In this document: one piece after another, positions 1 to 64,000 of the stretch
Numbering within the stretch: position 1 is the first letter of the stretch
Layout: each line of letters begins with the position of its first letter
Source: Agarivorans litoreus
Lineage (GTDB): Bacteria > Pseudomonadota > Gammaproteobacteria > Enterobacterales > Celerinatantimonadaceae
DNA: 64,000 nucleotides
Direction of reading: 5' to 3'
Assembly: GCF_019649015.1 (NCBI RefSeq)
Contig: NZ_BLPI01000001.1
Coordinates: 3,219,001 to 3,283,000, forward strand
Program-made: the position numbers and the translations under genes
Notes under the pieces: generated by a model
The model's database searches: none
The model's input: the letters and a program-made list of their open reading frames with translations, nothing else
What the model was told of the DNA's origin: nothing

Positions 1-16
1 CGAGCAAGGTTTTCAC

Positions 17-1540
17 ATGTCGGAACAAACAGAACAAAGTCTGGAACAAGCAGCACAAGAAGAAAATAAACTGATCGCAGAGCGTCGCGCTAAGTTAGAC
101 AAAATTCGCGAAACTTGCTCGGCTAACGGCCACCCAAATGACTTTAAACGTGAGCACCTCGCTGACGATTTACAGCAGCAGTTTGGCGAACAATCTAAAG
201 AAGATTTAGAAGCAGCCGGTAACGTAGCCGCTATTGCTGGTCGTATTATGGCTAAGCGTGGACCATTTTTGGTGATTCAAGATGTATCGGGTCGCATTCA
301 AGCTTACGCGCCTAAGCCGGTGCAAAAAGAGCTAAAAGAAATTGGTGGCTTAGACATTGGCGACATCATTGGTGTTAAAGGTGCGCTGCACAAATCAGGT
401 AAAGGTGACCTTTACGTGAACATGGACGAGTATGCTTTGCTAACTAAAGCCTTGCGTCCATTGCCAGAGAAATTCCACGGTTTAACCGACCAAGAACAGC
501 GTTACCGTCAGCGTTATGTTGATTTGATCGTGAACGACGATTCACGCCAAGCCTTTATGGTGCGCTCCAAGCTGGTAGCCGGCATTCGCCGCTTTATGGA
601 GTCTAAGAACTTTATGGAAGTGGAAACGCCAATGATGCAAGTGATCCCAGGCGGCGCTACTGCCCGTCCATTTATCACTCATCACAACGCGCTAGATCAG
701 CAGATGTTCCTGCGTATTGCACCAGAGCTTTACTTGAAGCGTTTAGTGGTAGGTGGCTTTGAGCGCGTATTCGAAATTAACCGTAACTTCCGTAACGAAG
801 GTCTGTCGCCCCGCCATAACCCAGAATTTACCATGATGGAATTCTACATGGCCTACGCCGACTACAACGATCTCATGGATCTAACCGAAGAAATGCTACG
901 CACTGTTGCGGTTGAGGTTCTAGGTTCTTCTTCTATGCCTTACGGCGACGAGACAGTCGAATTTGCTGGCAGCTACCCGCGCTTGAGCATGTTGCAAGCG
1001 ATTAAGCAGTACAACCCAGAGCATGCCGATATTCAAGCTTTAGATTACGACAAAGTGCAAGACCGCGAGCACATGGTGAGCATTGCTAAATCAGTTGGTG
1101 TTGAAGTAGAGAAGTTCTGGACTTGTGGCCAGCTACTTGAAGAAATCTTCGGTGAGACTGCTGAGCCTAAGCTAATTCAGCCAACCTTTATTACTGAATA
1201 CCCTGCAGAAATTAGCCCGCTAGCGCGTCGTAACGACGACAACGCCTTCATCACAGACCGTTTTGAGTTCTTCATCGGTGGTCGAGAAGTGGCTAATGGC
1301 TTCTCTGAGCTTAATGATGCTGAAGACCAAGATGCACGCTTTAAGGCGCAGGTTGAGGCTAAAGATGCTGGCGATGATGAAGCGATGTTCTACGACGCTG
1401 ACTATATCACCGCTCTAGAGCACGGCTTACCACCAACGGCTGGCCAAGGTATTGGTATTGACCGCCTAGCGATGCTCTTCACCAACACGCACACCATTCG
1501 CGACGTGATTTTATTCCCAGCGATGCGTCCTCAAGCTTAA
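17..1540 (+). CDS. lysS: Lysine--tRNA ligase, class II
   Basis: Charges tRNA(Lys) with lysine in the cytoplasm. The 507-residue protein has the full layout of bacterial LysRS: an N-terminal OB-fold anticodon-binding domain (about residues 60-150) and a class II catalytic domain. Motif 2 is visible as [14 protein letters not shown] (about 257-270), and motif 3 as [10 protein letters not shown] near the C-terminus. Length matches the family. The ATG follows an AAGG ribosome-binding site only a few bases from the window edge. In related bacteria prfB usually precedes lysS, but that cannot be seen here. A strong hairpin terminator follows, so this is the end of its transcription unit. Confidence 0.97.
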
Positions 1541-1562
1541 GTTCACAAATAAGCTATTAAAG

Positions 1563-1597
1563 GCCATACACTTTTTATAGTGTGTGGCTTTTTTTTT
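1563..1597 (+). terminator. Intrinsic terminator of lysS
   Basis: Inverted repeat GCCATACAC / GTGTGTGGC (one G-T pair) followed by a run of nine T residues, 20 bp after the lysS stop codon. Confidence 0.9.
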
Positions 1598-1694
1598 GTG
1601 CTTTTTCGTTATAGTAGCGATAACGAAGACTAAGCTCATTGAGAGTAAGCTTGGTTTAGTTAAAAGCAATTAGCGTAATTAAGGGAGAAAGGTA

Positions 1695-2147
1695 GTGAAA
1701 ATGCTGTTGTCAGGAATAGTAGTGATTGTACTGGTTGTAGTTGGATTTATGGTCTACAAAAACCTTAGCACTCCAAGTGACCTAGGTTTGCAATCGGGTC
1801 GCTTGGCGCCATTAGCCAGTTCTCCAAATGGGGTGTCTAGTTATGCCGAAGGCGATAAAAAAGTAGCTGCCTTGCCATTTAAAGCCGATTTGAAAAGCAC
1901 CCAACTAGCCGCCTTACGTGCTTTTGCTCATATGCCAAATAATCAAGTCATTAGCCGAGACGAGCAATATGTACACGCGGTTTTTTATAGTCCAACGGTA
2001 GGTTATCGCGATGATGTAGAGTTACACTTCGACCAAGCCGAGCAGTTAGTCCATTTTCGTTCACAATCGCGGGTTGGCTACTCCGATATGGGTATAAATA
2101 ATCAGCGATATCAAGAGTTTGCTAAGTTATACCTAGAAGCCAAATAA
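1695..2147 (+). CDS. DUF1499 family membrane-anchored protein
   Basis: A 150-residue protein of unknown function. Residues 5-22 form one hydrophobic segment (signal anchor), and the remainder is soluble and probably periplasmic. The C-terminal part has the DUF1499 signature: a VELHFD strand followed by the FRSQSRVGYSDMGINNQR block, which is typical of the family. The start is a GTG at 1695 behind AAGGGAG; an ATG two codons later at 1701 is also possible because AAAGG lies 8 bp before it. The gene stands alone between the lysS terminator and the following binding-protein gene. Family assignment is by motif recognition; no biochemical role is claimed. Confidence 0.75.
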   Translation: MKMLLSGIVVIVLVVVGFMVYKNLSTPSDLGLQSGRLAPLASSPNGVSSYAEGDKKVAALPFKADLKSTQLAALRAFAHMPNNQVISRDEQYVHAVFYSPTVGYRDDVELHFDQAEQLVHFRSQSRVGYSDMGINNQRYQEFAKLYLEAK

Positions 2148-2252
2148 TTACCGTAAAAGCGTGAGCCAAGTTGCAGTTAGCGCAGCTTGGCTTTACCTAA
2201 TGGAGTTTATTGGCTTAGCTTAAGGGTATTCTCATTGGTAGTTGGTGATGCC

Positions 2253-3242
2253 GTGAAAGCATGTCTGTTTAGTCTGTTGATTCTTGTAAGCTGTCAATCT
2301 CTTGCAAACGAAATTTCCTCAAAACCCCGTTTTTTGGTGGTTCCCAAAACCGTTACTAATCCTTTTTTTGATGATGTAGAAAAGGGCTGTTTACAAGCTG
2401 CCGCTGAGTTAGATGTAGAGTGTGTCTACCTTGGCCCTGAAGAAGCCGATGCCCGTTACCAAGATCAAATAATTTCTCAGCAAATTGAGCAAGGCTTAGA
2501 CGGCATTTCGGTGTCGGTGATTAACTCTCGGGTGCTTACTCACCGCAGCATGCAATTGGCCAAGCAAAGTCAAATTCCCGTAGTGACATTTGATTCTGAT
2601 TTTTCTGAAAAAGCCTTGGCTGCCGATCCCAAATTACGACATAGCTACATTGGAACCGATAACTTTCAGTTTGGCTTTCAGTTGGGGCGTTTAACCCAAG
2701 CCTTAAAGCCGCAAGGAGGCTCGTTCTGCATTATTACCGGGCATAAGGGCGCGGCCAATTTGATAGAGCGTATTAGCGGGGTGTATGCCGGCTTAGGGTT
2801 TAACAATAACAGCGGTAAAAGTGATTTATGGGAGGAGCTTAGTCGCTGCCCAATCTATTCCGATGACGACGCTAATCGCTCGCTAAATAATCTTGATAGA
2901 ATGCTACGGTTACATCAATACGAGCCTAAGTTGCTTGATGTAATTATTACTGTTGGTGCGTGGCCGCAAACCTTGGAGTTTAAATACTCAGACCTTGTGT
3001 CACCGCATAGAGATAGTTTAGCGTCAAAGCGTTTATTGCTTATTTTTGGCGACACCCTCGAAGTACAAAAACGTTTGTTAGCACAAGGCTTAGCTCATGG
3101 TAATGTTGGTCAGTCGCCTTACGATATGGGCTACCAATCGATTTATACGCTGTATAGCATTCACCAAGGTAAGACGGTAGAACCATTAATACACACCAAG
3201 CTGGAACGCTGTGTATTTGGTCAAATACCTATGTGCCAGTAG
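2253..3242 (+). CDS. Periplasmic substrate-binding protein, type 1 fold (sugar/TorT-like)
   Basis: A secreted ligand-binding protein of about 329 residues. From the GTG at 2253 the protein begins MKACLFSLLILVSCQSLA, a normal signal peptide. The open frame continues upstream to a TTG at 2187, but that would place 22 poorly conserved residues before the signal, so 2253 is preferred. The mature part reads like a periplasmic-binding-protein-I fold: VPKTVTNPFFDDVEKGC at the start, GLDGISVSV, IPVVTFDSD, YIGTDNFQFG and an NVGQSPYDMGYQ hinge region. No ABC permease, ATPase or two-component sensor gene is adjacent. It may therefore serve a distant transporter or act as a ligand-sensing partner, as TorT or LuxP do. 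The ligand is unknown. Confidence 0.7.
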   Translation: MKACLFSLLILVSCQSLANEISSKPRFLVVPKTVTNPFFDDVEKGCLQAAAELDVECVYLGPEEADARYQDQIISQQIEQGLDGISVSVINSRVLTHRSMQLAKQSQIPVVTFDSDFSEKALAADPKLRHSYIGTDNFQFGFQLGRLTQALKPQGGSFCIITGHKGAANLIERISGVYAGLGFNNNSGKSDLWEELSRCPIYSDDDANRSLNNLDRMLRLHQYEPKLLDVIITVGAWPQTLEFKYSDLVSPHRDSLASKRLLLIFGDTLEVQKRLLAQGLAHGNVGQSPYDMGYQSIYTLYSIHQGKTVEPLIHTKLERCVFGQIPMCQ

Positions 3243-3304
3243 CGTACAAGTGTTGAAACGGTCCCTGTGTCAGGTGGTAAACTTCTCGTAGGTGCTTAAC
3301 TTGC

Positions 3305-3865
3305 TTAAGCAAGCACCATAGGAGCAGCAATTTGGTCGGCGCTTTGTTGATCTTTTAGCTGAGCAACTAAGGCTAGGCTGAATTCAATGGCAGTGCCGGG
3401 GCCTTGGCTAGTAATGAGCTTATGTTCTTGGTCAACCACGACTCGGTCTGCACTTAATTGGTTTTGCGGTAGCTGCTGTTGAAAGCCAGGGTGGCAAGTT
3501 ACCGCGGCATCACCCAGTAAATTATGCTCTGCTAGTACTACTGCAGGAGCTGCACAAATTGCGGCTAACCATTGCTTTGCTTTACGTTGCTTAAGCATGG
3601 CAATGAGTGATTCACAATCTCGGAAAGCCTCACTACCGAGAACACCACCGGGTAATACCAACATGTCGTAGTCTGCAGCGTCTATTTCACTAATGTGTAT
3701 ATCGGCCGTCAGCTTTACGCCGCGAGAGGCAACAATATCTAAGCGCTTGTTGGCTTCTATACTCACTACGTCTACGATAATCTCGGCTCGGCGTAATACA
3801 TCGATAATGCTTACGGCTTCAATTTCTTCACTGCCAGAGGCTATAGCTACCATCACTTTAGTCAT
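3305..3865 (-). CDS. yajL: DJ-1/PfpI family protein YajL
   Basis: A 186-residue member of the DJ-1 superfamily closest to E. coli YajL, described as an oxidative-stress chaperone and protein deglycase-like enzyme. The conserved acidic residue lies in GSEEIEAV (about residue 14), and the nucleophilic cysteine in AAICAAPAVVL (about residue 104) occupies the expected nucleophile elbow. Length matches the family. Its start overlaps the 3' end of panE by 8 bp, so the two genes are probably co-transcribed and translationally coupled. The panE-yajL pair beside yajQ mirrors the E. coli gene order. Confidence 0.9.
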   Translation of the reverse strand: MTKVMVAIASGSEEIEAVSIIDVLRRAEIIVDVVSIEANKRLDIVASRGVKLTADIHISEIDAADYDMLVLPGGVLGSEAFRDCESLIAMLKQRKAKQWLAAICAAPAVVLAEHNLLGDAAVTCHPGFQQQLPQNQLSADRVVVDQEHKLITSQGPGTAIEFSLALVAQLKDQQSADQIAAPMVLA

Positions 3866-4781
3866 TGTGTTTCTCCAATCGCTGGATCTGTTGCAGCATG
3901 TATTGATTGTGTGGACAAGCCAATTGATGTTTCGCAGCCTGCTTAACTATATAACCATTAATGTAGTCTATTTCACTAAGGCGTTTGTGGTGTATGTCTT
4001 GCTGCATAGAGGAAAAGTTATTGGCCGTTGCTTTCGCTACCTGCAACACCGTTTTGTGTAGGTCATCGGCACTTAAATCAAGCTGTTCTACAGCGGCTAC
4101 TTGGCTAACTTCTTGACAAAGTGCGGCAATATCTTTGTTAAACCGTGTATCTAGCAATTCGCCGTTTCGGCATTGCTGCAATGCAGTGAGAGGGTTAATA
4201 CAGCAATTGATTGCTAGTTTTCGCCACAGAGCGGGGTAAATATTGTCTTGCCAACTTGCGCTTGGCAATGCTTGCTCAAGAGCCATCAAATCTTGCGGCT
4301 TTGTGGCGTTTTTTAGGTAAGGCCCAACAACCAGCTGACCCAAGCCCGTGTGTTTTAGTTGTAGTTGGGTATTCGTCTTTTCTTGAATAAGCGCGCCATG
4401 AGTATTACTGGCTAAATACAACTGCTGGGGAGCGAGTTTATCTATGATCTCATGGTCTGCGCCCATCCCGTTAACCACTAGCATTAGTTTGCAATTGTCG
4501 GGTAGTTCCAACGCAGATAACGCTAGTTTTACTTGATGGGCTTTTACACATAGCAGTAACCAACGGCAACTAGGCAAGCTGCAAAATACCTTTAAGTTGT
4601 TTGTAATGACGCCATATTCAAGGCTATCGAGTTGCAGTGTTAGGTCTTGATTATGCTTTAAGCGGGAGTCAACAAAACACACTTTTTGTTGTTGATGGCT
4701 CAACAAGCTGGCCAGTAAGCCACCTACGGCACCCGCGCCAATGATGGCAAAGTCGTAATAGGGTTTTGCAGAAACAGTCAT
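3858..4781 (-). CDS. panE: 2-dehydropantoate 2-reductase
   Basis: NADPH-dependent reduction of ketopantoate to pantoate, a step of pantothenate and CoA synthesis. The N-terminus carries the Rossmann motif GAGAVGG (about residues 13-19 of the 307-residue form). Further on come the CVKAHQ segment, with the family lysine, and WRKLAINCCINPLTAL, containing the second catalytic-lysine region. The family's usual length is about 300. I place the start at the ATG at 4781; a GTG four codons upstream at 4793 is an alternative. It is transcribed divergently from yajQ and overlaps yajL. Confidence 0.9.
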   Translation of the reverse strand: MTVSAKPYYDFAIIGAGAVGGLLASLLSHQQQKVCFVDSRLKHNQDLTLQLDSLEYGVITNNLKVFCSLPSCRWLLLCVKAHQVKLALSALELPDNCKLMLVVNGMGADHEIIDKLAPQQLYLASNTHGALIQEKTNTQLQLKHTGLGQLVVGPYLKNATKPQDLMALEQALPSASWQDNIYPALWRKLAINCCINPLTALQQCRNGELLDTRFNKDIAALCQEVSQVAAVEQLDLSADDLHKTVLQVAKATANNFSSMQQDIHHKRLSEIDYINGYIVKQAAKHQLACPHNQYMLQQIQRLEKHND

Positions 4782-4902
4782 AAATAGACTCACTAATCTA
4801 ACAAAATTGGCGCTAGCGTTACCGCAAGCGATACTCTTTTAGTGGTAACGGGATATAATGCAGCAATTTTCGCATAAGGCCAGATTTTAGGGGAGAGAAA
4901 AC

Positions 4903-5385
4903 ATGCCTTCATTTGACATTGTTTCTGAGATAGATGCTAACGAAGTTCGCCATGCTTGTGATAACGCGATACGAGAACTGGAAACACGTTTTGATTTTCG
5001 TGGTGTAGAAGCCAGCTTCGAATACAAAGATGAGTCAATTAAGATGACTGCTGAGGCTGAGTTTCAGTTACAGCAAATGCTACATATTTTGCGTGGCACT
5101 TTAGTAAAGCGCTCGGTTGATGCTAAGTCGATTGATTTAGCTTCGGTAACCCGTAGCGGCAAAACACACTCTCAAGTGGTTAACTTTAAAAATGGGATTG
5201 ATCAAGCCACCGCTAAAAAAGTGGTTAAGCAGATCAAAGATGCCAAGCTAAAAGTTCAGGCCTCTATTCAAGGTGAACAAGTACGTGTTACCGGCAAAAA
5301 GCGTGATGACCTGCAAGCGGCAATGGCATTGGTACGCAGTGGTGAATACGACCAACCGTTCCAGTTTAATAACTTTCGCGACTAA
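4903..5385 (+). CDS. yajQ: YajQ family nucleotide-binding protein
   Basis: A 160-residue protein matching YajQ (UPF0234) from end to end, including the N-terminal [11 protein letters not shown], the FDFRG block and the C-terminal [10 protein letters not shown]. Members bind nucleotides or tRNA in vitro, and a Xanthomonas homologue binds cyclic di-GMP; which applies here is not known. The ATG follows a GGGGAGAG ribosome-binding site. The gene stands alone, divergent from panE, and ends in a clear terminator. Confidence 0.95.
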
Positions 5386-5416
5386 GGCTGAATAGCCAAG
5401 GTTTGTTGGACTAGAT

Positions 5417-5439
5417 AAACCGCCATCTGGCGGTTTTTT
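5417..5439 (+). terminator. Intrinsic terminator of yajQ
   Basis: Hairpin AACCGCC / GGCGGTT with a 4-base loop followed by TTTTTT, about 30 bp after the yajQ stop codon. Confidence 0.9.
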
Positions 5440-5654
5440 GTGTTTGGCGCTAATCTCAAAAACTTTTTAGTAAAAAAGCTCCTATAAAGGGCCAAGTTTA
5501 TAGTTGTTAAGCCTCATTACTATGTCGGTGAAATAATAAGTAATAAACAATGTATGTGTTTACCTAGTAGTGATGTTGAGCCGCAATTAACCGTTTGCTA
5601 GCGACATAGAAGTGATCTGCGCGCAACTTAGCGCCTAGTTGCATCCGAAAGTGG

Positions 5655-7013
5655 CTAGGCTTGTTTGTTCGATTCGTTGTGCGCCAATATCTTGGTAAAA
5701 TAGCCTTTCAAGCTGAGTAACATGATTAAACTTGGCACAACCATCACCGCGGTTAAAATGAAAAACAGCGGCCAAGATTCTAAATAGTCTGCCAAGCTGC
5801 CGCTGAAAGAGGCGAGCGTGGTTCGGCCTAAGTTGCCCAAACTGGCGAGCAAGGCGTATTGGGTTGCCGAGAACGCTTGGCCAGTAAGCACTGTTAAAAA
5901 CGAAACAAAGGCTACGGTGGCAAAGGCGCTGGTAAAGTTATCGACGATAATAGTAGCTAAAAATAGTTGTTCATCTGGGCCAGTAGCAGCAATCCAAGCA
6001 AACATTAAGTTACTGCTAGCCATAGCAATACCACCTAATATAAGCCCCTTAATAATGCCAAAGCGCACATTAAAGGCACTGCCAACAATGGTAAATATTA
6101 CCGTTGCACCCCAACCAATAAGTTTAGAGTAATGGCCAATTTGCTCGTTACTAAAGCCTACTTCGCGGTAGAAAGTAATTGACATGCGGCCTAAGAAGGC
6201 TTCGCCAATTTTGAATAGAAACACAAACAGCAACAAGGTTATGGCTACGCGCACCCCGTTGCGGCGGAAAAAATCTAAAAAGGGTTCGGCAACCGTTACT
6301 GTTAACCAAGCTACCAAAGGTGATTTAGTGCCAAGATATTGAGCATGGCGCGCTTCGGCTTGTTGTTGCAATGCTTCACGGTTGCTAATAGGTTCTTTCA
6401 CTAACACGGTAAAGAGCATCAGTAGCGCAACAATGAAACACATGCCTAAATAGACACCATTCCAACCAATGCTGTCGGCGTTAATAAATGCCAAATACCC
6501 CGGTAGAGAATAACCCGTCCACCAACCGATTACCGCCATGGCCGAGGCTTGTGGTAAACGGTGTGAATCGCTATTTGCAAAGGTATCGATACGGTAAGCA
6601 TCAATGGCAATATCTTGGGTGGAAGAGGCAGTGGCGATGCACAAGGCCAGCAGCGAGGTAAAGACCAAGCTGTTGGCGGGGTCAAACTGGGCAATGCCAA
6701 AGGTACACAGCAACACGATACCTTGGCACAAAAATATCCAACTTCTACGTTGGCCGAGCCAAGCATGTAAAACAGGAAGTTTTACTCTATCAACTAAGGG
6801 AGCCCATAAAAAATTGATGGCATACACGGTAAATACCGAGCCAAAAAAGCCAATGGCTGAGCGTGACAAACCGGCGTCGGTAAGCCAGCCCGACATATTT
6901 GAGCCAATTAGTACCCACGGAAAACCGCTGGCACAACCGAGCATAAATACCCAAAGCAATCGTTTATCTAAATAAGAACGTAGGGTCTGAGACCAATTTA
7001 GCGATGAGTTCAT
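5655..7013 (-). CDS. ampG: AmpG family muropeptide MFS transporter
   Basis: An inner-membrane permease that in the AmpG family imports GlcNAc-anhydroMurNAc peptides for cell-wall recycling. The protein has 452 residues and about 12 hydrophobic segments. The N-terminal WVFMLGCASGFPWVLIGSNM and the SSTQDIAIDAYRID stretch are hallmark AmpG sequences. It is last in a leftward cluster with the cyclophilin and yajG (21 bp after the cyclophilin start-side gap), as in E. coli, where yajG and ampG are adjacent. The assignment is strong by motif. Substrate specificity among the two or three AmpG paralogues found in some genomes cannot be decided from sequence alone. Confidence 0.9.
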   Translation of the reverse strand: MNSSLNWSQTLRSYLDKRLLWVFMLGCASGFPWVLIGSNMSGWLTDAGLSRSAIGFFGSVFTVYAINFLWAPLVDRVKLPVLHAWLGQRRSWIFLCQGIVLLCTFGIAQFDPANSLVFTSLLALCIATASSTQDIAIDAYRIDTFANSDSHRLPQASAMAVIGWWTGYSLPGYLAFINADSIGWNGVYLGMCFIVALLMLFTVLVKEPISNREALQQQAEARHAQYLGTKSPLVAWLTVTVAEPFLDFFRRNGVRVAITLLLFVFLFKIGEAFLGRMSITFYREVGFSNEQIGHYSKLIGWGATVIFTIVGSAFNVRFGIIKGLILGGIAMASSNLMFAWIAATGPDEQLFLATIIVDNFTSAFATVAFVSFLTVLTGQAFSATQYALLASLGNLGRTTLASFSGSLADYLESWPLFFILTAVMVVPSLIMLLSLKGYFTKILAHNESNKQA

Positions 7014-7040
7014 TTATAGCTCGGTTAAGTTGTGGCGAGT

Positions 7041-7619
7041 TTACGGTTGGCTTTCGTCAACAATGACTACATCTTCAATAATCACTTTTTCCATAGGCAC
7101 ATTGCGCATGCCAGGGATAGGACCTGTTTTAGTTGGCTTGCTTACAATTCTATCCACTACGTCCATGCCTGAAGTGATCTCTGCAAATACCGTGTAGCCG
7201 TATTTATTTGCGCTGCCGTCTAAATAGGCATTATCGATAACGTTGATGAAAAACTGACGAGTAGCACTGTGTGGGTCGTTAGTGCGTGCCATAGCAACGG
7301 TGCCACGCTTGTTGCTCAAGCCGTTTTTCGACTCGTTTTCTACTGGGCGATAGGTATCTACTTTTTCGTAGTTAATTGAGTAGCCGCCACCTTGCACCAT
7401 AAAGTTAGAAATGGTGCGATGAAATAACGTACCTTTAAAGCTGCCGTCTTCTACATAGCGAAGGAAGTTAGCGACAGTTTTTGGCGCAGCTTCGGCATTC
7501 AGTTCCATTTCAAATTCACCTTGGTTAGTGATGAATTTTAAGGTTTGTGCACTAGCGCCAAGACTTAATGTAGCGAAAACACAAGCCACCAAGGTGTTAC
7601 GGAAAATGCCCAAGTTCAT
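7041..7619 (-). CDS. Periplasmic cyclophilin-type peptidyl-prolyl isomerase
   Basis: Catalyses cis-trans isomerisation of prolyl bonds, probably in the periplasm. The first 24 residues are a signal peptide ending in GASA. The cyclophilin domain follows, with the catalytic arginine in FHRTISNFMVQGGG (about residue 67) and the RQFFINV and YTVFAEI core strands. Length (192) is close to PpiA. Its ATG overlaps the yajG stop in an ATGA junction, so translation is coupled to yajG. The substrate pocket lacks the tryptophan of eukaryotic cyclophilin A, as is normal in bacterial forms. Confidence 0.9.
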   Translation of the reverse strand: MNLGIFRNTLVACVFATLSLGASAQTLKFITNQGEFEMELNAEAAPKTVANFLRYVEDGSFKGTLFHRTISNFMVQGGGYSINYEKVDTYRPVENESKNGLSNKRGTVAMARTNDPHSATRQFFINVIDNAYLDGSANKYGYTVFAEITSGMDVVDRIVSKPTKTGPIPGMRNVPMEKVIIEDVVIVDESQP

Positions 7620-8206
7620 AATTGATACTCCAATACTTCAATAAGTTGCGGGTCGTTAGCGATTTGTGTCAGTAGTTCAGAAAGCTGTTGGCTCATGGCT
7701 TCGCTTTGCTTGTTTACGTTGACAGAAAACGCACCTTCATTAGTGTGGGTGGAACGAAATTGTTTGCTTAAGGTTTTGTGAGGGGTGTCGATAGTCACCT
7801 TTAAACGCATAACAGAACTGGCGGCATGTTTAACGCTGCTTTCTTCTACTTTGTTGGCCAGTTCTAGAATATCGATGGTAATTAGGTTTGGTGAGTCTGG
7901 CACAAAACCAATGCCTTGCTGTTGCCAAGCACTCGAGAGCTGTTGCTCGATGTTTTGACGCAAATTGTTGCCGCTTGAAATCAGCTGGGCTTGTTCTTCA
8001 CCTTCTTGGTGAATGCTAATTAAAAACCGGTTGCTGCGTAAATCTTGAGATTTTATTGCAGCAATGATTGAGTGTTGAACCGAATCATTAACCTCAATGC
8101 TTGGGGTTAATGCGACTTGCTGCGGTTGGCTGCTGCAGGCGCTAAGCCCTAATACGCCGCTAATTAGCAAAGCGGGTAATAAAAACTGAGTTTTCAAGTT
8201 GTTCAC
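7616..8206 (-). CDS. yajG: YajG family lipoprotein
   Basis: A 196-residue lipoprotein. The signal peptide ends in the lipobox GLSAC (cysteine at about residue 24), so the mature protein is predicted to be lipid-anchored. The conserved YajG features are present: an SQDLRSNRFLISI segment, an alternating beta/alpha core and a final hydrophobic helix. The role is unknown even in E. coli. The start is a GTG at 8206 behind an AAGGTGAA ribosome-binding site. First gene of the leftward yajG-ppi-ampG operon. Confidence 0.85.
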   Translation of the reverse strand: MNNLKTQFLLPALLISGVLGLSACSSQPQQVALTPSIEVNDSVQHSIIAAIKSQDLRSNRFLISIHQEGEEQAQLISSGNNLRQNIEQQLSSAWQQQGIGFVPDSPNLITIDILELANKVEESSVKHAASSVMRLKVTIDTPHKTLSKQFRSTHTNEGAFSVNVNKQSEAMSQQLSELLTQIANDPQLIEVLEYQL

Positions 8207-8219
8207 CTTAATGAGTGGA

Positions 8220-9362
8220 TTAACGCTTAGTGCTGCTCAGAATAACAAATTTGTTATTGCTCGCCAGTAACTTATAACCGCCAAAGTAAGATTTTAATAG
8301 TGGGTGATAGCCCAAGTGTCGGTTAGCTACCACTATCAGTTGGCCGCCACTGCGTAAGCAGCGTTTAGCATCGCGAAACATTTGTTGGGCAATATGCGTA
8401 GAAATGGTGTTTTGTTGATGAAAAGGCGGATTACATAATACGAGATCGGCACTGTTGTCGGCTTGATGCTGCAAAGCGTTATCGTGGTTAAACTCACAAT
8501 CGGCTAATCGCTCTGGAAAGTTTAAGCTTACATTATTTTTTGCCGAGGCTAAGGCCATAGCCGATTCGTCACAAAAAGAGACTTTAGCTTTTGCATAATG
8601 TTTGAGTGCTTGTAAACCCAGTAGGCCATTGCCACAACCCAAATCAACCACTGCTTCAAAATCGCCCTGCGGAAAATTGTCTAACATAAAGCGACTGCCA
8701 ATATCTAACTTGCCGAAGCAAAATACATTAGCGTGGTCGTTTAGCTTGAATTGGTGCTCTGCAACTTTCCATTGTTTGGGATAAGGGCTAATTGAACTAA
8801 TACCCTGATAGTGGCCAAACAATAAGCGGGCTTTTTTCTTTGCCAGCGAAGTGCTTACCTCGCCTAGGTGTTTTTCAAATAAAGAGAAAACTGACTTAGG
8901 TAAGTTCTTTAGCATTACTCCACAGGCAAAAAGGCTATCAGCCGACAATATTGCTTGCAGTGCAATTAGTTGGTATTCCAAATAATTTAAGCTTTTGGGC
9001 TGACGCATTAACACCATATCACTGGCTGGAAGGCTATCGGTGCTGCTAAGCAGAGTGAGCCGCCCGTCCATGGTTAAGTTATTTGCTTTTACGTTCTCAG
9101 CTAAGGCTTGTTGTGCAATAAAGGAGTCGCTTAACCAATGTATTTGGCTATCGGCAAACTCAGGGGCGGCCAACACAGCACAGGCTAGCGCGCCAAATTC
9201 ATCGTTCATAATGAGTATGCGTTTGGCTGTGGTGGTTTGCTCAAAGGCAAAGTTGAGCATTAGTTCATCAGCAGCATTCCATGCTTGTAAATCGTTAGTC
9301 GCCTGTTTGGGGTAGCGCGATAAGCTCAAATTGAGCGAGTTAATTTGCAATTCATGACTCAT
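8220..9362 (-). CDS. rlmG: 23S rRNA (guanine-N2) methyltransferase RlmG
   Basis: Transfers a methyl group from S-adenosylmethionine to N2 of G1835 in 23S rRNA. The 380-residue protein has the two-domain RsmC/RlmG layout. The N-terminal half is a degenerate methyltransferase-like domain. The C-terminal half has motif I VVDLGCGNGLLG (about residues 238-249) and the catalytic NPPFH motif (about 311-315). It lies 14 bp upstream of yajG on the same strand, so read-through is possible. Assigned to RlmG rather than RsmC from length and overall pattern. Confidence 0.9.
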   Translation of the reverse strand: MSHELQINSLNLSLSRYPKQATNDLQAWNAADELMLNFAFEQTTTAKRILIMNDEFGALACAVLAAPEFADSQIHWLSDSFIAQQALAENVKANNLTMDGRLTLLSSTDSLPASDMVLMRQPKSLNYLEYQLIALQAILSADSLFACGVMLKNLPKSVFSLFEKHLGEVSTSLAKKKARLLFGHYQGISSISPYPKQWKVAEHQFKLNDHANVFCFGKLDIGSRFMLDNFPQGDFEAVVDLGCGNGLLGLQALKHYAKAKVSFCDESAMALASAKNNVSLNFPERLADCEFNHDNALQHQADNSADLVLCNPPFHQQNTISTHIAQQMFRDAKRCLRSGGQLIVVANRHLGYHPLLKSYFGGYKLLASNNKFVILSSTKR

Positions 9363-9460
9363 ATTGGATTTGTATGCTGCAGGCCTTGATTAGTGGCAGC
9401 AGTGTATCTAAGTTGAGGGCTAAACTAAAGTAACACCCATATGGAAATAGGCTGTCGTAC

Positions 9461-10048
9461 GTGGTGCTAGCAGAAGATACTCAAGTAGAAAACATTGTTC
9501 ATCATCGGCAATGGCTAAAAGCCGAGTCTGCTGAGGCATTTTATCGACAATCACTTACCTGCTTACCCTGGCAGCAACATACCATCAAAATATTTGGCAA
9601 AACTTGCTTGGAGCCTCGTCTTTCCTTGTGGATAGGCGATGCGAATACTGCTTATCGTTATTCGGGCGAGTGGCGTACGCCTTTGTCTTGGCCTAGCTTT
9701 TTATTACCATTAAAGCTTGCCGTGCAGCAAAAGTGCGGGCAGCAGTTTAACAGCGTATTACTTAACTATTACCGAGATGGCCATGATTACATGGGCTGGC
9801 ATAGCGATAACGAGAAGCAATTGGGTAAGCATCCGGTGATTGCTTCCTTGAGTTTAGGTCAAGCTCGTCGTTTTTTATTTCGTAATAAATCCAAAGAGCA
9901 AAAACATGAGTATTTATTGGAACATGGCGATTTATTGGTAATGAATAAACTATGCCAAGACCAATGGCAACACAGTTTGCCTAAGGCTTTGCGGATAAAA
10001 CAGCCGAGGATCAATTTTACTTTTCGTTATACAATGCCAGATGAATAA
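9461..10048 (+). CDS. AlkB-like 2-oxoglutarate/Fe(II) dioxygenase
   Basis: An oxidative demethylase of the AlkB superfamily, expected to repair alkylated bases in DNA or RNA. The Fe(II)-binding HxD is in GWHSDNE (about residues 111-117), the distal histidine is in WQHSLPK, and the 2-oxoglutarate-binding arginines are in RINFTFR near the C-terminus. NYYRDGHDYMGWHSD is the ABH2/ABH3-type signature, so this is closer to eukaryotic ABH2/3 than to E. coli AlkB. The start is a GTG at 9461; no upstream ATG is in frame. It is divergent from rlmG and 18 bp upstream of bolA. Confidence 0.9.
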   Translation: MVLAEDTQVENIVHHRQWLKAESAEAFYRQSLTCLPWQQHTIKIFGKTCLEPRLSLWIGDANTAYRYSGEWRTPLSWPSFLLPLKLAVQQKCGQQFNSVLLNYYRDGHDYMGWHSDNEKQLGKHPVIASLSLGQARRFLFRNKSKEQKHEYLLEHGDLLVMNKLCQDQWQHSLPKALRIKQPRINFTFRYTMPDE

Positions 10049-10066
10049 TCAATACAGGGAACAGTT

Positions 10067-10372
10067 ATGCGGGTCGAAACACTAATCACCAATAAATTGC
10101 AGCAACATTTTGCTCCAACGCATTTAGAAGTGGTAAATGAAAGTAATATGCATAATGTGCCTGCCGGCTCAGAGAGCCATTTTAAAGTGACAATTGTGAG
10201 TGAGGCCTTTGAAGGTAAACGTTTATTGCAACGCCACAGAGCGGTAAATCAGTTGCTTGCCGAAGAGCTTAAAAATGAAATTCACGCTTTAGCAATGCAT
10301 ACATTTACGCCCGCGCAATGGGCTGAGCAACAACAAATACCTAGTTCACCTCAGTGTCGTGGTGGACAATAG
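10067..10372 (+). CDS. bolA: BolA family protein
   Basis: A 101-residue BolA protein, a partner of monothiol glutaredoxins and a regulator of morphology and stress response. The core class II KH-like fold is visible: SESHFKVTIVS, then EGKRLLQRHRAVNQLLAEEL, ending with HALAMHTFTPAQW. The histidine in RHR and the HFKV region are where family members bind the Fe-S cluster with Grx. It follows the AlkB-like gene by 18 bp, behind a CAGGGAACAG ribosome-binding site, and is probably co-transcribed with it. E. coli bolA lies beside yajG, which is conserved here with two extra genes between. Confidence 0.92.
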   Translation: MRVETLITNKLQQHFAPTHLEVVNESNMHNVPAGSESHFKVTIVSEAFEGKRLLQRHRAVNQLLAEELKNEIHALAMHTFTPAQWAEQQQIPSSPQCRGGQ

Positions 10373-10403
10373 TTAACACTCTGCATCAAATAAGGATTGT
10401 TTA

Positions 10404-11474
10404 ATGTGGGTATATATAAAGGTGGCGTTATTAACGCTGCTATTAAGTGCTTGTTTTGATCGCACGTCGAACCAAGGCGAATCTCAGCCAGTAGAGCACA
10501 CATGGACTTTGGTGACCTCTTGGCCAAAGCACCTACCTGGTTTAGGTTCAACGCCGGACCGCTTTGCTGAAGAAGTGGCGGCTATGAGCAATGGCCGTAT
10601 GCAAATAAATGTATATGGTGCTGGTGAACTTTATCCCGCCTTAGAGGTATTTAGCGTGGTGTCGGAAGGGAAGGCTGAAATGGGCCATAGCGCAGCCTAC
10701 TATTGGCAAGAGCAGCTTCCTGCGGCGGCATTTTTTAGTTCGGTGCCTTTTGGCATGCAAGCAAAAGAGCTGAATGCTTGGCTTTACCTTGGAGGAGGGC
10801 TAGAGCTATGGCGTGAATTATATGCGCCTCATAACTTAATTCCGTTTCCTGGTGGTAATACCGACGCACAAATGGGTGGATGGTATAACAAAAAAATATC
10901 CACTATTGCAGACTTTAAAGATCTAAAAATGCGTTTGCCCGGCCTAGGTGGGCGAGTGCTTGAACTAGCAGGTGGCCAGCCGACAAATATACCCGCTGGA
11001 CAGCTTTATACTGCTTTGCAATCTGGTGAGTTAGACGCTGTTGAGTGGGTGGGACCATACAACGACCTCGCGTTTGGCTTTCATAAGGTGGCTCCTTATT
11101 ATTATTATCCCGGCTGGCATGAGCCGAGTACTACCTTAGAATTTGTGATAAACCAAGATGCTTTTGCCACCTTGCCTGCTGATTTACAAAGAATTGTTGA
11201 AAATGCCACCAAAGTCGTTAATCAAGAAACCCTTAACGAGTATGTGGTCTACAATATAGAAGCGCTCAATGTGCTGGCCAACGAGCATGGTGTAGAGGTA
11301 TTGGCATACCCTGATGACGTGCTTGCTTCGCTTAAGAGGTATAGTGTTGAAGTGATTCAAGAGTTAGCCCAGCAGGATCGGTTCTTTGAAAAGGTTCTCA
11401 ATAGTTATCAGCGGTTTCAATTTGGCGTACTAAAGTACAACCAGGTTAAGCTGGATCCAACAACCTTAGAATAA
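10404..11474 (+). CDS. TRAP-type (DctP-like) solute-binding lipoprotein
   Basis: A binding protein of the DctP/TAXI class for carboxylate-like substrates. Signal peptide and lipobox LLLSAC (cysteine at about residue 17) predict a lipid anchor, which is less usual than a free periplasmic form. Family marks include TSWPKHLPGLGSTPDRFAEE, the conserved arginine in LKMRLPG that normally holds the substrate carboxylate, and GELDAVEWVGPYND. Members with WVGPYND often occur with TRAP permeases for 2-oxo acids or lactate, but no dctQ or dctM is adjacent here. It starts 31 bp after bolA and may belong to that operon. The substrate is unknown. Confidence 0.85.
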   Translation: MWVYIKVALLTLLLSACFDRTSNQGESQPVEHTWTLVTSWPKHLPGLGSTPDRFAEEVAAMSNGRMQINVYGAGELYPALEVFSVVSEGKAEMGHSAAYYWQEQLPAAAFFSSVPFGMQAKELNAWLYLGGGLELWRELYAPHNLIPFPGGNTDAQMGGWYNKKISTIADFKDLKMRLPGLGGRVLELAGGQPTNIPAGQLYTALQSGELDAVEWVGPYNDLAFGFHKVAPYYYYPGWHEPSTTLEFVINQDAFATLPADLQRIVENATKVVNQETLNEYVVYNIEALNVLANEHGVEVLAYPDDVLASLKRYSVEVIQELAQQDRFFEKVLNSYQRFQFGVLKYNQVKLDPTTLE

Positions 11475-11635
11475 GCTAAAAGTTACCGTATTATATTTAG
11501 GGTGATATGCCAGCAATTTGAGCTTTGTTTGGTGGATGTATGACTTGTTTTACAAAACTGTTAACAATCCTCTAACACTTAAGTCGAATAGCTTAGGTTT
11601 TTGGCCTTTTTCTTTGGAGAAATAGGGTTAATTGG

Positions 11636-11644
11636 TGCTAGAAT
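11636..11644 (+). promoter_or_regulatory. Possible extended -10 promoter of the nqr operon
   Basis: TGCTAGAAT matches an extended -10 element (TGnTAnnAT) in the 296-bp gap before nqrA. It would give a leader of about 120 bases. No convincing -35 box is seen, so this is tentative. Nothing else is recognisable in the gap. Confidence 0.3.
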
Positions 11645-11770
11645 ACACGCGATTTCTGTGTCTTGTTAGTTAATTGTCTAAGACTTGTTAGCTGAACTAC
11701 CCAATTTTGAGTACAAAAGTTACACAGAAATCATCGCTCGTCTTCCGACCCAACACATGTGTAAGAGAGT

Positions 11771-13111
11771 ATGATTACAATAAATAAAGGACTGGATCTG
11801 CCTATAAAAGGCGGTCCCAAACAGCAAATAGTAGACGCGTCTATTGTTACCAAAGTTGCTGTACTCGGAGAAGATTATGTAGGCATGCGCCCTACAATGA
11901 AGGTTCGAGTGGGTGACGTGGTAAGCCAAGGTCAGACGCTGTTCGAAGATAAGAAGAACCCCGGCGTTGTATTTACCGCACCTTGTGCTGGCGTTGTTCA
12001 AGAAATTAACCGTGGTGCCCAACGTGTATTGCAGTCTGTTGTTATTCAAAAACAAGACGGCGATAGTATCGATTTTGGTGCCCTAAGCGATGCAGAAATC
12101 GACAGCGCAGATCGCGCTACGATTGTAGACAAGTTAGTTAAGTCAGGCCAATGGGTTGGCTTAAGAACTCGTCCATACAGCAAAGTGCCAGCAGTAGACT
12201 CAGAACCTTCTGCCATTTTTGTTACTGCCATCGACACTAACCCCCTCGCTGCCGATCCCAAAGTAGTAATAGACCAAAACGAAAGTGCCTATTTAACAGG
12301 CTTACGTGTTTTGTCTCGTTTAACTGCTGGGGAAGTTTTTGTTTGTAAAGCAAATGATAGCTTACCTAAATCGGATGCAGCCCGTGTTGAAGAACACGTA
12401 TTTGCTGGCCCGCATCCTGCTGGTTTAGCTGGAACGCATATTCATACCTTAAAGCCGGCTAGTGCTCAGCGCACAGTTTGGACGCTTTCTTATCAAGAAG
12501 TGATTGCATTTGGTCACTTATTCGCTAGCGGCAAAGTTTACAACCAACGGGTTGTGTCTTTGGCAGGTCCAGTGGTTAAAGAACCTCGTTTAGTGCGTAC
12601 CGAGTTAGGCGCTAACGTTGATGAGTTGACCGATGGAGAGTTGGTTGACGGCGAGCACCGCGTTATCTCTGGCTCAGTACTTATGGGTAATCATGCTACT
12701 GGTCCTCACGCTTATATCGGTCGTTATCATCAACAGGTTGTTGCGCTGGAAGAAGGTTATGAGAAAGAGTTTATGGGCTGGGCTGTACCTGGTACCAGTA
12801 AGTTCTCTTTAGCGAGAATATTTATCTCTGGCCTTAATAAGAGCAAATTGTTCTCATTCACCACAACTACCGGTGGTAGTTCGCGTGCAATGGTGCCAAT
12901 TGGCCAGTACGAGCGCATTATGCCGCTAGATATTTTACCTACGTTATTGCTTCGAGATTTGTTGGCTAATGATACCGACAGTGCTCAACAATTAGGTTGT
13001 TTAGAGCTAGATGAAGAAGATTTAGCACTGTGTACCTTTGTGTGTCCTGGCAAATACGAGTACGGTAGCGTGCTACGTGATTGTTTGACCAAGATTGAGA
13101 AGGAAGGTTAA
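11771..13111 (+). CDS. nqrA: Na+-translocating NADH:quinone reductase subunit A
   Basis: Peripheral cytoplasmic subunit of the six-subunit Na+-NQR complex, which oxidises NADH, reduces ubiquinone and pumps sodium out. The 446-residue protein starts with the family sequence [16 protein letters not shown], followed by the lipoyl-like barrel region ([11 protein letters not shown]) and RnfC-like central domain. Subunit A has no membrane segments, consistent with the sequence. First gene of an eight-gene operon, with 2 bp separating it from nqrB. Confidence 0.97.
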
Positions 13112-13113
13112 GC

Positions 13114-14331
13114 ATGAGCAGTATGAAAGATTATATTGAAAAGATTGAACCGCAATTCTTACCTGGCGGTAAGCATGAAAAGTGGTTCGCTTTATACGAA
13201 GCTGTAGCGACGTTTTTATACTCGCCAGGCTTGGTAACTAAGAAAAACACTCACGTACGTGATGCGATTGACTTAAAACGTATCATGATTTTTGTTTGGG
13301 TCGCCTTAATGCCAGCTATGTTCTTTGGCATGTACAACGCGGGTATCCAAGCTAACGAAGCCATTATTGCTGGTGCTGGTACCGTACCAGACGATTGGCA
13401 TGGCGCGCTAATTAGCATGCTAGGGGTTCCAACGGGGGCCGAAGCTGGCTGGATTGCGTCGATGATATATGGGGCAATTTTCTTTTTGCCTATCTATCTA
13501 ACCGCTTTTGTTGTTGGTGGCTTTTGGGAAGTATTGTTTGCTTCTGTGCGTGGTCATGAAGTTAACGAAGGTTTCTTTGTTACCTCTATCTTATTTGCAC
13601 TTACGCTGCCTGCAACCATGCCGCTGTGGCAAGTTGCTTTAGGTATCACCTTTGGTGTTGTAGTGGCGAAAGAAGTATTTGGCGGTACCGGTAAAAACTT
13701 CTTAAATCCTGCTTTAGCTGGTCGTGCTTTCCTATTCTTTGCTTACCCAACTGCCATTTCTGGTGATGCGGTATGGACCGCAGTAGACGGTTACTCTGGC
13801 GCAACAGCACTAAGCGTTGTTGCAGCAGAAGGCATGCAAGGTTTGGTTGACCAAGGTATCTCTTGGAGCGACGCATTCTTTGGCTTTATTCAAGGTTCAA
13901 GTGGCGAAACCTCAACCTTCTTGTTAGCGCTAGGTGGTCTATTCCTGATCTTCACGCGTATTGCATCTTGGCGCATTGTTGCTGGTGTATTGGTTGGTAT
14001 GGTGATTAGCAGCTTGCTATTGAACATGGTTGGCTCTGACAGCAACATGATGTTCCAGCTACCTCCACATTGGCATTTAGTATTGGGTGGTTTTGCTCTT
14101 GGTATGTTCTTTATGGCAACCGACCCTGTATCAGCTTCATTTACCAACAAAGGTAAATGGTGGTATGGCGGTTTAATTGGTGTGATGGTGGTGTTAATTC
14201 GCGTAGTTAACCCGGCATTCCCAGAAGGCATGATGTTGGCAATTCTATTCGCTAATTTGTTTGCTCCAATTTTTGACTACTTTGTAGTTCAAGCCAATAT
14301 CAAACGGAGGCTTGCTCGCGATGGCCAGTAA
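13114..14331 (+). CDS. nqrB: Na+-NQR subunit B
   Basis: Integral membrane subunit of Na+-NQR that carries a covalent FMN and riboflavin and forms the main sodium path with other subunits. The 405-residue protein has about nine to ten hydrophobic segments. The flavinylation site is the threonine in YSGATALS (about residue 230), recognised by ApbE. The tightly packed glycine-rich stretch [17 protein letters not shown] is typical. It overlaps nqrC by 11 bp. Confidence 0.97.
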
Positions 14332-15106
14332 TGATTCCTTAGCCAAAACCATTAAGGTTGTTGTTGGCGTAAGTTTAGTGTGTTCAATTGTTGTATCTCT
14401 TGCAGCAGTTGGTCTACGAGGGATGCAGCAGCAGAATGCGGTTGAAGATAAGCAAAAAAATATCTTGGCAGTATCTGGTGTAGCCCTAGATGGCCGCAAG
14501 GTAGCTGATGTTTACTCGCAGGTGATTGAGCCGCGCGTGATTGATATCGAAACCGGTGAGTTTGTTTCTCAAGATCAAATTGACCCTGCTACCTTTGAAC
14601 AGCGCAAATCAGCTAAAGATCCAGCAACCAGTATTCGTTTATCTAGCGAAGAAGATATTGCCGGTATCGTACGTCGTTCTAACCTTGCTAGTGTGTATCT
14701 TGTTAAAGACGAGCAAGGCGAAATTGAACGGGTTATTTTGCCAGTACATGGTCGCGGTCTTTGGTCAACTATGTACGCTTTCTTGGCTATTCAGCCAGAC
14801 GGCAATACCGTTGATGCGATTGTTTATTATGACCAAGGGGAAACTCCTGGTTTAGGTGGTGAAGTAGCCAATCCATTGTGGCAAGACAAGTTCATCGGCA
14901 AAAAACTGTTTGATGAAAACGGCGATACTGCGATTTCTGTGATTAAAGGTAGTGCTCCAGCCGACTCGCTTTACGAAGTGGACGGATTATCTGGTGCAAC
15001 GCTTACCAGTAACGGTGTCGATGCCACCTTCAAATTTTGGTTAAGTGATAAAGGCTTTGGTAAGTTCCTTGCCAAGTTGCAACAGGGAGGCCTAAACAAT
15101 GGCTGA
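14321..15106 (+). CDS. nqrC: Na+-NQR subunit C
   Basis: Membrane-anchored subunit with the second covalent FMN, in the periplasmic domain. One N-terminal transmembrane helix (about residues 10-30) precedes the soluble flavin domain. The FMN-linked threonine is in LSGATLTS (about residue 227). The start is the ATG at 14321, behind a CGGAGG ribosome-binding site at 14305-14310; a TTG three codons earlier is in frame but poorly placed. It overlaps both neighbours (nqrB by 11 bp, nqrD by 8 bp), so translation is coupled. Confidence 0.97.
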
Positions 15107-15731
15107 TGCTAAGGAAACCAAAAAGGTTCTATTTGGGCCTGTTTTTGCAAATAACCCCATCGCACTGCAGGTGCTTGGTGTTTGTTCTGCATTAGCGGTA
15201 ACCAGTAAGTTAGAAACTGCGTTTGTAATGACCCTAGCCGTAATTGTTGTTACTGCATTCTCTAACTTGTTCATCTCTATGATTCGTAATCACATTCCTA
15301 GCAGTGTGCGAATCATTGTTCAAATGGCGATTATTGCTTCATTAGTAATTGTGGTAGACCAAGTGCTTAAGGCGGTGGTGTATGACATTTCTAAACAGCT
15401 TTCGGTATTTGTTGGTTTGATTATTACCAACTGTATCGTAATGGGCCGTGCAGAAGCCTTCGCAATGAAGGAGCCACCGTTTAAATCATTCCTTGATGGT
15501 ATCGGTAATGGCTTAGGCTATGGTGCTATTTTGATGTCAGTAGGCGCTGTTCGTGAACTATTTGGTTCGGGCTCGCTATTTGGTATCGAAATTATGCCAT
15601 TGATTAACAATGGCGGTTGGTACCAACCAAACGGCTTATTATTATTGCCTGCTTCGGCATTCTTCATTATTGGTTTGTTGATTTGGGCCTTGCGTACTGC
15701 ATACCCAGAGCAAGTAGAGCCGAAGGAGTAA
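15099..15731 (+). CDS. nqrD: Na+-NQR subunit D
   Basis: Small hydrophobic subunit (210 residues, six predicted helices) that forms, with NqrE, an inverted-topology pair holding the intramembrane Fe-Cys centre. A cysteine lies in the conserved [16 protein letters not shown] helix (about residue 112). The ATG follows an AGGGAGG ribosome-binding site inside the end of nqrC. The sequence matches the NqrD/RnfE family closely; the NQR operon context separates it from Rnf. Confidence 0.97.
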
Positions 15732-15735
15732 TCGA

Positions 15736-16344
15736 GTGGAACATTATATTAGTTTGTTAGTTCGCTCTATTTTCATTGAAAATATGGCTTTAGCTTTCTT
15801 GCTAGGTATGTGTACCTTCCTAGCGGTTTCTAAGAAAGTTAAAACTGCATTTGGCTTGGGTGTAGCGGTTATTGTGGTATTGGGTATCTCAGTACCAGTA
15901 AACCAGCTTATCTACTTCAACTTATTGGCTCCTGGCGCGCTAAGCTGGGCTGGCTTGCCAAATGCTGATTTAAGCTTTTTGGGCTTCATTACCTTTATTG
16001 GTGTTATTGCTGCCTTAGTACAAATACTAGAAATGGTATTAGATAAGTACTTCCCGGCCTTGTACCAAGCTCTAGGTATCTTTTTACCCTTGATTACCGT
16101 TAACTGTGCCATCTTTGGTGGTGTATCGTTCATGGTGCAACGTGAGTACAACCTAGGCGAATCTTTGGTATACGGAATAGGTAGTGGTATCGGTTGGATG
16201 TTAGCCATTGTGGCGCTAGCCGGTATTCGTGAAAAGATGAAGTATTCAGACGTGCCAGATGGTTTACGTGGTTTAGGTATTACCTTTATCACTGTAGGTT
16301 TAATGGCAATGGCGTTTATGTCGTTCTCAGGCGTTCAGCTTTAA
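15736..16344 (+). CDS. nqrE: Na+-NQR subunit E
   Basis: A 202-residue six-helix membrane subunit homologous to NqrD in opposite topology. It opens with [21 protein letters not shown], and the conserved cysteine for the Fe centre is in TVNCAIFGG (about residue 120). Translation starts at a GTG behind GAAGGAG, only 4 bp after nqrD. Cofactor placement is known from Vibrio cholerae Na+-NQR structures, not from this sequence. Confidence 0.97.
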
Positions 16345-16375
16345 GACGGCCAATAACTACAAGGAAAATTAGTCG

Positions 16376-17599
16376 ATGGAAATCATTCTCGGCGTAACCA
16401 TGTTTACCTTGCTCGTCTTGGCTTTAGTAACAATCATTTTGTTTGCTAAGTCTAAGCTGGTAAGTTCTGGTGACATTCAAATTTTAATTAATGACGATCC
16501 TGCCAAGGCGATTACTACTCAAGCGGGTAGTAAGTTGCTGGGTGTATTAGGCAATTCAGGTATCTTTGTATCTTCTGCTTGTGGTGGCGGTGGCTCATGT
16601 GGTCAGTGTCATGTTCACATTCATGAGGGTGGCGGTGATATTCTTCCTACTGAATTAGATCATATCAGCAAGCGTGATGCTGCTACCGGTTTACGTTTAG
16701 CCTGTCAGGTTAATGTTAAGCAAGACATGAAAATTTCGTTACCAGAAGAAATTTTTGGGGTGAAAAAATGGGATTGTGAAGTTATCTCAAACGATAACAA
16801 AGCAACCTTCATTAAAGAGCTTAAACTGCAAATTCCAGACGGTGAATCAGTGCCATTCCGCGCGGGCGGTTACATTCAAATTGAAGCACCAGCTCACCAC
16901 GTTAAGTACTCTGACTTTGATGTAGAAGAGCAATATCGTGGCGACTGGGAGCATTTTGGCTTCTTCAACTTAGAGTCAAAAGTAGACGAAGAAACCATTC
17001 GTGCTTACTCAATGGCGAACTACCCTGAAGAAGAAGGCATCATCATGCTGAACGTGCGTATTGCTACGCCGCCGCCAAACAACATGAGCCTACCTTGCGG
17101 TAAGATGTCTTCGTATATTTTTAACCTTAAGCCGGGTGATAAAGTAACCATTTCTGGTCCGTTTGGTGAGTTTTTCGCCAAGGATACTGATGCTGAAATG
17201 GTATTTATTGGTGGTGGTGCGGGTATGGCGCCAATGCGTTCACACATTTTCGACCAGCTTAAGCGCTTAAACTCAAAGCGTAAAATTAGCTTCTGGTATG
17301 GAGCACGTTCACGTCGCGAGATCTTCTATGAAGAGGACTTCGACATGTTGGCTCGTGAAAACGAAAACTTTGAATGGCATGTTGCTCTATCTGACCCACA
17401 ACCTGGAGACGATTGGGAAGGTAAAACAGGCTTCATTCACAACGTACTGTTTGAAAACTACTTACGTGACCATGATGCCCCAGAAGATTGTGAGTACTAC
17501 ATGTGTGGTCCACCGGTAATGAATGCTGCTGTTATTAACATGCTTAAAGATTTAGGTGTGGAAGACGAAAATATTCTACTTGATGACTTTGGTGGCTAA
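16376..17599 (+). CDS. nqrF: Na+-NQR subunit F, NADH-oxidising
   Basis: Entry point for electrons: takes hydride from NADH to FAD and passes electrons through a [2Fe-2S] cluster. The 407-residue protein has an N-terminal membrane helix (about 3-23), then a ferredoxin domain with cysteines in [11 protein letters not shown] (about 69, 75, 78) and a fourth in RLACQV. The FAD domain follows with RAYSMANYP, and the NADH-binding part with [14 protein letters not shown] and YYMCGPPVM. All cofactor ligands are present. Confidence 0.97.
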
Positions 17600-17602
17600 A
17601 CC

Positions 17603-18628
17603 GTGAGTTTAGTGAAGCATTATTGGCTAGCCCTGCTTGGGCTAGCCTTTTTTATTAGTGGCTGTAGTGAGCAAAGCAATTTGTATACCTTACAAATTGA
17701 AGGGCGCACTATGGGAACCTATTACCAAATAAAGTTAGTTGAGCCCAAGGCCAAACTGCCAGATGGCGACAAGCTGCAAGCTAAAATTGACCAAGTGTTA
17801 CAACAAGTCAATCAAGAGATGTCTACCTACATAGCCGATTCTGAATTGTCACGTTTTAACCAGCATTCTAGTAATCAGGCGATTAGCATTTCAGATAATC
17901 TAGCTTTGGTGATTGAAGCCTCTTTACAGCTCTCTGAAGACTCTAATGGTGCCTTTGACGTAACTGTAGGCCCATTGGTTAATTTATGGGGTTTTGGTCC
18001 AGAGGGGCGTCCCGAGAAGCGACCTAGTGACCAGTTACTCGACGAGACTCGTGCTAAAATTGGCTACCAGCACTTAAGTTTGAATGCTGGTAAGTTGTCA
18101 AAAGATCTACCTGAGCTTTATGTGGATTTATCTGCTATTGCAAAAGGCCACGGAGTAGATCGTGTTGCCGATTTGCTGGAAGCTGAAGGTTACCTGAACT
18201 ATATGGTCGATATTGGTGGTGAGTTACGCCTAAAAGGACACAACGACAAAGCCCTTGGTTGGCGCATTGCTGTAGAGAAACCCTTGGCTGAACAGCGGGC
18301 TGTACAAAAAGTGATTGCACCGGGTGATAATGGTTTAGCAACATCGGGTGATTACCGAAATTATTTTGAGCAAGATGGGGTCAGATATTCACACACCATC
18401 AACCCAAATACCGGTAAGCCGATTGCCAACCATATTGTGTCGGTAACCGTTATCGATGAAACCAGCATGATGGCTGACGCTTACGCCACCGCATTTACGG
18501 TAATGGGGGTGGAGCAAGCGATGGAATTTGCTGAAGCTAAACAGCTAGCGGTGTATATTATCGAGAAACAAGAGAACGAATTTGTTGAGCATATCAGCGC
18601 CAAATTTGTGCCTTTTGTAGTCCAATAA
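17603..18628 (+). CDS. apbE: FAD:protein FMN transferase (flavinylates NqrB/NqrC)
   Basis: Transfers FMN from FAD to threonine in SGAT motifs of NqrB and NqrC. The signal peptide ends in the lipobox FISGC (cysteine at about residue 21), so the protein is a periplasmic lipoprotein. Hallmarks of ApbE are EGRTMGTYYQIK, FDVTVGPLVNLWGFGP, DLSAIAKGHGVD and the metal-binding SHTINPNTGKP and DAYATA segments. It starts at a GTG 4 bp after nqrF, clearly in the operon, next to its two substrates. Confidence 0.96.
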   Translation: MSLVKHYWLALLGLAFFISGCSEQSNLYTLQIEGRTMGTYYQIKLVEPKAKLPDGDKLQAKIDQVLQQVNQEMSTYIADSELSRFNQHSSNQAISISDNLALVIEASLQLSEDSNGAFDVTVGPLVNLWGFGPEGRPEKRPSDQLLDETRAKIGYQHLSLNAGKLSKDLPELYVDLSAIAKGHGVDRVADLLEAEGYLNYMVDIGGELRLKGHNDKALGWRIAVEKPLAEQRAVQKVIAPGDNGLATSGDYRNYFEQDGVRYSHTINPNTGKPIANHIVSVTVIDETSMMADAYATAFTVMGVEQAMEFAEAKQLAVYIIEKQENEFVEHISAKFVPFVVQ

Positions 18629-18645
18629 CAGAATAAGGAGTCGTA

Positions 18646-18882
18646 ATGGCTTATTTTTTGGTGACATTCATTTTCTTCATGGTGGTTATTGCCGCCATGG
18701 CTGTGGGCTATATTTTCCAAAAGAAAACCATTAGCGGAAGCTGTGGCGGAATTGCTTCTTTAGGCATCGAAAAAGTGTGTGACTGTCCCGAGCCTTGCGA
18801 TAAACGCAAAGCCAAAATGGCCTTGGTTGAGCAGAAGAAAAAGGCTCGCCAAGCCATGTTAGATGAGCATCGCATTATCTAA
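18646..18882 (+). CDS. nqrM: Na+-NQR maturation protein NqrM
   Basis: A 78-residue protein required in Vibrio for Na+-NQR maturation, thought to deliver iron for the NqrD/NqrE Fe-Cys site. One N-terminal membrane helix (about 1-24) is followed by the conserved cysteine cluster SCGGIASLGIEKVCDCPEPC, with four or five cysteines. Length and layout match the family (formerly DUF539). It lies 18 bp after apbE and is the last gene of the operon. Confidence 0.95.
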   Translation: MAYFLVTFIFFMVVIAAMAVGYIFQKKTISGSCGGIASLGIEKVCDCPEPCDKRKAKMALVEQKKKARQAMLDEHRII

Positions 18883-18910
18883 GGCTAAGGGCTTTATCAT
18901 TAAAAAAAAG

Positions 18911-18938
18911 AACAGCGCCTTTGCGCTGTTTTTTTGTT
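18911..18938 (+). terminator. Intrinsic terminator of the nqr operon
   Basis: Hairpin ACAGCGC / GCGCTGT with short loop followed by a run of seven T residues, about 30 bp after nqrM. Confidence 0.92.
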
Positions 18939-18940
18939 TT

Positions 18941-19104
18941 ATACCAATCACACTAAGTAAGTGATCAGAAATAACGCAGGAAAAATACTCGAGAATAAGA
19001 CAGGATTTTGCGATAAGTAGTTATTCTACAATCAAAAATCCTAACGCTATTATCGAGTATTTTAACCAGATAGAATGAACAGTTACTTAGTACGATTGGT
19101 ATTA
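18941..19104. repeat. Palindromic MITE-like hairpin element
   Basis: An element of about 164 bp that is one long imperfect inverted repeat. Its ends read ATACCAATCACACTAAGTAA and, on the opposite strand, ATACCAATCGTACTAAGTAA (18 of 20 identical). Inner pairs include AAAATACTCGAGAATA with AAAATACTCGATAATA and AGGATTTTG with AGGATTTTTG, down to a GTAG-TTATT-CTAC tip near 19017-19029. It encodes nothing. Elements ending in TACCAAT/ATTGGTA are common in Vibrio- and Alteromonas-like genomes (recollection). It fills the whole gap between the nqr terminator and the ggt stop codon. Confidence 0.8.
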
Positions 19105-19107
19105 GTG

Positions 19108-20847
19108 CTAGTCTCCTTTGGCAATACCTTCACGCCTAGGATCGGCCACACCTACTAACCTATCGGGGTAGATCCTAATGCCTTGCAAACCCGAAGTCAT
19201 GTCTTTGATTTTGGTTTTGTAGCCTAAGGCTTCTAAGGCCGATTGCTGATCTACGGCGGCTGTATTGGCTTCTAACTCAAAGGTGCCAAAACGATTGTTT
19301 AAATGAGGCTGTTCAACAGCCTGTTGTAGGCTCATTCCCCAGCTCAAGTGGTTAACTAAACTCTGTGCTACATAGCCGATAATGCTACTGCCACCCGGTG
19401 AGCCAATGGCAATAATTGGCTGTTTGTTTTCCATAACAATGGTTGGCGCCATAGAAGAGCGAGGGCGTTTATTGGCTGCGACTCCATTCGCCACTTTCTT
19501 GCCGTTTTTCTCAGCGACAAATGAGAAGTCAGTCAGCTGATTGTTTAGTAAGAATCCTTTTACAAATACTCTCGAACCAAAGGCATTCTCAATGCTACTG
19601 GTCATCGACAGTACGTTGCCTTGGGCATCCACAATACTGATGTGAGTGGTAGAAGGAAGCTCTAGGCTTTGGTCCATGCTGCGATTGGCGTTTAAAGGCA
19701 ACTCGCCAGGGTTTACCGAGGCTAAGGCTTTATCACCACTTAACAGCTTAGCGCGCTTGGCAAGGTACTCAGGGCTTAGTAAGTTGCTAAGTGGCACGTC
19801 GACAAAATCACTGTCGGCAAGGTAGGCGCCTCGGTCTGCAAAGGCTAGGCGAGACGCATCGCCGAGAATACGCCAGCTTTGTGGATTATTAGGTCCCCAA
19901 TCTGCCAAGGGGTAATGCGCAGCAATGCCGAGGATCTGTCCAACGGTACTAGCGCCTGAGCTAGGTGGTCCCATGCCACATATTGAGTATTGAAAGTAAG
20001 CTGTGCAAAGGGCAGGGCGCTGTTTTACTTGGTAATTGGCTAAATCTTCTTCACTAAGCAAGCCGGGGTTGTCATTGAATTGACCAACAGCCGCAACAAT
20101 TGCTTTGGCGGTATCACCTTGATAAAAACCTGAAGCACCTTGCTCTGCAACCAACCGTAAGGTGTTAGCGTAATCAGGGTTTTGTAGTAAGTGCCCTTCG
20201 CGTAAAGGCTCGGTTGAGTCATCAAAAAAGTAGTTACGAGCCTCTGGGTAGCGGCCGAGGCGTTCAGCGTCGCCAGCAATTAGCTTCGCCAATCGCGGGC
20301 TCACTCTAAAGCCTTCTTTGGCTAGGCCGATTGCCGGTTTAAACAAATCTTGCCAATTGCTGCTACCGTAGCGCTGATGCATTTCTTCAAACAGCGCGAT
20401 AACTCCAGGTGTGCCTACTGAACGTCCACCCACCACTGCGTCATAAAACTTTAGCGGTTTACCTTGTTGGTCCAGAAACAAGCCAGCATCAACTTGTGAA
20501 GGAGCGGTTTCTCGGGCGTCAAAGGTGGTGAGTTGTTGCTTGGCCGCATCGAAATACACCACAAAAGCGCCGCCACCAATCCCTGAGGATTGCGGCTCAA
20601 CCAAGCCTAGTACGCTTTGCACGGCAATCATTGCATCTACGGCGTTGCCGCCTGCTTTTAGTACCTCATAACCGGCTTCAACCGCTAAGGGGTTAGCAGC
20701 CGACACCATGAATTTTTTGGCAGTGACCTCGGTCTTAGCCTGCACTCCGCTGGCTAACTCTGGGGCATAAGCATCGGTGCTTTGGCTATTTGAATAGCAA
20801 AAGCCGCTAATTATTAGTGTTGATGCAATGAGGCTGCGAGTAAACAT
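19108..20847 (-). CDS. ggt: Gamma-glutamyltransferase
   Basis: Periplasmic enzyme that cleaves glutathione and other gamma-glutamyl compounds; made as a precursor that cuts itself. The 579-residue protein has a signal peptide, then the large-subunit core (ANPLAVEAGYEVLKAGGNAVDA). The self-cleavage and nucleophile threonine is in the LPSTTHISIVD block (about residue 394), followed by SSIENAFGSR and the oxyanion GSPGGSSIIG. Length matches E. coli Ggt (580). Its stop codon is 3 bp from the end of a MITE-like hairpin, so the extreme C-terminal codons may have been reset by insertion. Confidence 0.95.
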   Translation of the reverse strand: MFTRSLIASTLIISGFCYSNSQSTDAYAPELASGVQAKTEVTAKKFMVSAANPLAVEAGYEVLKAGGNAVDAMIAVQSVLGLVEPQSSGIGGGAFVVYFDAAKQQLTTFDARETAPSQVDAGLFLDQQGKPLKFYDAVVGGRSVGTPGVIALFEEMHQRYGSSNWQDLFKPAIGLAKEGFRVSPRLAKLIAGDAERLGRYPEARNYFFDDSTEPLREGHLLQNPDYANTLRLVAEQGASGFYQGDTAKAIVAAVGQFNDNPGLLSEEDLANYQVKQRPALCTAYFQYSICGMGPPSSGASTVGQILGIAAHYPLADWGPNNPQSWRILGDASRLAFADRGAYLADSDFVDVPLSNLLSPEYLAKRAKLLSGDKALASVNPGELPLNANRSMDQSLELPSTTHISIVDAQGNVLSMTSSIENAFGSRVFVKGFLLNNQLTDFSFVAEKNGKKVANGVAANKRPRSSMAPTIVMENKQPIIAIGSPGGSSIIGYVAQSLVNHLSWGMSLQQAVEQPHLNNRFGTFELEANTAAVDQQSALEALGYKTKIKDMTSGLQGIRIYPDRLVGVADPRREGIAKGD

Positions 20848-21206
20848 GCTAAATCCTTTTTTAATGCGTATTTAGCCAGTGTAGCAGTCCATATATTAAT
20901 CGCCATCGCTTGTTTATGTGACTGAATTTATGCAGATTTTTCTATTTGTATGAGAATTGAGCACGGCAGTGACGTAGATAAGAGACAGCTTGAAGCCGCA
21001 TAACTCGTCGGTTTTGGCTTTTATCGCTATTTAGGTGTCGCTTTTCGGCGACGCTGGCATTTAAATTGCGACCGTGATTTGTGGTTATGAGCTTGATTTT
21101 AAAGGTTTTTTAAAAGTTGGTTCGACCTTTGCTATATGTAGTTCGTCAACCGCTAAACCTAGTTAGCGGCCATTTAGTGAAGTAGATGTTAAACAAGGAG
21201 TTTCTT
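20848..21206. other. Intergenic region between ggt and the EF-hand gene
   Basis: 359 bp holding the divergent promoters. An AAGGAG ribosome-binding site at 21195-21200 serves the next gene. No repeat, RNA gene or other structure could be recognised. Confidence 0.5.
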
Positions 21207-21467
21207 ATGAACTTGAAGTATAGCTTTCCAGTGTTAGCGCTATTTGTAGCTAGCCTAGCCTCGGCAAATAGTGAAGTGTTCAAAGACCTAGATACCAACC
21301 AAGATTTGGTGGTAAGCATGGAAGAAGCTGCCGAACTACCGATCCTTACTGAAGTATGGAGTGAGCTTGATACAGACCAGGATGGTGTATTAAGCCAAGC
21401 AGAATTCATAAACCTTGAAATTTCCGTTCAACCTGAAGACCCTGAAAACAGCGAAGTAGCTGAATAG
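21207..21467 (+). CDS. Small secreted EF-hand calcium-binding protein
   Basis: An 86-residue secreted protein with two EF-hand loops. The ATG at 21207 follows AAGGAG by 6 bp and gives a clean signal peptide (LALFVASLASA); an in-frame ATG seven codons upstream lacks a ribosome site. The loops are DTNQDLVVSMEE (about 28-39) and DTDQDGVLSQAE (about 55-66). Both have acidic or polar residues at positions 1, 3, 5 and 12, so calcium binding is plausible. The C-terminus is acidic. Function is unknown; similar small EF-hand proteins are common in marine gammaproteobacteria. Confidence 0.85.
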   Translation: MNLKYSFPVLALFVASLASANSEVFKDLDTNQDLVVSMEEAAELPILTEVWSELDTDQDGVLSQAEFINLEISVQPEDPENSEVAE

Positions 21468-21578
21468 TTAGTTCCTTTATGTTTTCGTGAACCGATCCAA
21501 TTTTAGGACGCTGTCGGGGGCCAATTTTTCTGCGATTTGGTCTAGTTTGTAGCAGTTTTAATCCTCGATAATTTTCCA

Positions 21579-21613
21579 GCGCTTAAGTCTGTGCTAGCTT
21601 AAGCGCCTTTTTT
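21579..21613 (+). terminator. Intrinsic terminator after the EF-hand gene
   Basis: Inverted repeat GCGCTTAAG / CTTAAGCGC with a 10-base loop, then CTTTTTT. It also lies just past the stop codon of the convergent exporter gene and may serve only the rightward transcript. Confidence 0.8.
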
Positions 21614-21616
21614 CCT

Positions 21617-22894
21617 TTATAGCGAGCTACGTTGCGGTACCGCTACGTTAGCAAATAAAATCCCCGCCACAATCGACATGAAAATCAAAAATGTTTGCGA
21701 ACCAATATTGGGAATGCTCACCATTGACTCACCTAATACTAATGAATTTAAGCTGATATAAGCCTTACTACCCGGTACCAACAATACTATGCCTTGTAGC
21801 AATACCACCGATGCAGGTGACTTGGTTAATTTGGCAAATAGGTTTGCATATACACCCACAATAAATGCCCCTACAAAAGGGCCTAATGCTTCGCCTAGAT
21901 AGGCACTGCCAGCAAAAGCGGCTGCGTAGGCAATCACTCCCGAAAGAATGCCCCACGGTAAATCTTTAGCGCGTACTTTAAATACCACGCTAAGGCCTAA
22001 GGATAACAACACCACACCTAGCCACTTAATCCACCAGGTGCTAACAAAGCTAGATTGAAGATCAACCTGCCCCCAAATTAGAGCACCAAAGGCCATGCCT
22101 AACACCGCGCCAAAATAGAGTTTAAACAACACCATAATGCCGTCCATTACCCTTGCCGTGCCCGATATAAGCTCGCGTGCTGCTAACTCACTTAAACCAA
22201 GGGTGAGCGATAAACCTGGAATGAAAATAATGATCGCCGACAGCACCACAATGGGTATGTTTAAATCAGGCACAAACTGAGAAATAGCCACCGCCACAAA
22301 GGAGCAGAGTAGTGCAGCTACCGGCTCTAACGCTTCAAGCACCCCTTTAGAGTGCTCGGCGCGATACGCCAAATAAAATGAAATACAACTAAGCAAGCTC
22401 GACCAAATAATGGTGCTCCAATTGGCCGACATTAACATGGCAAATGCGCCGCCAGTAATGGCAAAGGCCAAGCAAATTACCCAAGGAGAGTGTAAAGCTG
22501 GTTGATTGGCCATTTGGTTAAGCCGCTCTATTGCTTCAGTTAAACTGATTTCTTCTTCGGTAACTTTTTTTACCAGTTGATTGGTGCGCGCCAATAAACC
22601 TAAATCAATTTCACCGGGCTTTACTCGCATCACATAGTTATATTCTTGAGTATCGTCTGGTGCCCACAATACAAAGGTGAGAGAAGTAGGAGTCACTAAA
22701 AAATAGCCATTTAGGCCTAAGGTTTCAGCGACATTACTTAGGTGTGACTCTAAGCGAAACGCAGGCGTACCATATTTATGTAGGGCCTTGCCTAGTCTGA
22801 TAATGAAATTACGTTTTACTTCAAAGCTTGATTGTTTCAATGCGGGGGCTAATTCTAAAAAGCGGATGCTTAATTGTATCCCACTGATTGGCAT
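21617..22894 (-). CDS. ThrE-type threonine/serine exporter family protein
   Basis: A 425-residue inner-membrane protein of the ThrE family, which exports threonine and serine. The N-terminal half is the soluble-plus-membrane ThrE domain (RLGKALHKYGTPAFRLESHL, then FIPGLSLTLGLSELAARELISGTAR). The C-terminal half is the second set of five helices (ThrE_2), with AYAAAFAGSAYLGEALGPFVGAF and LVPGSKAYISL. About ten hydrophobic segments are visible. In some bacteria the two halves are separate genes; here they are fused, as in Corynebacterium ThrE. A terminator-like hairpin stands in its 5' leader. Confidence 0.85.
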   Translation of the reverse strand: MPISGIQLSIRFLELAPALKQSSFEVKRNFIIRLGKALHKYGTPAFRLESHLSNVAETLGLNGYFLVTPTSLTFVLWAPDDTQEYNYVMRVKPGEIDLGLLARTNQLVKKVTEEEISLTEAIERLNQMANQPALHSPWVICLAFAITGGAFAMLMSANWSTIIWSSLLSCISFYLAYRAEHSKGVLEALEPVAALLCSFVAVAISQFVPDLNIPIVVLSAIIIFIPGLSLTLGLSELAARELISGTARVMDGIMVLFKLYFGAVLGMAFGALIWGQVDLQSSFVSTWWIKWLGVVLLSLGLSVVFKVRAKDLPWGILSGVIAYAAAFAGSAYLGEALGPFVGAFIVGVYANLFAKLTKSPASVVLLQGIVLLVPGSKAYISLNSLVLGESMVSIPNIGSQTFLIFMSIVAGILFANVAVPQRSSL

Positions 22895-22914
22895 TTGGTG
22901 TAGTTGTCTTGAGA

Positions 22915-22937
22915 TAAAAAACGCCTGCTGGCGTTTT
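22915..22937 (-). promoter_or_regulatory. Terminator-like hairpin in the leader of the ThrE-type gene
   Basis: Stem AAAACGCC / GGCGTTTT (22918-22925 with 22930-22937), four-base loop. Read leftward it ends in TTTTTT, 21 bp before the exporter start codon at 22894. It could be an attenuator or the end of a short upstream transcript. Confidence 0.45.
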
Positions 22938-23045
22938 AACCAGAGAAATTTTCCTATTTTTTAATGAAATAGCGTACAGAATCGGCCTGATCATTTATCA
23001 TTTACAGTTAGCTAATTATTCTCACGTGCTGTCTCGGAGGACACC

Positions 23046-24761
23046 ATGGCCGCTGGTAAATATTTACGTTGGAAAGACGAAAACGGTAACGAGTTTCGCC
23101 CTGTTTCAATATCTGGTAACGCATTACTTAACGATCGTACTTTAAATAAAAGCTCAGCTTTTAGTTTTGAAGAGCGCGAAGCCTTTAATTTGGCGGGCTT
23201 GTTGCCTCCCAAGCCGCAAACCTTTGAAGATCAATTAAAGCGTGTTTACCAAGGCTTTTTAAGTGCCTGTAGTGACATAGAGCAATACCAATATCTACGC
23301 GCACTGCAAGACAGAAACGAAACCTTGTTTTATGCATTGGTATCACGCCACATTGAAGAAATGGCGCCGATCATTTATACCCCAACAGTGGGTAAGGCCT
23401 GTCAGGAATTTAGCCACCGCTATCAAAAAGACCGCGGGTTATACATTACCGCAGAGAATGTCGACCAAATGGGCGAGATGGCGCGCCACTTCGCCGGTAA
23501 AGATATTAAGATTATAGTGGTTACCGACAGCCAAGGTATTCTCGGCCTAGGCGATTTAGGCATTGGTGGCATGGGTATTCCTATTGGTAAGTTGTCACTG
23601 TATACCTTAGGCGCCGGTATTCACCCTGCACGTTGTTTGCCGATTGCGCTTGATGTAGGTACCGATAATCAAGACTTACTCAACGATCCCATGTATTTAG
23701 GTCTTCCGCAAAAACGGATGCGTGGTCAAGAGTATCAAGACTTCATCGAGAAATTTGTGGCGCAAACTAAGCTGCACTTCCCCGAAGCGGTGTTGCAATG
23801 GGAAGACTTTAGTAAGTCTAATGCCTTCGATAACTTATCTAAGTATGAAGACGAATTGCCATCATTTAACGATGATATTCAAGGTACCGGTTCTGTAGTT
23901 TTGGCTGGCGTGATTGGCGCTACTAAAATTAAAAACGAAACCCTTGGTGAGCAAGTTTATGCTGTGTACGGTGCTGGCGCTGGCGGCGTAGGTGTTGCCG
24001 ACCAAATTTTTGCTGGTTTGCTTAAAGAGGGCATTAACCACCAAGAGGCGCGTGATCGTATTTTCATTCTAGACTCTCGCGGAGTGGTTTTTGACAACCG
24101 TGAAGATCTCGATGAATACAAAAAACGTTACGCTAAGCCATTTGAACTAGCCCAAAACTGGACGCTAGCCGAAGCAGGCAAGGCGAGTTTGGGCGAGCTT
24201 ATCGATAATACGCCGGTTACCGTATTATTAGGCTGTAGTGGCGTAGGCGGCGCATTTAAAGAAAGCCATGTGAAAAAGATGCTGGAATATACCGACCGCC
24301 CGATGGTATTCCCGCTATCTAACCCAACAGATAACTGTGAAGCTCTGCCAGAAGATGTATACAAGTGGACCAATGGCCAAGCCATTGTGGCCACCGGCAG
24401 CCCCTTTGACGACGTAGATTACAACGGTAAAAACTACCGTATTGGTCAGGGTAACAATGTGTTTATCTTCCCCGCAGTTGGCCTTGCAACCATCGTTTCA
24501 GGCGTAAGCAAAATCACCATGGAAATGTTTACCACAGCGTCGTTTGCTTTGGCTGAGTATGTTTCTCAAGAAGACTTAGACAGCGGCTGTGTATTCCCAA
24601 GAATGCGTGAGCTAAAAGAAGTTTCTGGCTTTGTCGCTAAAGCGATTTTAAAGCAAATTCAAGAAACAGATCCGCAAGGCTGTTTGAGTGGTAAAGACAT
24701 CGACCAAGAAATTGCCGAACATATGTGGGAGCCTATTTACCTGCCATACCGCAGAGTATAA
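23046..24761 (+). CDS. maeA: NAD-dependent malic enzyme
   Basis: Oxidative decarboxylation of malate to pyruvate with NAD(P). The 571-residue protein is the long, large-subunit form typical of E. coli MaeA (565). Visible motifs include YIYTPTVG-type sequence as IIYTPTVGKAC with the catalytic tyrosine, the metal/NAD signature FNDDIQGTGSVVLAGV and the dinucleotide motif GAGAGGVGVA (about residues 313-322). The ATG at 23046 follows a TCGGAGG ribosome-binding site. It is a single-gene unit with its own terminator. Confidence 0.95.
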   Translation: MAAGKYLRWKDENGNEFRPVSISGNALLNDRTLNKSSAFSFEEREAFNLAGLLPPKPQTFEDQLKRVYQGFLSACSDIEQYQYLRALQDRNETLFYALVSRHIEEMAPIIYTPTVGKACQEFSHRYQKDRGLYITAENVDQMGEMARHFAGKDIKIIVVTDSQGILGLGDLGIGGMGIPIGKLSLYTLGAGIHPARCLPIALDVGTDNQDLLNDPMYLGLPQKRMRGQEYQDFIEKFVAQTKLHFPEAVLQWEDFSKSNAFDNLSKYEDELPSFNDDIQGTGSVVLAGVIGATKIKNETLGEQVYAVYGAGAGGVGVADQIFAGLLKEGINHQEARDRIFILDSRGVVFDNREDLDEYKKRYAKPFELAQNWTLAEAGKASLGELIDNTPVTVLLGCSGVGGAFKESHVKKMLEYTDRPMVFPLSNPTDNCEALPEDVYKWTNGQAIVATGSPFDDVDYNGKNYRIGQGNNVFIFPAVGLATIVSGVSKITMEMFTTASFALAEYVSQEDLDSGCVFPRMRELKEVSGFVAKAILKQIQETDPQGCLSGKDIDQEIAEHMWEPIYLPYRRV

Positions 24762-24791
24762 GGCCTTAACAATTAATTAGCTGTTAAGCAT

Positions 24792-24819
24792 AAAAAGGAG
24801 CCAATCGGCTCCTTTTTTG
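24792..24819 (+). terminator. Intrinsic terminator of maeA
   Basis: Perfect hairpin AAAAAGGAGCC / GGCTCCTTTTTT, 30 bp after the maeA stop. The A and T tracts suggest it can also stop the convergent transcript. Confidence 0.92.
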
Positions 24820-24846
24820 TGTGAAGAGTGGATGTAGGGTTTAGCC

Positions 24847-26589
24847 TTAGTTAGCAGTAATTTCCCATACTGTTAACGACCCACTTACTTCGTTACCTAC
24901 CAACAATAATGGTTGGCTGGTTGGGCTGTTATCGGCGGCAACAAATACCAAGCTTTCTGGGGCTAAGTCACCAATACTGTCATCAACGCTTAAACCTTCT
25001 GTTAGGTCACGGTTAATTACGTAGGTTTCGAACTTGCTGTTGTAAGGGTTAGTTACATCGTAAACCATAATGCCGCCCATGCGCTCTAGGCCAATAAAGG
25101 CGTAGGTTTTGTCGCCAACAGTGCCAACTGTTAGCGCTTCGGGTTCAGCGCCTTTGTTTTCTGAGCGAGAGTCGCCTTCGTTCTCATCATCACCGTTGTT
25201 AAAGGCATTGCCGTGAAGTGCTGCAGTGATGCGACCAATTTCATCACCAGAATCGAATACTACTAAACCATTTTGATCCCATACGGTGAATGAGCGAGCG
25301 CCGTAGGCTACAGCAGTTTCATACTCGCCATTGCCGTCGGCATCGCCCAGTACATTAGTTACGCGTAGGTCATCAATCTCGCCGCCGGCTTGCAGTGCTT
25401 CTAGCTTAGAGCCTGCTTGGGCGGTAAGGTTTTTAAGTTTTACTTCTTCAGTAAAGGCTAAGCAACCATCGTCTTCATCGTAGTCTTGACCACCCGCAGC
25501 AACACAGGCAGCTTCGTCGGCTACATCAAAGAAATACTCTCGTGCATCACCTTCGTTGGCAGTGATGAGGAACGGCGCACCATTCCACGAGAAAGAGGCA
25601 ATGGTGTCTGGCATGTACGCGCCGTATAAGCCGTCGTATTGGCCAAAGCTCACTGTGCCATCTTCGTTCCCGTCAAAGTTTAACCCTGACCAGTCTTTAT
25701 ATCCCAAGCCGATAATTTGCACGCTGTTATCGCTTAAATCTACAAGTGCTAAGCCGTTGTTTTCTTGAAGCGTTACATAGGCCATGTCGTTGCTGGCGGT
25801 AATGTATTCAGGCTCTAAGTCTTGTGCAACAGTGGTGGCAATTACTTGGCCGTTTAAAGTACGACCACTTGGGTTAGGGAAGTGTAGCCCTTTAGCTTCA
25901 AGCTCACTTTGCATGCCGTTAAAGCCAGTAAAGTCGATGATAGTGGCGCTAGTTGCTGGTGTTCCATCAGTTACGCTAATGACTGCAATTGAGCCTTCAG
26001 GATCGTTACTGTAATCGCCGCTTGGCTCACCTTCGTTAGCCACAATTACTTTGCTGCCATCAGGCGTGAAAGTTACCATATCTGGCAAGTTTCCTACTTC
26101 AACAGCACTGAGGAACACAGGAGTGCCGGCGTTTAAACCATTGTAGAAAACAATGAAACCGTTGTTGGCTTGCGCGTCGGCTTCTATGGCGACTGCCATT
26201 AAATCATTATGCACGGCAATACTGTTGGCTCCGCCCAGAGCTACGCCATTGGCTTCGGTTGGCAAAGTAAGTGGGGTTGCGCTTAGGTTAGTATCGCTGG
26301 TTGGAGCACTTAGTTGCTCAGAGCTAAGGCCAGAGGCATCAATCATCTCAACCGTTGCGTCAGAGCTATTAATGGCATAAATAGTTTGAGTAGCAGCGTG
26401 GTATTGCAGGATCTCAGCAGCACCGTCTGGGTTTAATACTGCACGACCAACCGGATTAAGCATGATGCTGCTAACAGCATCTGCGCCAGGCTCACCGTTT
26501 AAACCATTTTGACCATCGTCACTACTACACGCTGTTAATGTTAGGCTAGAAATTACTGCCAATGAAACCAAGCTCTTCTTGAGCATCAT
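24847..26589 (-). CDS. Choice-of-anchor I domain lipoprotein
   Basis: A 580-residue cell-surface or periplasmic lipoprotein. The lipobox is LTLTAC (cysteine at about residue 21), followed by a glycine-rich linker. The body is a repeated beta-propeller-like array (NSIAVHNDLMAVAIEAD, PDMVTFTPDGSKVIVANEGEPSGDY, AYVTLQENNGLALVDL, ALTVGTVGDKTYAFIGLERMGGIMVYDV). This is the signature of the choice-of-anchor I family, in which the anchor varies between species. VANEGEPSGDY and ITANEGDAREY are strongly conserved family blocks. Enzymatic activity is not established. It is monocistronic and divergent from the fasciclin gene. Confidence 0.85.
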   Translation of the reverse strand: MMLKKSLVSLAVISSLTLTACSSDDGQNGLNGEPGADAVSSIMLNPVGRAVLNPDGAAEILQYHAATQTIYAINSSDATVEMIDASGLSSEQLSAPTSDTNLSATPLTLPTEANGVALGGANSIAVHNDLMAVAIEADAQANNGFIVFYNGLNAGTPVFLSAVEVGNLPDMVTFTPDGSKVIVANEGEPSGDYSNDPEGSIAVISVTDGTPATSATIIDFTGFNGMQSELEAKGLHFPNPSGRTLNGQVIATTVAQDLEPEYITASNDMAYVTLQENNGLALVDLSDNSVQIIGLGYKDWSGLNFDGNEDGTVSFGQYDGLYGAYMPDTIASFSWNGAPFLITANEGDAREYFFDVADEAACVAAGGQDYDEDDGCLAFTEEVKLKNLTAQAGSKLEALQAGGEIDDLRVTNVLGDADGNGEYETAVAYGARSFTVWDQNGLVVFDSGDEIGRITAALHGNAFNNGDDENEGDSRSENKGAEPEALTVGTVGDKTYAFIGLERMGGIMVYDVTNPYNSKFETYVINRDLTEGLSVDDSIGDLAPESLVFVAADNSPTSQPLLLVGNEVSGSLTVWEITAN

Positions 26590-26891
26590 GTTATATCCCT
26601 ATAAATAGTTACAATTCGAAGGGCATTTTGTGTACTCAATGTGACTTTACGATGACGAAAATATGACAATCAATGAAATATTCCAATAAGGTAAAGCGTG
26701 AACTTAAGCCTGAAGATTTTAGCGATTTCCTGCTGTGTAAGTAATTGAATATAATAACTATTCCATCTGATCTATTTAACGCTTTAGTTTGATAAAAGTG
26801 GAACGATTGTGCTTTTCGTTTGATCTAAGCAAATTTGCCAGCCGTAACCATTCTCGAAACCTACGCAACTTAAGCTTGAAGGAAAGAGACA
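26590..26891. other. Divergent promoter region, anchor I lipoprotein and fasciclin genes
   Basis: 302 bp, AT-rich, with no ORF or repeat recognised. A GAAGGAAAGAG ribosome-binding site for the fasciclin gene lies at its right end. Confidence 0.5.
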
Positions 26892-27389
26892 ATGATTAAA
26901 CGAATTGCAAGTGTATTTACTTTGATTATCACAACAATGACATTCTCAATGCTGGCTCACGCTGACCATCACGGCATGAAAAAGGACGTTGTTGATGTGG
27001 CCGTCGAGAATGGCTCTTTTACTACTTTAGTTACCGCTGTGAAAGCCGCTGGATTGGTTGATACCTTAAAGGGAGATGGGCCTTTTACGGTGTTTGCTCC
27101 CACCGATGAAGCCTTCGCAAAATTGCCTGAAGGAACCGTGGAAATGTTACTCATGCCTGAGAACAAAGATAAGTTAATCGCCGTGCTTACTTACCATGTT
27201 GTAGCTGGAAAAGTCATGGCAGCCGATGTAGTTAACATTGAGAGCGCTACAACCGTTCAAGGAGGAATGTTAGCCATTAGCACTAGCGGTGAAACGGTAA
27301 TGATCAATAACGCAAAGGTAGTGGCTGCAGACATTAAAGCTAGCAACGGTGTGATTCATGTTGTAGACACCGTATTGTTACCAAAATAG
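26892..27389 (+). CDS. Secreted fasciclin (FAS1) domain protein
   Basis: A 165-residue secreted protein with a single FAS1 domain, a fold used in adhesion and cell-surface contacts. The signal peptide ends in SMLAHA (about residue 24). The H1 motif is [15 protein letters not shown] (about 65-79), the YH motif is [10 protein letters not shown], and the H2 motif is [14 protein letters not shown] at the C-terminus, so the domain is complete. It is monocistronic and followed by a terminator. Partners and function are unknown. Confidence 0.92.
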
Positions 27390-27396
27390 GTGTATC

Positions 27397-27430
27397 GGCA
27401 GGGCATAAATTAAACCCTGCCTATTTTTTG
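27397..27430 (+). terminator. Intrinsic terminator of the fasciclin gene
   Basis: Stem GGCAGGG / CCCTGCC with an 11-base AT-rich loop, followed by TATTTTTT, 8 bp after the stop codon. Confidence 0.88.
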
Positions 27431-27471
27431 GGGTAATGGTTATAGACCGCTTGCCAAGCCTAGCGGCGACC

Positions 27472-27498
27472 AAAAATAAAAGGGGCCTTAAGGCCCCT
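27472..27498 (-). terminator. Leftward terminator for the aldo/keto reductase gene
   Basis: Perfect 18-bp palindrome AGGGGCCTTAAGGCCCCT; read leftward it is followed by TTTTATTTTTG. It lies about 200 bp beyond the reductase stop codon. The rest of the 312-bp gap 27390-27701 shows no further feature. Confidence 0.7.
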
Positions 27499-27701
27499 AA
27501 TCGATTTATGCGTTTAGTACTATTGTTGTTTTGTAGGTGTAAACACCTTTTTGTCAGTATAGACAAGTTGTGTCAAAAGTAACTCGTAATATGTTTGTTT
27601 CAGGTGGTTTTTCCAAAGACTGTGATCAGCATACTACCCAAGAGGGAGTATGCCGTGGTAGAGCTTTTGCTCTATTGTTGTAAGGGCTTATTTTTAAAAC
27701 A

Positions 27702-28685
27702 CTAGAAGCGTTCTGGCCCTGCTGGTTTATTACCCAGAATATCATCCACTTGCTGCCAAACTTGCTGATTTAAGCTGCTGCTGTTGGTTAGCGCTTGCAA
27801 GTTATCTTCAAGCTGTTCCAGTTTAGATACGCCCAAAATCACGCTGCTTACATTGGGAGTGCGTAAACACCAGTTTAAGGCCAAGTGGTGCAATGGCATG
27901 TCTAATTGCTGAGCGAGCTGGTTTAGCTGGGCAATTTGCTCAAGTTTGTTGTTTTCACCCATTAGCATATCGCGCAACCATTCATAGCCAGGCAAACTTA
28001 AACGACTATTCTCTGGTACCCCATTTAGGTATTTGCCAGTGAGCAAGCCGCTCGCTAATGGAGAGAAAATAGTGGTGCCTAGTCCAGTTAAAGAATAAAG
28101 CGGCAGGTACTCGGCTTCTACTTTGTCACGAACCATCATGTTGTATTGTGGTTGCTCCATTACTGGGGCATGTAAGTTTTCGGCTTTAGCCACTGCCCAT
28201 GCTTCGGTAATTTGTTGGGCGCTCCACTCAGATGTGCCCCAATACATTACTTTGCCTTGGCAAACCAAGTCGTGCATGGCGCGTACAGTTTCGTAAATTG
28301 GCGTATCAATGTCTGGGCGGTGGCAGTAAAACAAGTCTAGGTAATCTACTCGCAGGCGTTTAAGTGCTGCATGGCAGGCATCAAATACATGTTTGCGGCT
28401 TAGCCCACGTTGGGTGGGTTTATCACCGCCCCAAAATACTTTGCTAGATACCACAAAACTATCGCGAGACCAGCCCAGTTGCTCAATGGCTTGACCCATT
28501 AGCCGTTCACTCTCGCCGCTTTCGTAGCCTTCGGCATTATCGTAAAAATTGATACCAGCATCATAAGCCCTTGCCATGATCTGCTTGGCCGCTGATAAAT
28601 CCACTTGTTTACCAAAGGTTACCCACGAGCCTAAGCCAAATTCACTCACTTGCAGGCCGCTGCGGCCTAATCGACGGTATTGCAT
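27702..28685 (-). CDS. Aldo/keto reductase, YghZ/Kv-beta-like
   Basis: NAD(P)H-dependent aldehyde reductase with a TIM barrel. The start at the ATG 28685 gives the usual family opening MQYRRLGRSGLQVSEFGLG (327 residues); the TTG four codons upstream is unlikely. Catalytic residues visible are the aspartate and tyrosine in FYDNAEGYESGESE (about 47-60), lysine in SSKVFWG and histidine in YLDLFYCHRPD. FWGG, the RGLSRKH block and YNMMVRD place it in the voltage-gated potassium channel beta-subunit-like subgroup. It is divergent from a LysR regulator that may control it. Confidence 0.88.
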   Translation of the reverse strand: MQYRRLGRSGLQVSEFGLGSWVTFGKQVDLSAAKQIMARAYDAGINFYDNAEGYESGESERLMGQAIEQLGWSRDSFVVSSKVFWGGDKPTQRGLSRKHVFDACHAALKRLRVDYLDLFYCHRPDIDTPIYETVRAMHDLVCQGKVMYWGTSEWSAQQITEAWAVAKAENLHAPVMEQPQYNMMVRDKVEAEYLPLYSLTGLGTTIFSPLASGLLTGKYLNGVPENSRLSLPGYEWLRDMLMGENNKLEQIAQLNQLAQQLDMPLHHLALNWCLRTPNVSSVILGVSKLEQLEDNLQALTNSSSLNQQVWQQVDDILGNKPAGPERF

Positions 28686-28846
28686 ATAGTTACCCAATTT
28701 AATGGAGGAAGTTGGCTCAAGTATAGAGTTAATAAAGCCCCTGAAAAAAGAGGGTTAAAGCAAAAATACTATTTGTTATATCAAACAAAATATTGGTTTT
28801 TGCGTATTATGATAGACAAGTTTGAGGTTGTAGAGCGGGGTGAAAG

Positions 28847-29740
28847 GTGTCGAAAAATCATAAAAAGTTAGAGCGCCTGTTGTTATTTTATGAAGTGGCT
28901 CAGTATTTAAGTTTCTCTAAAGCGGCTGAGCAGTTAGCTATTTCGCGTAGTTATTTGTCTCAGCAGATTCGCAGTTTAGAGCAAGACTTGCACACTCAAT
29001 TGTTGATTCGAACTACCCGTAGTGTGCGGCTCACCACCGAAGGCCACAAGGTATTTTTACAGGCGCAAGCCATGCACCATAATTTACTCGATTTGGAACG
29101 CGAGTTAGAACACAGTGGTGAAGATGTCGCGGGTATCTTGCGCATTACCGCTCCAGCCGCTTTTGCCGAGTCCTTCTTGCTAGAGGCCTGCGAAGGCTTT
29201 AATCAACGCTACCCAGAAGTGAGTTTTGAAATTGATGTTGGTCACCATTTAGAAGATTTACATGAGCGGAATTTCGACTTGGCGATTCGGGTTACCGAGC
29301 AACCGCCACAAAATATGGTGGCGCGCACTCTCATGCCTTATTGCCATTGGGTATGTGCTTCCCCCGCATACTTAGCAGAGCACTTTGAACCCAAACAACC
29401 TAGCGATTTAGCGCAATTGCAGTGTTTGGCATTTCCCAGTTGGCGCACTTGGCGTTTTCAGCAAGCCAGCCAAGTGGAAGAGTTTGAAGCACAAGGGCGG
29501 TTTGCGGTAAACGACAATAATATTTTGATTAAAGCAGCGCTGAATAGCCAAGGAGTGATACGGGTGCCGGAACACTTATTATGGGCACATGTAGAAGCCG
29601 GGCGCTTGAAAAGAGTATTGGCTGACTTTCAGGTTGAGCCCCGACAGGTGTGGATGCTGTACCCACCTAAAATCGAACACTCTTCGCGGCTACAGCAATT
29701 TATGGCTTATTTGCAGCAATATATTCAGCAACTCAAATGA
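28847..29740 (+). CDS. LysR family transcriptional regulator
   Basis: A 297-residue DNA-binding regulator. The N-terminal winged helix-turn-helix is visible at about residues 20-40 (FSKAAEQLAISRSYLSQQIRSLE). The C-terminal half is a periplasmic-binding-protein-like effector domain (GILRITAPAAFAESF, FDLAIRV). Translation starts at a GTG, 10 bp after GCGGGG. It is divergent from the aldo/keto reductase, the common arrangement for LysR regulators and their targets, and its stop codon abuts that of the convergent GH16 gene with no gap. The effector is unknown. Confidence 0.9.
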   Translation: MSKNHKKLERLLLFYEVAQYLSFSKAAEQLAISRSYLSQQIRSLEQDLHTQLLIRTTRSVRLTTEGHKVFLQAQAMHHNLLDLERELEHSGEDVAGILRITAPAAFAESFLLEACEGFNQRYPEVSFEIDVGHHLEDLHERNFDLAIRVTEQPPQNMVARTLMPYCHWVCASPAYLAEHFEPKQPSDLAQLQCLAFPSWRTWRFQQASQVEEFEAQGRFAVNDNNILIKAALNSQGVIRVPEHLLWAHVEAGRLKRVLADFQVEPRQVWMLYPPKIEHSSRLQQFMAYLQQYIQQLK

Positions 29741-30625
29741 TCACGGCCGCGCTTGGTATACCCGTATATAATCCACTTCCATTTGGGCGGGGAATATTTC
29801 GTTAGATTTTGGCTTGCCATCATAATTACCTCCTACGGCTAGATTCATAATCATGTAGAAATCTTGGTTGAAAGGAGCTGGGTAGGCGTGGTCTTGGGTA
29901 TACCAAGCACTTTGGCTAGCATATAACTGGTCGTCTACGTACCAGTATATGGCTTGTGGCGTCCAGTCGATTCGGTAAACATGAAACTCGCTTATATCGC
30001 TGTCGGTAAACAGGTAGTGGCGTTCCGAGTAAGTATTATTTGGCCATTGTGCGCCATAGTGAATCGTGCCATTTACTTGCGAAGGATTGCTACCACGCGC
30101 TTCCATAATGTCTATTTCGCCCGAGGCTGCCCAAGTGCCATATACATTGTCTTGCGGCATTAACCAAAAGGCAGGCCATAGCCCTTGGCCAACCGGCAGT
30201 TTTATACGCGCTTCAAATCGGCCATAGGCTTGGGCAAATAAACCTTGGGTTTTTAAACGGGCAGAGCTGTAATTGTAATTGCCGTATTGGTCGCTACTGC
30301 CTTCGACTAAGGCTTGAATAATCAGTTGACCTTTGCCGTTGAGTCGCACATTGGCTGCTTTATTTGTATAGGCTTGAAGTTCATTGTTGCCCCAGCCCGC
30401 AATGTATTGTTGATTAAGTAAAAATCCATTGCCAATATCAAAAGTCCACTTGTTCAGATCTAGCTGGCTGTCGTTAAATTCATCACTCCAAGTTAATTGC
30501 CACTGTATGTCCTCGGGTGGTGGGTTGGGGGTTAGTACTTGTTGATTTGAACCTCCTCCACCACAAGCGAAAAGTGCAGTGCTGAGAAAGCCGATTAAGC
30601 TGAGTTTATATTTGCTATTTGGCAT
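29741..30625 (-). CDS. GH16 family glycoside hydrolase (beta-glucanase-like lipoprotein)
   Basis: A 294-residue enzyme expected to cut beta-1,3- or mixed-linkage glucans, or a related marine polysaccharide. Lipobox LSTALFAC (cysteine at about residue 21), then GGGG and a short proline-rich linker before the catalytic jelly-roll. The GH16 catalytic motif ExDxxE is GEIDIMEARG (about residues 164-173), and WPAFWLMP and WGNNELQAYT match laminarinase-type GH16 enzymes. Residues agree better with laminarinases (GH16_3) than with agarases; exact substrate is not certain. A secreted or surface-anchored role fits a marine algal-polymer degrader. Confidence 0.88.
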   Translation of the reverse strand: MPNSKYKLSLIGFLSTALFACGGGGSNQQVLTPNPPPEDIQWQLTWSDEFNDSQLDLNKWTFDIGNGFLLNQQYIAGWGNNELQAYTNKAANVRLNGKGQLIIQALVEGSSDQYGNYNYSSARLKTQGLFAQAYGRFEARIKLPVGQGLWPAFWLMPQDNVYGTWAASGEIDIMEARGSNPSQVNGTIHYGAQWPNNTYSERHYLFTDSDISEFHVYRIDWTPQAIYWYVDDQLYASQSAWYTQDHAYPAPFNQDFYMIMNLAVGGNYDGKPKSNEIFPAQMEVDYIRVYQARP

Positions 30626-30867
30626 TGAATGCTCTGTGCGTTGCTAATAATCCCTTAGCCAGTTTGCCTGCTAGCCAAGTGGAGAGGTAGTCAATTACAG
30701 GTAGAGTTAGAGCTGGATCAATGGTGAAAAAACACTTTAAGTTACGTAATTTGTTGCACTTTCCAAAGTAAACTCACTATTACACTTCACGATAAACCTG
30801 AGCGCAGTGGCGCTTGGTGTTTAGCGACAAAAAAACAGTATATCAATACCGCTTTTGACGGTGCCTT

Positions 30868-31008
30868 CTTTCTCCAAGTGCTTGCATTCTTTTGTACTGA
30901 TGTTTTTGTTACTTTTAGAGCTAGGTGGCTGATGAGACTTAGAAAAGGTGATAATCTGATTTTCATTAAATGCGTGATAAAAGGAATATTTCCTTTTAAT
31001 AACCTGTT
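30868..31008 (+). repeat. Integron cassette-array leader, copy A (attI-like)
   Basis: A non-coding block of 141 bp directly before the first cassette of array A. Over 119 ungapped positions it matches copy B at 48780-48943 at about four bases in five, and the last 21 bases (to CCTTTTAATAACCTGTTA) are identical. It contains GTGATAA twice, 26 bp apart (30948 and 30974), a hairpin AAAAGGAA / TTCCTTTT (30979-30997), and ends with a TAAC-CT-GTTA pair of opposed core boxes. The GTTAAGC core at 31006 fits GTTRRRY. This resembles an attI-type site without a neighbouring intI; the function is inferred. Confidence 0.6.
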
Positions 31009-31034
31009 AAGCATTCTCATCTCATGGATTTAGT

Positions 31035-31991
31035 ATGAAAGCAAAGTACAAGTTTCCGATATCTGGTCAAATAAAGTTAGAGTCAAGCCAAATGCTCCCA
31101 ATTAAGGAGCATGGATATGTTTATGAATTCTTAGTTGATGAGCGTTGTATTGTTACCCATATTGAAGTAACTGTCCCTGTCGAAGAGCAATGGTACCCCA
31201 AGTTGATAAAGACTGGTCCTAAGCATCACGAATTAGTTATTGATAATCCAGCACTTCACTTCGTACAAAGAAATTTGAGAGGAATAGAGGCCTTAATGTC
31301 TGTATGGGGATTGAGATATATTGATAAGCGAAACTTCGAGATTTGTTGGTTACCTGAAACACAAGAAGAAGAAAAAAAACTACATATTAAAAACTTCTCT
31401 TCTAAATCTGAAAGCATGAATATAGAAGATGTATCACCACTTTCCTTTGACCTTGCTGCGCGGGCAATAATTAAGTCTTGGGATGGAGCAAAAGAGTCTG
31501 TTGTATCCAGTTTTTACAGGAAAGGAACTGCAGACATGGAGAATCAAGAATACATAGATGCTATATACGACTTCTATTTAATTTTAGAATCTAGATTTGG
31601 TGATGGTAAATGGCGTGGAAACCAGATTAAGCAGAAACTAAAGTGCTCAAATGAACTAAAAGAAGCATTTTATCACGCTGTAACCAAGACACTGAACGGA
31701 CTTCTCAATAGAGAACTATTAACCAAACGGGCTACAAACAAAGCTTACAAAGACTATGACAACTTTGTTGACTACATAGTAGATCTTAGAGGCGAACTGC
31801 ATCATCACAGTGAAAAGAATAAAAAGGCTTGGAATCCGAACAAGCCAGAAGATTATGAATTAGAAGCGATTTATCTTCATGCAATTTGTAATCACATTAT
31901 TTTTCACATGACTTGGAAGCACATAGATGAGGAGTCTGTAAAACAAAACTATGAAAAACAGTGCTCAGAGTTTATTAGAAAGCATGCCTAA
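31035..31991 (+). CDS. Cassette-encoded HEPN-like protein, unknown function
   Basis: A 318-residue soluble protein, the first cassette of array A. I do not recognise the family. The N-terminal half is beta-rich. The C-terminal half is helical and contains DLRGELHHHSEKN (about residues 250-262), an RxxxxH motif of the sort that forms the active site of HEPN-domain RNases and Apea-like proteins found in phage defence. No ribosome site is obvious before the ATG. AT-rich compared with its neighbours, and flanked on the 3' side by an attC site whose first bases overlap the stop region. A defence role is plausible but inferred. Confidence 0.6.
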   Translation: MKAKYKFPISGQIKLESSQMLPIKEHGYVYEFLVDERCIVTHIEVTVPVEEQWYPKLIKTGPKHHELVIDNPALHFVQRNLRGIEALMSVWGLRYIDKRNFEICWLPETQEEEKKLHIKNFSSKSESMNIEDVSPLSFDLAARAIIKSWDGAKESVVSSFYRKGTADMENQEYIDAIYDFYLILESRFGDGKWRGNQIKQKLKCSNELKEAFYHAVTKTLNGLLNRELLTKRATNKAYKDYDNFVDYIVDLRGELHHHSEKNKKAWNPNKPEDYELEAIYLHAICNHIIFHMTWKHIDEESVKQNYEKQCSEFIRKHA

Positions 31992-32043
31992 CAAGTCGCT
32001 GCAACAGATCGCTCAGCAGGCGTTACTGAGCGGAGCGTTATAC
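31987..32043 (+). repeat. attC site A1
   Basis: Starts with GCCTAACAAG at the end of the HEPN-like gene and ends in GCGTTATAC (core GTTATAC at 32037). The internal inverted repeat CGCTCAG / CTGAGCG closes a hairpin. About 57 bp, the short end of the normal attC range. Confidence 0.85.
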
Positions 32044-32056
32044 GTACATGGACTAG

Positions 32057-32506
32057 ATGGATAACATGGAAAAAATACTAACAAATCTAAATGATCCTGC
32101 TTGGTGGTTCACTGGAGTTTTTTTTGGCTTGTTACTTAAATTTGCTCCAATGGCTTTTTTGTATTTAAGAATGAGAGTTGGTAAAGGCCTACGCAAATTT
32201 TTCAGAGGTCGTAGATACAAATACAAACGATTCTTGAAAGAAAATCGGCACAATATAGCCGCTGTAAACCACCAGTCTGCCAAATCCCACGCTTATTTCC
32301 AGTTGGTTGTGATTACATGCGCTCTATACCTTGTCTGGTATGCAGCAGGCCCTCTTTTTCAGATACAAAAAGCCAGTTTAGTTTTGTTCCTAATTTGTTT
32401 ATTACCAATGTACACAGTGCAGGTTTATTGGATGCTTCAAGAGGGAAAGGCTAAGGATCTTGTGGCTGAATATGGCAAAGTACGTCTAACAAACAAATCA
32501 TACTAG
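32057..32506 (+). CDS. Cassette-encoded membrane protein, unknown function
   Basis: A 149-residue protein with three hydrophobic segments (about 17-37, 80-98, 103-124). A strongly basic stretch (RGRRYKYKRFLKENR) lies between the first and second segments, probably on the cytoplasmic side. No family recognised. The second cassette of array A; the 3' end of the coding sequence (TNKSY) runs into the start of the following attC-like site, a common layout in integron cassettes. The start could be ATG 32057 or ATG 32066. Confidence 0.6.
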   Translation: MDNMEKILTNLNDPAWWFTGVFFGLLLKFAPMAFLYLRMRVGKGLRKFFRGRRYKYKRFLKENRHNIAAVNHQSAKSHAYFQLVVITCALYLVWYAAGPLFQIQKASLVLFLICLLPMYTVQVYWMLQEGKAKDLVAEYGKVRLTNKSY

Positions 32507-32590
32507 TGCTCGTCGTTTTGCTCCTCGAGGGGACAAGTGCCAAGACGCGGTGGAGCCAGTGCACCTGCCAATTTACAGGGCGCTAATACT
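32484..32590 (+). repeat. Degenerate attC site A2
   Basis: Begins GTCTAACAAAC inside the 3' end of the preceding gene and ends GGGCGCTAATAC, where a normal site would read GCGTTA. One changed base in the right core suggests decay. The middle, with GGGACAAG / CAAGACGCGG, is only weakly symmetrical. Confidence 0.5.
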
Positions 32591-32607
32591 ACCTGTAATT
32601 TGATATA

Positions 32608-32646
32608 GAAAAAGCTCTCACTAAGGCCAATACTAGCCTTAGTGAG
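32608..32646 (-). terminator. Intrinsic terminator of rnr
   Basis: Perfect 11-bp stem CTCACTAAGGC / GCCTTAGTGAG with an 8-base loop; read leftward it runs into GAGCTTTTTC. It lies 10 bp past the rnr stop and marks the right edge of array A. Confidence 0.88.
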
Positions 32647-32655
32647 ATAAAGCCT

Positions 32656-34986
32656 TTAAGCCACTTTTTTTGCTTTGCTTTTCGCTTTGGCTTTTTTCTT
32701 GGGTTTGCTGAAGTTGCTCGCGCTGGCGATATCACTTGGCACTAACTCAATTTTGCGTTGTTCCATATCTACGCGGGCGACTTTCACCTCAATCACATGG
32801 CCAATGCCAAAGCTCTTGCGGCTGTTTTCGCCAATTAAACGTTGTTTGTTTGCGTCGAAGTTATAAAAGTCGCCAGCCAGTGACGAGATATGCACCACGC
32901 CTTCTACTGCCATATCTTTTAGCTCTACATACAAACCAAAGTTGTTTACGCCGCTTACAATGCCTTGGAAGCTTTCACCTACTTGGTCTTGCATGTATTC
33001 ACATTTAAGCCAAGCGTCTACGTCCCAACTGGCGGTGTCGGCGCGGCGAGCCACTAAAGAGCAGTGGTCGGCCAGCATTAACATTTGCTCTGGGCCGTAA
33101 GGGTAGCTGTTTGCTAGCTTAAGAGGCTCTGCTCCGCTGATTCGGCGAACCGGGTCTAGGCCTTTGCCGCTTAATGATTTAAAGGTGCGTTTAAAGATAC
33201 TGCCGCTTTCTTTACTACGAATTATTGAGCGAATTGCGCGGTGTACCAGTAAATCGGGGTAGCGGCGAATTGGCGAGGTAAAGTGAGCGTAAGCATCAAA
33301 AGACAAACCAAAGTGGCCGTCGTTTTCTGGGGTGTAAATGGCTTGGCTCATAGAGCGCAGCATCACCGTTTGAATAATGCTGGCGTCTTCTCGCTCACCA
33401 ATACTGCTAAGTAGTTTGTTGTAGTCTGCTGGCGTAGGTTTGTCGCCTCCGCCTAAGTTCAAGCCTAGCTCGGCTAAAAAGCTACGCAAGCCCTTAAGTT
33501 TTTTCTCTTTAGGGCCACGGTGTACTCGGTATAAGGCGGGAATGTTTAACTGCTCTAGAAAACGAGCTGTAGCTACGTTTGCACATAGCATACATTCTTC
33601 AATTAGCTTGTGGGCGTCGTTGCGTACCAGTGGCACTATGCGTTCAATTTTACGTTGCGCATTAAATTCAAACTGGCTTTCGTTAGTTTCAAAGTCAATA
33701 GCGCCACGTTTTGCCCGTGCCACTTTCAACACTTGATATAAGCTATGTAGCTGCTGCAGTTGCGGTAATACTTCGGCAAACTGCTGAGTGAGCTGCTGTC
33801 CCTCGTTGCTGTTAGCGTCTTCTAACATAGCGCCTACTTGGCTATAAGTAAGGCGAGCATGAGAGTGGATAAGCCCTTCACAAAACTGAAAACTGGCTAA
33901 CTCTCCGGCGCTGTTTATGGTCATGTCACACACCATTACTAAGCGGTCAACGTGAGGGTTTAACGAACACAAGCCGTTGGATATCGCCTCTGGCAACATC
34001 GGAACGACGTGCCCAGGAAAGTACACTGAGGTGCCGCGTTTTTGTGCTTCTATATCTAAGGCACTGTTTGGCTGAATGTAGTGTGATACATCGGCAATCG
34101 CCACCAGTAAGCGCCAGTTGCCGTTGCTTAGCGGCTCTGCATATACAGCGTCGTCGAAGTCTTTGGCATCTTCACCATCAATAGTGATAAACGGCGTTGC
34201 GGTGAAATCTACCCGGTGTAGTTTATCTTTCTCGGCCACTTCTGGGGCTAACTTAGCTGCTTGAGCCAGCGCTTCTTCAGGCCATTCAAAGGGAATATCG
34301 TGGCTGCGGATCGCAAGGTTGATTTCCATGCCCGGCGCCATTGGGTCACCTATCACTTCGCTAATGTGGGCGATGGCATTGTTACGTTTATGTGGGTAGC
34401 TAATTAGCTCTGCGGTCACGTATTGGCCATGCTTAGCACCTAAGGTTTTCTCTGCAGGTATTTCAATGATCTGGCTAATCTTTTGGTTGTCTGGCTGCAG
34501 GCTAAAGTGGCCATTGCTTTCAACCAACTTACCAATGATTTGCTGGGTGTTTTTTTCCAGTATTTTAATCACTCGCGCTTCTTCACGACCGCGATTATTA
34601 AAGCCATTTGGCAGCGCTTGAATAAGGTCGCCATCAAATACTTGGCTCATTTGCGAGCTATGCAATACAAAGTCGGTGTCGTAGCCTTCACATTTTAAGA
34701 AGCCAAACCCTTCACGGTGGCCGATCACTTTACCTACCAAATATTCACTGTCGTCTACAGGCCAGTAATTGCGTTTACGGTCGCTATGTAGTTGACCATC
34801 GCGGCTCATGGCAATTAAACGGCGGCGCAGGGCTTCTAGATCGTTTTCACTGTCTAGGTTTAGAGCTACCGCAATTTGTTCGCGGTTAAGCGGTTTTCCT
34901 TGCTGATCGAGCAGCGCAATAATCGCGTCGCGGTCGGGAATGGGATTAGCATATTGTTGCTCTTTAGAGCTTGAGTGTTTACTCAT
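32656..34986 (-). CDS. rnr: Ribonuclease R
   Basis: Processive 3'-5' exoribonuclease that degrades structured RNA and is involved in RNA quality control. The 776-residue protein has the RNB layout in order: N-terminal helix-turn-helix, cold-shock domains, catalytic RNB domain with DGEDAKDFDDAVYAE (metal-binding aspartates at about 275-285), an S1 domain (GIVSGVNNFGLYVEL, about 650 on), and a lysine-rich tail (KPKKKAKAKSKAKK). It is slightly shorter than E. coli RNase R (813), mainly at the tail. Genes rlmB or rpsF that often accompany it are absent here. Confidence 0.96.
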   Translation of the reverse strand: MSKHSSSKEQQYANPIPDRDAIIALLDQQGKPLNREQIAVALNLDSENDLEALRRRLIAMSRDGQLHSDRKRNYWPVDDSEYLVGKVIGHREGFGFLKCEGYDTDFVLHSSQMSQVFDGDLIQALPNGFNNRGREEARVIKILEKNTQQIIGKLVESNGHFSLQPDNQKISQIIEIPAEKTLGAKHGQYVTAELISYPHKRNNAIAHISEVIGDPMAPGMEINLAIRSHDIPFEWPEEALAQAAKLAPEVAEKDKLHRVDFTATPFITIDGEDAKDFDDAVYAEPLSNGNWRLLVAIADVSHYIQPNSALDIEAQKRGTSVYFPGHVVPMLPEAISNGLCSLNPHVDRLVMVCDMTINSAGELASFQFCEGLIHSHARLTYSQVGAMLEDANSNEGQQLTQQFAEVLPQLQQLHSLYQVLKVARAKRGAIDFETNESQFEFNAQRKIERIVPLVRNDAHKLIEECMLCANVATARFLEQLNIPALYRVHRGPKEKKLKGLRSFLAELGLNLGGGDKPTPADYNKLLSSIGEREDASIIQTVMLRSMSQAIYTPENDGHFGLSFDAYAHFTSPIRRYPDLLVHRAIRSIIRSKESGSIFKRTFKSLSGKGLDPVRRISGAEPLKLANSYPYGPEQMLMLADHCSLVARRADTASWDVDAWLKCEYMQDQVGESFQGIVSGVNNFGLYVELKDMAVEGVVHISSLAGDFYNFDANKQRLIGENSRKSFGIGHVIEVKVARVDMEQRKIELVPSDIASASNFSKPKKKAKAKSKAKKVA

Positions 34987-35387
34987 AGTTATTGTTCTCT
35001 GTTAATAGGGCCAATAACCTTGCTCTAGGGAAATCATGAAAAGTTTTATGTATGCAGTTCAGATATAACTCTCAAGGTTGTTAGGCCTGTGCGCTTGCTT
35101 TAAAGCAAGTCGCTAAAATTTGTTACCTGCTCGCGCCATTAGCTGGCCTTGCAAGTGATGTAGTTGGTCTGACTTATAAGCCGCTTATGTGACACATAGA
35201 TGACAGACAATCATATAGTTGCCGAAAGGCAAGATTGGAAAAACAAGTTTGAATTTAAAACGACGAAACGAAGGTTAAAAGAAGGCAACCTTAAAGCGGA
35301 GTTCAAAAAATAGACTGAATTTCTAATGGCCGTCACTTTATAGACTTGTGGCGAAAAGTCAACGTTTGTCGCTTTAAGGGCTTTCGC
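34987..35387. other. Intergenic region between yjjX and rnr
   Basis: 401 bp lying upstream of rnr and downstream of yjjX, both leftward. No ORF with a ribosome site, RNA gene or clear repeat was found. It may hold the rnr promoter. Confidence 0.4.
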
Positions 35388-35930
35388 TTATCGCTGAAAC
35401 AGGGTCGGATGAGCAAACTGCACCAGCGCCAGCAACATAGCATGCACATAGTTATCTTCGCGGGTGGCTAAGCCATTGGTGAGCAGGCCAATGGCGCCGC
35501 CTTTTTGCTTAATATTCTTAGTATTAAACAGCTTGTCCATGAGTGGGCCAAGTTCCTCACCTTGCTCTAGCGCTTGATAAACACTTGGTGGAAGCGGCAT
35601 GTTAGCCCCACGCCCTACCGAAAGATGCTCACCACGTGCGATTGCCACATAAGCAAACGTAGCGGGGCCATCTTCAAACATATCTACACCACCCTCAATT
35701 GCAGCATAAAAATCGGCAGTTTGGTGTTGCTGGCAGTAGCGCAGGCGATTTACGGCACCATCGCGAGTCTGCTGAGTGGTAATGGGTTGTTCAGGCACTT
35801 GAGAGGGGGCATCAATGCCTTGGCAGTCAATCTCAGCATCTGGGTAATACATCGCGAGGGCTTTAGCAACTGCTCGCACTTTTACTGGATTGCGCGACCC
35901 TACCACTACTTTAATACTTTGCTCTGACAT
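35388..35930 (-). CDS. yjjX: Inosine/xanthosine triphosphatase YjjX
   Basis: House-cleaning enzyme that hydrolyses ITP and XTP to the diphosphates. The 180-residue protein matches the family along its length: VVVGSRNPVKVRAVAKAL at the N-terminus, the acidic AAIEGGVDMFEDGP (metal-binding) and KGGAIGLLTNG near the C-terminus. It is 59 bp downstream of the sugar-nucleotide reductase-like gene on the same strand and may be co-transcribed. Confidence 0.93.
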   Translation of the reverse strand: MSEQSIKVVVGSRNPVKVRAVAKALAMYYPDAEIDCQGIDAPSQVPEQPITTQQTRDGAVNRLRYCQQHQTADFYAAIEGGVDMFEDGPATFAYVAIARGEHLSVGRGANMPLPPSVYQALEQGEELGPLMDKLFNTKNIKQKGGAIGLLTNGLATREDNYVHAMLLALVQFAHPTLFQR

Positions 35931-35989
35931 ATTTACTGTTCTTCAATTTAGTTGGAAAAGGCGAGGCCCTTATTTAGCGCGTGGCTAGG

Positions 35990-36736
35990 CTATATAGCCA
36001 ATTGCTCGGCGATGCTGCCACATGCTACTCGTGAGTCGATAATTCGGCCATCTCGCTGAGGATCGCTACCGGGGCGAATGTCCCAATTTAACTGGTACTT
36101 TTGATTGATCATTTGCACCAATTGGTAGAAAGACAAGCCTTGCTCATTACCGCCTACATGATATATCCCGGGTTTGGCTTGTTTAGCCAAAGTGACTAAG
36201 CACTGCATGCTATGTTCAACAAAGGCCACGGCTGGCAGCCACTTGGTGCTAGCAACCAAGTAACCTTTTTCAGCATGCATATCTCTAACATGGGTGAGTA
36301 GGTTGTCTTGCTCAAAGTTATCGAACATTTGCCAGCCTAGGCGAGCAATTATGGTATTGGGGTTAGCGGCAAGGGCTGCTTGTTCACAGCTTATTTTGTA
36401 TAGCCCATAATCATTTACCGCATCTGCAGGATGCTCTGGGGTGAAAGGGCCGATGCTCTCTGGGTTAAATACACTTTCGGTGCTGGTAAATAGCATGGGA
36501 ATATTTTGCTCACCAGCAATGCCAGCTAGACAAGCCAGCCACTCTTCGGGCCCTGTGGCTAAGTGAAATATTGCATCGATGTGGTTGCCGCGAACATAGC
36601 CTAGCTGTTGCGCGCGGTTGGTAATGTCTAGCTCTTGGCGATTAAAGCCATGTACTGCAATGCCTTGTTTTTCTAGCGCTTGTTTAAGGTAAGGTGCAAG
36701 TCGACCATTTAGACCGGTTACTAGTACGTTTTGCAT
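35990..36736 (-). CDS. Extended SDR, RmlD-like sugar-nucleotide reductase
   Basis: A 248-residue NAD(P)-dependent reductase or epimerase-like protein of the RmlD (dTDP-4-dehydrorhamnose reductase) group. The N-terminus has the dinucleotide motif TGLNGRLAPYL (about residues 7-17), the central part has the strand FTSTESVFNPES, and the active-site YxxxK is YGLYKISCE (about 131-139, YxxxK). The C-terminal substrate domain is shorter than in true RmlD (about 290). No other rhamnose genes lie nearby, so it may act elsewhere, for example on another sugar or cofactor. Confidence 0.8.
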   Translation of the reverse strand: MQNVLVTGLNGRLAPYLKQALEKQGIAVHGFNRQELDITNRAQQLGYVRGNHIDAIFHLATGPEEWLACLAGIAGEQNIPMLFTSTESVFNPESIGPFTPEHPADAVNDYGLYKISCEQAALAANPNTIIARLGWQMFDNFEQDNLLTHVRDMHAEKGYLVASTKWLPAVAFVEHSMQCLVTLAKQAKPGIYHVGGNEQGLSFYQLVQMINQKYQLNWDIRPGSDPQRDGRIIDSRVACGSIAEQLAI

Positions 36737-36810
36737 TGCATAATCTCATCACTTTCTAAGAAGTGGCTATTATGCGGTTAGACGGCGTTAAGCGCTAGAG
36801 TAGGGCAAAT

Positions 36811-37161
36811 TTAGTTAGCCAGTATTTGTTCTACTTTGTCTTCTTGTAGCCAGCTAATACAGTAGCGAATAGAGCCGGAAGGTGGGACATTTTTAGCGCC
36901 AGCTTCAGCTTCGGCGTATACCGCTTCAAAGTGTTCGGTAGGTAATACGCTGTACTGGTAAAACACTTCCATTTCTTCGCGTAAGCCATTTAGCGTGGCA
37001 GCCGGAGTGGGATCGATTTTGGCTTGAATGTGGTACATGCAAGCGGCAAAAGCATAGTTTTTAAGCGCAGGAAGCTCAGAGCTATCAATGCTTTCATTGG
37101 CCACACTGGCTTGAGAACTAAGTAAAATAACAGCGGCACTAACTAGGTGTTTTAATTTCAT
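36811..37161 (-). CDS. Small periplasmic protein, possibly Tai4-like
   Basis: A 116-residue secreted protein with a clear signal peptide (SSQASVA, cleaved near residue 21). Two cysteines in YAFAACMYH and SIRYCISWLQ could form a disulfide. The spacing and helical character resemble the type VI secretion amidase-immunity protein Tai4, but I could not confirm the family and no effector gene is adjacent. It may instead be an unrelated small helical protein. Expressed alone, downstream of a long AT-rich region. Confidence 0.5.
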   Translation of the reverse strand: MKLKHLVSAAVILLSSQASVANESIDSSELPALKNYAFAACMYHIQAKIDPTPAATLNGLREEMEVFYQYSVLPTEHFEAVYAEAEAGAKNVPPSGSIRYCISWLQEDKVEQILAN

Positions 37162-37712
37162 TGTTACCTTATATATCTAATAGCAATTGCCGTTAAATAT
37201 GATTTAAATCCATTTACTGTGGCCCAAAAATTATCCCAAGCAATGATACTTGTCAAACTAACAAATTGAGACTTTAGGCTTGAAATTGTTATTTAATTCG
37301 TCATGTGAATTTTAGAATTTGTGGTTTGTTAATAAACATGATTGCTTAAAGTATGCTTATTAACATTAATGCTAAATTATGAAATCGTTTACTTGACGTT
37401 GGTTTTAATTACCTGAAATTTAAAGATTTATGTTTAAAGTATGATGTTTGGCTGCTTTTTACGGAATTTGCGTAAATAATAGCCACTTAAACTAACAATT
37501 AAATAAAAATAACCCTCTGTTGAAATCGATGTCATTTTTATTATTTACTGATTGCATAATTAATTTCCTGATACTCAAGAAGTGAAAATGCTGTCATTTT
37601 TACGTCTGCTTTATATTGTGAGTTTTTTCACAAAACTGTCGCAGATTGCACTGCGGAAAATAGCTGGTATAAAACGCAGAAATTACTTTTATCAATAATT
37701 GTGAGAAGAAAA
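37162..37712. other. Long AT-rich intergenic region
   Basis: About 550 bp between divergent genes, AT-rich and without coding potential. A GAGAAGA ribosome-binding site for the next gene lies at its right end. No repeats or RNA genes were recognised; a small RNA cannot be excluded. Confidence 0.4.
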
Positions 37713-37934
37713 ATGCGTAATGTTTTAATCAGCTCAGTTGCACTAGTGTTCGGTTTAGGTCTTAGCGTAACTACGGTTGCTGCTGAACAACCAAGCAGCA
37801 AGCCAGCGCTTAGCGAATTCGATAAAAATGCAGAGTATTACAATAAAAGCCTAGTAAAAGATGGCTACCGCTTTGGTTGCCGTGTGCACGACGACAACGG
37901 CAAATGCACTAAGTTACAGTGGAAGAAACTGTAA
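37713..37934 (+). CDS. Small secreted protein, unknown function
   Basis: A 73-residue secreted protein. The signal peptide (LVFGLGLSVTTVAA) is followed by a short mature domain with two cysteines (GYRFGCRVHDDNGKCTKLQWKKL) that may pair. The ATG at 37713 has a GAGAAGA ribosome-binding site; a GTG four codons upstream is also in frame. No family recognised. Its AT-rich upstream region is unusually long for such a small gene. Confidence 0.65.
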   Translation: MRNVLISSVALVFGLGLSVTTVAAEQPSSKPALSEFDKNAEYYNKSLVKDGYRFGCRVHDDNGKCTKLQWKKL

Positions 37935-37960
37935 TAAATAGGCGGGCGAGCTTAAGGCTA

Positions 37961-39391
37961 TTAAGCTCGCGCTAAGGCTTGCTGTAAGAGAATCGTTGCC
38001 TGTTCGCCAACAATTTTTATGGCTTGCTCTATGCGCTCACTGGGTTTGTTGGCGTAACTTATGCGTAAACAGTTTTGATACTTGCCTGCAGCAGAAAACA
38101 AGCTGCCCGCCGCAATACCAATGTTAAACGGTTTTAAGTTTTCGTTTAGCACCAAGCTGTCGATTGGCTCTGGTAACTCTACCCACAAAAAGAATCCTCC
38201 TTTAGGAAAGCTCATTTTACTGCCGCTAGGAAAGTAACGCTGTACCCAATGGAGCATCAAATCGCGCCTTGCTTGATACTGCTGTTTTGCCAGTCTTAGG
38301 TGTTTTTCGTAGTGCCCTTGCTCGATAAAATCGGCCACTGCCAGCAGGGGTAAGCTGTTAGCGCCCAGTGAGGTAACAAATTTTAAGTGAGTGAGCATTT
38401 GCCCATAACGGCCAGGTGCTACCCAGCCCACTCGCAGGCCTGGAGCAATGGTTTTAGAAAACGACGAGCAAAACAACACTCTATCTTGGCTATCGTAGGA
38501 CTTTAAACTGCGCGGGCGAGGTGTTTGGTAATAGCCGTCGCCTAGAATGTCGTCTTCAATAATGGCGAAATCGTATTTCTCAGCCATTTTAAGCAGCTTT
38601 AGTTTGTTCTTTTCGGGCATCACATAACCCAAAGGGTTATTAGATGTTGGGATTAGTTGCAGTACTTTGATCGGCCACTGTTCTAGAGCAAGTTCTAGGG
38701 CGGGCAAACTAATGCCGGTCTCTGGGTGGGTTGGGATCTCAATAACTTTCAATTGGTTAGATTGAATCGCCTGCATCGAGCCATAAAAGTTGGGTGAATC
38801 AATCGCCACAATATCACCTGGCTGGGTGAGTGCTTTTAAACTTAACGATAGTGCTTCCTGGCAACCAGCTGTAATCTGGATGTTATCGGGATGAATATGA
38901 CAACCAGAGTGCTGCATTAGGCGAGCAATTTGCACCCGTAACTTAAACAAACCATTGCCTTTTGAGCAGCTAAAAACTTGTTTGCTTTGATACTTAATAT
39001 TGTCGCTAAGTAAGCGCTGTAAAGGTTTTAAACTGCTTAACTCGGTATCTGGTGAGCCTCTGCCTAAGGCAAGAAAGCGGCTATTGCTTTCTGTCATCGA
39101 GAGCTCCAACACCGCTTGCCAATTGTCGATCGGCACAGGGCGTTGCTCTGGTTGGCTGGTTTCTGGCAGCTGTGCGGTGCTTGGAGGTTGTTGAACATAA
39201 TAACCCGACTTGAGCTTACAGCGAACAAAGCCGGCATCTTCTAACAATCGATAACTCTCTTGCACCGTAGAAATACTTACTCCTCTCGCCTTGCTCATCT
39301 CGCGGATAGAAGGCAGCTTTTGGCCAACCGGGTAATAGGCTTGAGAGATTTGTTCCTTAAGTTCTTGCGCAAATTGCTCGTAGAGGGTCAT
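37961..39391 (-). CDS. MocR-type GntR/aminotransferase transcriptional regulator
   Basis: A 476-residue regulator that fuses an N-terminal GntR winged helix (YEQFAQELKEQISQAYYPVGQKLPSIREM, then SISTVQESYRLLEDAGF) to a fold-type I aminotransferase domain. The PLP-binding lysine is in FSSFSKTIAPGLRVGW (lysine at about residue 313). Such MocR/PdxR proteins sense PLP or amino compounds. The open frame goes further upstream to a TTG, but the ATG at 39391 has AAGGAG at good distance and fits the family's N-terminus. It is divergent from a DUF1127 gene, a pairing seen in other gammaproteobacteria. Confidence 0.9.
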   Translation of the reverse strand: MTLYEQFAQELKEQISQAYYPVGQKLPSIREMSKARGVSISTVQESYRLLEDAGFVRCKLKSGYYVQQPPSTAQLPETSQPEQRPVPIDNWQAVLELSMTESNSRFLALGRGSPDTELSSLKPLQRLLSDNIKYQSKQVFSCSKGNGLFKLRVQIARLMQHSGCHIHPDNIQITAGCQEALSLSLKALTQPGDIVAIDSPNFYGSMQAIQSNQLKVIEIPTHPETGISLPALELALEQWPIKVLQLIPTSNNPLGYVMPEKNKLKLLKMAEKYDFAIIEDDILGDGYYQTPRPRSLKSYDSQDRVLFCSSFSKTIAPGLRVGWVAPGRYGQMLTHLKFVTSLGANSLPLLAVADFIEQGHYEKHLRLAKQQYQARRDLMLHWVQRYFPSGSKMSFPKGGFFLWVELPEPIDSLVLNENLKPFNIGIAAGSLFSAAGKYQNCLRISYANKPSERIEQAIKIVGEQATILLQQALARA

Positions 39392-39607
39392 TGGCAACTC
39401 CTTAGCCAAAACATCGCTCATTAATAACACAGAGGAATACAGTGAAGCAAAGTTGCGTAGCAAAGCAGTACAGATTGAACATTAACAAGCATTACAGATA
39501 GCTATTTGCAGCATCTGTAATGGCAAAATTCTTATATTCTGAATCTGTAAGCTGGCTTGTTCAAAATTTAAGCTAGAGGGGTAGCTGATTAAAACAAGGA
39601 GCGGAAT

Positions 39608-39859
39608 ATGCAGATACAAACTTCTTTCCATACGGGTTTTCATGCACTGATTAAGCGCCTTGCCCTCTATCGAGCACGTCGCCGCAGTCGCAGAGCCTTA
39701 CTAGCCTTGAATGATGAGTTGCTCAAGGATATTGGTTTAAGCCGAGCGCAAGCCTTAGCCGAAGGCCGTAAACCTTTTTGGCGAGCGGCGGAGCAAGCTA
39801 AATACCAAGTTACTCGGTCAAGCAACAACACCGTGGTCACACCTACACGCGAAAACTAA
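39608..39859 (+). CDS. DUF1127 small protein
   Basis: An 83-residue protein with the arginine-rich DUF1127 core: YRARRRSRRALLALNDELLKDIGLSRAQALAEG (about 22-54). DUF1127 proteins are small, cationic and often stress-linked; some bind RNA. The ATG at 39608 follows AAAACAAGGAGCG. It lies divergent from the MocR regulator and may be its target. Confidence 0.88.
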   Translation: MQIQTSFHTGFHALIKRLALYRARRRSRRALLALNDELLKDIGLSRAQALAEGRKPFWRAAEQAKYQVTRSSNNTVVTPTREN

Positions 39860-40023
39860 AAATTTAGTGCTTTGATAATTGTTGTACTTGCAACGCGCTT
39901 TTTGTGTGGCAAGCAGATTTGCTTGCAGCGGCAATTGCGCCGCTTTGTTGAATCTTGCATTAAGCATAAAGTGATCTCAACGCCATCGGCTTGTTATCCT
40001 TGATATAACAAAGGAACACATCT

Positions 40024-40068
40024 ATGAGTAAAGTGCGATATATCTGTCGCTTATTGCTACGTTTATAA
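40024..40068 (+). CDS. Possible 14-residue peptide
   Basis: MSKVRYICRLLLRL followed by TAA. AAAGGA lies 8 bp before the ATG and GATATAA, a possible -10, just before that. The peptide is cationic and hydrophobic. It sits in the 389-bp gap 39860-40248, otherwise empty apart from the terminator at its right end. Translation is not shown. Confidence 0.3.
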   Translation: MSKVRYICRLLLRL

Positions 40069-40206
40069 ACCTTTGCAAATTAGATTCGCTGCTCTCTTTG
40101 AGCCGCTAAACAAGCAATAGTAGCGAGACATTTTGGCCTTTTATCTAACTAAAACCATGTAGGGTTGGTTGGCAGCTTTGCTGCGGCTAGTTTGTGTTGT
40201 TCTCAA

Positions 40207-40233
40207 TAAAAAAGGGCCCTCAGGCCCTTTTTG
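40207..40233 (-). terminator. Terminator of the iron alcohol dehydrogenase gene
   Basis: Hairpin AAAAAGGGCC / GGCCCTTTTT with short loop, 16 bp after the stop codon; T run when read leftward. Confidence 0.88.
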
Positions 40234-40248
40234 CTAACTGTATTGGCT

Positions 40249-41406
40249 TTATAGCGCGGCGTTTAGGATTTCGCGGCTAACATCTAAAGTAATTTTCTTA
40301 TCTTCACCTAAAGCCACCATTTGGTGTTGCTCTAACTTGGTCAACAATACCTCTACATCGCTAGCGCCTAAGTCTATGTCACTCAAGCGCACTGGAACTT
40401 GCATGCTACGGAAGAAGGCTTCGGTAGCGGCAATTGCTTGGTCGATACATTGCTGTTTGTCGCCTTCGCTTATGCCCCAAATACGTTCTGCATATTGCAG
40501 CAATTTGTCGGCTTTTGCTTCACGGCGAATTTTCATTACCGCTGGCAAAGTGATAGACAAGCTACGTGCGTGGTCAACGCCATAAGCGGCGGTTAACTCG
40601 TGGCCCAACATGTGGCTTGCCCAATCTTGCGGCACGCCAGCACCAATTAAACCGTTCAAGGCCATGGTGGCTGCCCACATAATGTTAGCGCGAACCTCTA
40701 AGTCTTTGCTGCTCTCTTCGGCAAGTGCTTTAGGGCCTTCTTCAATTAAGGTGAGCAAAATGCCTTCGGCAAAGCGATCTTGGATTTTGGCATTTACCGG
40801 ATAAGTGAGGTATTGCTCCATTACGTGAACAAATGCGTCTACCACACCGTTGCTTACTTGGCGGGGGGATAAACTTAAAGTTACGCTTGGGTCTAAAACC
40901 GCAAACTTAGGGCGCACTGCTAGAGCATAAAAAGGCAATTTAGTGCCGTCACGGGTGACCACTGCTGCTGGGTTGGTTTCTGAGCCGGTGGCTGGCAAGG
41001 TAAGCACTGCACCTAATGGCAAGGCAGCATCAACTGGATGTTGCTTGGCAATAATGTCCCAAGGATCATCGCCTTGGTAACAAGCTGCAGCAGCGATAAA
41101 CTTGCTGCCATCAATTACCGAGCCACCGCCTACAGCAAGAATGTAGTCAAGCCCTTCCGCTTTAATTTGCTCAACAGCACGCATAAGCGTGTGATAGCTA
41201 GGGTTAGGCTCGATGCCCGAAAACTCAGACCACTGGTGATTCTCTAAGGCCTTTGCAACTTGCTCATAAACGCCATTGCTTTTTATTGAGCCTCCACCAT
41301 AGGTGACCAATACTTTGGCATCCGCCGGGATTTCGTTAGCGATGGTAGCTATTTGCCCCTCGCCAAAATGGATTTGGGTACTATTTTGGAACGAAAAATT
41401 TAACAT
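40249..41406 (-). CDS. Iron-containing alcohol dehydrogenase, YqhD-like
   Basis: A 385-residue group III alcohol dehydrogenase, probably NADPH-dependent and active on aldehydes (YqhD type, detoxifying reactive short-chain aldehydes). The Rossmann half has GGGSIKSNGVYEQV and ILAVGGGSVIDGSKFIA. The metal-binding half has DAFVHVMEQYL and HMLGHELTAAYGVDHARSL with the conserved histidines. Length fits YqhD (387). Its 5' leader contains a MITE that starts 22 bp upstream of the ATG, so its promoter lies within or beyond that element. Confidence 0.9.
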   Translation of the reverse strand: MLNFSFQNSTQIHFGEGQIATIANEIPADAKVLVTYGGGSIKSNGVYEQVAKALENHQWSEFSGIEPNPSYHTLMRAVEQIKAEGLDYILAVGGGSVIDGSKFIAAAACYQGDDPWDIIAKQHPVDAALPLGAVLTLPATGSETNPAAVVTRDGTKLPFYALAVRPKFAVLDPSVTLSLSPRQVSNGVVDAFVHVMEQYLTYPVNAKIQDRFAEGILLTLIEEGPKALAEESSKDLEVRANIMWAATMALNGLIGAGVPQDWASHMLGHELTAAYGVDHARSLSITLPAVMKIRREAKADKLLQYAERIWGISEGDKQQCIDQAIAATEAFFRSMQVPVRLSDIDLGASDVEVLLTKLEQHQMVALGEDKKITLDVSREILNAAL

Positions 41407-41427
41407 GATATTTCCTTCAATTAACTA

Positions 41428-41689
41428 GAGCCTGTTGATCTTTGGTGGTGAAATTTTATTCAAGATAAGCGGGCTTTAATCGCGGCGAGCACTTTGAAAC
41501 CTAGTGGGCTAAGTGAAAAGTGTTCAACGAAGAGTAAAGTTCGCTTATCTGAACCCTTCGGGCAGCATTTCTTAGCCATTTATTCAGCGTTAGCGAGTGA
41601 TTATTAAGCCCACTTAACTTCACACTCACTGCCTTGCCTAAATGGCTAATAAATTGCTGTAAAAACCATCAGAAAAGATCAACAGGCCC
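41428..41689 (+). repeat. MITE, copy 1 (262 bp)
   Basis: Ends in imperfect inverted repeats GAGCCTGTTGATCTTT and GGGCCTGTTGATCTTT, flanked by CTA / TA-type target copies. It is related, in inverted orientation, to the element at 46956-47131: both share AAATTTTRTTC, GATAAGCG, AATCGCGGCGAGCAC and GAGTAAAGTTCGCTTATC. This copy carries an extra inner segment of about 85 bp not found in the other. No transposase is encoded, so it must depend on an IS elsewhere. Confidence 0.8.
41572..41649. repeat. Nested inverted repeat inside MITE copy 1
   Basis: TTAGCCATTTA at 41572 and its exact complement TAAATGGCTAA at 41639 bound a 78-bp segment that is absent from MITE copy 2. It may be a second small element inserted in the first, or an older longer form of the MITE. 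Confidence 0.6.
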
Positions 41690-41700
41690 TAGCTTGGCGA

Positions 41701-42390
41701 TTAGGCTAAGTGCTGTAGTACTTTCTCTGCTGCCATCTCTGAAGACGCTGGGTTTTGACCGGTTATCATTAAACCATCTTGAATCGCAAAAGGGTTCCAG
41801 TCGGCTACTGCTTGGTAATCTGCACCGCGTGCTTTTAACTCATCTTCTAACAAAAATGGCACCACCTCGGTAAGTTGTACTGCGGCTTCTTCACTGTTGG
41901 TAAAGCCGGTTGCTGCTTTACCTTTTACCAGTAATTGGCCATCGGCTTGTTTTACATTTAGTAAGGCCGCGCTGGCATGGCAAACTGCTGCAACTGGTTT
42001 GTTTTGCGCAACAAAGTTCTCTAGTAGCGAGATAGATTGTGGGTTGTCGGTAAGATCCCACAATGGACCATGACCACCTGGGTAAAACACCGCATCGTAA
42101 TCACTAGCATCAAGGTCGGCGAGCTTAAGTGTAGTGGCTAACTGTTGTTTTGCAGCGTCGTCTTGGTCAAAGCGGCGAGTGGCATCGGTTTGAAAATCAG
42201 GGAGCTCGCTATTTGGGTCAATGGGTGGTTGGCCGCCATTAGGTGACGCTAAGGTGATGGTTGCTCCAGCATCTAAAAACACATAGTAAGGGGCGGCAAA
42301 TTCTTCTACCCAAAAACCCGTTTTATGTTCGGTATTGCCCAGTTGGTCGTGAGAAGTTAGAACCATTAGGATTTTCTTAGCTGTGCTCAT
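41701..42390 (-). CDS. DJ-1/PfpI family protein (type 1 glutamine amidotransferase-like)
   Basis: A 229-residue DJ-1 superfamily protein of the HchA/Hsp31-like group. The ATG at 42390 has AAGGAA 10 bp upstream and gives the usual start MSTAKKILMVLTSH; the frame runs on upstream but without a ribosome site. The nucleophilic cysteine is in AAVCHASAALL (about residue 130), and the GHGPLWDL and ITGQNPASS motifs match the family. Likely chaperone or glyoxalase-type activity. Divergent from a LysR gene. MITE copy 1 ends 11 bp past its stop codon. Confidence 0.88.
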   Translation of the reverse strand: MSTAKKILMVLTSHDQLGNTEHKTGFWVEEFAAPYYVFLDAGATITLASPNGGQPPIDPNSELPDFQTDATRRFDQDDAAKQQLATTLKLADLDASDYDAVFYPGGHGPLWDLTDNPQSISLLENFVAQNKPVAAVCHASAALLNVKQADGQLLVKGKAATGFTNSEEAAVQLTEVVPFLLEDELKARGADYQAVADWNPFAIQDGLMITGQNPASSEMAAEKVLQHLA

Positions 42391-42546
42391 TGGTGCATTC
42401 CTTAAAATTGATGAGTAACTTTGCGATCTCGCAATAGCAATGCACCTAGTGTAGGTGGGTAAGCTCATTCCAACAATGCAGATTAAATAGACATGATTGG
42501 TAGAATAATTGATACAATGGGGGTGTTTTAAAAAAGAGATAGAACA

Positions 42547-43458
42547 ATGAGCGTTAGCTTTGAACAGCTAAAAAGTATGGTGGTATTTGCTCAGGTAGTT
42601 GAGCAGGGCAGTTTTAGCGCTGCCGCGAAGCATATTGGCATTACCCGCGCGGTGGTTAGTTACCACATCAAAAAGCTGGAACAACAACTAGGGCTTAGTC
42701 TATTAAATCGCTCAACCCGAAGTTTGCATTTAACCGAGGCTGGCGAGCAATACTATCAGCGCTGTCATAACATTGCCGAGCAGGCTAAAGCCGCAAATTT
42801 ACAGATAGAAAACCTCAAGCAAGAGCCGGAAGGTTCACTGAAAATTTCTTGTCCAGTGAACGCAGGCCTACAAACCATTGTGCCAGTGATTAACGAGTTT
42901 CGCCGTTTGTATCCCAAGGTGAATGTCGAACTGGTATTAAGCGATGAGGTGGTAAATATTATTCAAGATGGTTTCGACTTAGCCATCCGCGGCGCCGAGC
43001 TTAATGACTCTGGTTTGCAAGCCGCCAAGCTAACCACCTTAAGTACCTGCTTATGCGCTGCCCCAGAATACTTAAACAAACATGGTCGGCCGACTAAACC
43101 AGCCGATTTAGATGCCCACCAATGGGTTATTTATACCGCGGGCTCAAGTACCTTACAGCTAAGCAAAGGTTCTCGTTCTTTTAGCATAAAAACCAAAGGT
43201 GGCATGAGCACCAATAATGCAGCAGTGCGCACTGCCTTTGTTGAAGGGGGCCATGGCTTAGGGCGTGTTCCCTTGTACGACGCCTTGCCAAAAATACAGG
43301 CCGGAAAGCTAGAAGTGCTTATGGCTGATTATCAATTACAAGATATTGATGTGTATTGTGTTTTCCCTAAAGGCTCAGCGAGTTCTAAGAAGTTGCGTTT
43401 GCTCATCGATTACTTAAAACAGAGCCTAGCCAAGCAAGAATCGCTGCGAGCGCGTTAG
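42547..43458 (+). CDS. LysR family transcriptional regulator
   Basis: A 303-residue LysR protein. The helix-turn-helix is at about 21-41 (FSAAAKHIGITRAVVSYHIKKLEQQLG), and the effector domain contains LKISCPVNAGLQTIVP and FDLAIRGAE. The sequence belongs to the large CrgA/QseD-like subgroup. It is divergent from the DJ-1/PfpI gene, 156 bp away, and probably regulates it. Confidence 0.9.
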   Translation: MSVSFEQLKSMVVFAQVVEQGSFSAAAKHIGITRAVVSYHIKKLEQQLGLSLLNRSTRSLHLTEAGEQYYQRCHNIAEQAKAANLQIENLKQEPEGSLKISCPVNAGLQTIVPVINEFRRLYPKVNVELVLSDEVVNIIQDGFDLAIRGAELNDSGLQAAKLTTLSTCLCAAPEYLNKHGRPTKPADLDAHQWVIYTAGSSTLQLSKGSRSFSIKTKGGMSTNNAAVRTAFVEGGHGLGRVPLYDALPKIQAGKLEVLMADYQLQDIDVYCVFPKGSASSKKLRLLIDYLKQSLAKQESLRAR

Positions 43459-43607
43459 TGATTGAGGTTACATCAAGCGTTTAAATAGGGTGGCTACTTA
43501 AGCAAGGCTAATGTTTTTTGCTTACGCCATTTCGATGCTTAGTTAAGCCCTTGTTGCTATTTAGTTTGTTGCGTAGGCTGGGGTAAATTTTTAGAGAGTA
43601 CGCAGCC

Positions 43608-44501
43608 TTGTTCTTTTTTATCGCCTTAATCGCTACCTTTGCCTATGCCCTACAAGGGGTGCTAATGGCCAAGGTTTATCGCCAATCAGATCTGCTTAGT
43701 GCGGTGGCTTACCGCGGTTTAAGCTTGTTAATTAGCATGTCTCCCTTACTGCTATTGGTGCCGCTGCATGCGTATTCTGGTTTTATTCATCATGCTGGTT
43801 GGTTACTACTAGCGGCGGGTTTAGCCGCTTTGGCTAACTGGGCAAATGCAATAGCCTTTGTAAGGTTACCCGTTGGCATTGCTAGCGCTTTATCGATGGC
43901 ATTTACGGCGCTGTTTGTCGGCTTGTTGGGCGAATTACTGTTAGATGAGCGTTTAAGTCCATTGCAATGGTTAATGGCCGGACTAACCTTACTTGCTGTG
44001 CTGCTGCTGGGAGCAAGTCAAACTCGTACTAATACTAAGCCCACGGAGAGTGCCGCTCAATACAAGCCGCTTATTGGCATTGTAGCCAGTGCTTGTTATG
44101 GCGCTTTAATGTCTTGCGCCTTGATATTGGTGGCTAAAATGTCGCGCGACAGCCACCCATTTCTAGTGGGTTTTAGCTGGGAAGTGATGATTGGCGTGAT
44201 GGCTATGTTAATGGCGTTCGCACGAGGCAAGCTTAGCGGCCAAGCCGGAATGCAAAAGGTGACAGCCGCACAATTTAAACAGATCCTGATTTTTGCCTCA
44301 CCTACGGTTATTGGCACTGGCTGCTATGCCTTAGCAATGACCTTAGGCCCCCTAGCGATTGCGGCAGCTGTGTTAAGCACTATGATGGTATTTAGTATGC
44401 TACTGGGCTGGTGGCTATTAGCGGAAAAGCCTACGCTCAAACAGTGGGCAATGATTAGCCTAGTTTGCATTAGTGTTATAGGACTAAAACTAGTGGTTTA
44501 G
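43608..44501 (+). CDS. EamA/DMT family transporter
   Basis: A 297-residue inner-membrane exporter of the drug/metabolite transporter superfamily with ten hydrophobic segments in two EamA repeats. The first repeat opens FFFIALIATFAYALQGVLMAK, and the second covers about 150-295. The only start in frame near the first helix is a TTG at 43608, preceded by GAGAG; it is assigned with some doubt. 8 bp separate it from the next gene, so the two form an operon. Substrate unknown. Confidence 0.8.
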   Translation: MFFFIALIATFAYALQGVLMAKVYRQSDLLSAVAYRGLSLLISMSPLLLLVPLHAYSGFIHHAGWLLLAAGLAALANWANAIAFVRLPVGIASALSMAFTALFVGLLGELLLDERLSPLQWLMAGLTLLAVLLLGASQTRTNTKPTESAAQYKPLIGIVASACYGALMSCALILVAKMSRDSHPFLVGFSWEVMIGVMAMLMAFARGKLSGQAGMQKVTAAQFKQILIFASPTVIGTGCYALAMTLGPLAIAAAVLSTMMVFSMLLGWWLLAEKPTLKQWAMISLVCISVIGLKLVV

Positions 44502-44509
44502 GGGAATAC

Positions 44510-44983
44510 ATGTTTGAACAAAGCTTAATAATCGCCGCGGCTTTTGGATGCGGTTTAGTGGCTGGTATTTTTGTGGCATTTTCTAATTTTGTAATGCCTG
44601 CTTTGGCTAGGCTGAATACTCAGCAAGGTTTGGCGGCCATGCAAAGCATAAACATTACGGTGCTTAACCCTGGTTTCTTAGGCTTGTTTATGGGCACGGC
44701 AATCCTGTGTTTAGTGGTGTTTGTTTGGCAGGTGTTTTTTGTCGAGGTAATTAACTTATGGTTGGTGGCCGCAGGCCTTTGTTATTTACTGGGGTGCTTT
44801 GCAGTGACTGCGTTTGCCAACGTACCAAGAAATAAAGCGCTGGCGCTAATTTCTGTGAATGATGCGCTAAGCGAAGCACAAAGCTTGCAGTGGCAGCAAT
44901 ATTTAGCGGAGTGGACCTATTGGAATCACTGGCGCAGCCTTGCTTCTGCGCTGGCGATGTTACTGTTTATGTTGGGTTTATAG
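44510..44983 (+). CDS. DUF1772 (anthrone oxygenase-like) membrane protein
   Basis: A 157-residue membrane protein with four hydrophobic segments. GLVAGIFVAFSNFVMPAL followed by AMQSIN matches the DUF1772 family; some fungal members are anthrone oxygenases, but bacterial roles are unclear. It lies 8 bp after the EamA transporter and is the second gene of that operon; a LysR regulator follows. Confidence 0.8.
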   Translation: MFEQSLIIAAAFGCGLVAGIFVAFSNFVMPALARLNTQQGLAAMQSINITVLNPGFLGLFMGTAILCLVVFVWQVFFVEVINLWLVAAGLCYLLGCFAVTAFANVPRNKALALISVNDALSEAQSLQWQQYLAEWTYWNHWRSLASALAMLLFMLGL

Positions 44984-45207
44984 TAAACCTGCTGTTTGCA
45001 AAGCTGCAATTCTATTTGCTGTTCGTGGCAACCATCTGTGTGCTTATCCCATCTAATCTAGCGCTTGTATCCGGTGCTGCAAACATGCTGTTCTCTAGTC
45101 TGTAAGGTTTTTTGGGGGCGATAGGCTTTGTTTGCTGTGCAGCCTTGTTTGAAAAATCTACTCCTGCATAATGTTATCTTTCTTGGCTACTTCAATAAGG
45201 TTTCATT

Positions 45208-46086
45208 ATGATTAATATCGACTGGCTACAAACCTATTGCACCTTAATTGAAACCGGACATTTTACTCGCACCGCTGAAAAGCTGGCGATGACTCAGCCT
45301 GGCGTAAGCCAGCAAATTCGTAAGCTAGAACACTACTACCAGCAAACTCTGTTACAACGAGAAGGCAAAAGCTTCACGCTCACAGAGGCGGGCAATCAAG
45401 TGTATTTGCAAGCGCAGCAAACCTTGGCTCAACTTAACCAGCTTGAACTGTCACTTAAACAAGATGATCCTCATGCCGGTTTGTGTCGGATTGCCAGCCC
45501 CGGCAGCGTGGGTTTGAAGCTCTATCCAAACCTGTTGGATTTACAAGCAAAATACCCTGATTTGGTGTTTGATTATAAATTTGCCCCCAATGCTAGCATC
45601 GAACAAATGCTGGCTGATCGTCAGCTTGATTTAGGTTTTATTACTCGCCCCAGCACCCTAAGTGAGTTGGCTACCCAAGCCTTCGCAGAAGAGGCTTTGG
45701 TATTGGTAACACCGGCACGATATAACAATGCTAGTTGGCAAGACTTATTAGATTTAGGTTATGTGGACCACCCCGACGGCGCCCATCATTCACAATTGTT
45801 ATTGTCAGCCAACTACCCAGAGTTTGAGCAATCGAGCCAATTTAAACTTCGCGGATTCTCTAACCAAATTAGTTTGATTTTAGAGCCGGTTGCAATGGGC
45901 TTGGGCTTTACGGTGTTGCCAGCGCACGCAGTGGCCGCTTTTGCCAAACCTGAGCTTATTGCTGCTAGCCATTTAGCTAATCCAGTGAGTGAAACCATTT
46001 ATTTGGTGCAGCGCCGTTATCATCGTTTGGCTTCGCGCTTTAAGTTGGTCACCGACAATATGCAGCAGTGTTTGGTGCAGAAATAG
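45208..46086 (+). CDS. LysR family transcriptional regulator
   Basis: A 292-residue LysR protein. Helix-turn-helix at about 15-40 (HFTRTAEKLAMTQPGVSQQIRKLEHYY), followed by an effector domain (DPHAGLCRIASPGSVGLKLYP). The ATG follows AATAAGG. It is in the same orientation as the EamA-DUF1772 pair, 224 bp downstream, and may regulate it or itself. Confidence 0.9.
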   Translation: MINIDWLQTYCTLIETGHFTRTAEKLAMTQPGVSQQIRKLEHYYQQTLLQREGKSFTLTEAGNQVYLQAQQTLAQLNQLELSLKQDDPHAGLCRIASPGSVGLKLYPNLLDLQAKYPDLVFDYKFAPNASIEQMLADRQLDLGFITRPSTLSELATQAFAEEALVLVTPARYNNASWQDLLDLGYVDHPDGAHHSQLLLSANYPEFEQSSQFKLRGFSNQISLILEPVAMGLGFTVLPAHAVAAFAKPELIAASHLANPVSETIYLVQRRYHRLASRFKLVTDNMQQCLVQK

Positions 46087-46356
46087 CCTGATTAAGGCTG
46101 GTTAAATTGTGATTAATGTCACATTTGTGTGTCCGTTCACCTAAAGCTTATTAAACTAATTATGTGAGCTTATAAGGTGTTGAAATAAATAATTTAAATT
46201 TTTTGTTTGTTTAAATTATTGTCAGTTATTTTTACAATTATCAATTAAAGAGTGTTCGCTTTTTCGCTAAGTGCTTGTAAGTAAAGCTATTGATATAAAG
46301 GTATATTTTTTGCATTTACGGGTTCGCTAACAAACTAAAGCAAGGAAAGCGGAAAA

Positions 46357-46875
46357 ATGAAACAAATAAAAAAAATAACGATGTTTGCCATGTTCATCTC
46401 AAGCATGGTGTTTTCACAACAATCGGCCGCTACGGTCATCACTCTAGATCCTCTAGAAGACGTGATTGTAAGTAGTGATATTTTTGATTGGGTTTGGGCC
46501 TCGCCTTGTTCAGGTGGCTGTAGTCAGCTAGTGGATAATTGGGAATATGCTGGTGGTTTATACGATGATGCTTTAAATGCGGCATTAGGTGTAAGTACTT
46601 GGCGTTTTGCTAGCTTGGCAGAGCTTGCCAATATCCCTGCTAGAGATTTATTTATAGATGGGAATAAATGTGCTGCTCAGTATTTTGACAACACCTACAG
46701 CCATTGTGATTTTAATGATCCTATGGTGAGTTCTGTTAATGGCGGTAACCAAGATACTCTGTTAGTGCGGGTTAATAACCTTTCTCTGCCAGCGCAGGTT
46801 AGTGAGCCAACAACCGTAGCCATTATGTTGCTAGGTTTGGGCGGATTGCTTATGAGACGCCGTACGTCGGCATAA
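46357..46875 (+). CDS. PEP-CTERM sorting-domain protein
   Basis: A 172-residue exported protein. The N-terminus has a signal peptide (MFISSMVFSQQSAA). The C-terminus carries the PEP-CTERM tripartite signal VSEPTTVAIMLLGLGGLLMRRR (SEPT motif, hydrophobic helix, arginine cluster), so it is handled by an exosortase encoded elsewhere. The mature part has four or five cysteines (SPCSGGCSQ, NKCAAQ, SHCDF). Function unknown; PEP-CTERM proteins are usually linked to exopolysaccharide or cell-surface material. AAGCAAGGAAAGCGG precedes the ATG. Confidence 0.85.
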   Translation: MKQIKKITMFAMFISSMVFSQQSAATVITLDPLEDVIVSSDIFDWVWASPCSGGCSQLVDNWEYAGGLYDDALNAALGVSTWRFASLAELANIPARDLFIDGNKCAAQYFDNTYSHCDFNDPMVSSVNGGNQDTLLVRVNNLSLPAQVSEPTTVAIMLLGLGGLLMRRRTSA

Positions 46876-46907
46876 TCGCTAGCGTTAATTGTCTATTTTT
46901 TGATTTA

Positions 46908-46934
46908 AGCCCGCTCTAATGCGGGCTTTTTGTT
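46908..46934 (+). terminator. Intrinsic terminator of the PEP-CTERM gene
   Basis: Stem AGCCCGC / GCGGGCT with a 6-base loop and a T run (TTTTTGTTTTT), 33 bp after the stop. Confidence 0.9.
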
Positions 46935-46955
46935 TTTATCATATAAAGCAAATTA

Positions 46956-47131
46956 GGGGCTGTTGATCTTTGTTGATGGTTTTTTCAACAATACTGCCCG
47001 GAGGGTTCGGATAAGCGAACTTTACTCTTTGTTGAGCACTTCTTACTTAGCCCACTGGGTTTCAACGTGCTCGCCGCGATTGAAGTTCGCTTATCCCGAA
47101 CAAAATTTCAACACCAAAGGTCAACAGACCC
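46956..47131 (-). repeat. MITE, copy 2 (176 bp)
   Basis: Ends GGGGCTGTTGATCTTT and, inverted, GGGTCTGTTGACCTTT, flanked by TTA on both sides. Read leftward it matches copy 1 through AATCGCGGCGAGCAC, AGTGGGCTAAGT and GAGTAAAGTTCGCTTATC, but lacks copy 1's extra inner 85 bp. It lies just upstream of the YiiX-like gene and supplies most of an open frame in phase with it. Confidence 0.8.
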
Positions 47132-47157
47132 TTAGGACTAAAGAGAGAGTTAGCAGG

Positions 47158-47754
47158 ATGCTAAAGCCCGCCCCACTAGCCAAAAAACTAAAAACTGGCG
47201 ATTTGGTGTTCTTTTCTGGCAAAGGTTTAAGTAGCGACATTATTCGTTACGGCACGTTTAGCAAATGGTCACATGTTGGCATGGTGCTGGAGCTAGAAGC
47301 CTATGACTTTGTGACCCTTTGGGAAGCAGTTCCTAATTCAAAAGATACCTGTTTGTATTCCCAACAAGCCAGCAATGGGGTGCAGGTAGTGCCGCTACAC
47401 CAACGGGTTAAACAACACTTGGGCAGTATTTCAATTCGCCAGTTGTTAGGTGGAACCCTGTCGGATGAGCATTTAAGCAAATTAATGCAATTGCTTGAAC
47501 AGCTAAAACTACGCCATTATGAACAAGACTTTTGGGAGCTGGCTCGGGCTGGATGGGAAGGCCCATTTGGTGAGAATCAAGAAAACCTCGATTCATTATT
47601 TTGCAGTGAATTAGTGGCAGCAGCCTACCAACATATTGGCTTGTTAGATAAGCAAAAGCCCTCCAATGAATACACCCCTGCCAATTTGTCAGAGAGCCAA
47701 CTAACTTACTTGAATGATGGCTTCTATTTATCCCCCGAAATTGATCTTTTTTGA
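47158..47754 (+). CDS. YiiX/YebB-like permuted NlpC/P60 hydrolase
   Basis: A 198-residue cysteine hydrolase with the permuted papain-like fold. The catalytic histidine is in KWSHVGMVLEL (about residue 42) and the cysteine in SLFCSELVAAAYQHIG (about residue 145). KTGDLVFFSGKG is the usual family start. The open frame extends upstream to 46963, but those 65 codons are inside MITE copy 2; the ATG at 47158 is preferred. No signal peptide is visible, so it may act in the cytoplasm. Exact substrate unknown. Confidence 0.8.
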   Translation: MLKPAPLAKKLKTGDLVFFSGKGLSSDIIRYGTFSKWSHVGMVLELEAYDFVTLWEAVPNSKDTCLYSQQASNGVQVVPLHQRVKQHLGSISIRQLLGGTLSDEHLSKLMQLLEQLKLRHYEQDFWELARAGWEGPFGENQENLDSLFCSELVAAAYQHIGLLDKQKPSNEYTPANLSESQLTYLNDGFYLSPEIDLF

Positions 47755-47924
47755 TTCTGATTGTACTTCCTCGATCCTATTGGATTTCGAAATCTACCTG
47801 TAAGACGAGCTAACAGGTACTCATTTAGCAGCCTCCTTAGGCAAGATTAAACTTGCGGCCATTATTTGCGGCTATGGAATGCCGCTCTTTTCTAAAGGGC
47901 ATTTCATTATTAGCAGGTAAAAAA

Positions 47925-48623
47925 ATGAACAAGACAATATTAGCAATAAGCTTGGCGGCTATCTCATCTGGCGTAATGGCAGAGCAAACTGCCGAGGCAA
48001 AAGCCGACGTGAACTATGGCGATCCAACTGCCACCTTTAGCTCTTTAGGTATTTCTCGCAGCAACGAACGCACCCAGCTAAACGGCAGCTATGGCTGGGA
48101 AGCAGGCAATATGATTTTTGCTGATTTAGGCGCTGCCGACAAAAAAGATCAACAAGGCAAAATCGATTTTGATTATCGCGTTCGTTACTTCAAAGTAAAC
48201 GATGGCTTGGGTTACTCGGTTGATGTAGTCGGGGATAGAAATACCACTACCGCTTTGGTAGGTGGTATGTACAAATTTGATATCACCAAAAATATCTCAC
48301 TGTTCCCCATGTTCTATGGCGGCTACATGAAAAGTAAGTTAGATATGCCAATTAAAGACAGTAGCGAAACCTTTAAAGACTCGTCTTTAGTACAAGGTGG
48401 TTTGTACGCCATGTATGCCTTCGACGACGGCCATTGGCTTTACGCCAACCCTAAAGCCACTTACGTAAGCCGAGCTAAAGATTTTGTGCCGCAAATTGAA
48501 GTGGGTGGTGGATATATGATTAATAGCAATATGTCGGTAGGCCTTAAAGTTGACCACACTGCAGAGAGTAAAATCTCGAAAAAAGACACTGTAGGTTGGC
48601 TGCAAGCCAGTGTCTATTTTTAA
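47925..48623 (+). CDS. Outer-membrane beta-barrel protein, unknown function
   Basis: A 232-residue outer-membrane protein. The ATG at 47925 opens MNKTILAISLAAISSGVMA, a good signal peptide. The mature part is a series of alternating strands (FDYRVRYFKVND, YSVDVVGDRN, WLYANPKATYVSRA) and it ends in ASVYF, the C-terminal aromatic typical of proteins inserted by Bam. Eight strands are likely. No specific family recognised. An inverted repeat GCTTAAACTCA / TGAGTTTAAGC follows the stop codon. Confidence 0.75.
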   Translation: MNKTILAISLAAISSGVMAEQTAEAKADVNYGDPTATFSSLGISRSNERTQLNGSYGWEAGNMIFADLGAADKKDQQGKIDFDYRVRYFKVNDGLGYSVDVVGDRNTTTALVGGMYKFDITKNISLFPMFYGGYMKSKLDMPIKDSSETFKDSSLVQGGLYAMYAFDDGHWLYANPKATYVSRAKDFVPQIEVGGGYMINSNMSVGLKVDHTAESKISKKDTVGWLQASVYF

Positions 48624-48633
48624 TCTAACTCCA

Positions 48634-48672
48634 GCTTAAACTCAGTTGCCCTTAGTTCTGCTGAGTTTAAGC
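48634..48672 (+). terminator. Possible terminator hairpin after the outer-membrane protein
   Basis: Perfect 11-bp stem GCTTAAACTCA / TGAGTTTAAGC with a 17-base loop, 10 bp after the stop. No T run follows, so its strength is doubtful. Confidence 0.4.
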
Positions 48673-48779
48673 CTTACATCTGCATTTATTCGCGAAAACT
48701 ACTGTGGAAAGAGTGCTTAGCTAAAGACATAGAAATTACCTATTTTCTGTGATTTTATACAGGCAATCTGCGATTCCTA

Positions 48780-48943
48780 CTTTCTACAAGTGATTGCATA
48801 CTTTCATGCTGATGTTTTTGTTGTTTTTCGAGCTAGGTGGCTGATGTAGCTAAGGAAAAGTGATAACCTTGTTTTTATCAAATGTATGATAAGAGGAAAA
48901 ATTCCTTGTTTAAACAAGGAATTTTTCCTTTTAATAACCTGTT
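48780..48943 (+). repeat. Integron cassette-array leader, copy B (attI-like)
   Basis: The second copy of the leader found before array A. It has the same start (CTTTCTACAAGTG), the GAGCTAGGTGGCTGATG block, TGATAA-type repeats at 48860 and 48886 (again 26 bp apart) and the same last 21 bases up to GTTA at 48941. It differs by an insertion that turns the short hairpin of copy A into a 34-bp palindrome. The first cassette gene starts 18 bp after the GTTA core. No integrase gene is adjacent. Confidence 0.6.
48895..48928. repeat. Perfect 34-bp palindrome in leader B
   Basis: Arms GGAAAAATTCCTTGTTT and AAACAAGGAATTTTTCC meet at a TTTAAA centre with no mismatch. It is 13 bp from the GTTA core. Leader A has the much smaller hairpin AAAAGGAA-TAT-TTCCTTTT at the same place. 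Confidence 0.85.
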
Positions 48944-48958
48944 ATGTGTACTCGAGCT

Positions 48959-49114
48959 ATGAGATTCACAGTTTTAGCCTGCATCCTTCTGGCCGGATGT
49001 TTTGAATCAAAAATAGACTCCTGTTTAGATCAAGGAGGTAGCTTCAATTACGAAAAATGTGAGTGTGATTTTAAGGTAAGCCATGAGTATAAAGAGGCAC
49101 ATAACTGCGTATAA
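48959..49114 (+). CDS. Cassette-encoded 51-residue lipoprotein
   Basis: A very small lipoprotein in the first cassette of array B. It starts MRFTVLACILLAGC, in which ILLAGC is a good lipobox with the cysteine at residue 14. The mature chain of 38 residues has five further cysteines (SKIDSCLDQGG, YEKCECDF, EAHNCV plus the anchor), so it may be disulfide-rich. It overlaps the next gene by 32 bp in another frame. No family recognised and no strong ribosome site seen; the lipobox is the main support. Confidence 0.55.
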   Translation: MRFTVLACILLAGCFESKIDSCLDQGGSFNYEKCECDFKVSHEYKEAHNCV

Positions 49115-49325
49115 ATATCTTCTAATTATAAGTGTGCTACTTGGGCTTATTGCTGGCTGCTTAATAATGTATGTGGCTTGGCTGCATAACCCCCAGTGTG
49201 AAATTCACTGTGAGGATATAATTTACTGGGGCTATTTGCTACTATTGGGCTTGTCAGCATTCACGCCAGTGTTCCTCGCTGTATTTGTTTTAGGGTGGGT
49301 GATCAACTATGTCAAAAACACATAA
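49083..49325 (+). CDS. Cassette-encoded two-helix membrane protein
   Basis: An 80-residue membrane protein with two hydrophobic segments (about 11-33 and 46-75) and two cysteines between them (NPQCEIHCEDIIYW) predicted outside. AAGGTAAG precedes the ATG at 49083. It overlaps the small lipoprotein by 32 bp and its 3' end enters the attC site, so the two genes are one cassette, possibly acting together. Family unknown. Confidence 0.6.
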   Translation: MSIKRHITAYKYLLIISVLLGLIAGCLIMYVAWLHNPQCEIHCEDIIYWGYLLLLGLSAFTPVFLAVFVLGWVINYVKNT

Positions 49326-49436
49326 CAAGCGCCTCCAGCGGACACGCAAGCTTCCGCGGATTTTTGTCCATTCCGCTGCGCTGCATTCTACACAAATCTG
49401 CTCCAGCTTGAGTGCACGCTGAGCCGAGCGTTAGGT
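49322..49436 (+). repeat. attC site B1
   Basis: Starts ATAACAAGCGCC and ends GAGCGTTAGGT (core GTTAGGT at 49430). About 115 bp, the long end of the normal range, with several internal inverted repeats such as CTCCAGC and GCTGAG-type arms. Confidence 0.85.
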
Positions 49437-49469
49437 ATACCGAGTGCAAATCGACTGTAGGAACCACCA

Positions 49470-49847
49470 ATGATGGGATTTTGGAAGGGATTCGTTTCGG
49501 CGATGCTGGTTGTGCTCTTCGCATGCTTGTTGTTTTCCGATGGTGAACCTCCCATATTCAAACTCATCTTTAATGGCTTCGAGGAGAGGCCAATTGAGAG
49601 TGTATTAGTGGAAACTGGTGGTAGCACCATAGAACTTCACAGGCCTCAGTTTCATCTATACCTCGGGAAAGAACGTCCAATCTTAGAGTTGCTGATGCAC
49701 CAGCAGGAGGGTGCGCTGAATCTTCGTATAGTTACTCAAAGCGGCGAATCATTTTCGTTAGAGAACATTGAGTTTCGGGTCGGGGAAGCAAACTATATAA
49801 CGAGGCAGGACCAAAAAATCATAGCTGTGAAGGCGCACTGGCAGTGA
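49470..49847 (+). CDS. Cassette-encoded single-pass membrane protein
   Basis: A 125-residue protein of unknown function, second cassette of array B. One N-terminal hydrophobic segment (about 5-23) acts as a signal or anchor, and the rest is a soluble beta-rich domain (IESVLVETGGSTIELHRP, FRVGEANYITR). GC content is higher than in the neighbouring cassettes, consistent with a separate origin. A TAGGAACC ribosome site precedes the ATG. Confidence 0.6.
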   Translation: MMGFWKGFVSAMLVVLFACLLFSDGEPPIFKLIFNGFEERPIESVLVETGGSTIELHRPQFHLYLGKERPILELLMHQQEGALNLRIVTQSGESFSLENIEFRVGEANYITRQDQKIIAVKAHWQ

Positions 49848-49853
49848 GTATAC

Positions 49854-49938
49854 CTAACAAACAAAACCAGGACGCCGCAAAACAACGCGGCTGGACTCCC
49901 TCCGCGAGCTCCGGTCGCCCCTGTTTCGGGCGTTATAT
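49854..49938 (+). repeat. attC site B2
   Basis: Starts CCTAACAAAC and ends GGGCGTTATAT (GTTATAT at 49932); about 85 bp. Arms CCAGG and CCTG, with CGCCGC and GCGG pairs, form the hairpin. Confidence 0.85.
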
Positions 49939-49944
49939 TTCACG

Positions 49945-50382
49945 ATGAATTTCACTAGTCAGTTCGATACAGCGCGCTACCGGAGACTCAAAAGGCGGGC
50001 ACTCTTGTTAGCCTTTGCCCTTTTAGGTTTAGGCATTTCTTATTACCTGATTAGTAGTGATTTTTATGTGGCAGCGGTGCCTATTATCGGCGGGATCTTT
50101 CTGGCAGAATGGTTTCGCATATTCGAGCGTGCTGCTCTCGCGGAGCATCAGAGTTTCACGTTGTCGGTTAGCTCTGATGGGCTGAAGTACTGCAACAGCA
50201 AAACGGGATATGACATAACGCGGCCCCTTTCTGCTGTTAAACATGTCAGGGCGTCAATGTTCTTGGCTGTTCCGGTAGTAACAGTCGACTTCATCAACAA
50301 CGAACGGTTGCGTTTTATCTGTTACACAAACAGCGATGAACTGGCAACTCGTCTAAGTCCATCTGATGCAAGCGAAATATAA
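49945..50382 (+). CDS. Cassette-encoded membrane protein with a PH-like/YcxB-like domain
   Basis: A 145-residue protein, third cassette of array B. Two hydrophobic helices near the N-terminus (about 19-55, with FALLGLGISYYLI and VAAVPIIGGIFLAEW) are followed by a domain of short strands (SFTLSVSSDGLKYCNS, RPLSAVKHVRAS, RLRFICYTNSD). This layout resembles YcxB-like or bacterial PH-type domain proteins, but the match is uncertain. The ATG lies 13 bp after the attC core. Confidence 0.55.
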   Translation: MNFTSQFDTARYRRLKRRALLLAFALLGLGISYYLISSDFYVAAVPIIGGIFLAEWFRIFERAALAEHQSFTLSVSSDGLKYCNSKTGYDITRPLSAVKHVRASMFLAVPVVTVDFINNERLRFICYTNSDELATRLSPSDASEI

Positions 50383-50460
50383 CAAGCCGCACAACAAAAT
50401 CGCCCACAAAACGCGTGGGCTCGGACTCGCTACCGCTCGCCTGTTTGCGGAACGTTAAAT
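50379..50460 (+). repeat. attC site B3
   Basis: Starts ATAACAAGCCGCA and ends TGCGGAACGTTAAAT (GTTAAAT at 50454). The outer arms GCCGCA and TGCGG pair exactly; about 82 bp. Confidence 0.85.
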
Positions 50461-50470
50461 TTAAAGGAAG

Positions 50471-50788
50471 ATGAAGTACTTACCAAAATACGTGAAAATC
50501 GAAGTAGTTATACTTGGTGTTATAATTCCTGCAATGATTGCCAGTTACACCTTGTATCTTTTGCTTCAATCTAAAGCTTTCTTTTGGGGTAGAAGTTCAG
50601 CTATTTACTATCAAGGTAGCGATGCTGTCTTTGTTTCGCTTCTTTGGTTTGGGTTATCCCTGTTATTGTTTGGGCACTTTCTCGCTCGGCCTTTGCGCCT
50701 AACGTCATTAGCCCGATACAAATTACTTATGTTGGTACCAGTAATGCTTTTTGCTACGGGTTTAGTATCCGCGATAGTACTGGTATAA
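50471..50788 (+). CDS. Cassette-encoded three-helix membrane protein
   Basis: A 105-residue integral membrane protein with three hydrophobic segments (about 10-32, 50-70, 83-104). No family recognised. It has a strong AAAGGAAG ribosome-binding site before the ATG and follows the attC core of the previous cassette by 11 bp. Fourth cassette of array B. Confidence 0.65.
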   Translation: MKYLPKYVKIEVVILGVIIPAMIASYTLYLLLQSKAFFWGRSSAIYYQGSDAVFVSLLWFGLSLLLFGHFLARPLRLTSLARYKLLMLVPVMLFATGLVSAIVLV

Positions 50789-50792
50789 AAAT

Positions 50793-50865
50793 TTAACAAG
50801 TTCCGGCAACATCAAGGCCCGCTTAAAAACCATGCTAACGCCCGCCGTTGCGAAAAACGTTAGTT
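50793..50865 (+). repeat. attC site B4
   Basis: Starts TTTAACAAG and ends AACGTTAGTT (GTTAGTT at 50859). The outer arms GGCAAC and GTTGC pair; about 73 bp. Confidence 0.82.
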
Positions 50866-50889
50866 TACCAAGCCTGTCTTTAGTTATCT

Positions 50890-51411
50890 GTGGGGTCTAT
50901 ATTGCATGAAATAAAATTTTCTAATTTAGAAAAGCACTCCAAAAAGCTTCTATATTCGAATGTTATGTTTATTGCTGCGCTTATGTTCTCTTACAATCTG
51001 TGGGGGCGGTATATAGTCGATGACTTATCCCGGTGGATTGTTGGTTTTTTTACTGTTGTTTCCATTATTTTGTTTGTAGTTTTTTTTGAGCTTGACTGCC
51101 ATATCTACAAGAAAACTACCGGGTTAAGAAATACTAAAGGTGTGATACTTAAAGCTTGGCTATCTATGATAAGCATCGGCATATCCGTATTGCTTTGTAG
51201 TAGCGTTTTAATAATATACTGGCTGTTGAATTTCTATCTTTCTTCGGAGGTCTTTGACATCTTAGAGCTGGCAGAAGATGAGTGTGGTTATGCCGGTGGT
51301 GTTTTCTATGAGGGCAGCTTTCATAAAGCACCTTGTTATGAGTTAGAGGACGGTCAAGATATATACTTGGTTAATGGTAGGCTTGGCGGCTTGGTGTTTA
51401 AATTCAGGTAA
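50890..51411 (+). CDS. Cassette-encoded membrane protein, unknown function
   Basis: A 173-residue membrane protein with about three hydrophobic segments (about 25-45, 48-70, 90-115), followed by a soluble C-terminal part with two cysteines (DECGYAGG and HKAPCYELEDG). The best start is a GTG at 50890; a stop codon lies in frame just upstream, and a TTG at 50902 is the alternative. No family recognised. Last cassette of array B. Confidence 0.55.
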   Translation: MGSILHEIKFSNLEKHSKKLLYSNVMFIAALMFSYNLWGRYIVDDLSRWIVGFFTVVSIILFVVFFELDCHIYKKTTGLRNTKGVILKAWLSMISIGISVLLCSSVLIIYWLLNFYLSSEVFDILELAEDECGYAGGVFYEGSFHKAPCYELEDGQDIYLVNGRLGGLVFKFR

Positions 51412-51412
51412 A

Positions 51413-51485
51413 CTAACAAACCAATCAAGTACGCTCCCGTTGATCGCCGGACTCGCTCCGCTCGCCGCTGAGTTGGGCGTTGTTT
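51413..51485 (+). repeat. attC site B5
   Basis: Starts CTAACAAACC and ends GGGCGTTGTTT (GTTGTTT at 51479). The outer arms CCAAT and GTTGG pair with one G-T; about 73 bp. It closes array B. Confidence 0.82.
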
Positions 51486-51513
51486 TTCGATTAAACCATT
51501 TACTCACCCCCAA

Positions 51514-51543
51514 CAAAAAGCCCTCAATAATTAGGGCTTTTTG
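51514..51543. terminator. Bidirectional terminator at the end of array B
   Basis: Stem AAAAAGCCCT / AGGGCTTTTT with an 8-base loop. It lies 22 bp beyond the stop codon of the leftward outer-membrane protein gene and can serve both sides. Confidence 0.88.
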
Positions 51544-51565
51544 CAATACCTTTTCTGCGTAGCTT

Positions 51566-52756
51566 TTAGAAAAAGTAGGCCATGTTTACTTGTACAAAGC
51601 TGTCTTTGCTAAAGGCGTAGGTTGGGTCGGCAAGGTCATCGGCGTCGATGTACCAAAGATCGAGTTCGCCTTTCCAGTTTTCGCCAAAGCGGCGGCTGGC
51701 TTCTAGGGTTACTACGTTGGTGTTGTAGTCGAGGTCTATCGCGCCACCTAATAAAAACTCGGTACTTTGCGCATCGTTTAATACTAAGCGAGCGCCTAGG
51801 TAGAGATCGTTTTGAAAGGTAGAGGTGGCCTCTTTGCCGTCACTATTCCAGTTGTATTCGGTGAGTAAACCTAAATCGGCAATGCTGTCGAATAATCCCA
51901 CTAAGGTATATTCGTAACCACCTACGGCAGCGGTGTAACTGTTGCTGCTGGTATTGCGATATAGGCCTTCAAACTTCCATAACCAATCGCCAATGGTGGC
52001 TTGTAAATCTACGCCAAGTTGGTCCATTTGCTCATAGTAAGGGGTAAGTTTGGTGCCATCGGCGCTAGCAATTAGCAGTGGGTCGCGATTAGTGCCACGA
52101 AAGTAGGCGGTGCCTACGTCCCAGTCGCCAAAGGTTTGTGCCCAGCGCAGGGCTAGATCTACATGTTTGTCTTTAGCGCCCGATTCATACTGGGCATTAT
52201 CTTGGTCTACCGGTAATGGCGGGCGGAAGCGGCCATCTACGCCGGCAAAGGTTCTCTCTCTAAAGCCAGGTAAAATGAATACATCCCAAATGCCTGAGTC
52301 TTGATAGGTATTAAAGTGCAGCATGGGTTGGCCAAGCTTTTCGTCGCCATCGGGCGATTCGATAAAGTCGGTTTGGTTGATCACATCTACCAAGTGCTGG
52401 GTTTCGGTTACGCCCCAAAACACTTTGGCTATGCCAATTTCTAGCTCGTATTCGTCGGCTAGGTGTAGCCATTTAAGCTCGCGAATGTCGGCGTGAGTGC
52501 GCTCGCTATCCATGGAGTCGGCCCGTGCAAAGGGCGTAAAGGTGATGCTGTCGATGCCATCGTTCCACTCCCAGTACAGCTCGGGCTCGGCACTTATCGA
52601 GCCTTGATGCTGCTGATCTTGACCAGGGAAAGCACCTTGCTCGAAAAAGCCGCGATATTGCCCTGCCACATTGCCGCGCAGCTCCATGGCTGCGCTGTTT
52701 ATGCTTAATAAGGCTAGGCTTAGCGCTGTTGCCAGCACAGAGTTAGTCGCTCTCAT
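51566..52756 (-). CDS. Outer-membrane beta-barrel protein linked to an MMPL/RND system
   Basis: A 396-residue outer-membrane protein with a signal peptide (LLSINSAAM) and a barrel made of alternating strands. It ends in NMAYFF, with the C-terminal phenylalanine of Bam substrates. The sequence recalls the DUF1302-like porins that occur with MMPL/RND transporters (IRELKWLHLADEYELEIGIAKVFWG). It overlaps the stop codon of the upstream lipoprotein-sorting gene by one base (TAATG), so the three genes form one operon. The precise role, perhaps an export channel, is inferred from context. Confidence 0.75.
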   Translation of the reverse strand: MRATNSVLATALSLALLSINSAAMELRGNVAGQYRGFFEQGAFPGQDQQHQGSISAEPELYWEWNDGIDSITFTPFARADSMDSERTHADIRELKWLHLADEYELEIGIAKVFWGVTETQHLVDVINQTDFIESPDGDEKLGQPMLHFNTYQDSGIWDVFILPGFRERTFAGVDGRFRPPLPVDQDNAQYESGAKDKHVDLALRWAQTFGDWDVGTAYFRGTNRDPLLIASADGTKLTPYYEQMDQLGVDLQATIGDWLWKFEGLYRNTSSNSYTAAVGGYEYTLVGLFDSIADLGLLTEYNWNSDGKEATSTFQNDLYLGARLVLNDAQSTEFLLGGAIDLDYNTNVVTLEASRRFGENWKGELDLWYIDADDLADPTYAFSKDSFVQVNMAYFF

Positions 52757-53574
52757 TAGCGGGCTCGCTTAAGCTTGCTTTTATTGAAGTCTGATTCTTT
52801 TACGCCAGTTTTAAACTGATAATTATTCCAGAACATTTCGGTTTTTTTATCGGTTTGGTGGTTCACCATCAACATTTTTGACGGGCGCCAATGTTTGTCG
52901 GCATACACTTGGTAATCACTCATGGTGAGGGTTTTAAGTAGCTGCCCTTTGCGGTCGTAAAACTCTACTTTGTGCACGCGGTAGGCTTCTTTGTCCATCC
53001 AGGTAATTTGCTTGGTATAACCTGAGTATTTATCTACCGGAACGTTTTCGATGACATAGCTGTCGAAGCCGGCAATGGTTTCGTCGCGCAGGTAGGTGTA
53101 GGTGTATTTTTCTACTTCAAATGAGCTTAGATCTTCAAAGGCAAACTCACTGCCCATGTAAGGGCCCGATTTGTTGCGAGAACCAATGCGTTTTACCCGT
53201 TTTAAGGCAGGTAGGTATAACCATTGCTCGTCTGGCTCTAGGGCGTGAGAAAAGCTTAAAAAGGCAGTGCCTTTTACGTCGGCTGGGTGGTCAAACACAC
53301 TTAAGGCTTTGTCGCCATCGCCTTCTACTTCTAAAGATTGAATGCGAATAGAGCGGGTGCTTTTATCGCCTTGCGCGTTGTACAGCACCATTTCTGTGTC
53401 GGCTTTCGAATCAACCCAACCTAGATCAAAGGCTTTGCGCTCTTGAGCGATGCGTAAGCCTTTTTCTTCTGCGGTTTCTGCTAATGCTTGTTGGCTAAAC
53501 AACAGGCTAATACAGATAACTGCGGCACGATTAAGCCACATACTAAGCGGTTTTTTGTTGAAGTGCTGCTGCAT
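52756..53574 (-). CDS. LolA-like outer-membrane lipoprotein-sorting protein
   Basis: A 272-residue secreted protein of the outer-membrane lipoprotein-sorting (LolA-like) family that accompanies MMPL transporters. From the ATG at 53574 (ribosome site AAAGGGAGC) a signal peptide ends near QQALAE. The family marks WLYLPALKRVKRI and GPYMGSEFAFEDLS are present. Its start overlaps the 3' end of the MMPL gene by 32 bp. It is thought to carry lipid-like cargo between the RND pump and the outer membrane; here this is inferred from the family and operon. Confidence 0.82.
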   Translation of the reverse strand: MQQHFNKKPLSMWLNRAAVICISLLFSQQALAETAEEKGLRIAQERKAFDLGWVDSKADTEMVLYNAQGDKSTRSIRIQSLEVEGDGDKALSVFDHPADVKGTAFLSFSHALEPDEQWLYLPALKRVKRIGSRNKSGPYMGSEFAFEDLSSFEVEKYTYTYLRDETIAGFDSYVIENVPVDKYSGYTKQITWMDKEAYRVHKVEFYDRKGQLLKTLTMSDYQVYADKHWRPSKMLMVNHQTDKKTEMFWNNYQFKTGVKESDFNKSKLKRAR

Positions 53575-55858
53575 TTTCTGCTCCCTTTGCACGGTCAAAA
53601 CTAATCAAGAGTAATGGTAGTAGTAAGAAATCGATGATTAAGGCTACGGCAATAATAATAGAAGTAAGTAGCCCCATATTGGCGTTAATAGTAAAGGTTG
53701 AACCAATTAATACTGAGAAGCCAACCACCAATACCGCGGTGGTAATAGCCAGTGCTTTGCCTACGGTGACAAAGGCGTAGCGCACTGCGTCTTCGGCAGA
53801 TTTCCCTTGCTTGCGGGCATATTGGTACTTGGTAAGGAAGTGCACGGTGTCGTCGACCACAATGCCTAAGGTAACGCTAATAACAATCGACAAACCAAGG
53901 TTTATGTTGCCATCAATTAGCGCCCAAATACCAAAGCCAATGCCTGCTGGTACTAGGTTAGGTAGCAAGCTAATAAAGGTTAGCCGCAGTGAACGTAGCG
54001 AAATACCAATTAACACCGAGATAAGCACCAATGCCCAAAATGCACCTTTTAGGGCTTGCGGCATATTGCGCTCACCAATGTGGGCAAACATTAGGTTAGG
54101 GCTGGCGGCGATTACTCGATACTCGGGCGCATTTTGTTGCCACCAATCTAAGGAGCGTTGCTCTAGCGCTATCATGCCGATAGAGCCCATATTCTTGGTG
54201 GTAATGGTTAAGCGTGTTGCCGATTTATCTACATTGATTTGGTTATTTAAATCTAGGCCGTAGGGCAAGCTCATTTCGTACATTAATAAATACTGAGCCG
54301 AGAGTTCGCGCTCTTCGGGCACTAGGTAATAGCTTGGGTCGTCGCCATGCATGTTTTTGTTTAAACGGCGCATAATGTCGGAGATGCTATTTACGTTGTC
54401 GATCTCTGGCTGCTGGCGTAACCAAGCGCTAAAGTCCGCCACTTTTTGCATGTAGTGAGGTTGGTTAATGCCGCTACTTTCACCGCTTCTTATTTCATAA
54501 GAAATGGTGGTAATCCCGGATATATTTTCCTCCATAAAGTCTGTGGATTGACGAAAGTCCACCTGCTTGCTGAAGTACTCCGTAGCTACGTCGTTAAGTT
54601 GGTTGCGTGGGATCATGGCCAAGAAGCCAATAATCATAACTACCGTAATTGGCATTAACCATTTACGAGAATTAATCACAAAGTTTGCTAAGCGGTCGTA
54701 GTTTGAACGGCTGCTAATGCTCGGCGTTTGTTTAATTGGCAGAATGTTAAGCAGGGCAGGCAAAATGGTAAGAGCATACACATAAGCCAACATTACCCCA
54801 ACCGCGACAATGGTGCCTAAGGCTTGAAACGGCGGCGAATCAGAGAAGTTAAGGGTTAAGAAACCAATCGCAGTGGTGGCACTAGTAAGGAAAATTGCGC
54901 GGTTATTGATTTTTAAACTAAAGGCAAGGGCTTCTTTTTTAGATTTACCTTGGCGCATCTCGTAAAGCATTGAGGCGATAACGTGCACACAATCGGCCAC
55001 GGCTAAGGTCATTACCATGGTGGGCACATTTACCGTTACGGTATTGAGTGCAAAACCCATCCAGCCGGCCATGCCCATGGTGCTGGCAATAGTCACAACA
55101 ATGACCACTAAGGTCGCTAGCATGCCTAATACCGAGCGCAGTAAAATGGCTAGCATCACCAAAATGAGCAAGAACATTAGCGGCACTAAAGTGGACATGT
55201 CTTTCTGGCTTTGTTCGATGAAGCTGTTGTTCATCATGATCATGCCAGAGAGCAAGATTTTGTGGTCTGGGTAGGCTTGTTGATACTTGGCTTGAAGCTC
55301 ACGCACAAATTGCGAGGTTTTAGGTACTTCCGACTGCATATCGTCTTCAGAGATGGTTATGGTGGCGGCGATTACAGCCACACGGCCATCTAAGCTGATT
55401 AAGCGGTTTTCTAGCAGTTGTTCACTTAAGCTAACCTGCTCAATTTTAGACACTTTTTCAGCATCTAGCATATCTAGCTCTAGCAATAAGTCTTCTACCC
55501 AAAGGTCATCTTCTACGGCTTCGGTATGTTGAAAGTTGGTGATGGAGTCGACCCGAGTAGAGTTGGGAATAAGCCAAGAGTCGTCGGTAAGCTCTTTAAT
55601 GAGTGTGAGAGATTGCGGGTTGAATACATCGCCTTCATTAGGGGAGATTACAAAGGTGACCGAATCGGTTTTATTAAACACCTTTTGCATGCTTTCAAAT
55701 TCTTGCAGCTGAGGGTTGTCCTCACCAAAGAAAATGCGGTAATCGCCTACAAAGGTAAGAAAGCGTCCGCCAGAGCTCATTGCTACAACGGCTAACATTA
55801 ATAACATGAGTGTTAGCCAAGGTCTGGCAATCACTTGATTAAAAAATTTCTTTTCCAT
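53543..55858 (-). CDS. MMPL/RND family transporter
   Basis: A 771-residue inner-membrane transporter of the MMPL/RND superfamily (HpnN/YdfJ-like), with about 12 helices and two large periplasmic loops. Typical sequences are VTVNVPTMVMTLAVADCVHVIASMLYEMR and ITLSATTAIGFLTLNFS, and in the second half SVTLGIVVDDTVHFLTKYQYARKQGKS. The last contains the DD pair used for proton transfer in the RND family. The ATG at 55858 has AAAGGA at 7 bp; the longer frame from 55885 has no ribosome site. First gene of the operon, with TetR-type operators upstream. Confidence 0.88.
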   Translation of the reverse strand: MEKKFFNQVIARPWLTLMLLMLAVVAMSSGGRFLTFVGDYRIFFGEDNPQLQEFESMQKVFNKTDSVTFVISPNEGDVFNPQSLTLIKELTDDSWLIPNSTRVDSITNFQHTEAVEDDLWVEDLLLELDMLDAEKVSKIEQVSLSEQLLENRLISLDGRVAVIAATITISEDDMQSEVPKTSQFVRELQAKYQQAYPDHKILLSGMIMMNNSFIEQSQKDMSTLVPLMFLLILVMLAILLRSVLGMLATLVVIVVTIASTMGMAGWMGFALNTVTVNVPTMVMTLAVADCVHVIASMLYEMRQGKSKKEALAFSLKINNRAIFLTSATTAIGFLTLNFSDSPPFQALGTIVAVGVMLAYVYALTILPALLNILPIKQTPSISSRSNYDRLANFVINSRKWLMPITVVMIIGFLAMIPRNQLNDVATEYFSKQVDFRQSTDFMEENISGITTISYEIRSGESSGINQPHYMQKVADFSAWLRQQPEIDNVNSISDIMRRLNKNMHGDDPSYYLVPEERELSAQYLLMYEMSLPYGLDLNNQINVDKSATRLTITTKNMGSIGMIALEQRSLDWWQQNAPEYRVIAASPNLMFAHIGERNMPQALKGAFWALVLISVLIGISLRSLRLTFISLLPNLVPAGIGFGIWALIDGNINLGLSIVISVTLGIVVDDTVHFLTKYQYARKQGKSAEDAVRYAFVTVGKALAITTAVLVVGFSVLIGSTFTINANMGLLTSIIIAVALIIDFLLLPLLLISFDRAKGAENAAALQQKTA

Positions 55859-55906
55859 GGCCCTGTCCTTTACCAATTGCACCATTCAATTGGTTAGAGT
55901 GAATTA

Positions 55907-55937
55907 TGACGATTTGTCTAAAATTGACGAATCGTCA
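55907..55937 (-). promoter_or_regulatory. TetR-type operator of the MMPL operon
   Basis: Two 13-bp boxes with centres 18 bp apart: TGACGATTTGTCT-type (55907-55919) and the perfect palindrome TGACGAATCGTCA (55925-55937). The same palindrome and the same 18-bp spacing recur before tetR. It lies about 49 bp upstream of the MMPL start codon. Confidence 0.75.
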
Positions 55938-56093
55938 CTTCCTTTGCTTAAAAAACCGCAGTAATCGGCGGCTTATTTTGAATCTAAATGCGTGCGTTTA
56001 TTATTCCACTTAACAACAGTAGAACAACTTGGCACTTTTTCTTGTTTCGCTGACAAAAACTTTGTGAGCTAATTGCCTGCTTGCGTAAAGCGC

Positions 56094-56846
56094 TTAGTAC
56101 AGTGTTTCGTTTTTCTCTAGTATTGCCAGTTCGTCAGCGTAAAGCTCTTGGCCTATTCGCTGCCAAGTTGCTAGGTAGTCTTGCTGTTGTGACAGCGGTT
56201 GCCAATTTAGCCCGTCGCACAATAAGTTAATGTTATAAAGCAGGGCGTATTGGCTGTCGAAACCAGCAGAGCAAAACTTGCTGGATTTATTTACCACTGC
56301 GCTGCTTAGTGCATTGGTGCCAAAGGCCATCGACCAAGCGGCAAATGTAGCGGCATTGGCATCTACATTTTGGTTGGCCGGTATTTCACCTAAAGCAACA
56401 GCTTCTTCAATCAACTTAACCGCAATACCGACAATTTTGTTTTCGTGTTCACTAACACTTGCACTGCGAATACTCGAGGTTTTCTCCATGATGTTAGGTG
56501 TTTTCATACTTAACACTACCATCGACAGAGTGGGGTAAAGACGATTAAACAAACGGTAGCCATAGGCCATTGCAATCATCTTTTCTCGAGTGCTACCAGC
56601 AAAATCATTAATCCGCTGGTATAGCTCTATTTGTAAGCGCATAGAGCGGCAGCACAAGGCACACAATACGTCTTCTTTACAGGCAAAGTGGTTATACACG
56701 GTGCCTTTTGAATACTGCGAACGTTGGGTGATTTTATCCATCGTAAGGCCAGCAAAGCCGGTTTCAGCCATCAGCTCCAATGCTATATCTAGCAGCAGCT
56801 CTTCGCGGTTGGCAATTTCTTGGGCTTTTCTGGTTTTGGTATTCAT
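56094..56846 (-). CDS. TetR family transcriptional repressor
   Basis: A 250-residue TetR regulator. The N-terminal domain has the helix-turn-helix at about 30-50 (GFAGLTMDKITQRSQYSKGTVYNHFACKEDVL), and the C-terminal helical domain is the ligand-binding part. The stop codon is 156 bp before the first operator of the MMPL operon, and another pair of operators sits at its own start. It therefore most likely represses itself and the transporter operon. The ligand is unknown; TetR proteins with MMPL pumps often respond to lipids or hydrophobic compounds. Confidence 0.88.
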   Translation of the reverse strand: MNTKTRKAQEIANREELLLDIALELMAETGFAGLTMDKITQRSQYSKGTVYNHFACKEDVLCALCCRSMRLQIELYQRINDFAGSTREKMIAMAYGYRLFNRLYPTLSMVVLSMKTPNIMEKTSSIRSASVSEHENKIVGIAVKLIEEAVALGEIPANQNVDANAATFAAWSMAFGTNALSSAVVNKSSKFCSAGFDSQYALLYNINLLCDGLNWQPLSQQQDYLATWQRIGQELYADELAILEKNETLY

Positions 56847-56859
56847 TTTTTCTCGTTAT

Positions 56860-56890
56860 TGACACTTCGTCACAATGTGACGATTCGTCA
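56860..56890 (-). promoter_or_regulatory. TetR-type operator of tetR (autoregulation)
   Basis: TGACACTTCGTCA (56860-56872) and TGACGATTCGTCA (56878-56890), centres 18 bp apart, start 14 bp before the tetR ATG. A TTGACG -35-like box coincides with the distal operator on the minus strand. The second sequence is the reverse complement of the perfect palindrome before the MMPL operon. Confidence 0.78.
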
Positions 56891-57271
56891 AGTTATACGC
56901 CTTGATAATTAATTGTTCAAGTTTTATTTATGTTTGATGTTTTGCTTTTGGTGCTTAATTTAGTTTAAGCGCCTGTTTGTTTAGCCAATAACGACTTGCA
57001 AAATTGCCACAAAAACCTGAACAGCTGATCAAAGTGTAAGTAAATACTGAGCTTAAGGGCAAGTTGTAACACTAAGTTAGTTGAGCAATAGCTAAAAATG
57101 TTGGACTTTTAGGTATAAACCTTACTTGTATATTGCTTATACAATCTAGATGAGTGAAAAGTTTTTGCGATGTGTCAATTTAATGTGGTTATTGTCTGTG
57201 ATTATGGTGTTTCATCCTATAAGGTTACGCCTTCGCCAATTATATAGCTTCACCAAAGGACCATAAGAAGC
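56891..57271. other. Upstream region of sstT
   Basis: 381 bp between the tetR operator and sstT; AT-rich, no ORF, RNA gene or repeat recognised. Probably holds the sstT promoter; a CCAAAGGACC ribosome-binding site lies at its right end. Confidence 0.4.
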
Positions 57272-58495
57272 ATGAAACAACAATCAAACAACAGCATATT
57301 ACAGTTTATTACCCAAGGCAGTTTAGTGCTGCAGATCCTTATCGGTATTATCGCCGGTAGCATTTTGGCCGTTTTAGCACCTAGCGCGGCTACCTCTATT
57401 GGCATGTTAGGTAGCCTTTTTGTTGGCGCTTTAAAAGCCGTAGCGCCGATATTGGTTTTTGTGTTGGTGGCGGCCTCGGTAGCTAGCCATAAACGTGGCC
57501 AAAATACTCAGCTTCGCCCGATTATCTATTTATATTTATTTGGTACTTTTGCCGCGTCGTTAACGGCGGTAGCCATGAGCTTTATGTTCCCTACCGAGTT
57601 AGTGCTAGTGAGCACCGAAACCTCGGCTAATCCTCCGCAAGGCATTGGCGAGGTATTACACACCTTACTATTTAAGATTGTCGATAACCCAATTAGCGCC
57701 ATTATGAATGGCAACTACATTGGCATTTTAGCGTGGGCAATTGGTTTAGGTATTGCTATGCATAGCGCATCGGACACCACCAAAACCTTGTTTAATGACG
57801 TGGCTGCAGGTGTATCAAGCATTGTGCGTTTTGTTATTCGCTTAGCGCCAATTGGTATTTTTGGCTTGGTGGCAAACACCATTGCGCAAACGGGCTTCTC
57901 GGTATTGCTAGGCTACAGCCAGCTATTGTTGGTACTCATTGGCTCTATGTTATTGATTGCCTTGGTGATGAACCCGCTGTTAGTGTTCTACAAAATTCGT
58001 CGCAACCCTTACCCATTAGTATTTAAGTGTTTACGTGAAAGTGGCGTAACCGCCTTCTTCACCCGTAGCTCTGCTGCGAACATTCCAGTAAACATGGACT
58101 TAGCCCAGCGCTTAAAGCTAGATGAAGATACTTACTCGGTGTCTATCCCACTAGGTGCCACCATTAACATGGCCGGTGCGGCAATTACCATTACCGTGTT
58201 ATCGCTAGCGGCAGTGCATACCTTGGGTATTCAAGTAGATTTTGCTACTGCCTTGTTGCTGAGCGTAGTAGCAGCGGTGTCTGCTTGTGGAGCGTCTGGT
58301 GTTGCTGGTGGGTCGCTATTGCTTATTCCATTAGCGTGTAGCTTGTTTGGTGTATCTAACGACGTGGCCATGCAAGTGGTTGCTGTAGGCTTTATTATCG
58401 GGGTATTGCAAGACTCTGCCGAAACCGCGCTAAACAGCTCTACCGATGTATTGTTTACGGCTGCTTGTTGTAAGGCTGCTGAAGAAAAAGCTTAA
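57272..58495 (+). CDS. sstT: Serine/threonine:Na+ symporter SstT
   Basis: Sodium-driven uptake of serine and threonine. The 407-residue protein is a member of the dicarboxylate/amino-acid:cation symporter family. The hallmark [11 protein letters not shown]-type end is present as [15 protein letters not shown], along with the HP1/HP2-type helices [17 protein letters not shown] and [17 protein letters not shown]. Length matches E. coli SstT (414). It is a single-gene unit with its own terminator; sodium dependence fits the Na+-NQR that drives the sodium gradient. Confidence 0.95.
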
Positions 58496-58516
58496 CAAGC
58501 TCTCTAAACTGACGTG

Positions 58517-58543
58517 AAAAAGGATGGCTTAGGCCATCCTTTT
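58517..58543 (+). terminator. Intrinsic terminator of sstT
   Basis: Stem AAAAAGGATGGC / GCCATCCTTTTT with a tight loop, 22 bp after the stop. The rest of the 302-bp gap to 58797 shows nothing else. Confidence 0.9.
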
Positions 58544-58797
58544 TATTGTTACTCGTAATCTGCATTGATGGCACTAGTTAAGGTTTGTTGCATTGAATTG
58601 ATATGTCCTCTAATTGACCTGCTAGATTTGGTTTTGAAGAACTTCTGTCTTTCTCTTTTGTTTTGGTTGCAGATGCGATGATGCCGTCATTTTTGGGGAT
58701 TTGCCTAATAAAATACGCTATCAATCATTAGCGAACTGTTCTTTTTAGCATCGAGTCATTATTATGTCTTACTTATCAATATGCATAAGGAAGCGCA

Positions 58798-60828
58798 GTG
58801 ATTGATTTGCTTAGATCCTCTCGTTTAATTCTCACACTATTTGTTTTTTGGTTGCCGCACTCATTGGCTTTGGCTAATCAAGCTAACTATTGGCAAATTG
58901 GCGCGGTTCCAGATTGGGTTCAAAGTGCGGTTAATTCGCCAAAAGTGGGTAATGGCGTGGAGTCCATAGAGTATTTGTTGTCTGATACTCAAGTAAACTT
59001 AAATTTATCTGAAGCTCAGCGCTATAACCATTATCGTTATCAAGTTAATGATGCCGCAGGTGTTGAAGATAATTCGGACATAAATATTACCTTTAGCCCT
59101 GATTATCAAACAGTGGTAATACATAATGTTGAGGTTATTCGGCAGGGAGAGCCTAGATCGCGATTATTTGAAGAAGATGTGCGGCTAGTTGATATTGAAC
59201 CGGAGAAAAGTAACAAGATTTATTCTGGGCATAAACAGCTACAACTTTGGTTAAAAGATGTGAGAGCCGGTGATGTGGTTGATTATAGTTATAGTGTTGT
59301 CGGTACAAATCCAGTGTTCGATGATTACTATAGCGCTTTCTTTAAACTGGGTTGGGGCATTGAGGTAAAACAAGTCAATGTTAGTGTAATTGCTTCGAAT
59401 AAGCGCCGGTTAAAGCATCAGTTGATAAAAACGGATACACAGGTAAAGGTTGATAAGCGAGCAACTGACACTCGATATTCTTTAACATTAGTTGATATTC
59501 CCGCTTATTATTCTGATGGCGATGAGCCGTCTTGGGAGTTTTCCCAGCCATATTGGTTGGTGAGTAATTTTGAAGATTGGGCGGAGGTAAACAATTGGGC
59601 TTTGGGTTTATTCGAATACTCTGCAAAAAATTCAACAGCACTAAATCATTGGCTAGACTATTTAAAAAGCTTACCCACTAAAGCTGCCATTGAGCAAGCC
59701 ATTGGCTTTGTACAACAAGACATTCGCTATTTAGGTGTTGAGATTGGAGAAAACTCTCACCGACCACATACCCCTGCAGAAGTATTTGATAACCGTTACG
59801 GTGATTGCAAGGACAAATCGCTATTACTAGTCACTGCGCTTAAGTCTTTGGGGATAAACGCAGATCCTGTTTTAGTTTCCACCTATAACCGCCAGACAAT
59901 TCGAGATTTTATTCCTGCTTACAATTTATTTAATCATGCTATCGTTCGTTTTGATTTTGAAGGGAAAGAGTACTGGGTTGATCCGACGAAAAACTATCAA
60001 GCGAGGGGCTTAAACTATATTGTGCAGTCTTCTTTAGGCGACGCTTTAGTCGTGGCTAAAGGAAACACCAATTTGTCAGAAGTGCCTGACTACTTGGCTA
60101 TAGATAATCGGATTATATTTGAACATACTTATAAAGCAGCCGACTACCAATCACCGGTAGAGCTATTGATTAAAGCTACTTATACCGGGACTCAAGCCGA
60201 TAGAATGCGCTACCGAGTTGCCAGCAAGAGTGCTAAACGTATGTCGAAAGAGTACTTGGAGTACTATCAACGGTTGTATCCAAAGCTTAGCCGTTTACAA
60301 GCGATCCAAGTAGAGGATGACGTTAACACTAATCAGCTTACTATTTATGAATCTTACTTAGTGCCTGAGTTTTGGACGATCGAGAATGGAGAAGCCGTCT
60401 TTGAGCTCTATTCTGATTTAGTTGATGATTATCTTTATATCCCAGAAAAAGTTAATCGTCTGCAGTCTCTTGCTTTGGGCTCGCCTATTTCCGTTTATCA
60501 GGTCTCTAAGCTGGTTCTACCTCAAGATGTTGATTTTTCTAGTTTAAAAAGCCATAGATCAGAGGAGAATGAATATATAAAGCTGAGCTCAAGCTTTGAT
60601 TATAAGAATAGGACTATTTCATTTGACCATGCTTACAGTAATAAAGCTCGTTCTGTACCGCCGCAAGATACAGAGCAGTACATTGAATTTATACGAGAAG
60701 CGCGCAAACGCTTAAGTATTAGGTATAGCGTAACCAACGTAACAGAAGAAGACACTTATGATTCTGTGGCTAAGCTAGTCAACTACTTATTATCTTTGAA
60801 GCAGGCTAATGCTAAGGAGCTGAATTAG
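58798..60828 (+). CDS. DUF3857 and transglutaminase-like domain protein
   Basis: A 676-residue secreted protein. The N-terminus is a signal peptide (LTLFVFWLPHSLALA). A DUF3857 domain (about 40-210) is followed by a transglutaminase-like domain whose catalytic cysteine is in NRYGDCKDKSLLLVTALKSLGI (about residue 340). A histidine in FNHAIVRF and an aspartate in YWVDPTKN complete the triad. Substrate unknown. Translation starts at a GTG, 6 bp after AAGGAAG. It shares one base with the following lipoprotein gene and is clearly co-transcribed with it. Confidence 0.85.
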   Translation: MIDLLRSSRLILTLFVFWLPHSLALANQANYWQIGAVPDWVQSAVNSPKVGNGVESIEYLLSDTQVNLNLSEAQRYNHYRYQVNDAAGVEDNSDINITFSPDYQTVVIHNVEVIRQGEPRSRLFEEDVRLVDIEPEKSNKIYSGHKQLQLWLKDVRAGDVVDYSYSVVGTNPVFDDYYSAFFKLGWGIEVKQVNVSVIASNKRRLKHQLIKTDTQVKVDKRATDTRYSLTLVDIPAYYSDGDEPSWEFSQPYWLVSNFEDWAEVNNWALGLFEYSAKNSTALNHWLDYLKSLPTKAAIEQAIGFVQQDIRYLGVEIGENSHRPHTPAEVFDNRYGDCKDKSLLLVTALKSLGINADPVLVSTYNRQTIRDFIPAYNLFNHAIVRFDFEGKEYWVDPTKNYQARGLNYIVQSSLGDALVVAKGNTNLSEVPDYLAIDNRIIFEHTYKAADYQSPVELLIKATYTGTQADRMRYRVASKSAKRMSKEYLEYYQRLYPKLSRLQAIQVEDDVNTNQLTIYESYLVPEFWTIENGEAVFELYSDLVDDYLYIPEKVNRLQSLALGSPISVYQVSKLVLPQDVDFSSLKSHRSEENEYIKLSSSFDYKNRTISFDHAYSNKARSVPPQDTEQYIEFIREARKRLSIRYSVTNVTEEDTYDSVAKLVNYLLSLKQANAKELN

Positions 60829-61958
60829 TGAAAATTTTTGTTACTTTGATTGTTTGCTTGCTGCTAAATGCTTGTGCAGTCACCGAGGTAGATAGTCAGC
60901 AGAACGCTTTGTCGGCTCATAATAAGTCGGCCAATGTGCATAATTACGATAGCGAACGGTTTTACATCCAATTTGTAGATGCTCTCAATCAAAATACTGA
61001 GCAGGCTCTTCGCTCAAAAATCAATCTTGACGTCAGTGCCGATTATCTTGACGCAGAGCTTGGTTTAGACTCGGTATCTAAAAGTGATATGAAAAAATCT
61101 CTTGAAAGACTAAATGAACGCTTTATCTACGTGTTAAGCGAGCAAGCTAATTTGCAATGGAGTTACGTTGGCGGTGAACTTAACCAGCATGATAAAAAAA
61201 TCAGTTATTATCGAGCGACAGAAGGAGATTACTTTGCTTATTACACGTTAACCTGGCGTCACAATAAGCTCGTTGATATCGAAAGTACTCTGCTTACCAT
61301 GGGGGTTAGCTCGATGTTTTCTATGGCAGCTCAATTAGTCGCCGCCAACACCTCTACAGAAGTAGAGAAACGTTTAAATAGTTTTGTTAAGTTGGCTATA
61401 AATGGGGATACAGAGCGAGTCCCTTTAGCTTACCAACGCCTTTCTAAGGAATTCCAACAAAGTAATTTGGTATTAGGTGTTTTAACGACTTATTTAGCCG
61501 AGCAAGAATTCGCCGAGTTACCATTGGCGTTTTCGGAATTCATGCAGTCAGAAATACCAATTCACCCTCGATTTTATGGTTACTATACTGACACTGGTAA
61601 TTATCAAGCAGCCATAGATTGTCTCAAGCAGCTTCCTACCGCGGTTTTCGAAGACCCAAGAATTCAGGCTGAAATTGCTTCTATTCACTTTTTAGATGGT
61701 CAAGCGGATATCGCGAAAACAGTGCTACGCAATGGCATTTTAAACCACCCTTACGATGTGTATAGTTACTTTTGGTTATTGGATTTCGCGTTGAAAACAA
61801 AAGATTTTGAAGAAAGTGAGTTATTGCTAAACGTGCTTAGAGACCGCTTCTTTGTTGAGTACTCTCGTCAGGACTTGGTTGAAGTTGAGGGCGGGGATGG
61901 CTTTGTTAATTCTCGCTTTTACACTCGCTATCAAACTTACCTAAAGAACGCCGCTTGA
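60828..61958 (+). CDS. Lipoprotein, repeat-containing, unknown function
   Basis: A 376-residue lipoprotein. The lipobox is LLLNAC (cysteine at about residue 16). The middle of the protein reads like alpha-helical repeats (TYLAEQEFAELPLAFSEF, GNYQAAIDCLKQLP, YDVYSYFWLLDFALKTKDF), which could be a degenerate TPR domain. It starts at a GTG that overlaps the stop codon of the transglutaminase-like gene by one base, so the two proteins are made together and may interact. No family was recognised. Confidence 0.7.
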   Translation: MKIFVTLIVCLLLNACAVTEVDSQQNALSAHNKSANVHNYDSERFYIQFVDALNQNTEQALRSKINLDVSADYLDAELGLDSVSKSDMKKSLERLNERFIYVLSEQANLQWSYVGGELNQHDKKISYYRATEGDYFAYYTLTWRHNKLVDIESTLLTMGVSSMFSMAAQLVAANTSTEVEKRLNSFVKLAINGDTERVPLAYQRLSKEFQQSNLVLGVLTTYLAEQEFAELPLAFSEFMQSEIPIHPRFYGYYTDTGNYQAAIDCLKQLPTAVFEDPRIQAEIASIHFLDGQADIAKTVLRNGILNHPYDVYSYFWLLDFALKTKDFEESELLLNVLRDRFFVEYSRQDLVEVEGGDGFVNSRFYTRYQTYLKNAA

Positions 61959-61970
61959 TATAGATAATAT

Positions 61971-62002
61971 AAAAGACCCACAGCAAACTAAGGGTCTTTT
62001 AT
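61971..62002. terminator. Bidirectional terminator between the lipoprotein gene and tctA
   Basis: Stem AAAAGACCC / GGGTCTTTT with an 11-base loop and A/T tracts on both sides; 12 bp after the lipoprotein stop and 4 bp from the convergent tctA stop. Confidence 0.88.
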
Positions 62003-62006
62003 TTCC

Positions 62007-63560
62007 TTACTTAGCTGCCGCCTTTTGTTTGGCTTTCTCATACTCTGCTCTTGCCTTACTACGCTCCCACAGCGGCCTTAGTAATGGGCTAAACAACACC
62101 ATTGCTGCAATACTAATAAAGGTTAGTGTGAGCGGTCGTTCCCACAAAAAGCTCAGTTCGCCATCGCCAATTAATAGTGCTCGGCGTAGGTTGTCTTCGA
62201 GCATTCCACCAAGAATAAAGCCCAACAACATCGGCGCCATAGGGAAGTTGAGCAAACGTAAGCCCAAGGCTGCCATACATATTGCCACCATGATCATGAT
62301 GTCCATGCTATTAAACGACACCAAATACACCCCAGTAATTGAGAACAGCAAAATCATCGGTACTAAATAAGGGCGAGGAATGCTTAGTAACTTGGCGAGG
62401 TAGGGGATTAGCGGCAAGTTTAAAATTAGCAAAATCACATTACCAAAATACATAGAGATGATGATCGACCAAAATAGGTCGGGGTGCTCGATGTACATTC
62501 TTGGCCCTGGTTGAATACCGTAAGCTATTAAGGCTCCGAGCAATACAGCGGTAGTGCCCGAGCCGGGAATACCTAAGGTAAGTAAGGGAACAAAAGAGCC
62601 GGTCGACGCAGCATTGTTGGCCGATTCCGGCGCAGCCAAACCTTTTAAGGAGCCTTCACCAAATTGTTTCTTTGCGTCGCCTTTGGCCAGATTTCGCTCT
62701 ACGCCGTATGCCAGAAAAGAGGCGATGGTAGCGCCAGCACCGGGAAGCACGCCAACAAAAAAGCCTAGAAATGACGAGCGAAGAGTAGGTGCTGCCACGG
62801 TTTTAACTTCTTGTTTGGTGAGCTTAAGGCTGCCCAGCTCCGACATCATTTTTTGTTCGGTAGCGCTGTTATTGGGGTTCTCGGGTTTTAATACCGACAT
62901 TAAGGTTTCGGCTAGGGCAAAGGTTGCCATGGCTAATAGTAAGAAGCTAAAGCCGTCGATTAAATCCAGTTGGCCAAAGGTAAAACGCTCTACACCTTCA
63001 CTTCTGTCGGTTCCTACGGTGGCTAACATCAAGCCCACAATGGTCATCATTACCGCTTTTAATACTTGGCCTTTGCCTGAGAATGCAGCCACGGCAGAAA
63101 GGCCAAGTACCATTAAGGCGAAGTAGTCGGCGCTTTGGAAACTCAAAGAGACAGAGGCCAAAGCAGGCGCGGCAATTAACAGCATAATTGCGCCCAAAGT
63201 ACCGCCTGTAAAAGAGGCATAAGCAGCAACGGCTAAAGCTTTACCCGCTTGACCTTTTTTAGCTAAGGGGTTGCCATCAAAAGCGGTCACTACGGTGGCA
63301 CTACAACCTGGTGCATTAATTAATATCGACGAGGATGATGCGCCAAATATAGCGCCGTAGTACACACCAGCCATTAAAATTAGGCCAGAAGAAGGCTCTA
63401 AACTATAAGTAAGTGGGATCATCAAAGCGATAGCGGTAATTGGCCCAAGGCCGGGTAACATGCCAATGAAGGTACCCACTAAGCAGCCTACAATTACCAT
63501 CATTAAATTCATTGGCATAACGGCGGTGCTAAGCCCAGCTAAAATTCCATCTAACATCAT
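62007..63560 (-). CDS. tctA: Tripartite tricarboxylate transporter permease TctA
   Basis: Large membrane subunit of a TTT-family transporter, which takes up carboxylates such as citrate with a separate binding protein (TctC) and a small subunit (TctB). The 517-residue protein has about 11-12 helices and the two TctA signature loops GMLPGLGPITAIALMIP (about 35-51) and GFFVGVLPGAGATIASFLAY (about 263-282). The start is one of two adjacent ATGs (63560 or 63557). It is 15 bp downstream of tctB; no TctC gene is in the window, so it may lie beyond the right edge. Confidence 0.93.
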   Translation of the reverse strand: MMLDGILAGLSTAVMPMNLMMVIVGCLVGTFIGMLPGLGPITAIALMIPLTYSLEPSSGLILMAGVYYGAIFGASSSSILINAPGCSATVVTAFDGNPLAKKGQAGKALAVAAYASFTGGTLGAIMLLIAAPALASVSLSFQSADYFALMVLGLSAVAAFSGKGQVLKAVMMTIVGLMLATVGTDRSEGVERFTFGQLDLIDGFSFLLLAMATFALAETLMSVLKPENPNNSATEQKMMSELGSLKLTKQEVKTVAAPTLRSSFLGFFVGVLPGAGATIASFLAYGVERNLAKGDAKKQFGEGSLKGLAAPESANNAASTGSFVPLLTLGIPGSGTTAVLLGALIAYGIQPGPRMYIEHPDLFWSIIISMYFGNVILLILNLPLIPYLAKLLSIPRPYLVPMILLFSITGVYLVSFNSMDIMIMVAICMAALGLRLLNFPMAPMLLGFILGGMLEDNLRRALLIGDGELSFLWERPLTLTFISIAAMVLFSPLLRPLWERSKARAEYEKAKQKAAAK

Positions 63561-63575
63561 CGTGTCCTTATTTTG

Positions 63576-64000
63576 CTAGCCATTAAACCAGTGCCACAGT
63601 TGCCCAGGTTCTAAATAAATATCTAATACGTGGGTTAATAGCGCCCAAAAAGCCACGGTGAACAAAATGGCTACCACTAGAGCTTTTTTATGTTGGGTCT
63701 CACCCATGATGCGAAAGCTCACTACCAGGAAGATAATGGTGGCTAATACAAACCCCATCCAATTGACGAGTAGGCCGTAGGCGAACATTGCTACTAGCAA
63801 TTTGGCGGCGGGGCGCCATACCAAATGTTTTACGCTGGTTCTAAAATCACTACCGCCGGTGAGCATCAAAATGATTGAGCAAGCAATTCCGCACAGCGCT
63901 AAAAACTGCGGCAGAGTGCGTGGGGTGAACGGTTCATATTCCGCGCCGGGAAATAGCGGAATGTCGTAGCTAAAATAGCCGTAGAACAAAGAGAGCAGCA
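63576..64000 (-). CDS. tctB: Tripartite tricarboxylate transporter small subunit TctB (truncated by the window edge)
   Basis: Small membrane subunit of the TTT transporter. At least 141 residues are visible in the leftward frame, which stays open to the window edge, so the N-terminus lies beyond base 64000. A TTG at 63989 is only an internal codon. Four hydrophobic segments are visible, with the family motif PRTLPQFLALCGI and YGLLVNWMGFVLATIIFLVVSFRIMG. It precedes tctA by 15 bp, the usual tctC-tctB-tctA order. Confidence 0.88.
   Translation of the reverse strand, partial: LLSLFYGYFSYDIPLFPGAEYEPFTPRTLPQFLALCGIACSIILMLTGGSDFRTSVKHLVWRPAAKLLVAMFAYGLLVNWMGFVLATIIFLVVSFRIMGETQHKKALVVAILFTVAFWALLTHVLDIYLEPGQLWHWFNG

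Follow-up and report, generated by a model that had tools for sequence, protein, structure and literature searches.

The window, the whole stretch of 64,000 nucleotides from Agarivorans litoreus that was analysed, contains a non-coding leader twice, and behind each copy cassettes with attC sites lie on the same strand (Table 1). Used as a BLAST query, copy 1 retrieved copy 2 at E=1.6e-28. An earlier reading made from the letters alone (the sequence-only reading) had aligned 30868-31008 with 48780-48943 at roughly 96 of 119 ungapped positions; the likeness held, and the figure was replaced by 118 of 141. The identity of the terminal 21 bases was confirmed, the last 20 bases of these intervals being identical and the following A making 21, as was the 26-bp spacing of the TGATAA repeats, which start at 30949 and 30975 in copy 1 and at 48861 and 48887 in copy 2. 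The opposed boxes TAAC-CT-GTTA are likewise present in both window copies, with TAACCTGTTA at 31000 and 48935. The palindrome had been assigned to both copies; it is complete in copy 2 and lacks 23 bp in copy 1, which also has no exact LexA-type box. Copy 2 starts with such a box, a feature absent from the sequence-only reading. A consensus scan of 48700-48960 revealed no promoter towards the cassettes (Pc) on the plus strand and one promoter-like site on the minus strand, with 1.1 expected in shuffles.

Table 1. Leaders, cassettes and attC sites in the window (positions counted from its first letter).
Feature	Position	Strand	Remarks
Leader (attI copy) 1	30864..31006	+	homology to the genome's other copies begins at 30864; end from alignment and GTTA position; palindrome 23 bp shorter
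Putative crossover, leader 1	after G31006	+	from alignment and GTTA position
TGATAA repeat pair, 26 bp apart, leader 1	30949..30980	+	possible IntI direct repeats
First cassette, array 1	31007..32037	+	putative ends, from GTTA and attC
ORF of first cassette, array 1	31035-31991		318 aa; Pfam matches all sub-threshold, HEPN-like included
attC, first cassette of array 1	31986..32043	+	covariance model R1, 40.7 bits, E=3.1e-7; training-set member (L044:6147-6204)
ORF, probable second cassette of array 1	32057..32506	+	149 aa; without complete attC, no attC match behind
LexA-type box CTGT-N8-ACAG, left edge of leader 2	48747..48762	+	
Leader (attI copy) 2, complete	48747..48941	+	putative crossover after G48941
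TGATAA repeat pair, 26 bp apart, leader 2	48861..48892	+	
Palindrome, 36 bp, leader 2	48894..48929	.	read off the sequence; pairs counted over 41 copies
First cassette, array 2	48942..49430	+	ORF 49083-49325; putative ends
attC 1, array 2	49320..49436	+	R1, 49.8 bits; training-set member
attC 2, array 2	49852..49938	+	cassette ORF 49470-49847; R1, 52.2 bits; training-set member
attC 3, array 2	50377..50460	+	cassette ORF 49945-50382; R1, 49.5 bits; training-set member
attC 4, array 2	50791..50865	+	cassette ORF 50471-50788; R1, 33.6 bits; outside training set
attC 5, array 2	51411..51485	+	cassette ORF 50890-51411; R1, 33.0 bits; outside training set

The attC sites were scored with covariance model R1, built from 24 attC sites in eight arrays of the same genome (L036, L041 and L042 left out), and its matches to these 24 training sites are by construction. 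With five attC and no intI, array 2 belongs to the CALINs (at least two attC and no nearby intI); array 1, having one attC, falls short of this definition.

There are eleven leader copies in the genome, all on contig C1. The only integron integrase above the TIGR02249 cut-off (265; four more rows score below it) lies outside the window at G000:C1:881742-882683 (442 bits), confirming that neither window copy has an intI. One leader is divergent from this gene, at the attI position, with an ISL3-family transposase insertion between them, and the other ten are without intI. The insertion is flanked by an 8-bp duplication, which is identical to the spacer of a LexA-type box lying 14 bp upstream of the intI start codon (ATG); because the element sits in this box, expression of intI is uncertain. 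The relatives G002 and G004 lack the insertion, and about 30 bp separate their leader from the intI match. A copy beside an intI gene, for which the sequence-only reading had proposed to search, was thereby found, and the leader therefore corresponds to the intI-attI intergenic region. Together with G003, the leader lies between intI and the first cassette in four species, whose intI-attI region it constitutes; by its position, the copy preceding intI is attI.

The same ISL3-family insertion was seen in four copies, three in this genome and one in G003 (L038 10027-11348, L214 326-1647, L215 355-1676 and L213 521-1842). In L038 and L214 the 8-bp duplication is the spacer of the LexA-type box of a leader, the copy in L215 lies inside a similar box one base shorter, and the copy in L213 is not in such a box; at the intI of this genome the promoter box is split by the insertion.

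Behind ten of the eleven leaders of this genome the covariance model found attC, including the truncated leader L041 with two (31.2 and 21.5 bits); behind L042 it found none, and a simpler scan gave two attC-like matches there. When 150 of 1106 first-look candidates were scored, at least 37 attC matches were obtained in the genome at E<=0.1, 36 of the 37 lying behind one of three leader types (types 1, 2 and 3, names coined here). Type 1, the leader of the window, precedes 33 of them; one match follows a type-2 leader (G000:C1:227620-227833) and two follow a type-3 leader (about G000:C1:3364547-3364769), and at the match at 3626867 (E=0.05) no leader was recognised. The last 146 bp of type 2 resemble the attI region of an intI in G004 (84%), and type 3 resembles the attI regions of two intI genes in G003 and one in G005 at 88-90% and that of one in G002 at 68%. 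Arrays in L038, L040 and L169 have about 1.6 kb of sequence in common, near which in L038 (6130-7296) lies a 388-aa ORF resembling an IS110/IS1111-type transposase.

Among 40 genomes searched (this one and 39 relatives, with at most the best 20 candidates per genome), leader matches were found in this genome, in all six relatives of the same genus, in G007 of another genus and in G023 (a 36-bp match), and were absent from 31. After merging, G001 to G006 hold 9, 8, 7, 9, 11 and 6 copies and G007 one, giving 62 copies with the eleven described above; the nine leaders of G001 occur in a genome without an intI match at E<=1e-60. Plasmids, phages and viral contigs gave no match. An exact-pattern search with the leader end in 84,980 species genomes, a collection from which near records may be left out, returned four contigs, all of Agarivorans sp. 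Toyoura001. The leader-carrying genus is Agarivorans.

Many further copies followed by cassettes, which the sequence-only reading had named as support, occur in this genome and its relatives. The attC model gave 83 matches at E<=0.05 over 50 relative loci (51 copies), all 83 in the orientation of the leader; 82 lie downstream of a type-1 leader, at 38 of the 50 loci, and the single other match, in G007, has a type-3 leader before it. At this G007 locus (L135) a type-3 leader with attC (1775-2017) and a type-1 leader with cassettes (5001-5175) stand in tandem, with an ORF of 331 aa at 3829-4824 between them. A separate scan of 4 kb around the 62 copies gave 91 attC-like matches downstream on the leader strand versus 6 on the opposite strand downstream, with 9 and 12 for the upstream controls; such a match was present downstream of 46 of the 62 copies and upstream on the same strand of 8. 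Of the 62 copies, which come from eight genomes, 16 had no attC-like match within 4 kb in this simpler scan, and 15 lack a recognisable attI end. A share of the copies are therefore relics.

A dispersed repeat without cassettes, the outcome that would have spoken against the sequence-only reading, was rejected in view of the attC behind the leaders of this genome and its relatives. That the leader is a dispersed repeat lying before cassettes by chance, and no recombination site, is highly improbable: although it is multi-copy and non-coding and has other dispersed repeats nearby, attC follow nearly all of its copies in this genome, the homology of intact copies ends at the GTTA where the cassette starts, and in four species it is the intI-attI region.

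The features of the window copies were compared over the 62 fetched copies. Exact TGATAA pairs at 26 bp occur in 24 of them versus none of 1500 background stretches, and in 36 when one mismatch is allowed in each repeat; their role as IntI repeats, as in attI1, is putative. The exact LexA-type box forms the left edge of 22 copies versus 5 of 3491 background stretches, and in several other copies the common left edge lies some 100 bp beyond this position. Conservation of the left core box is poor: of 45 copies with a pattern-recognised end (the ends of the other 17 of 62 did not fit the pattern), only 4 read TAACCTGTTA, so the opposed boxes, although present in both window copies with their TAAC, had to be dropped as a defining feature. 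The bases of the palindrome pair at 90.4% over 41 of the 62 copies, compared with 88.5% in shuffles and at most 63.4% when the pairing is slid. The number of two-sided-change cells and the covariation score lie above all 500 shuffles; the number of pairs with such changes (5 of 19) and that of pair types are unremarkable, being reached by 65 and 129 of 500 shuffles, respectively.

By their flanks the copies fall into 27 groups, 13 of which have two or more members (some groups are spuriously merged through repeats and an IS), and many copies occupy the same chromosomal place in several species. At such conserved loci the DNA from the leader to the resumed flank differs between species, and among 111 cassettes cut by attC positions only one same-locus pair in two species was alike over at least 70% of the shorter member. 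In a tree of 61 leaders, in which bootstrap was not settled and 25 of 58 inner forks stayed open, most supported groups follow the locus and not the genome. The exceptions are the leaders of G003, which group together, and, from this genome, window copy 2 (L045) and L036, which group with intI-type leaders and not with their orthologues. The position of window copy 2 is taken in G001 and G002 by a type-2 leader, and the homology of the flank there extends through the LexA-type box. Leaders therefore appear to have been exchanged at fixed places.

Two repeats were observed beside the leaders. One, non-coding and some 262 bp long, abuts the left side of the leaders in L035, L154, L155, L141, L134, L170 and L171 and is in places tandem; the other, of about 59 bp in the left flank of L039 (751-809 of the flank used as query), has, among the matches listed, dozens in this genome and several genomes of the same genus.

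A shared cassette was found in G004. A 514-bp block is base-identical at C1:442671-443184, where it is the second cassette of the intI array, and at C2:339109-339622, where it is the first cassette behind an intI-less leader that is the orthologue of window copy 2. The block is bounded by GTTA at both ends, and its neighbours differ on either side. Of the 111 cassettes, no other was found in an intI array as well as behind an intI-less leader, and this one case matches the product expected of attC x attI recombination at that leader. Cassettes are described as joined at G/TTRRRY, the solidus marking the joint (PMC9892861), and both the end of leader homology at GTTA and the G004 cassette place the joint at G/TT of the R box. 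Homology and this one joint favour the proposal of the sequence-only reading, namely a stand-alone attI-like point arising by copying of the insertion site.

Cassette arrays without an integrase are usually taken as degraded integrons, and CALINs have been proposed to be such (PMC9024848). Applied here, whole integrons would have been duplicated or acquired repeatedly and the extra copies would later have lost intI, so that attI and cassettes persist as relics in decay. This is consistent with the LexA-type box, part of an intI promoter, kept in more than a third of the copies, with the truncation of some copies and with G005, where the intI locus holds a leader but lacks intI. However, a search at E<=0.01 that covered at least about 5 kb upstream found no type-1 intI remnant at 58 of the 62 loci, the other four having an intact intI; the cassette content of the same locus differs between species, and one intI-less leader has the G004 cassette identical to one in an intI array. 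We therefore regard ordinary CALINs as quite unlikely to account for the set. Most interspecies changes in IntI type 1 are synonymous, which counts in favour of the docking-site explanation given below: among four species, 5-10 bases differ in amino-acid-changing codons versus 29-54 in synonymous ones. LexA sites are reported to occur before intI (PMC3108266). Control of the cassettes through the LexA box was considered and rejected; as the V. cholerae LexA box is described as not controlling Pc (PMC3948777), we take the boxes of intI-less copies as traces of origin.

The copies may also have moved together with their cassettes. G003 and G007, of different genera, have a common block of 1564 bp comprising a leader and two cassettes, 95.2% identical. 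Its flanks are unrelated, so a leader and its cassettes can be transferred together. Because the ends of this block resemble imperfect inverted repeats, and several copies have the common left edge described above, leader and array could be a non-autonomous transposon with inverted ends, for which attI activity would be secondary. We consider this unlikely, since the right-end motif (at most 2 mismatches) follows the last attC at only 4 of the 62 loci (L122, L135, L170 and L121), by which the inverted repeats are weakly supported as a general edge of the unit, and since no clean empty site was found from which joints could be read. Left and right flanks abutted at none of 10 loci compared with 20 relative stretches, which held a type-2 leader (L173, L174 and L190), a diverged or shortened type-1 leader (L175, L177, L178 and L186) or other sequence.

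G008 and G010, which belong to a different genus of the family, also showed ends of a related attI type at several places. Of five places in G010, a genome with no intI at E<=1e-60, two have attC within 1 kb behind (L203 and L204), L202 has attC about 4 kb behind and two have none; of two further places in G008, L201 has attC matches before and behind and L207 has none. At L201 (5208-6771) the type-2 attI-like end has attC matches on either side, which gives it the look of lying within an array. The second genus seems to show a similar leader set, a lead that rests on matches of 43-63 bp.

Taken together, we consider it very probable that the leader represents the attI region belonging to the host's chromosomal integron, with eleven copies of which one stands before intI, and that its copies can act as stand-alone docking sites for an IntI acting in trans. 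IntI made at one place would recombine circular cassettes into G/TTA at the end of the leader; by homology the leader would work like attI, and integration in trans at every copy is what we infer. Leaders with cassettes and without intI would have spread as blocks and later been exchanged in place. The outcome would be a distributed integron of about a dozen short arrays instead of one, in which the docking site and not the integrase appears to have multiplied. A wider version seems to us somewhat better than an even chance: at least three attI types, each like the attI region of another intI, would have been copied to about two dozen loci of the genus as lasting trans docking sites able to outlive intI, as the leaders of the one species without an intI match would show, with types replacing each other at a fixed place and a similar set in the second genus, making the attI region a dispersible module.

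If many integrase-less arrays carry their own working attI, one integrase could add genes at a dozen chromosomal places with distinct neighbourhoods, and arrays could be rebuilt whenever an intI is present. As attI is described as poorly characterised outside class 1 (PMC9024848), the sequence common to the heads of all arrays of a genome may be a route to it. No description of numerous attI copies at the heads of separate arrays turned up in the open-licence literature searched.

In sedentary chromosomal integrons such as the Vibrio cholerae superintegron, there is one attI per array, next to intI. Like it, the leader copy beside intI has a divergent intI with a LexA box on one side and the first cassette on the other, and cassettes start at G/TTA; unlike it, ten of the eleven copies here are without intI. 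Genomic attG sites resemble these loci in that cassettes are inserted away from the integron, but attG is described as diverging strongly from att sites (PMC12901181), whereas the leader shares homology with the intI-adjacent attI region and lies at conserved loci. In ΔattI-type cassettes of class 1 and 2 integrons, attI sequence is likewise copied away from its place, and the copied piece is reported to be active with IntI (PMC12901181); there it replaces attC at the cassette 3' end, whereas both window leaders precede the first cassette. The arrays share with CALINs the presence of attC without intI; in Xanthomonas CALINs are likewise described at several conserved loci (seven other loci), and CALINs are described as mobilisable in trans (PMC12444791). 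Unlike CALINs as so described, where attI copies go unmentioned, the arrays here are headed by a homologue of the cognate attI.
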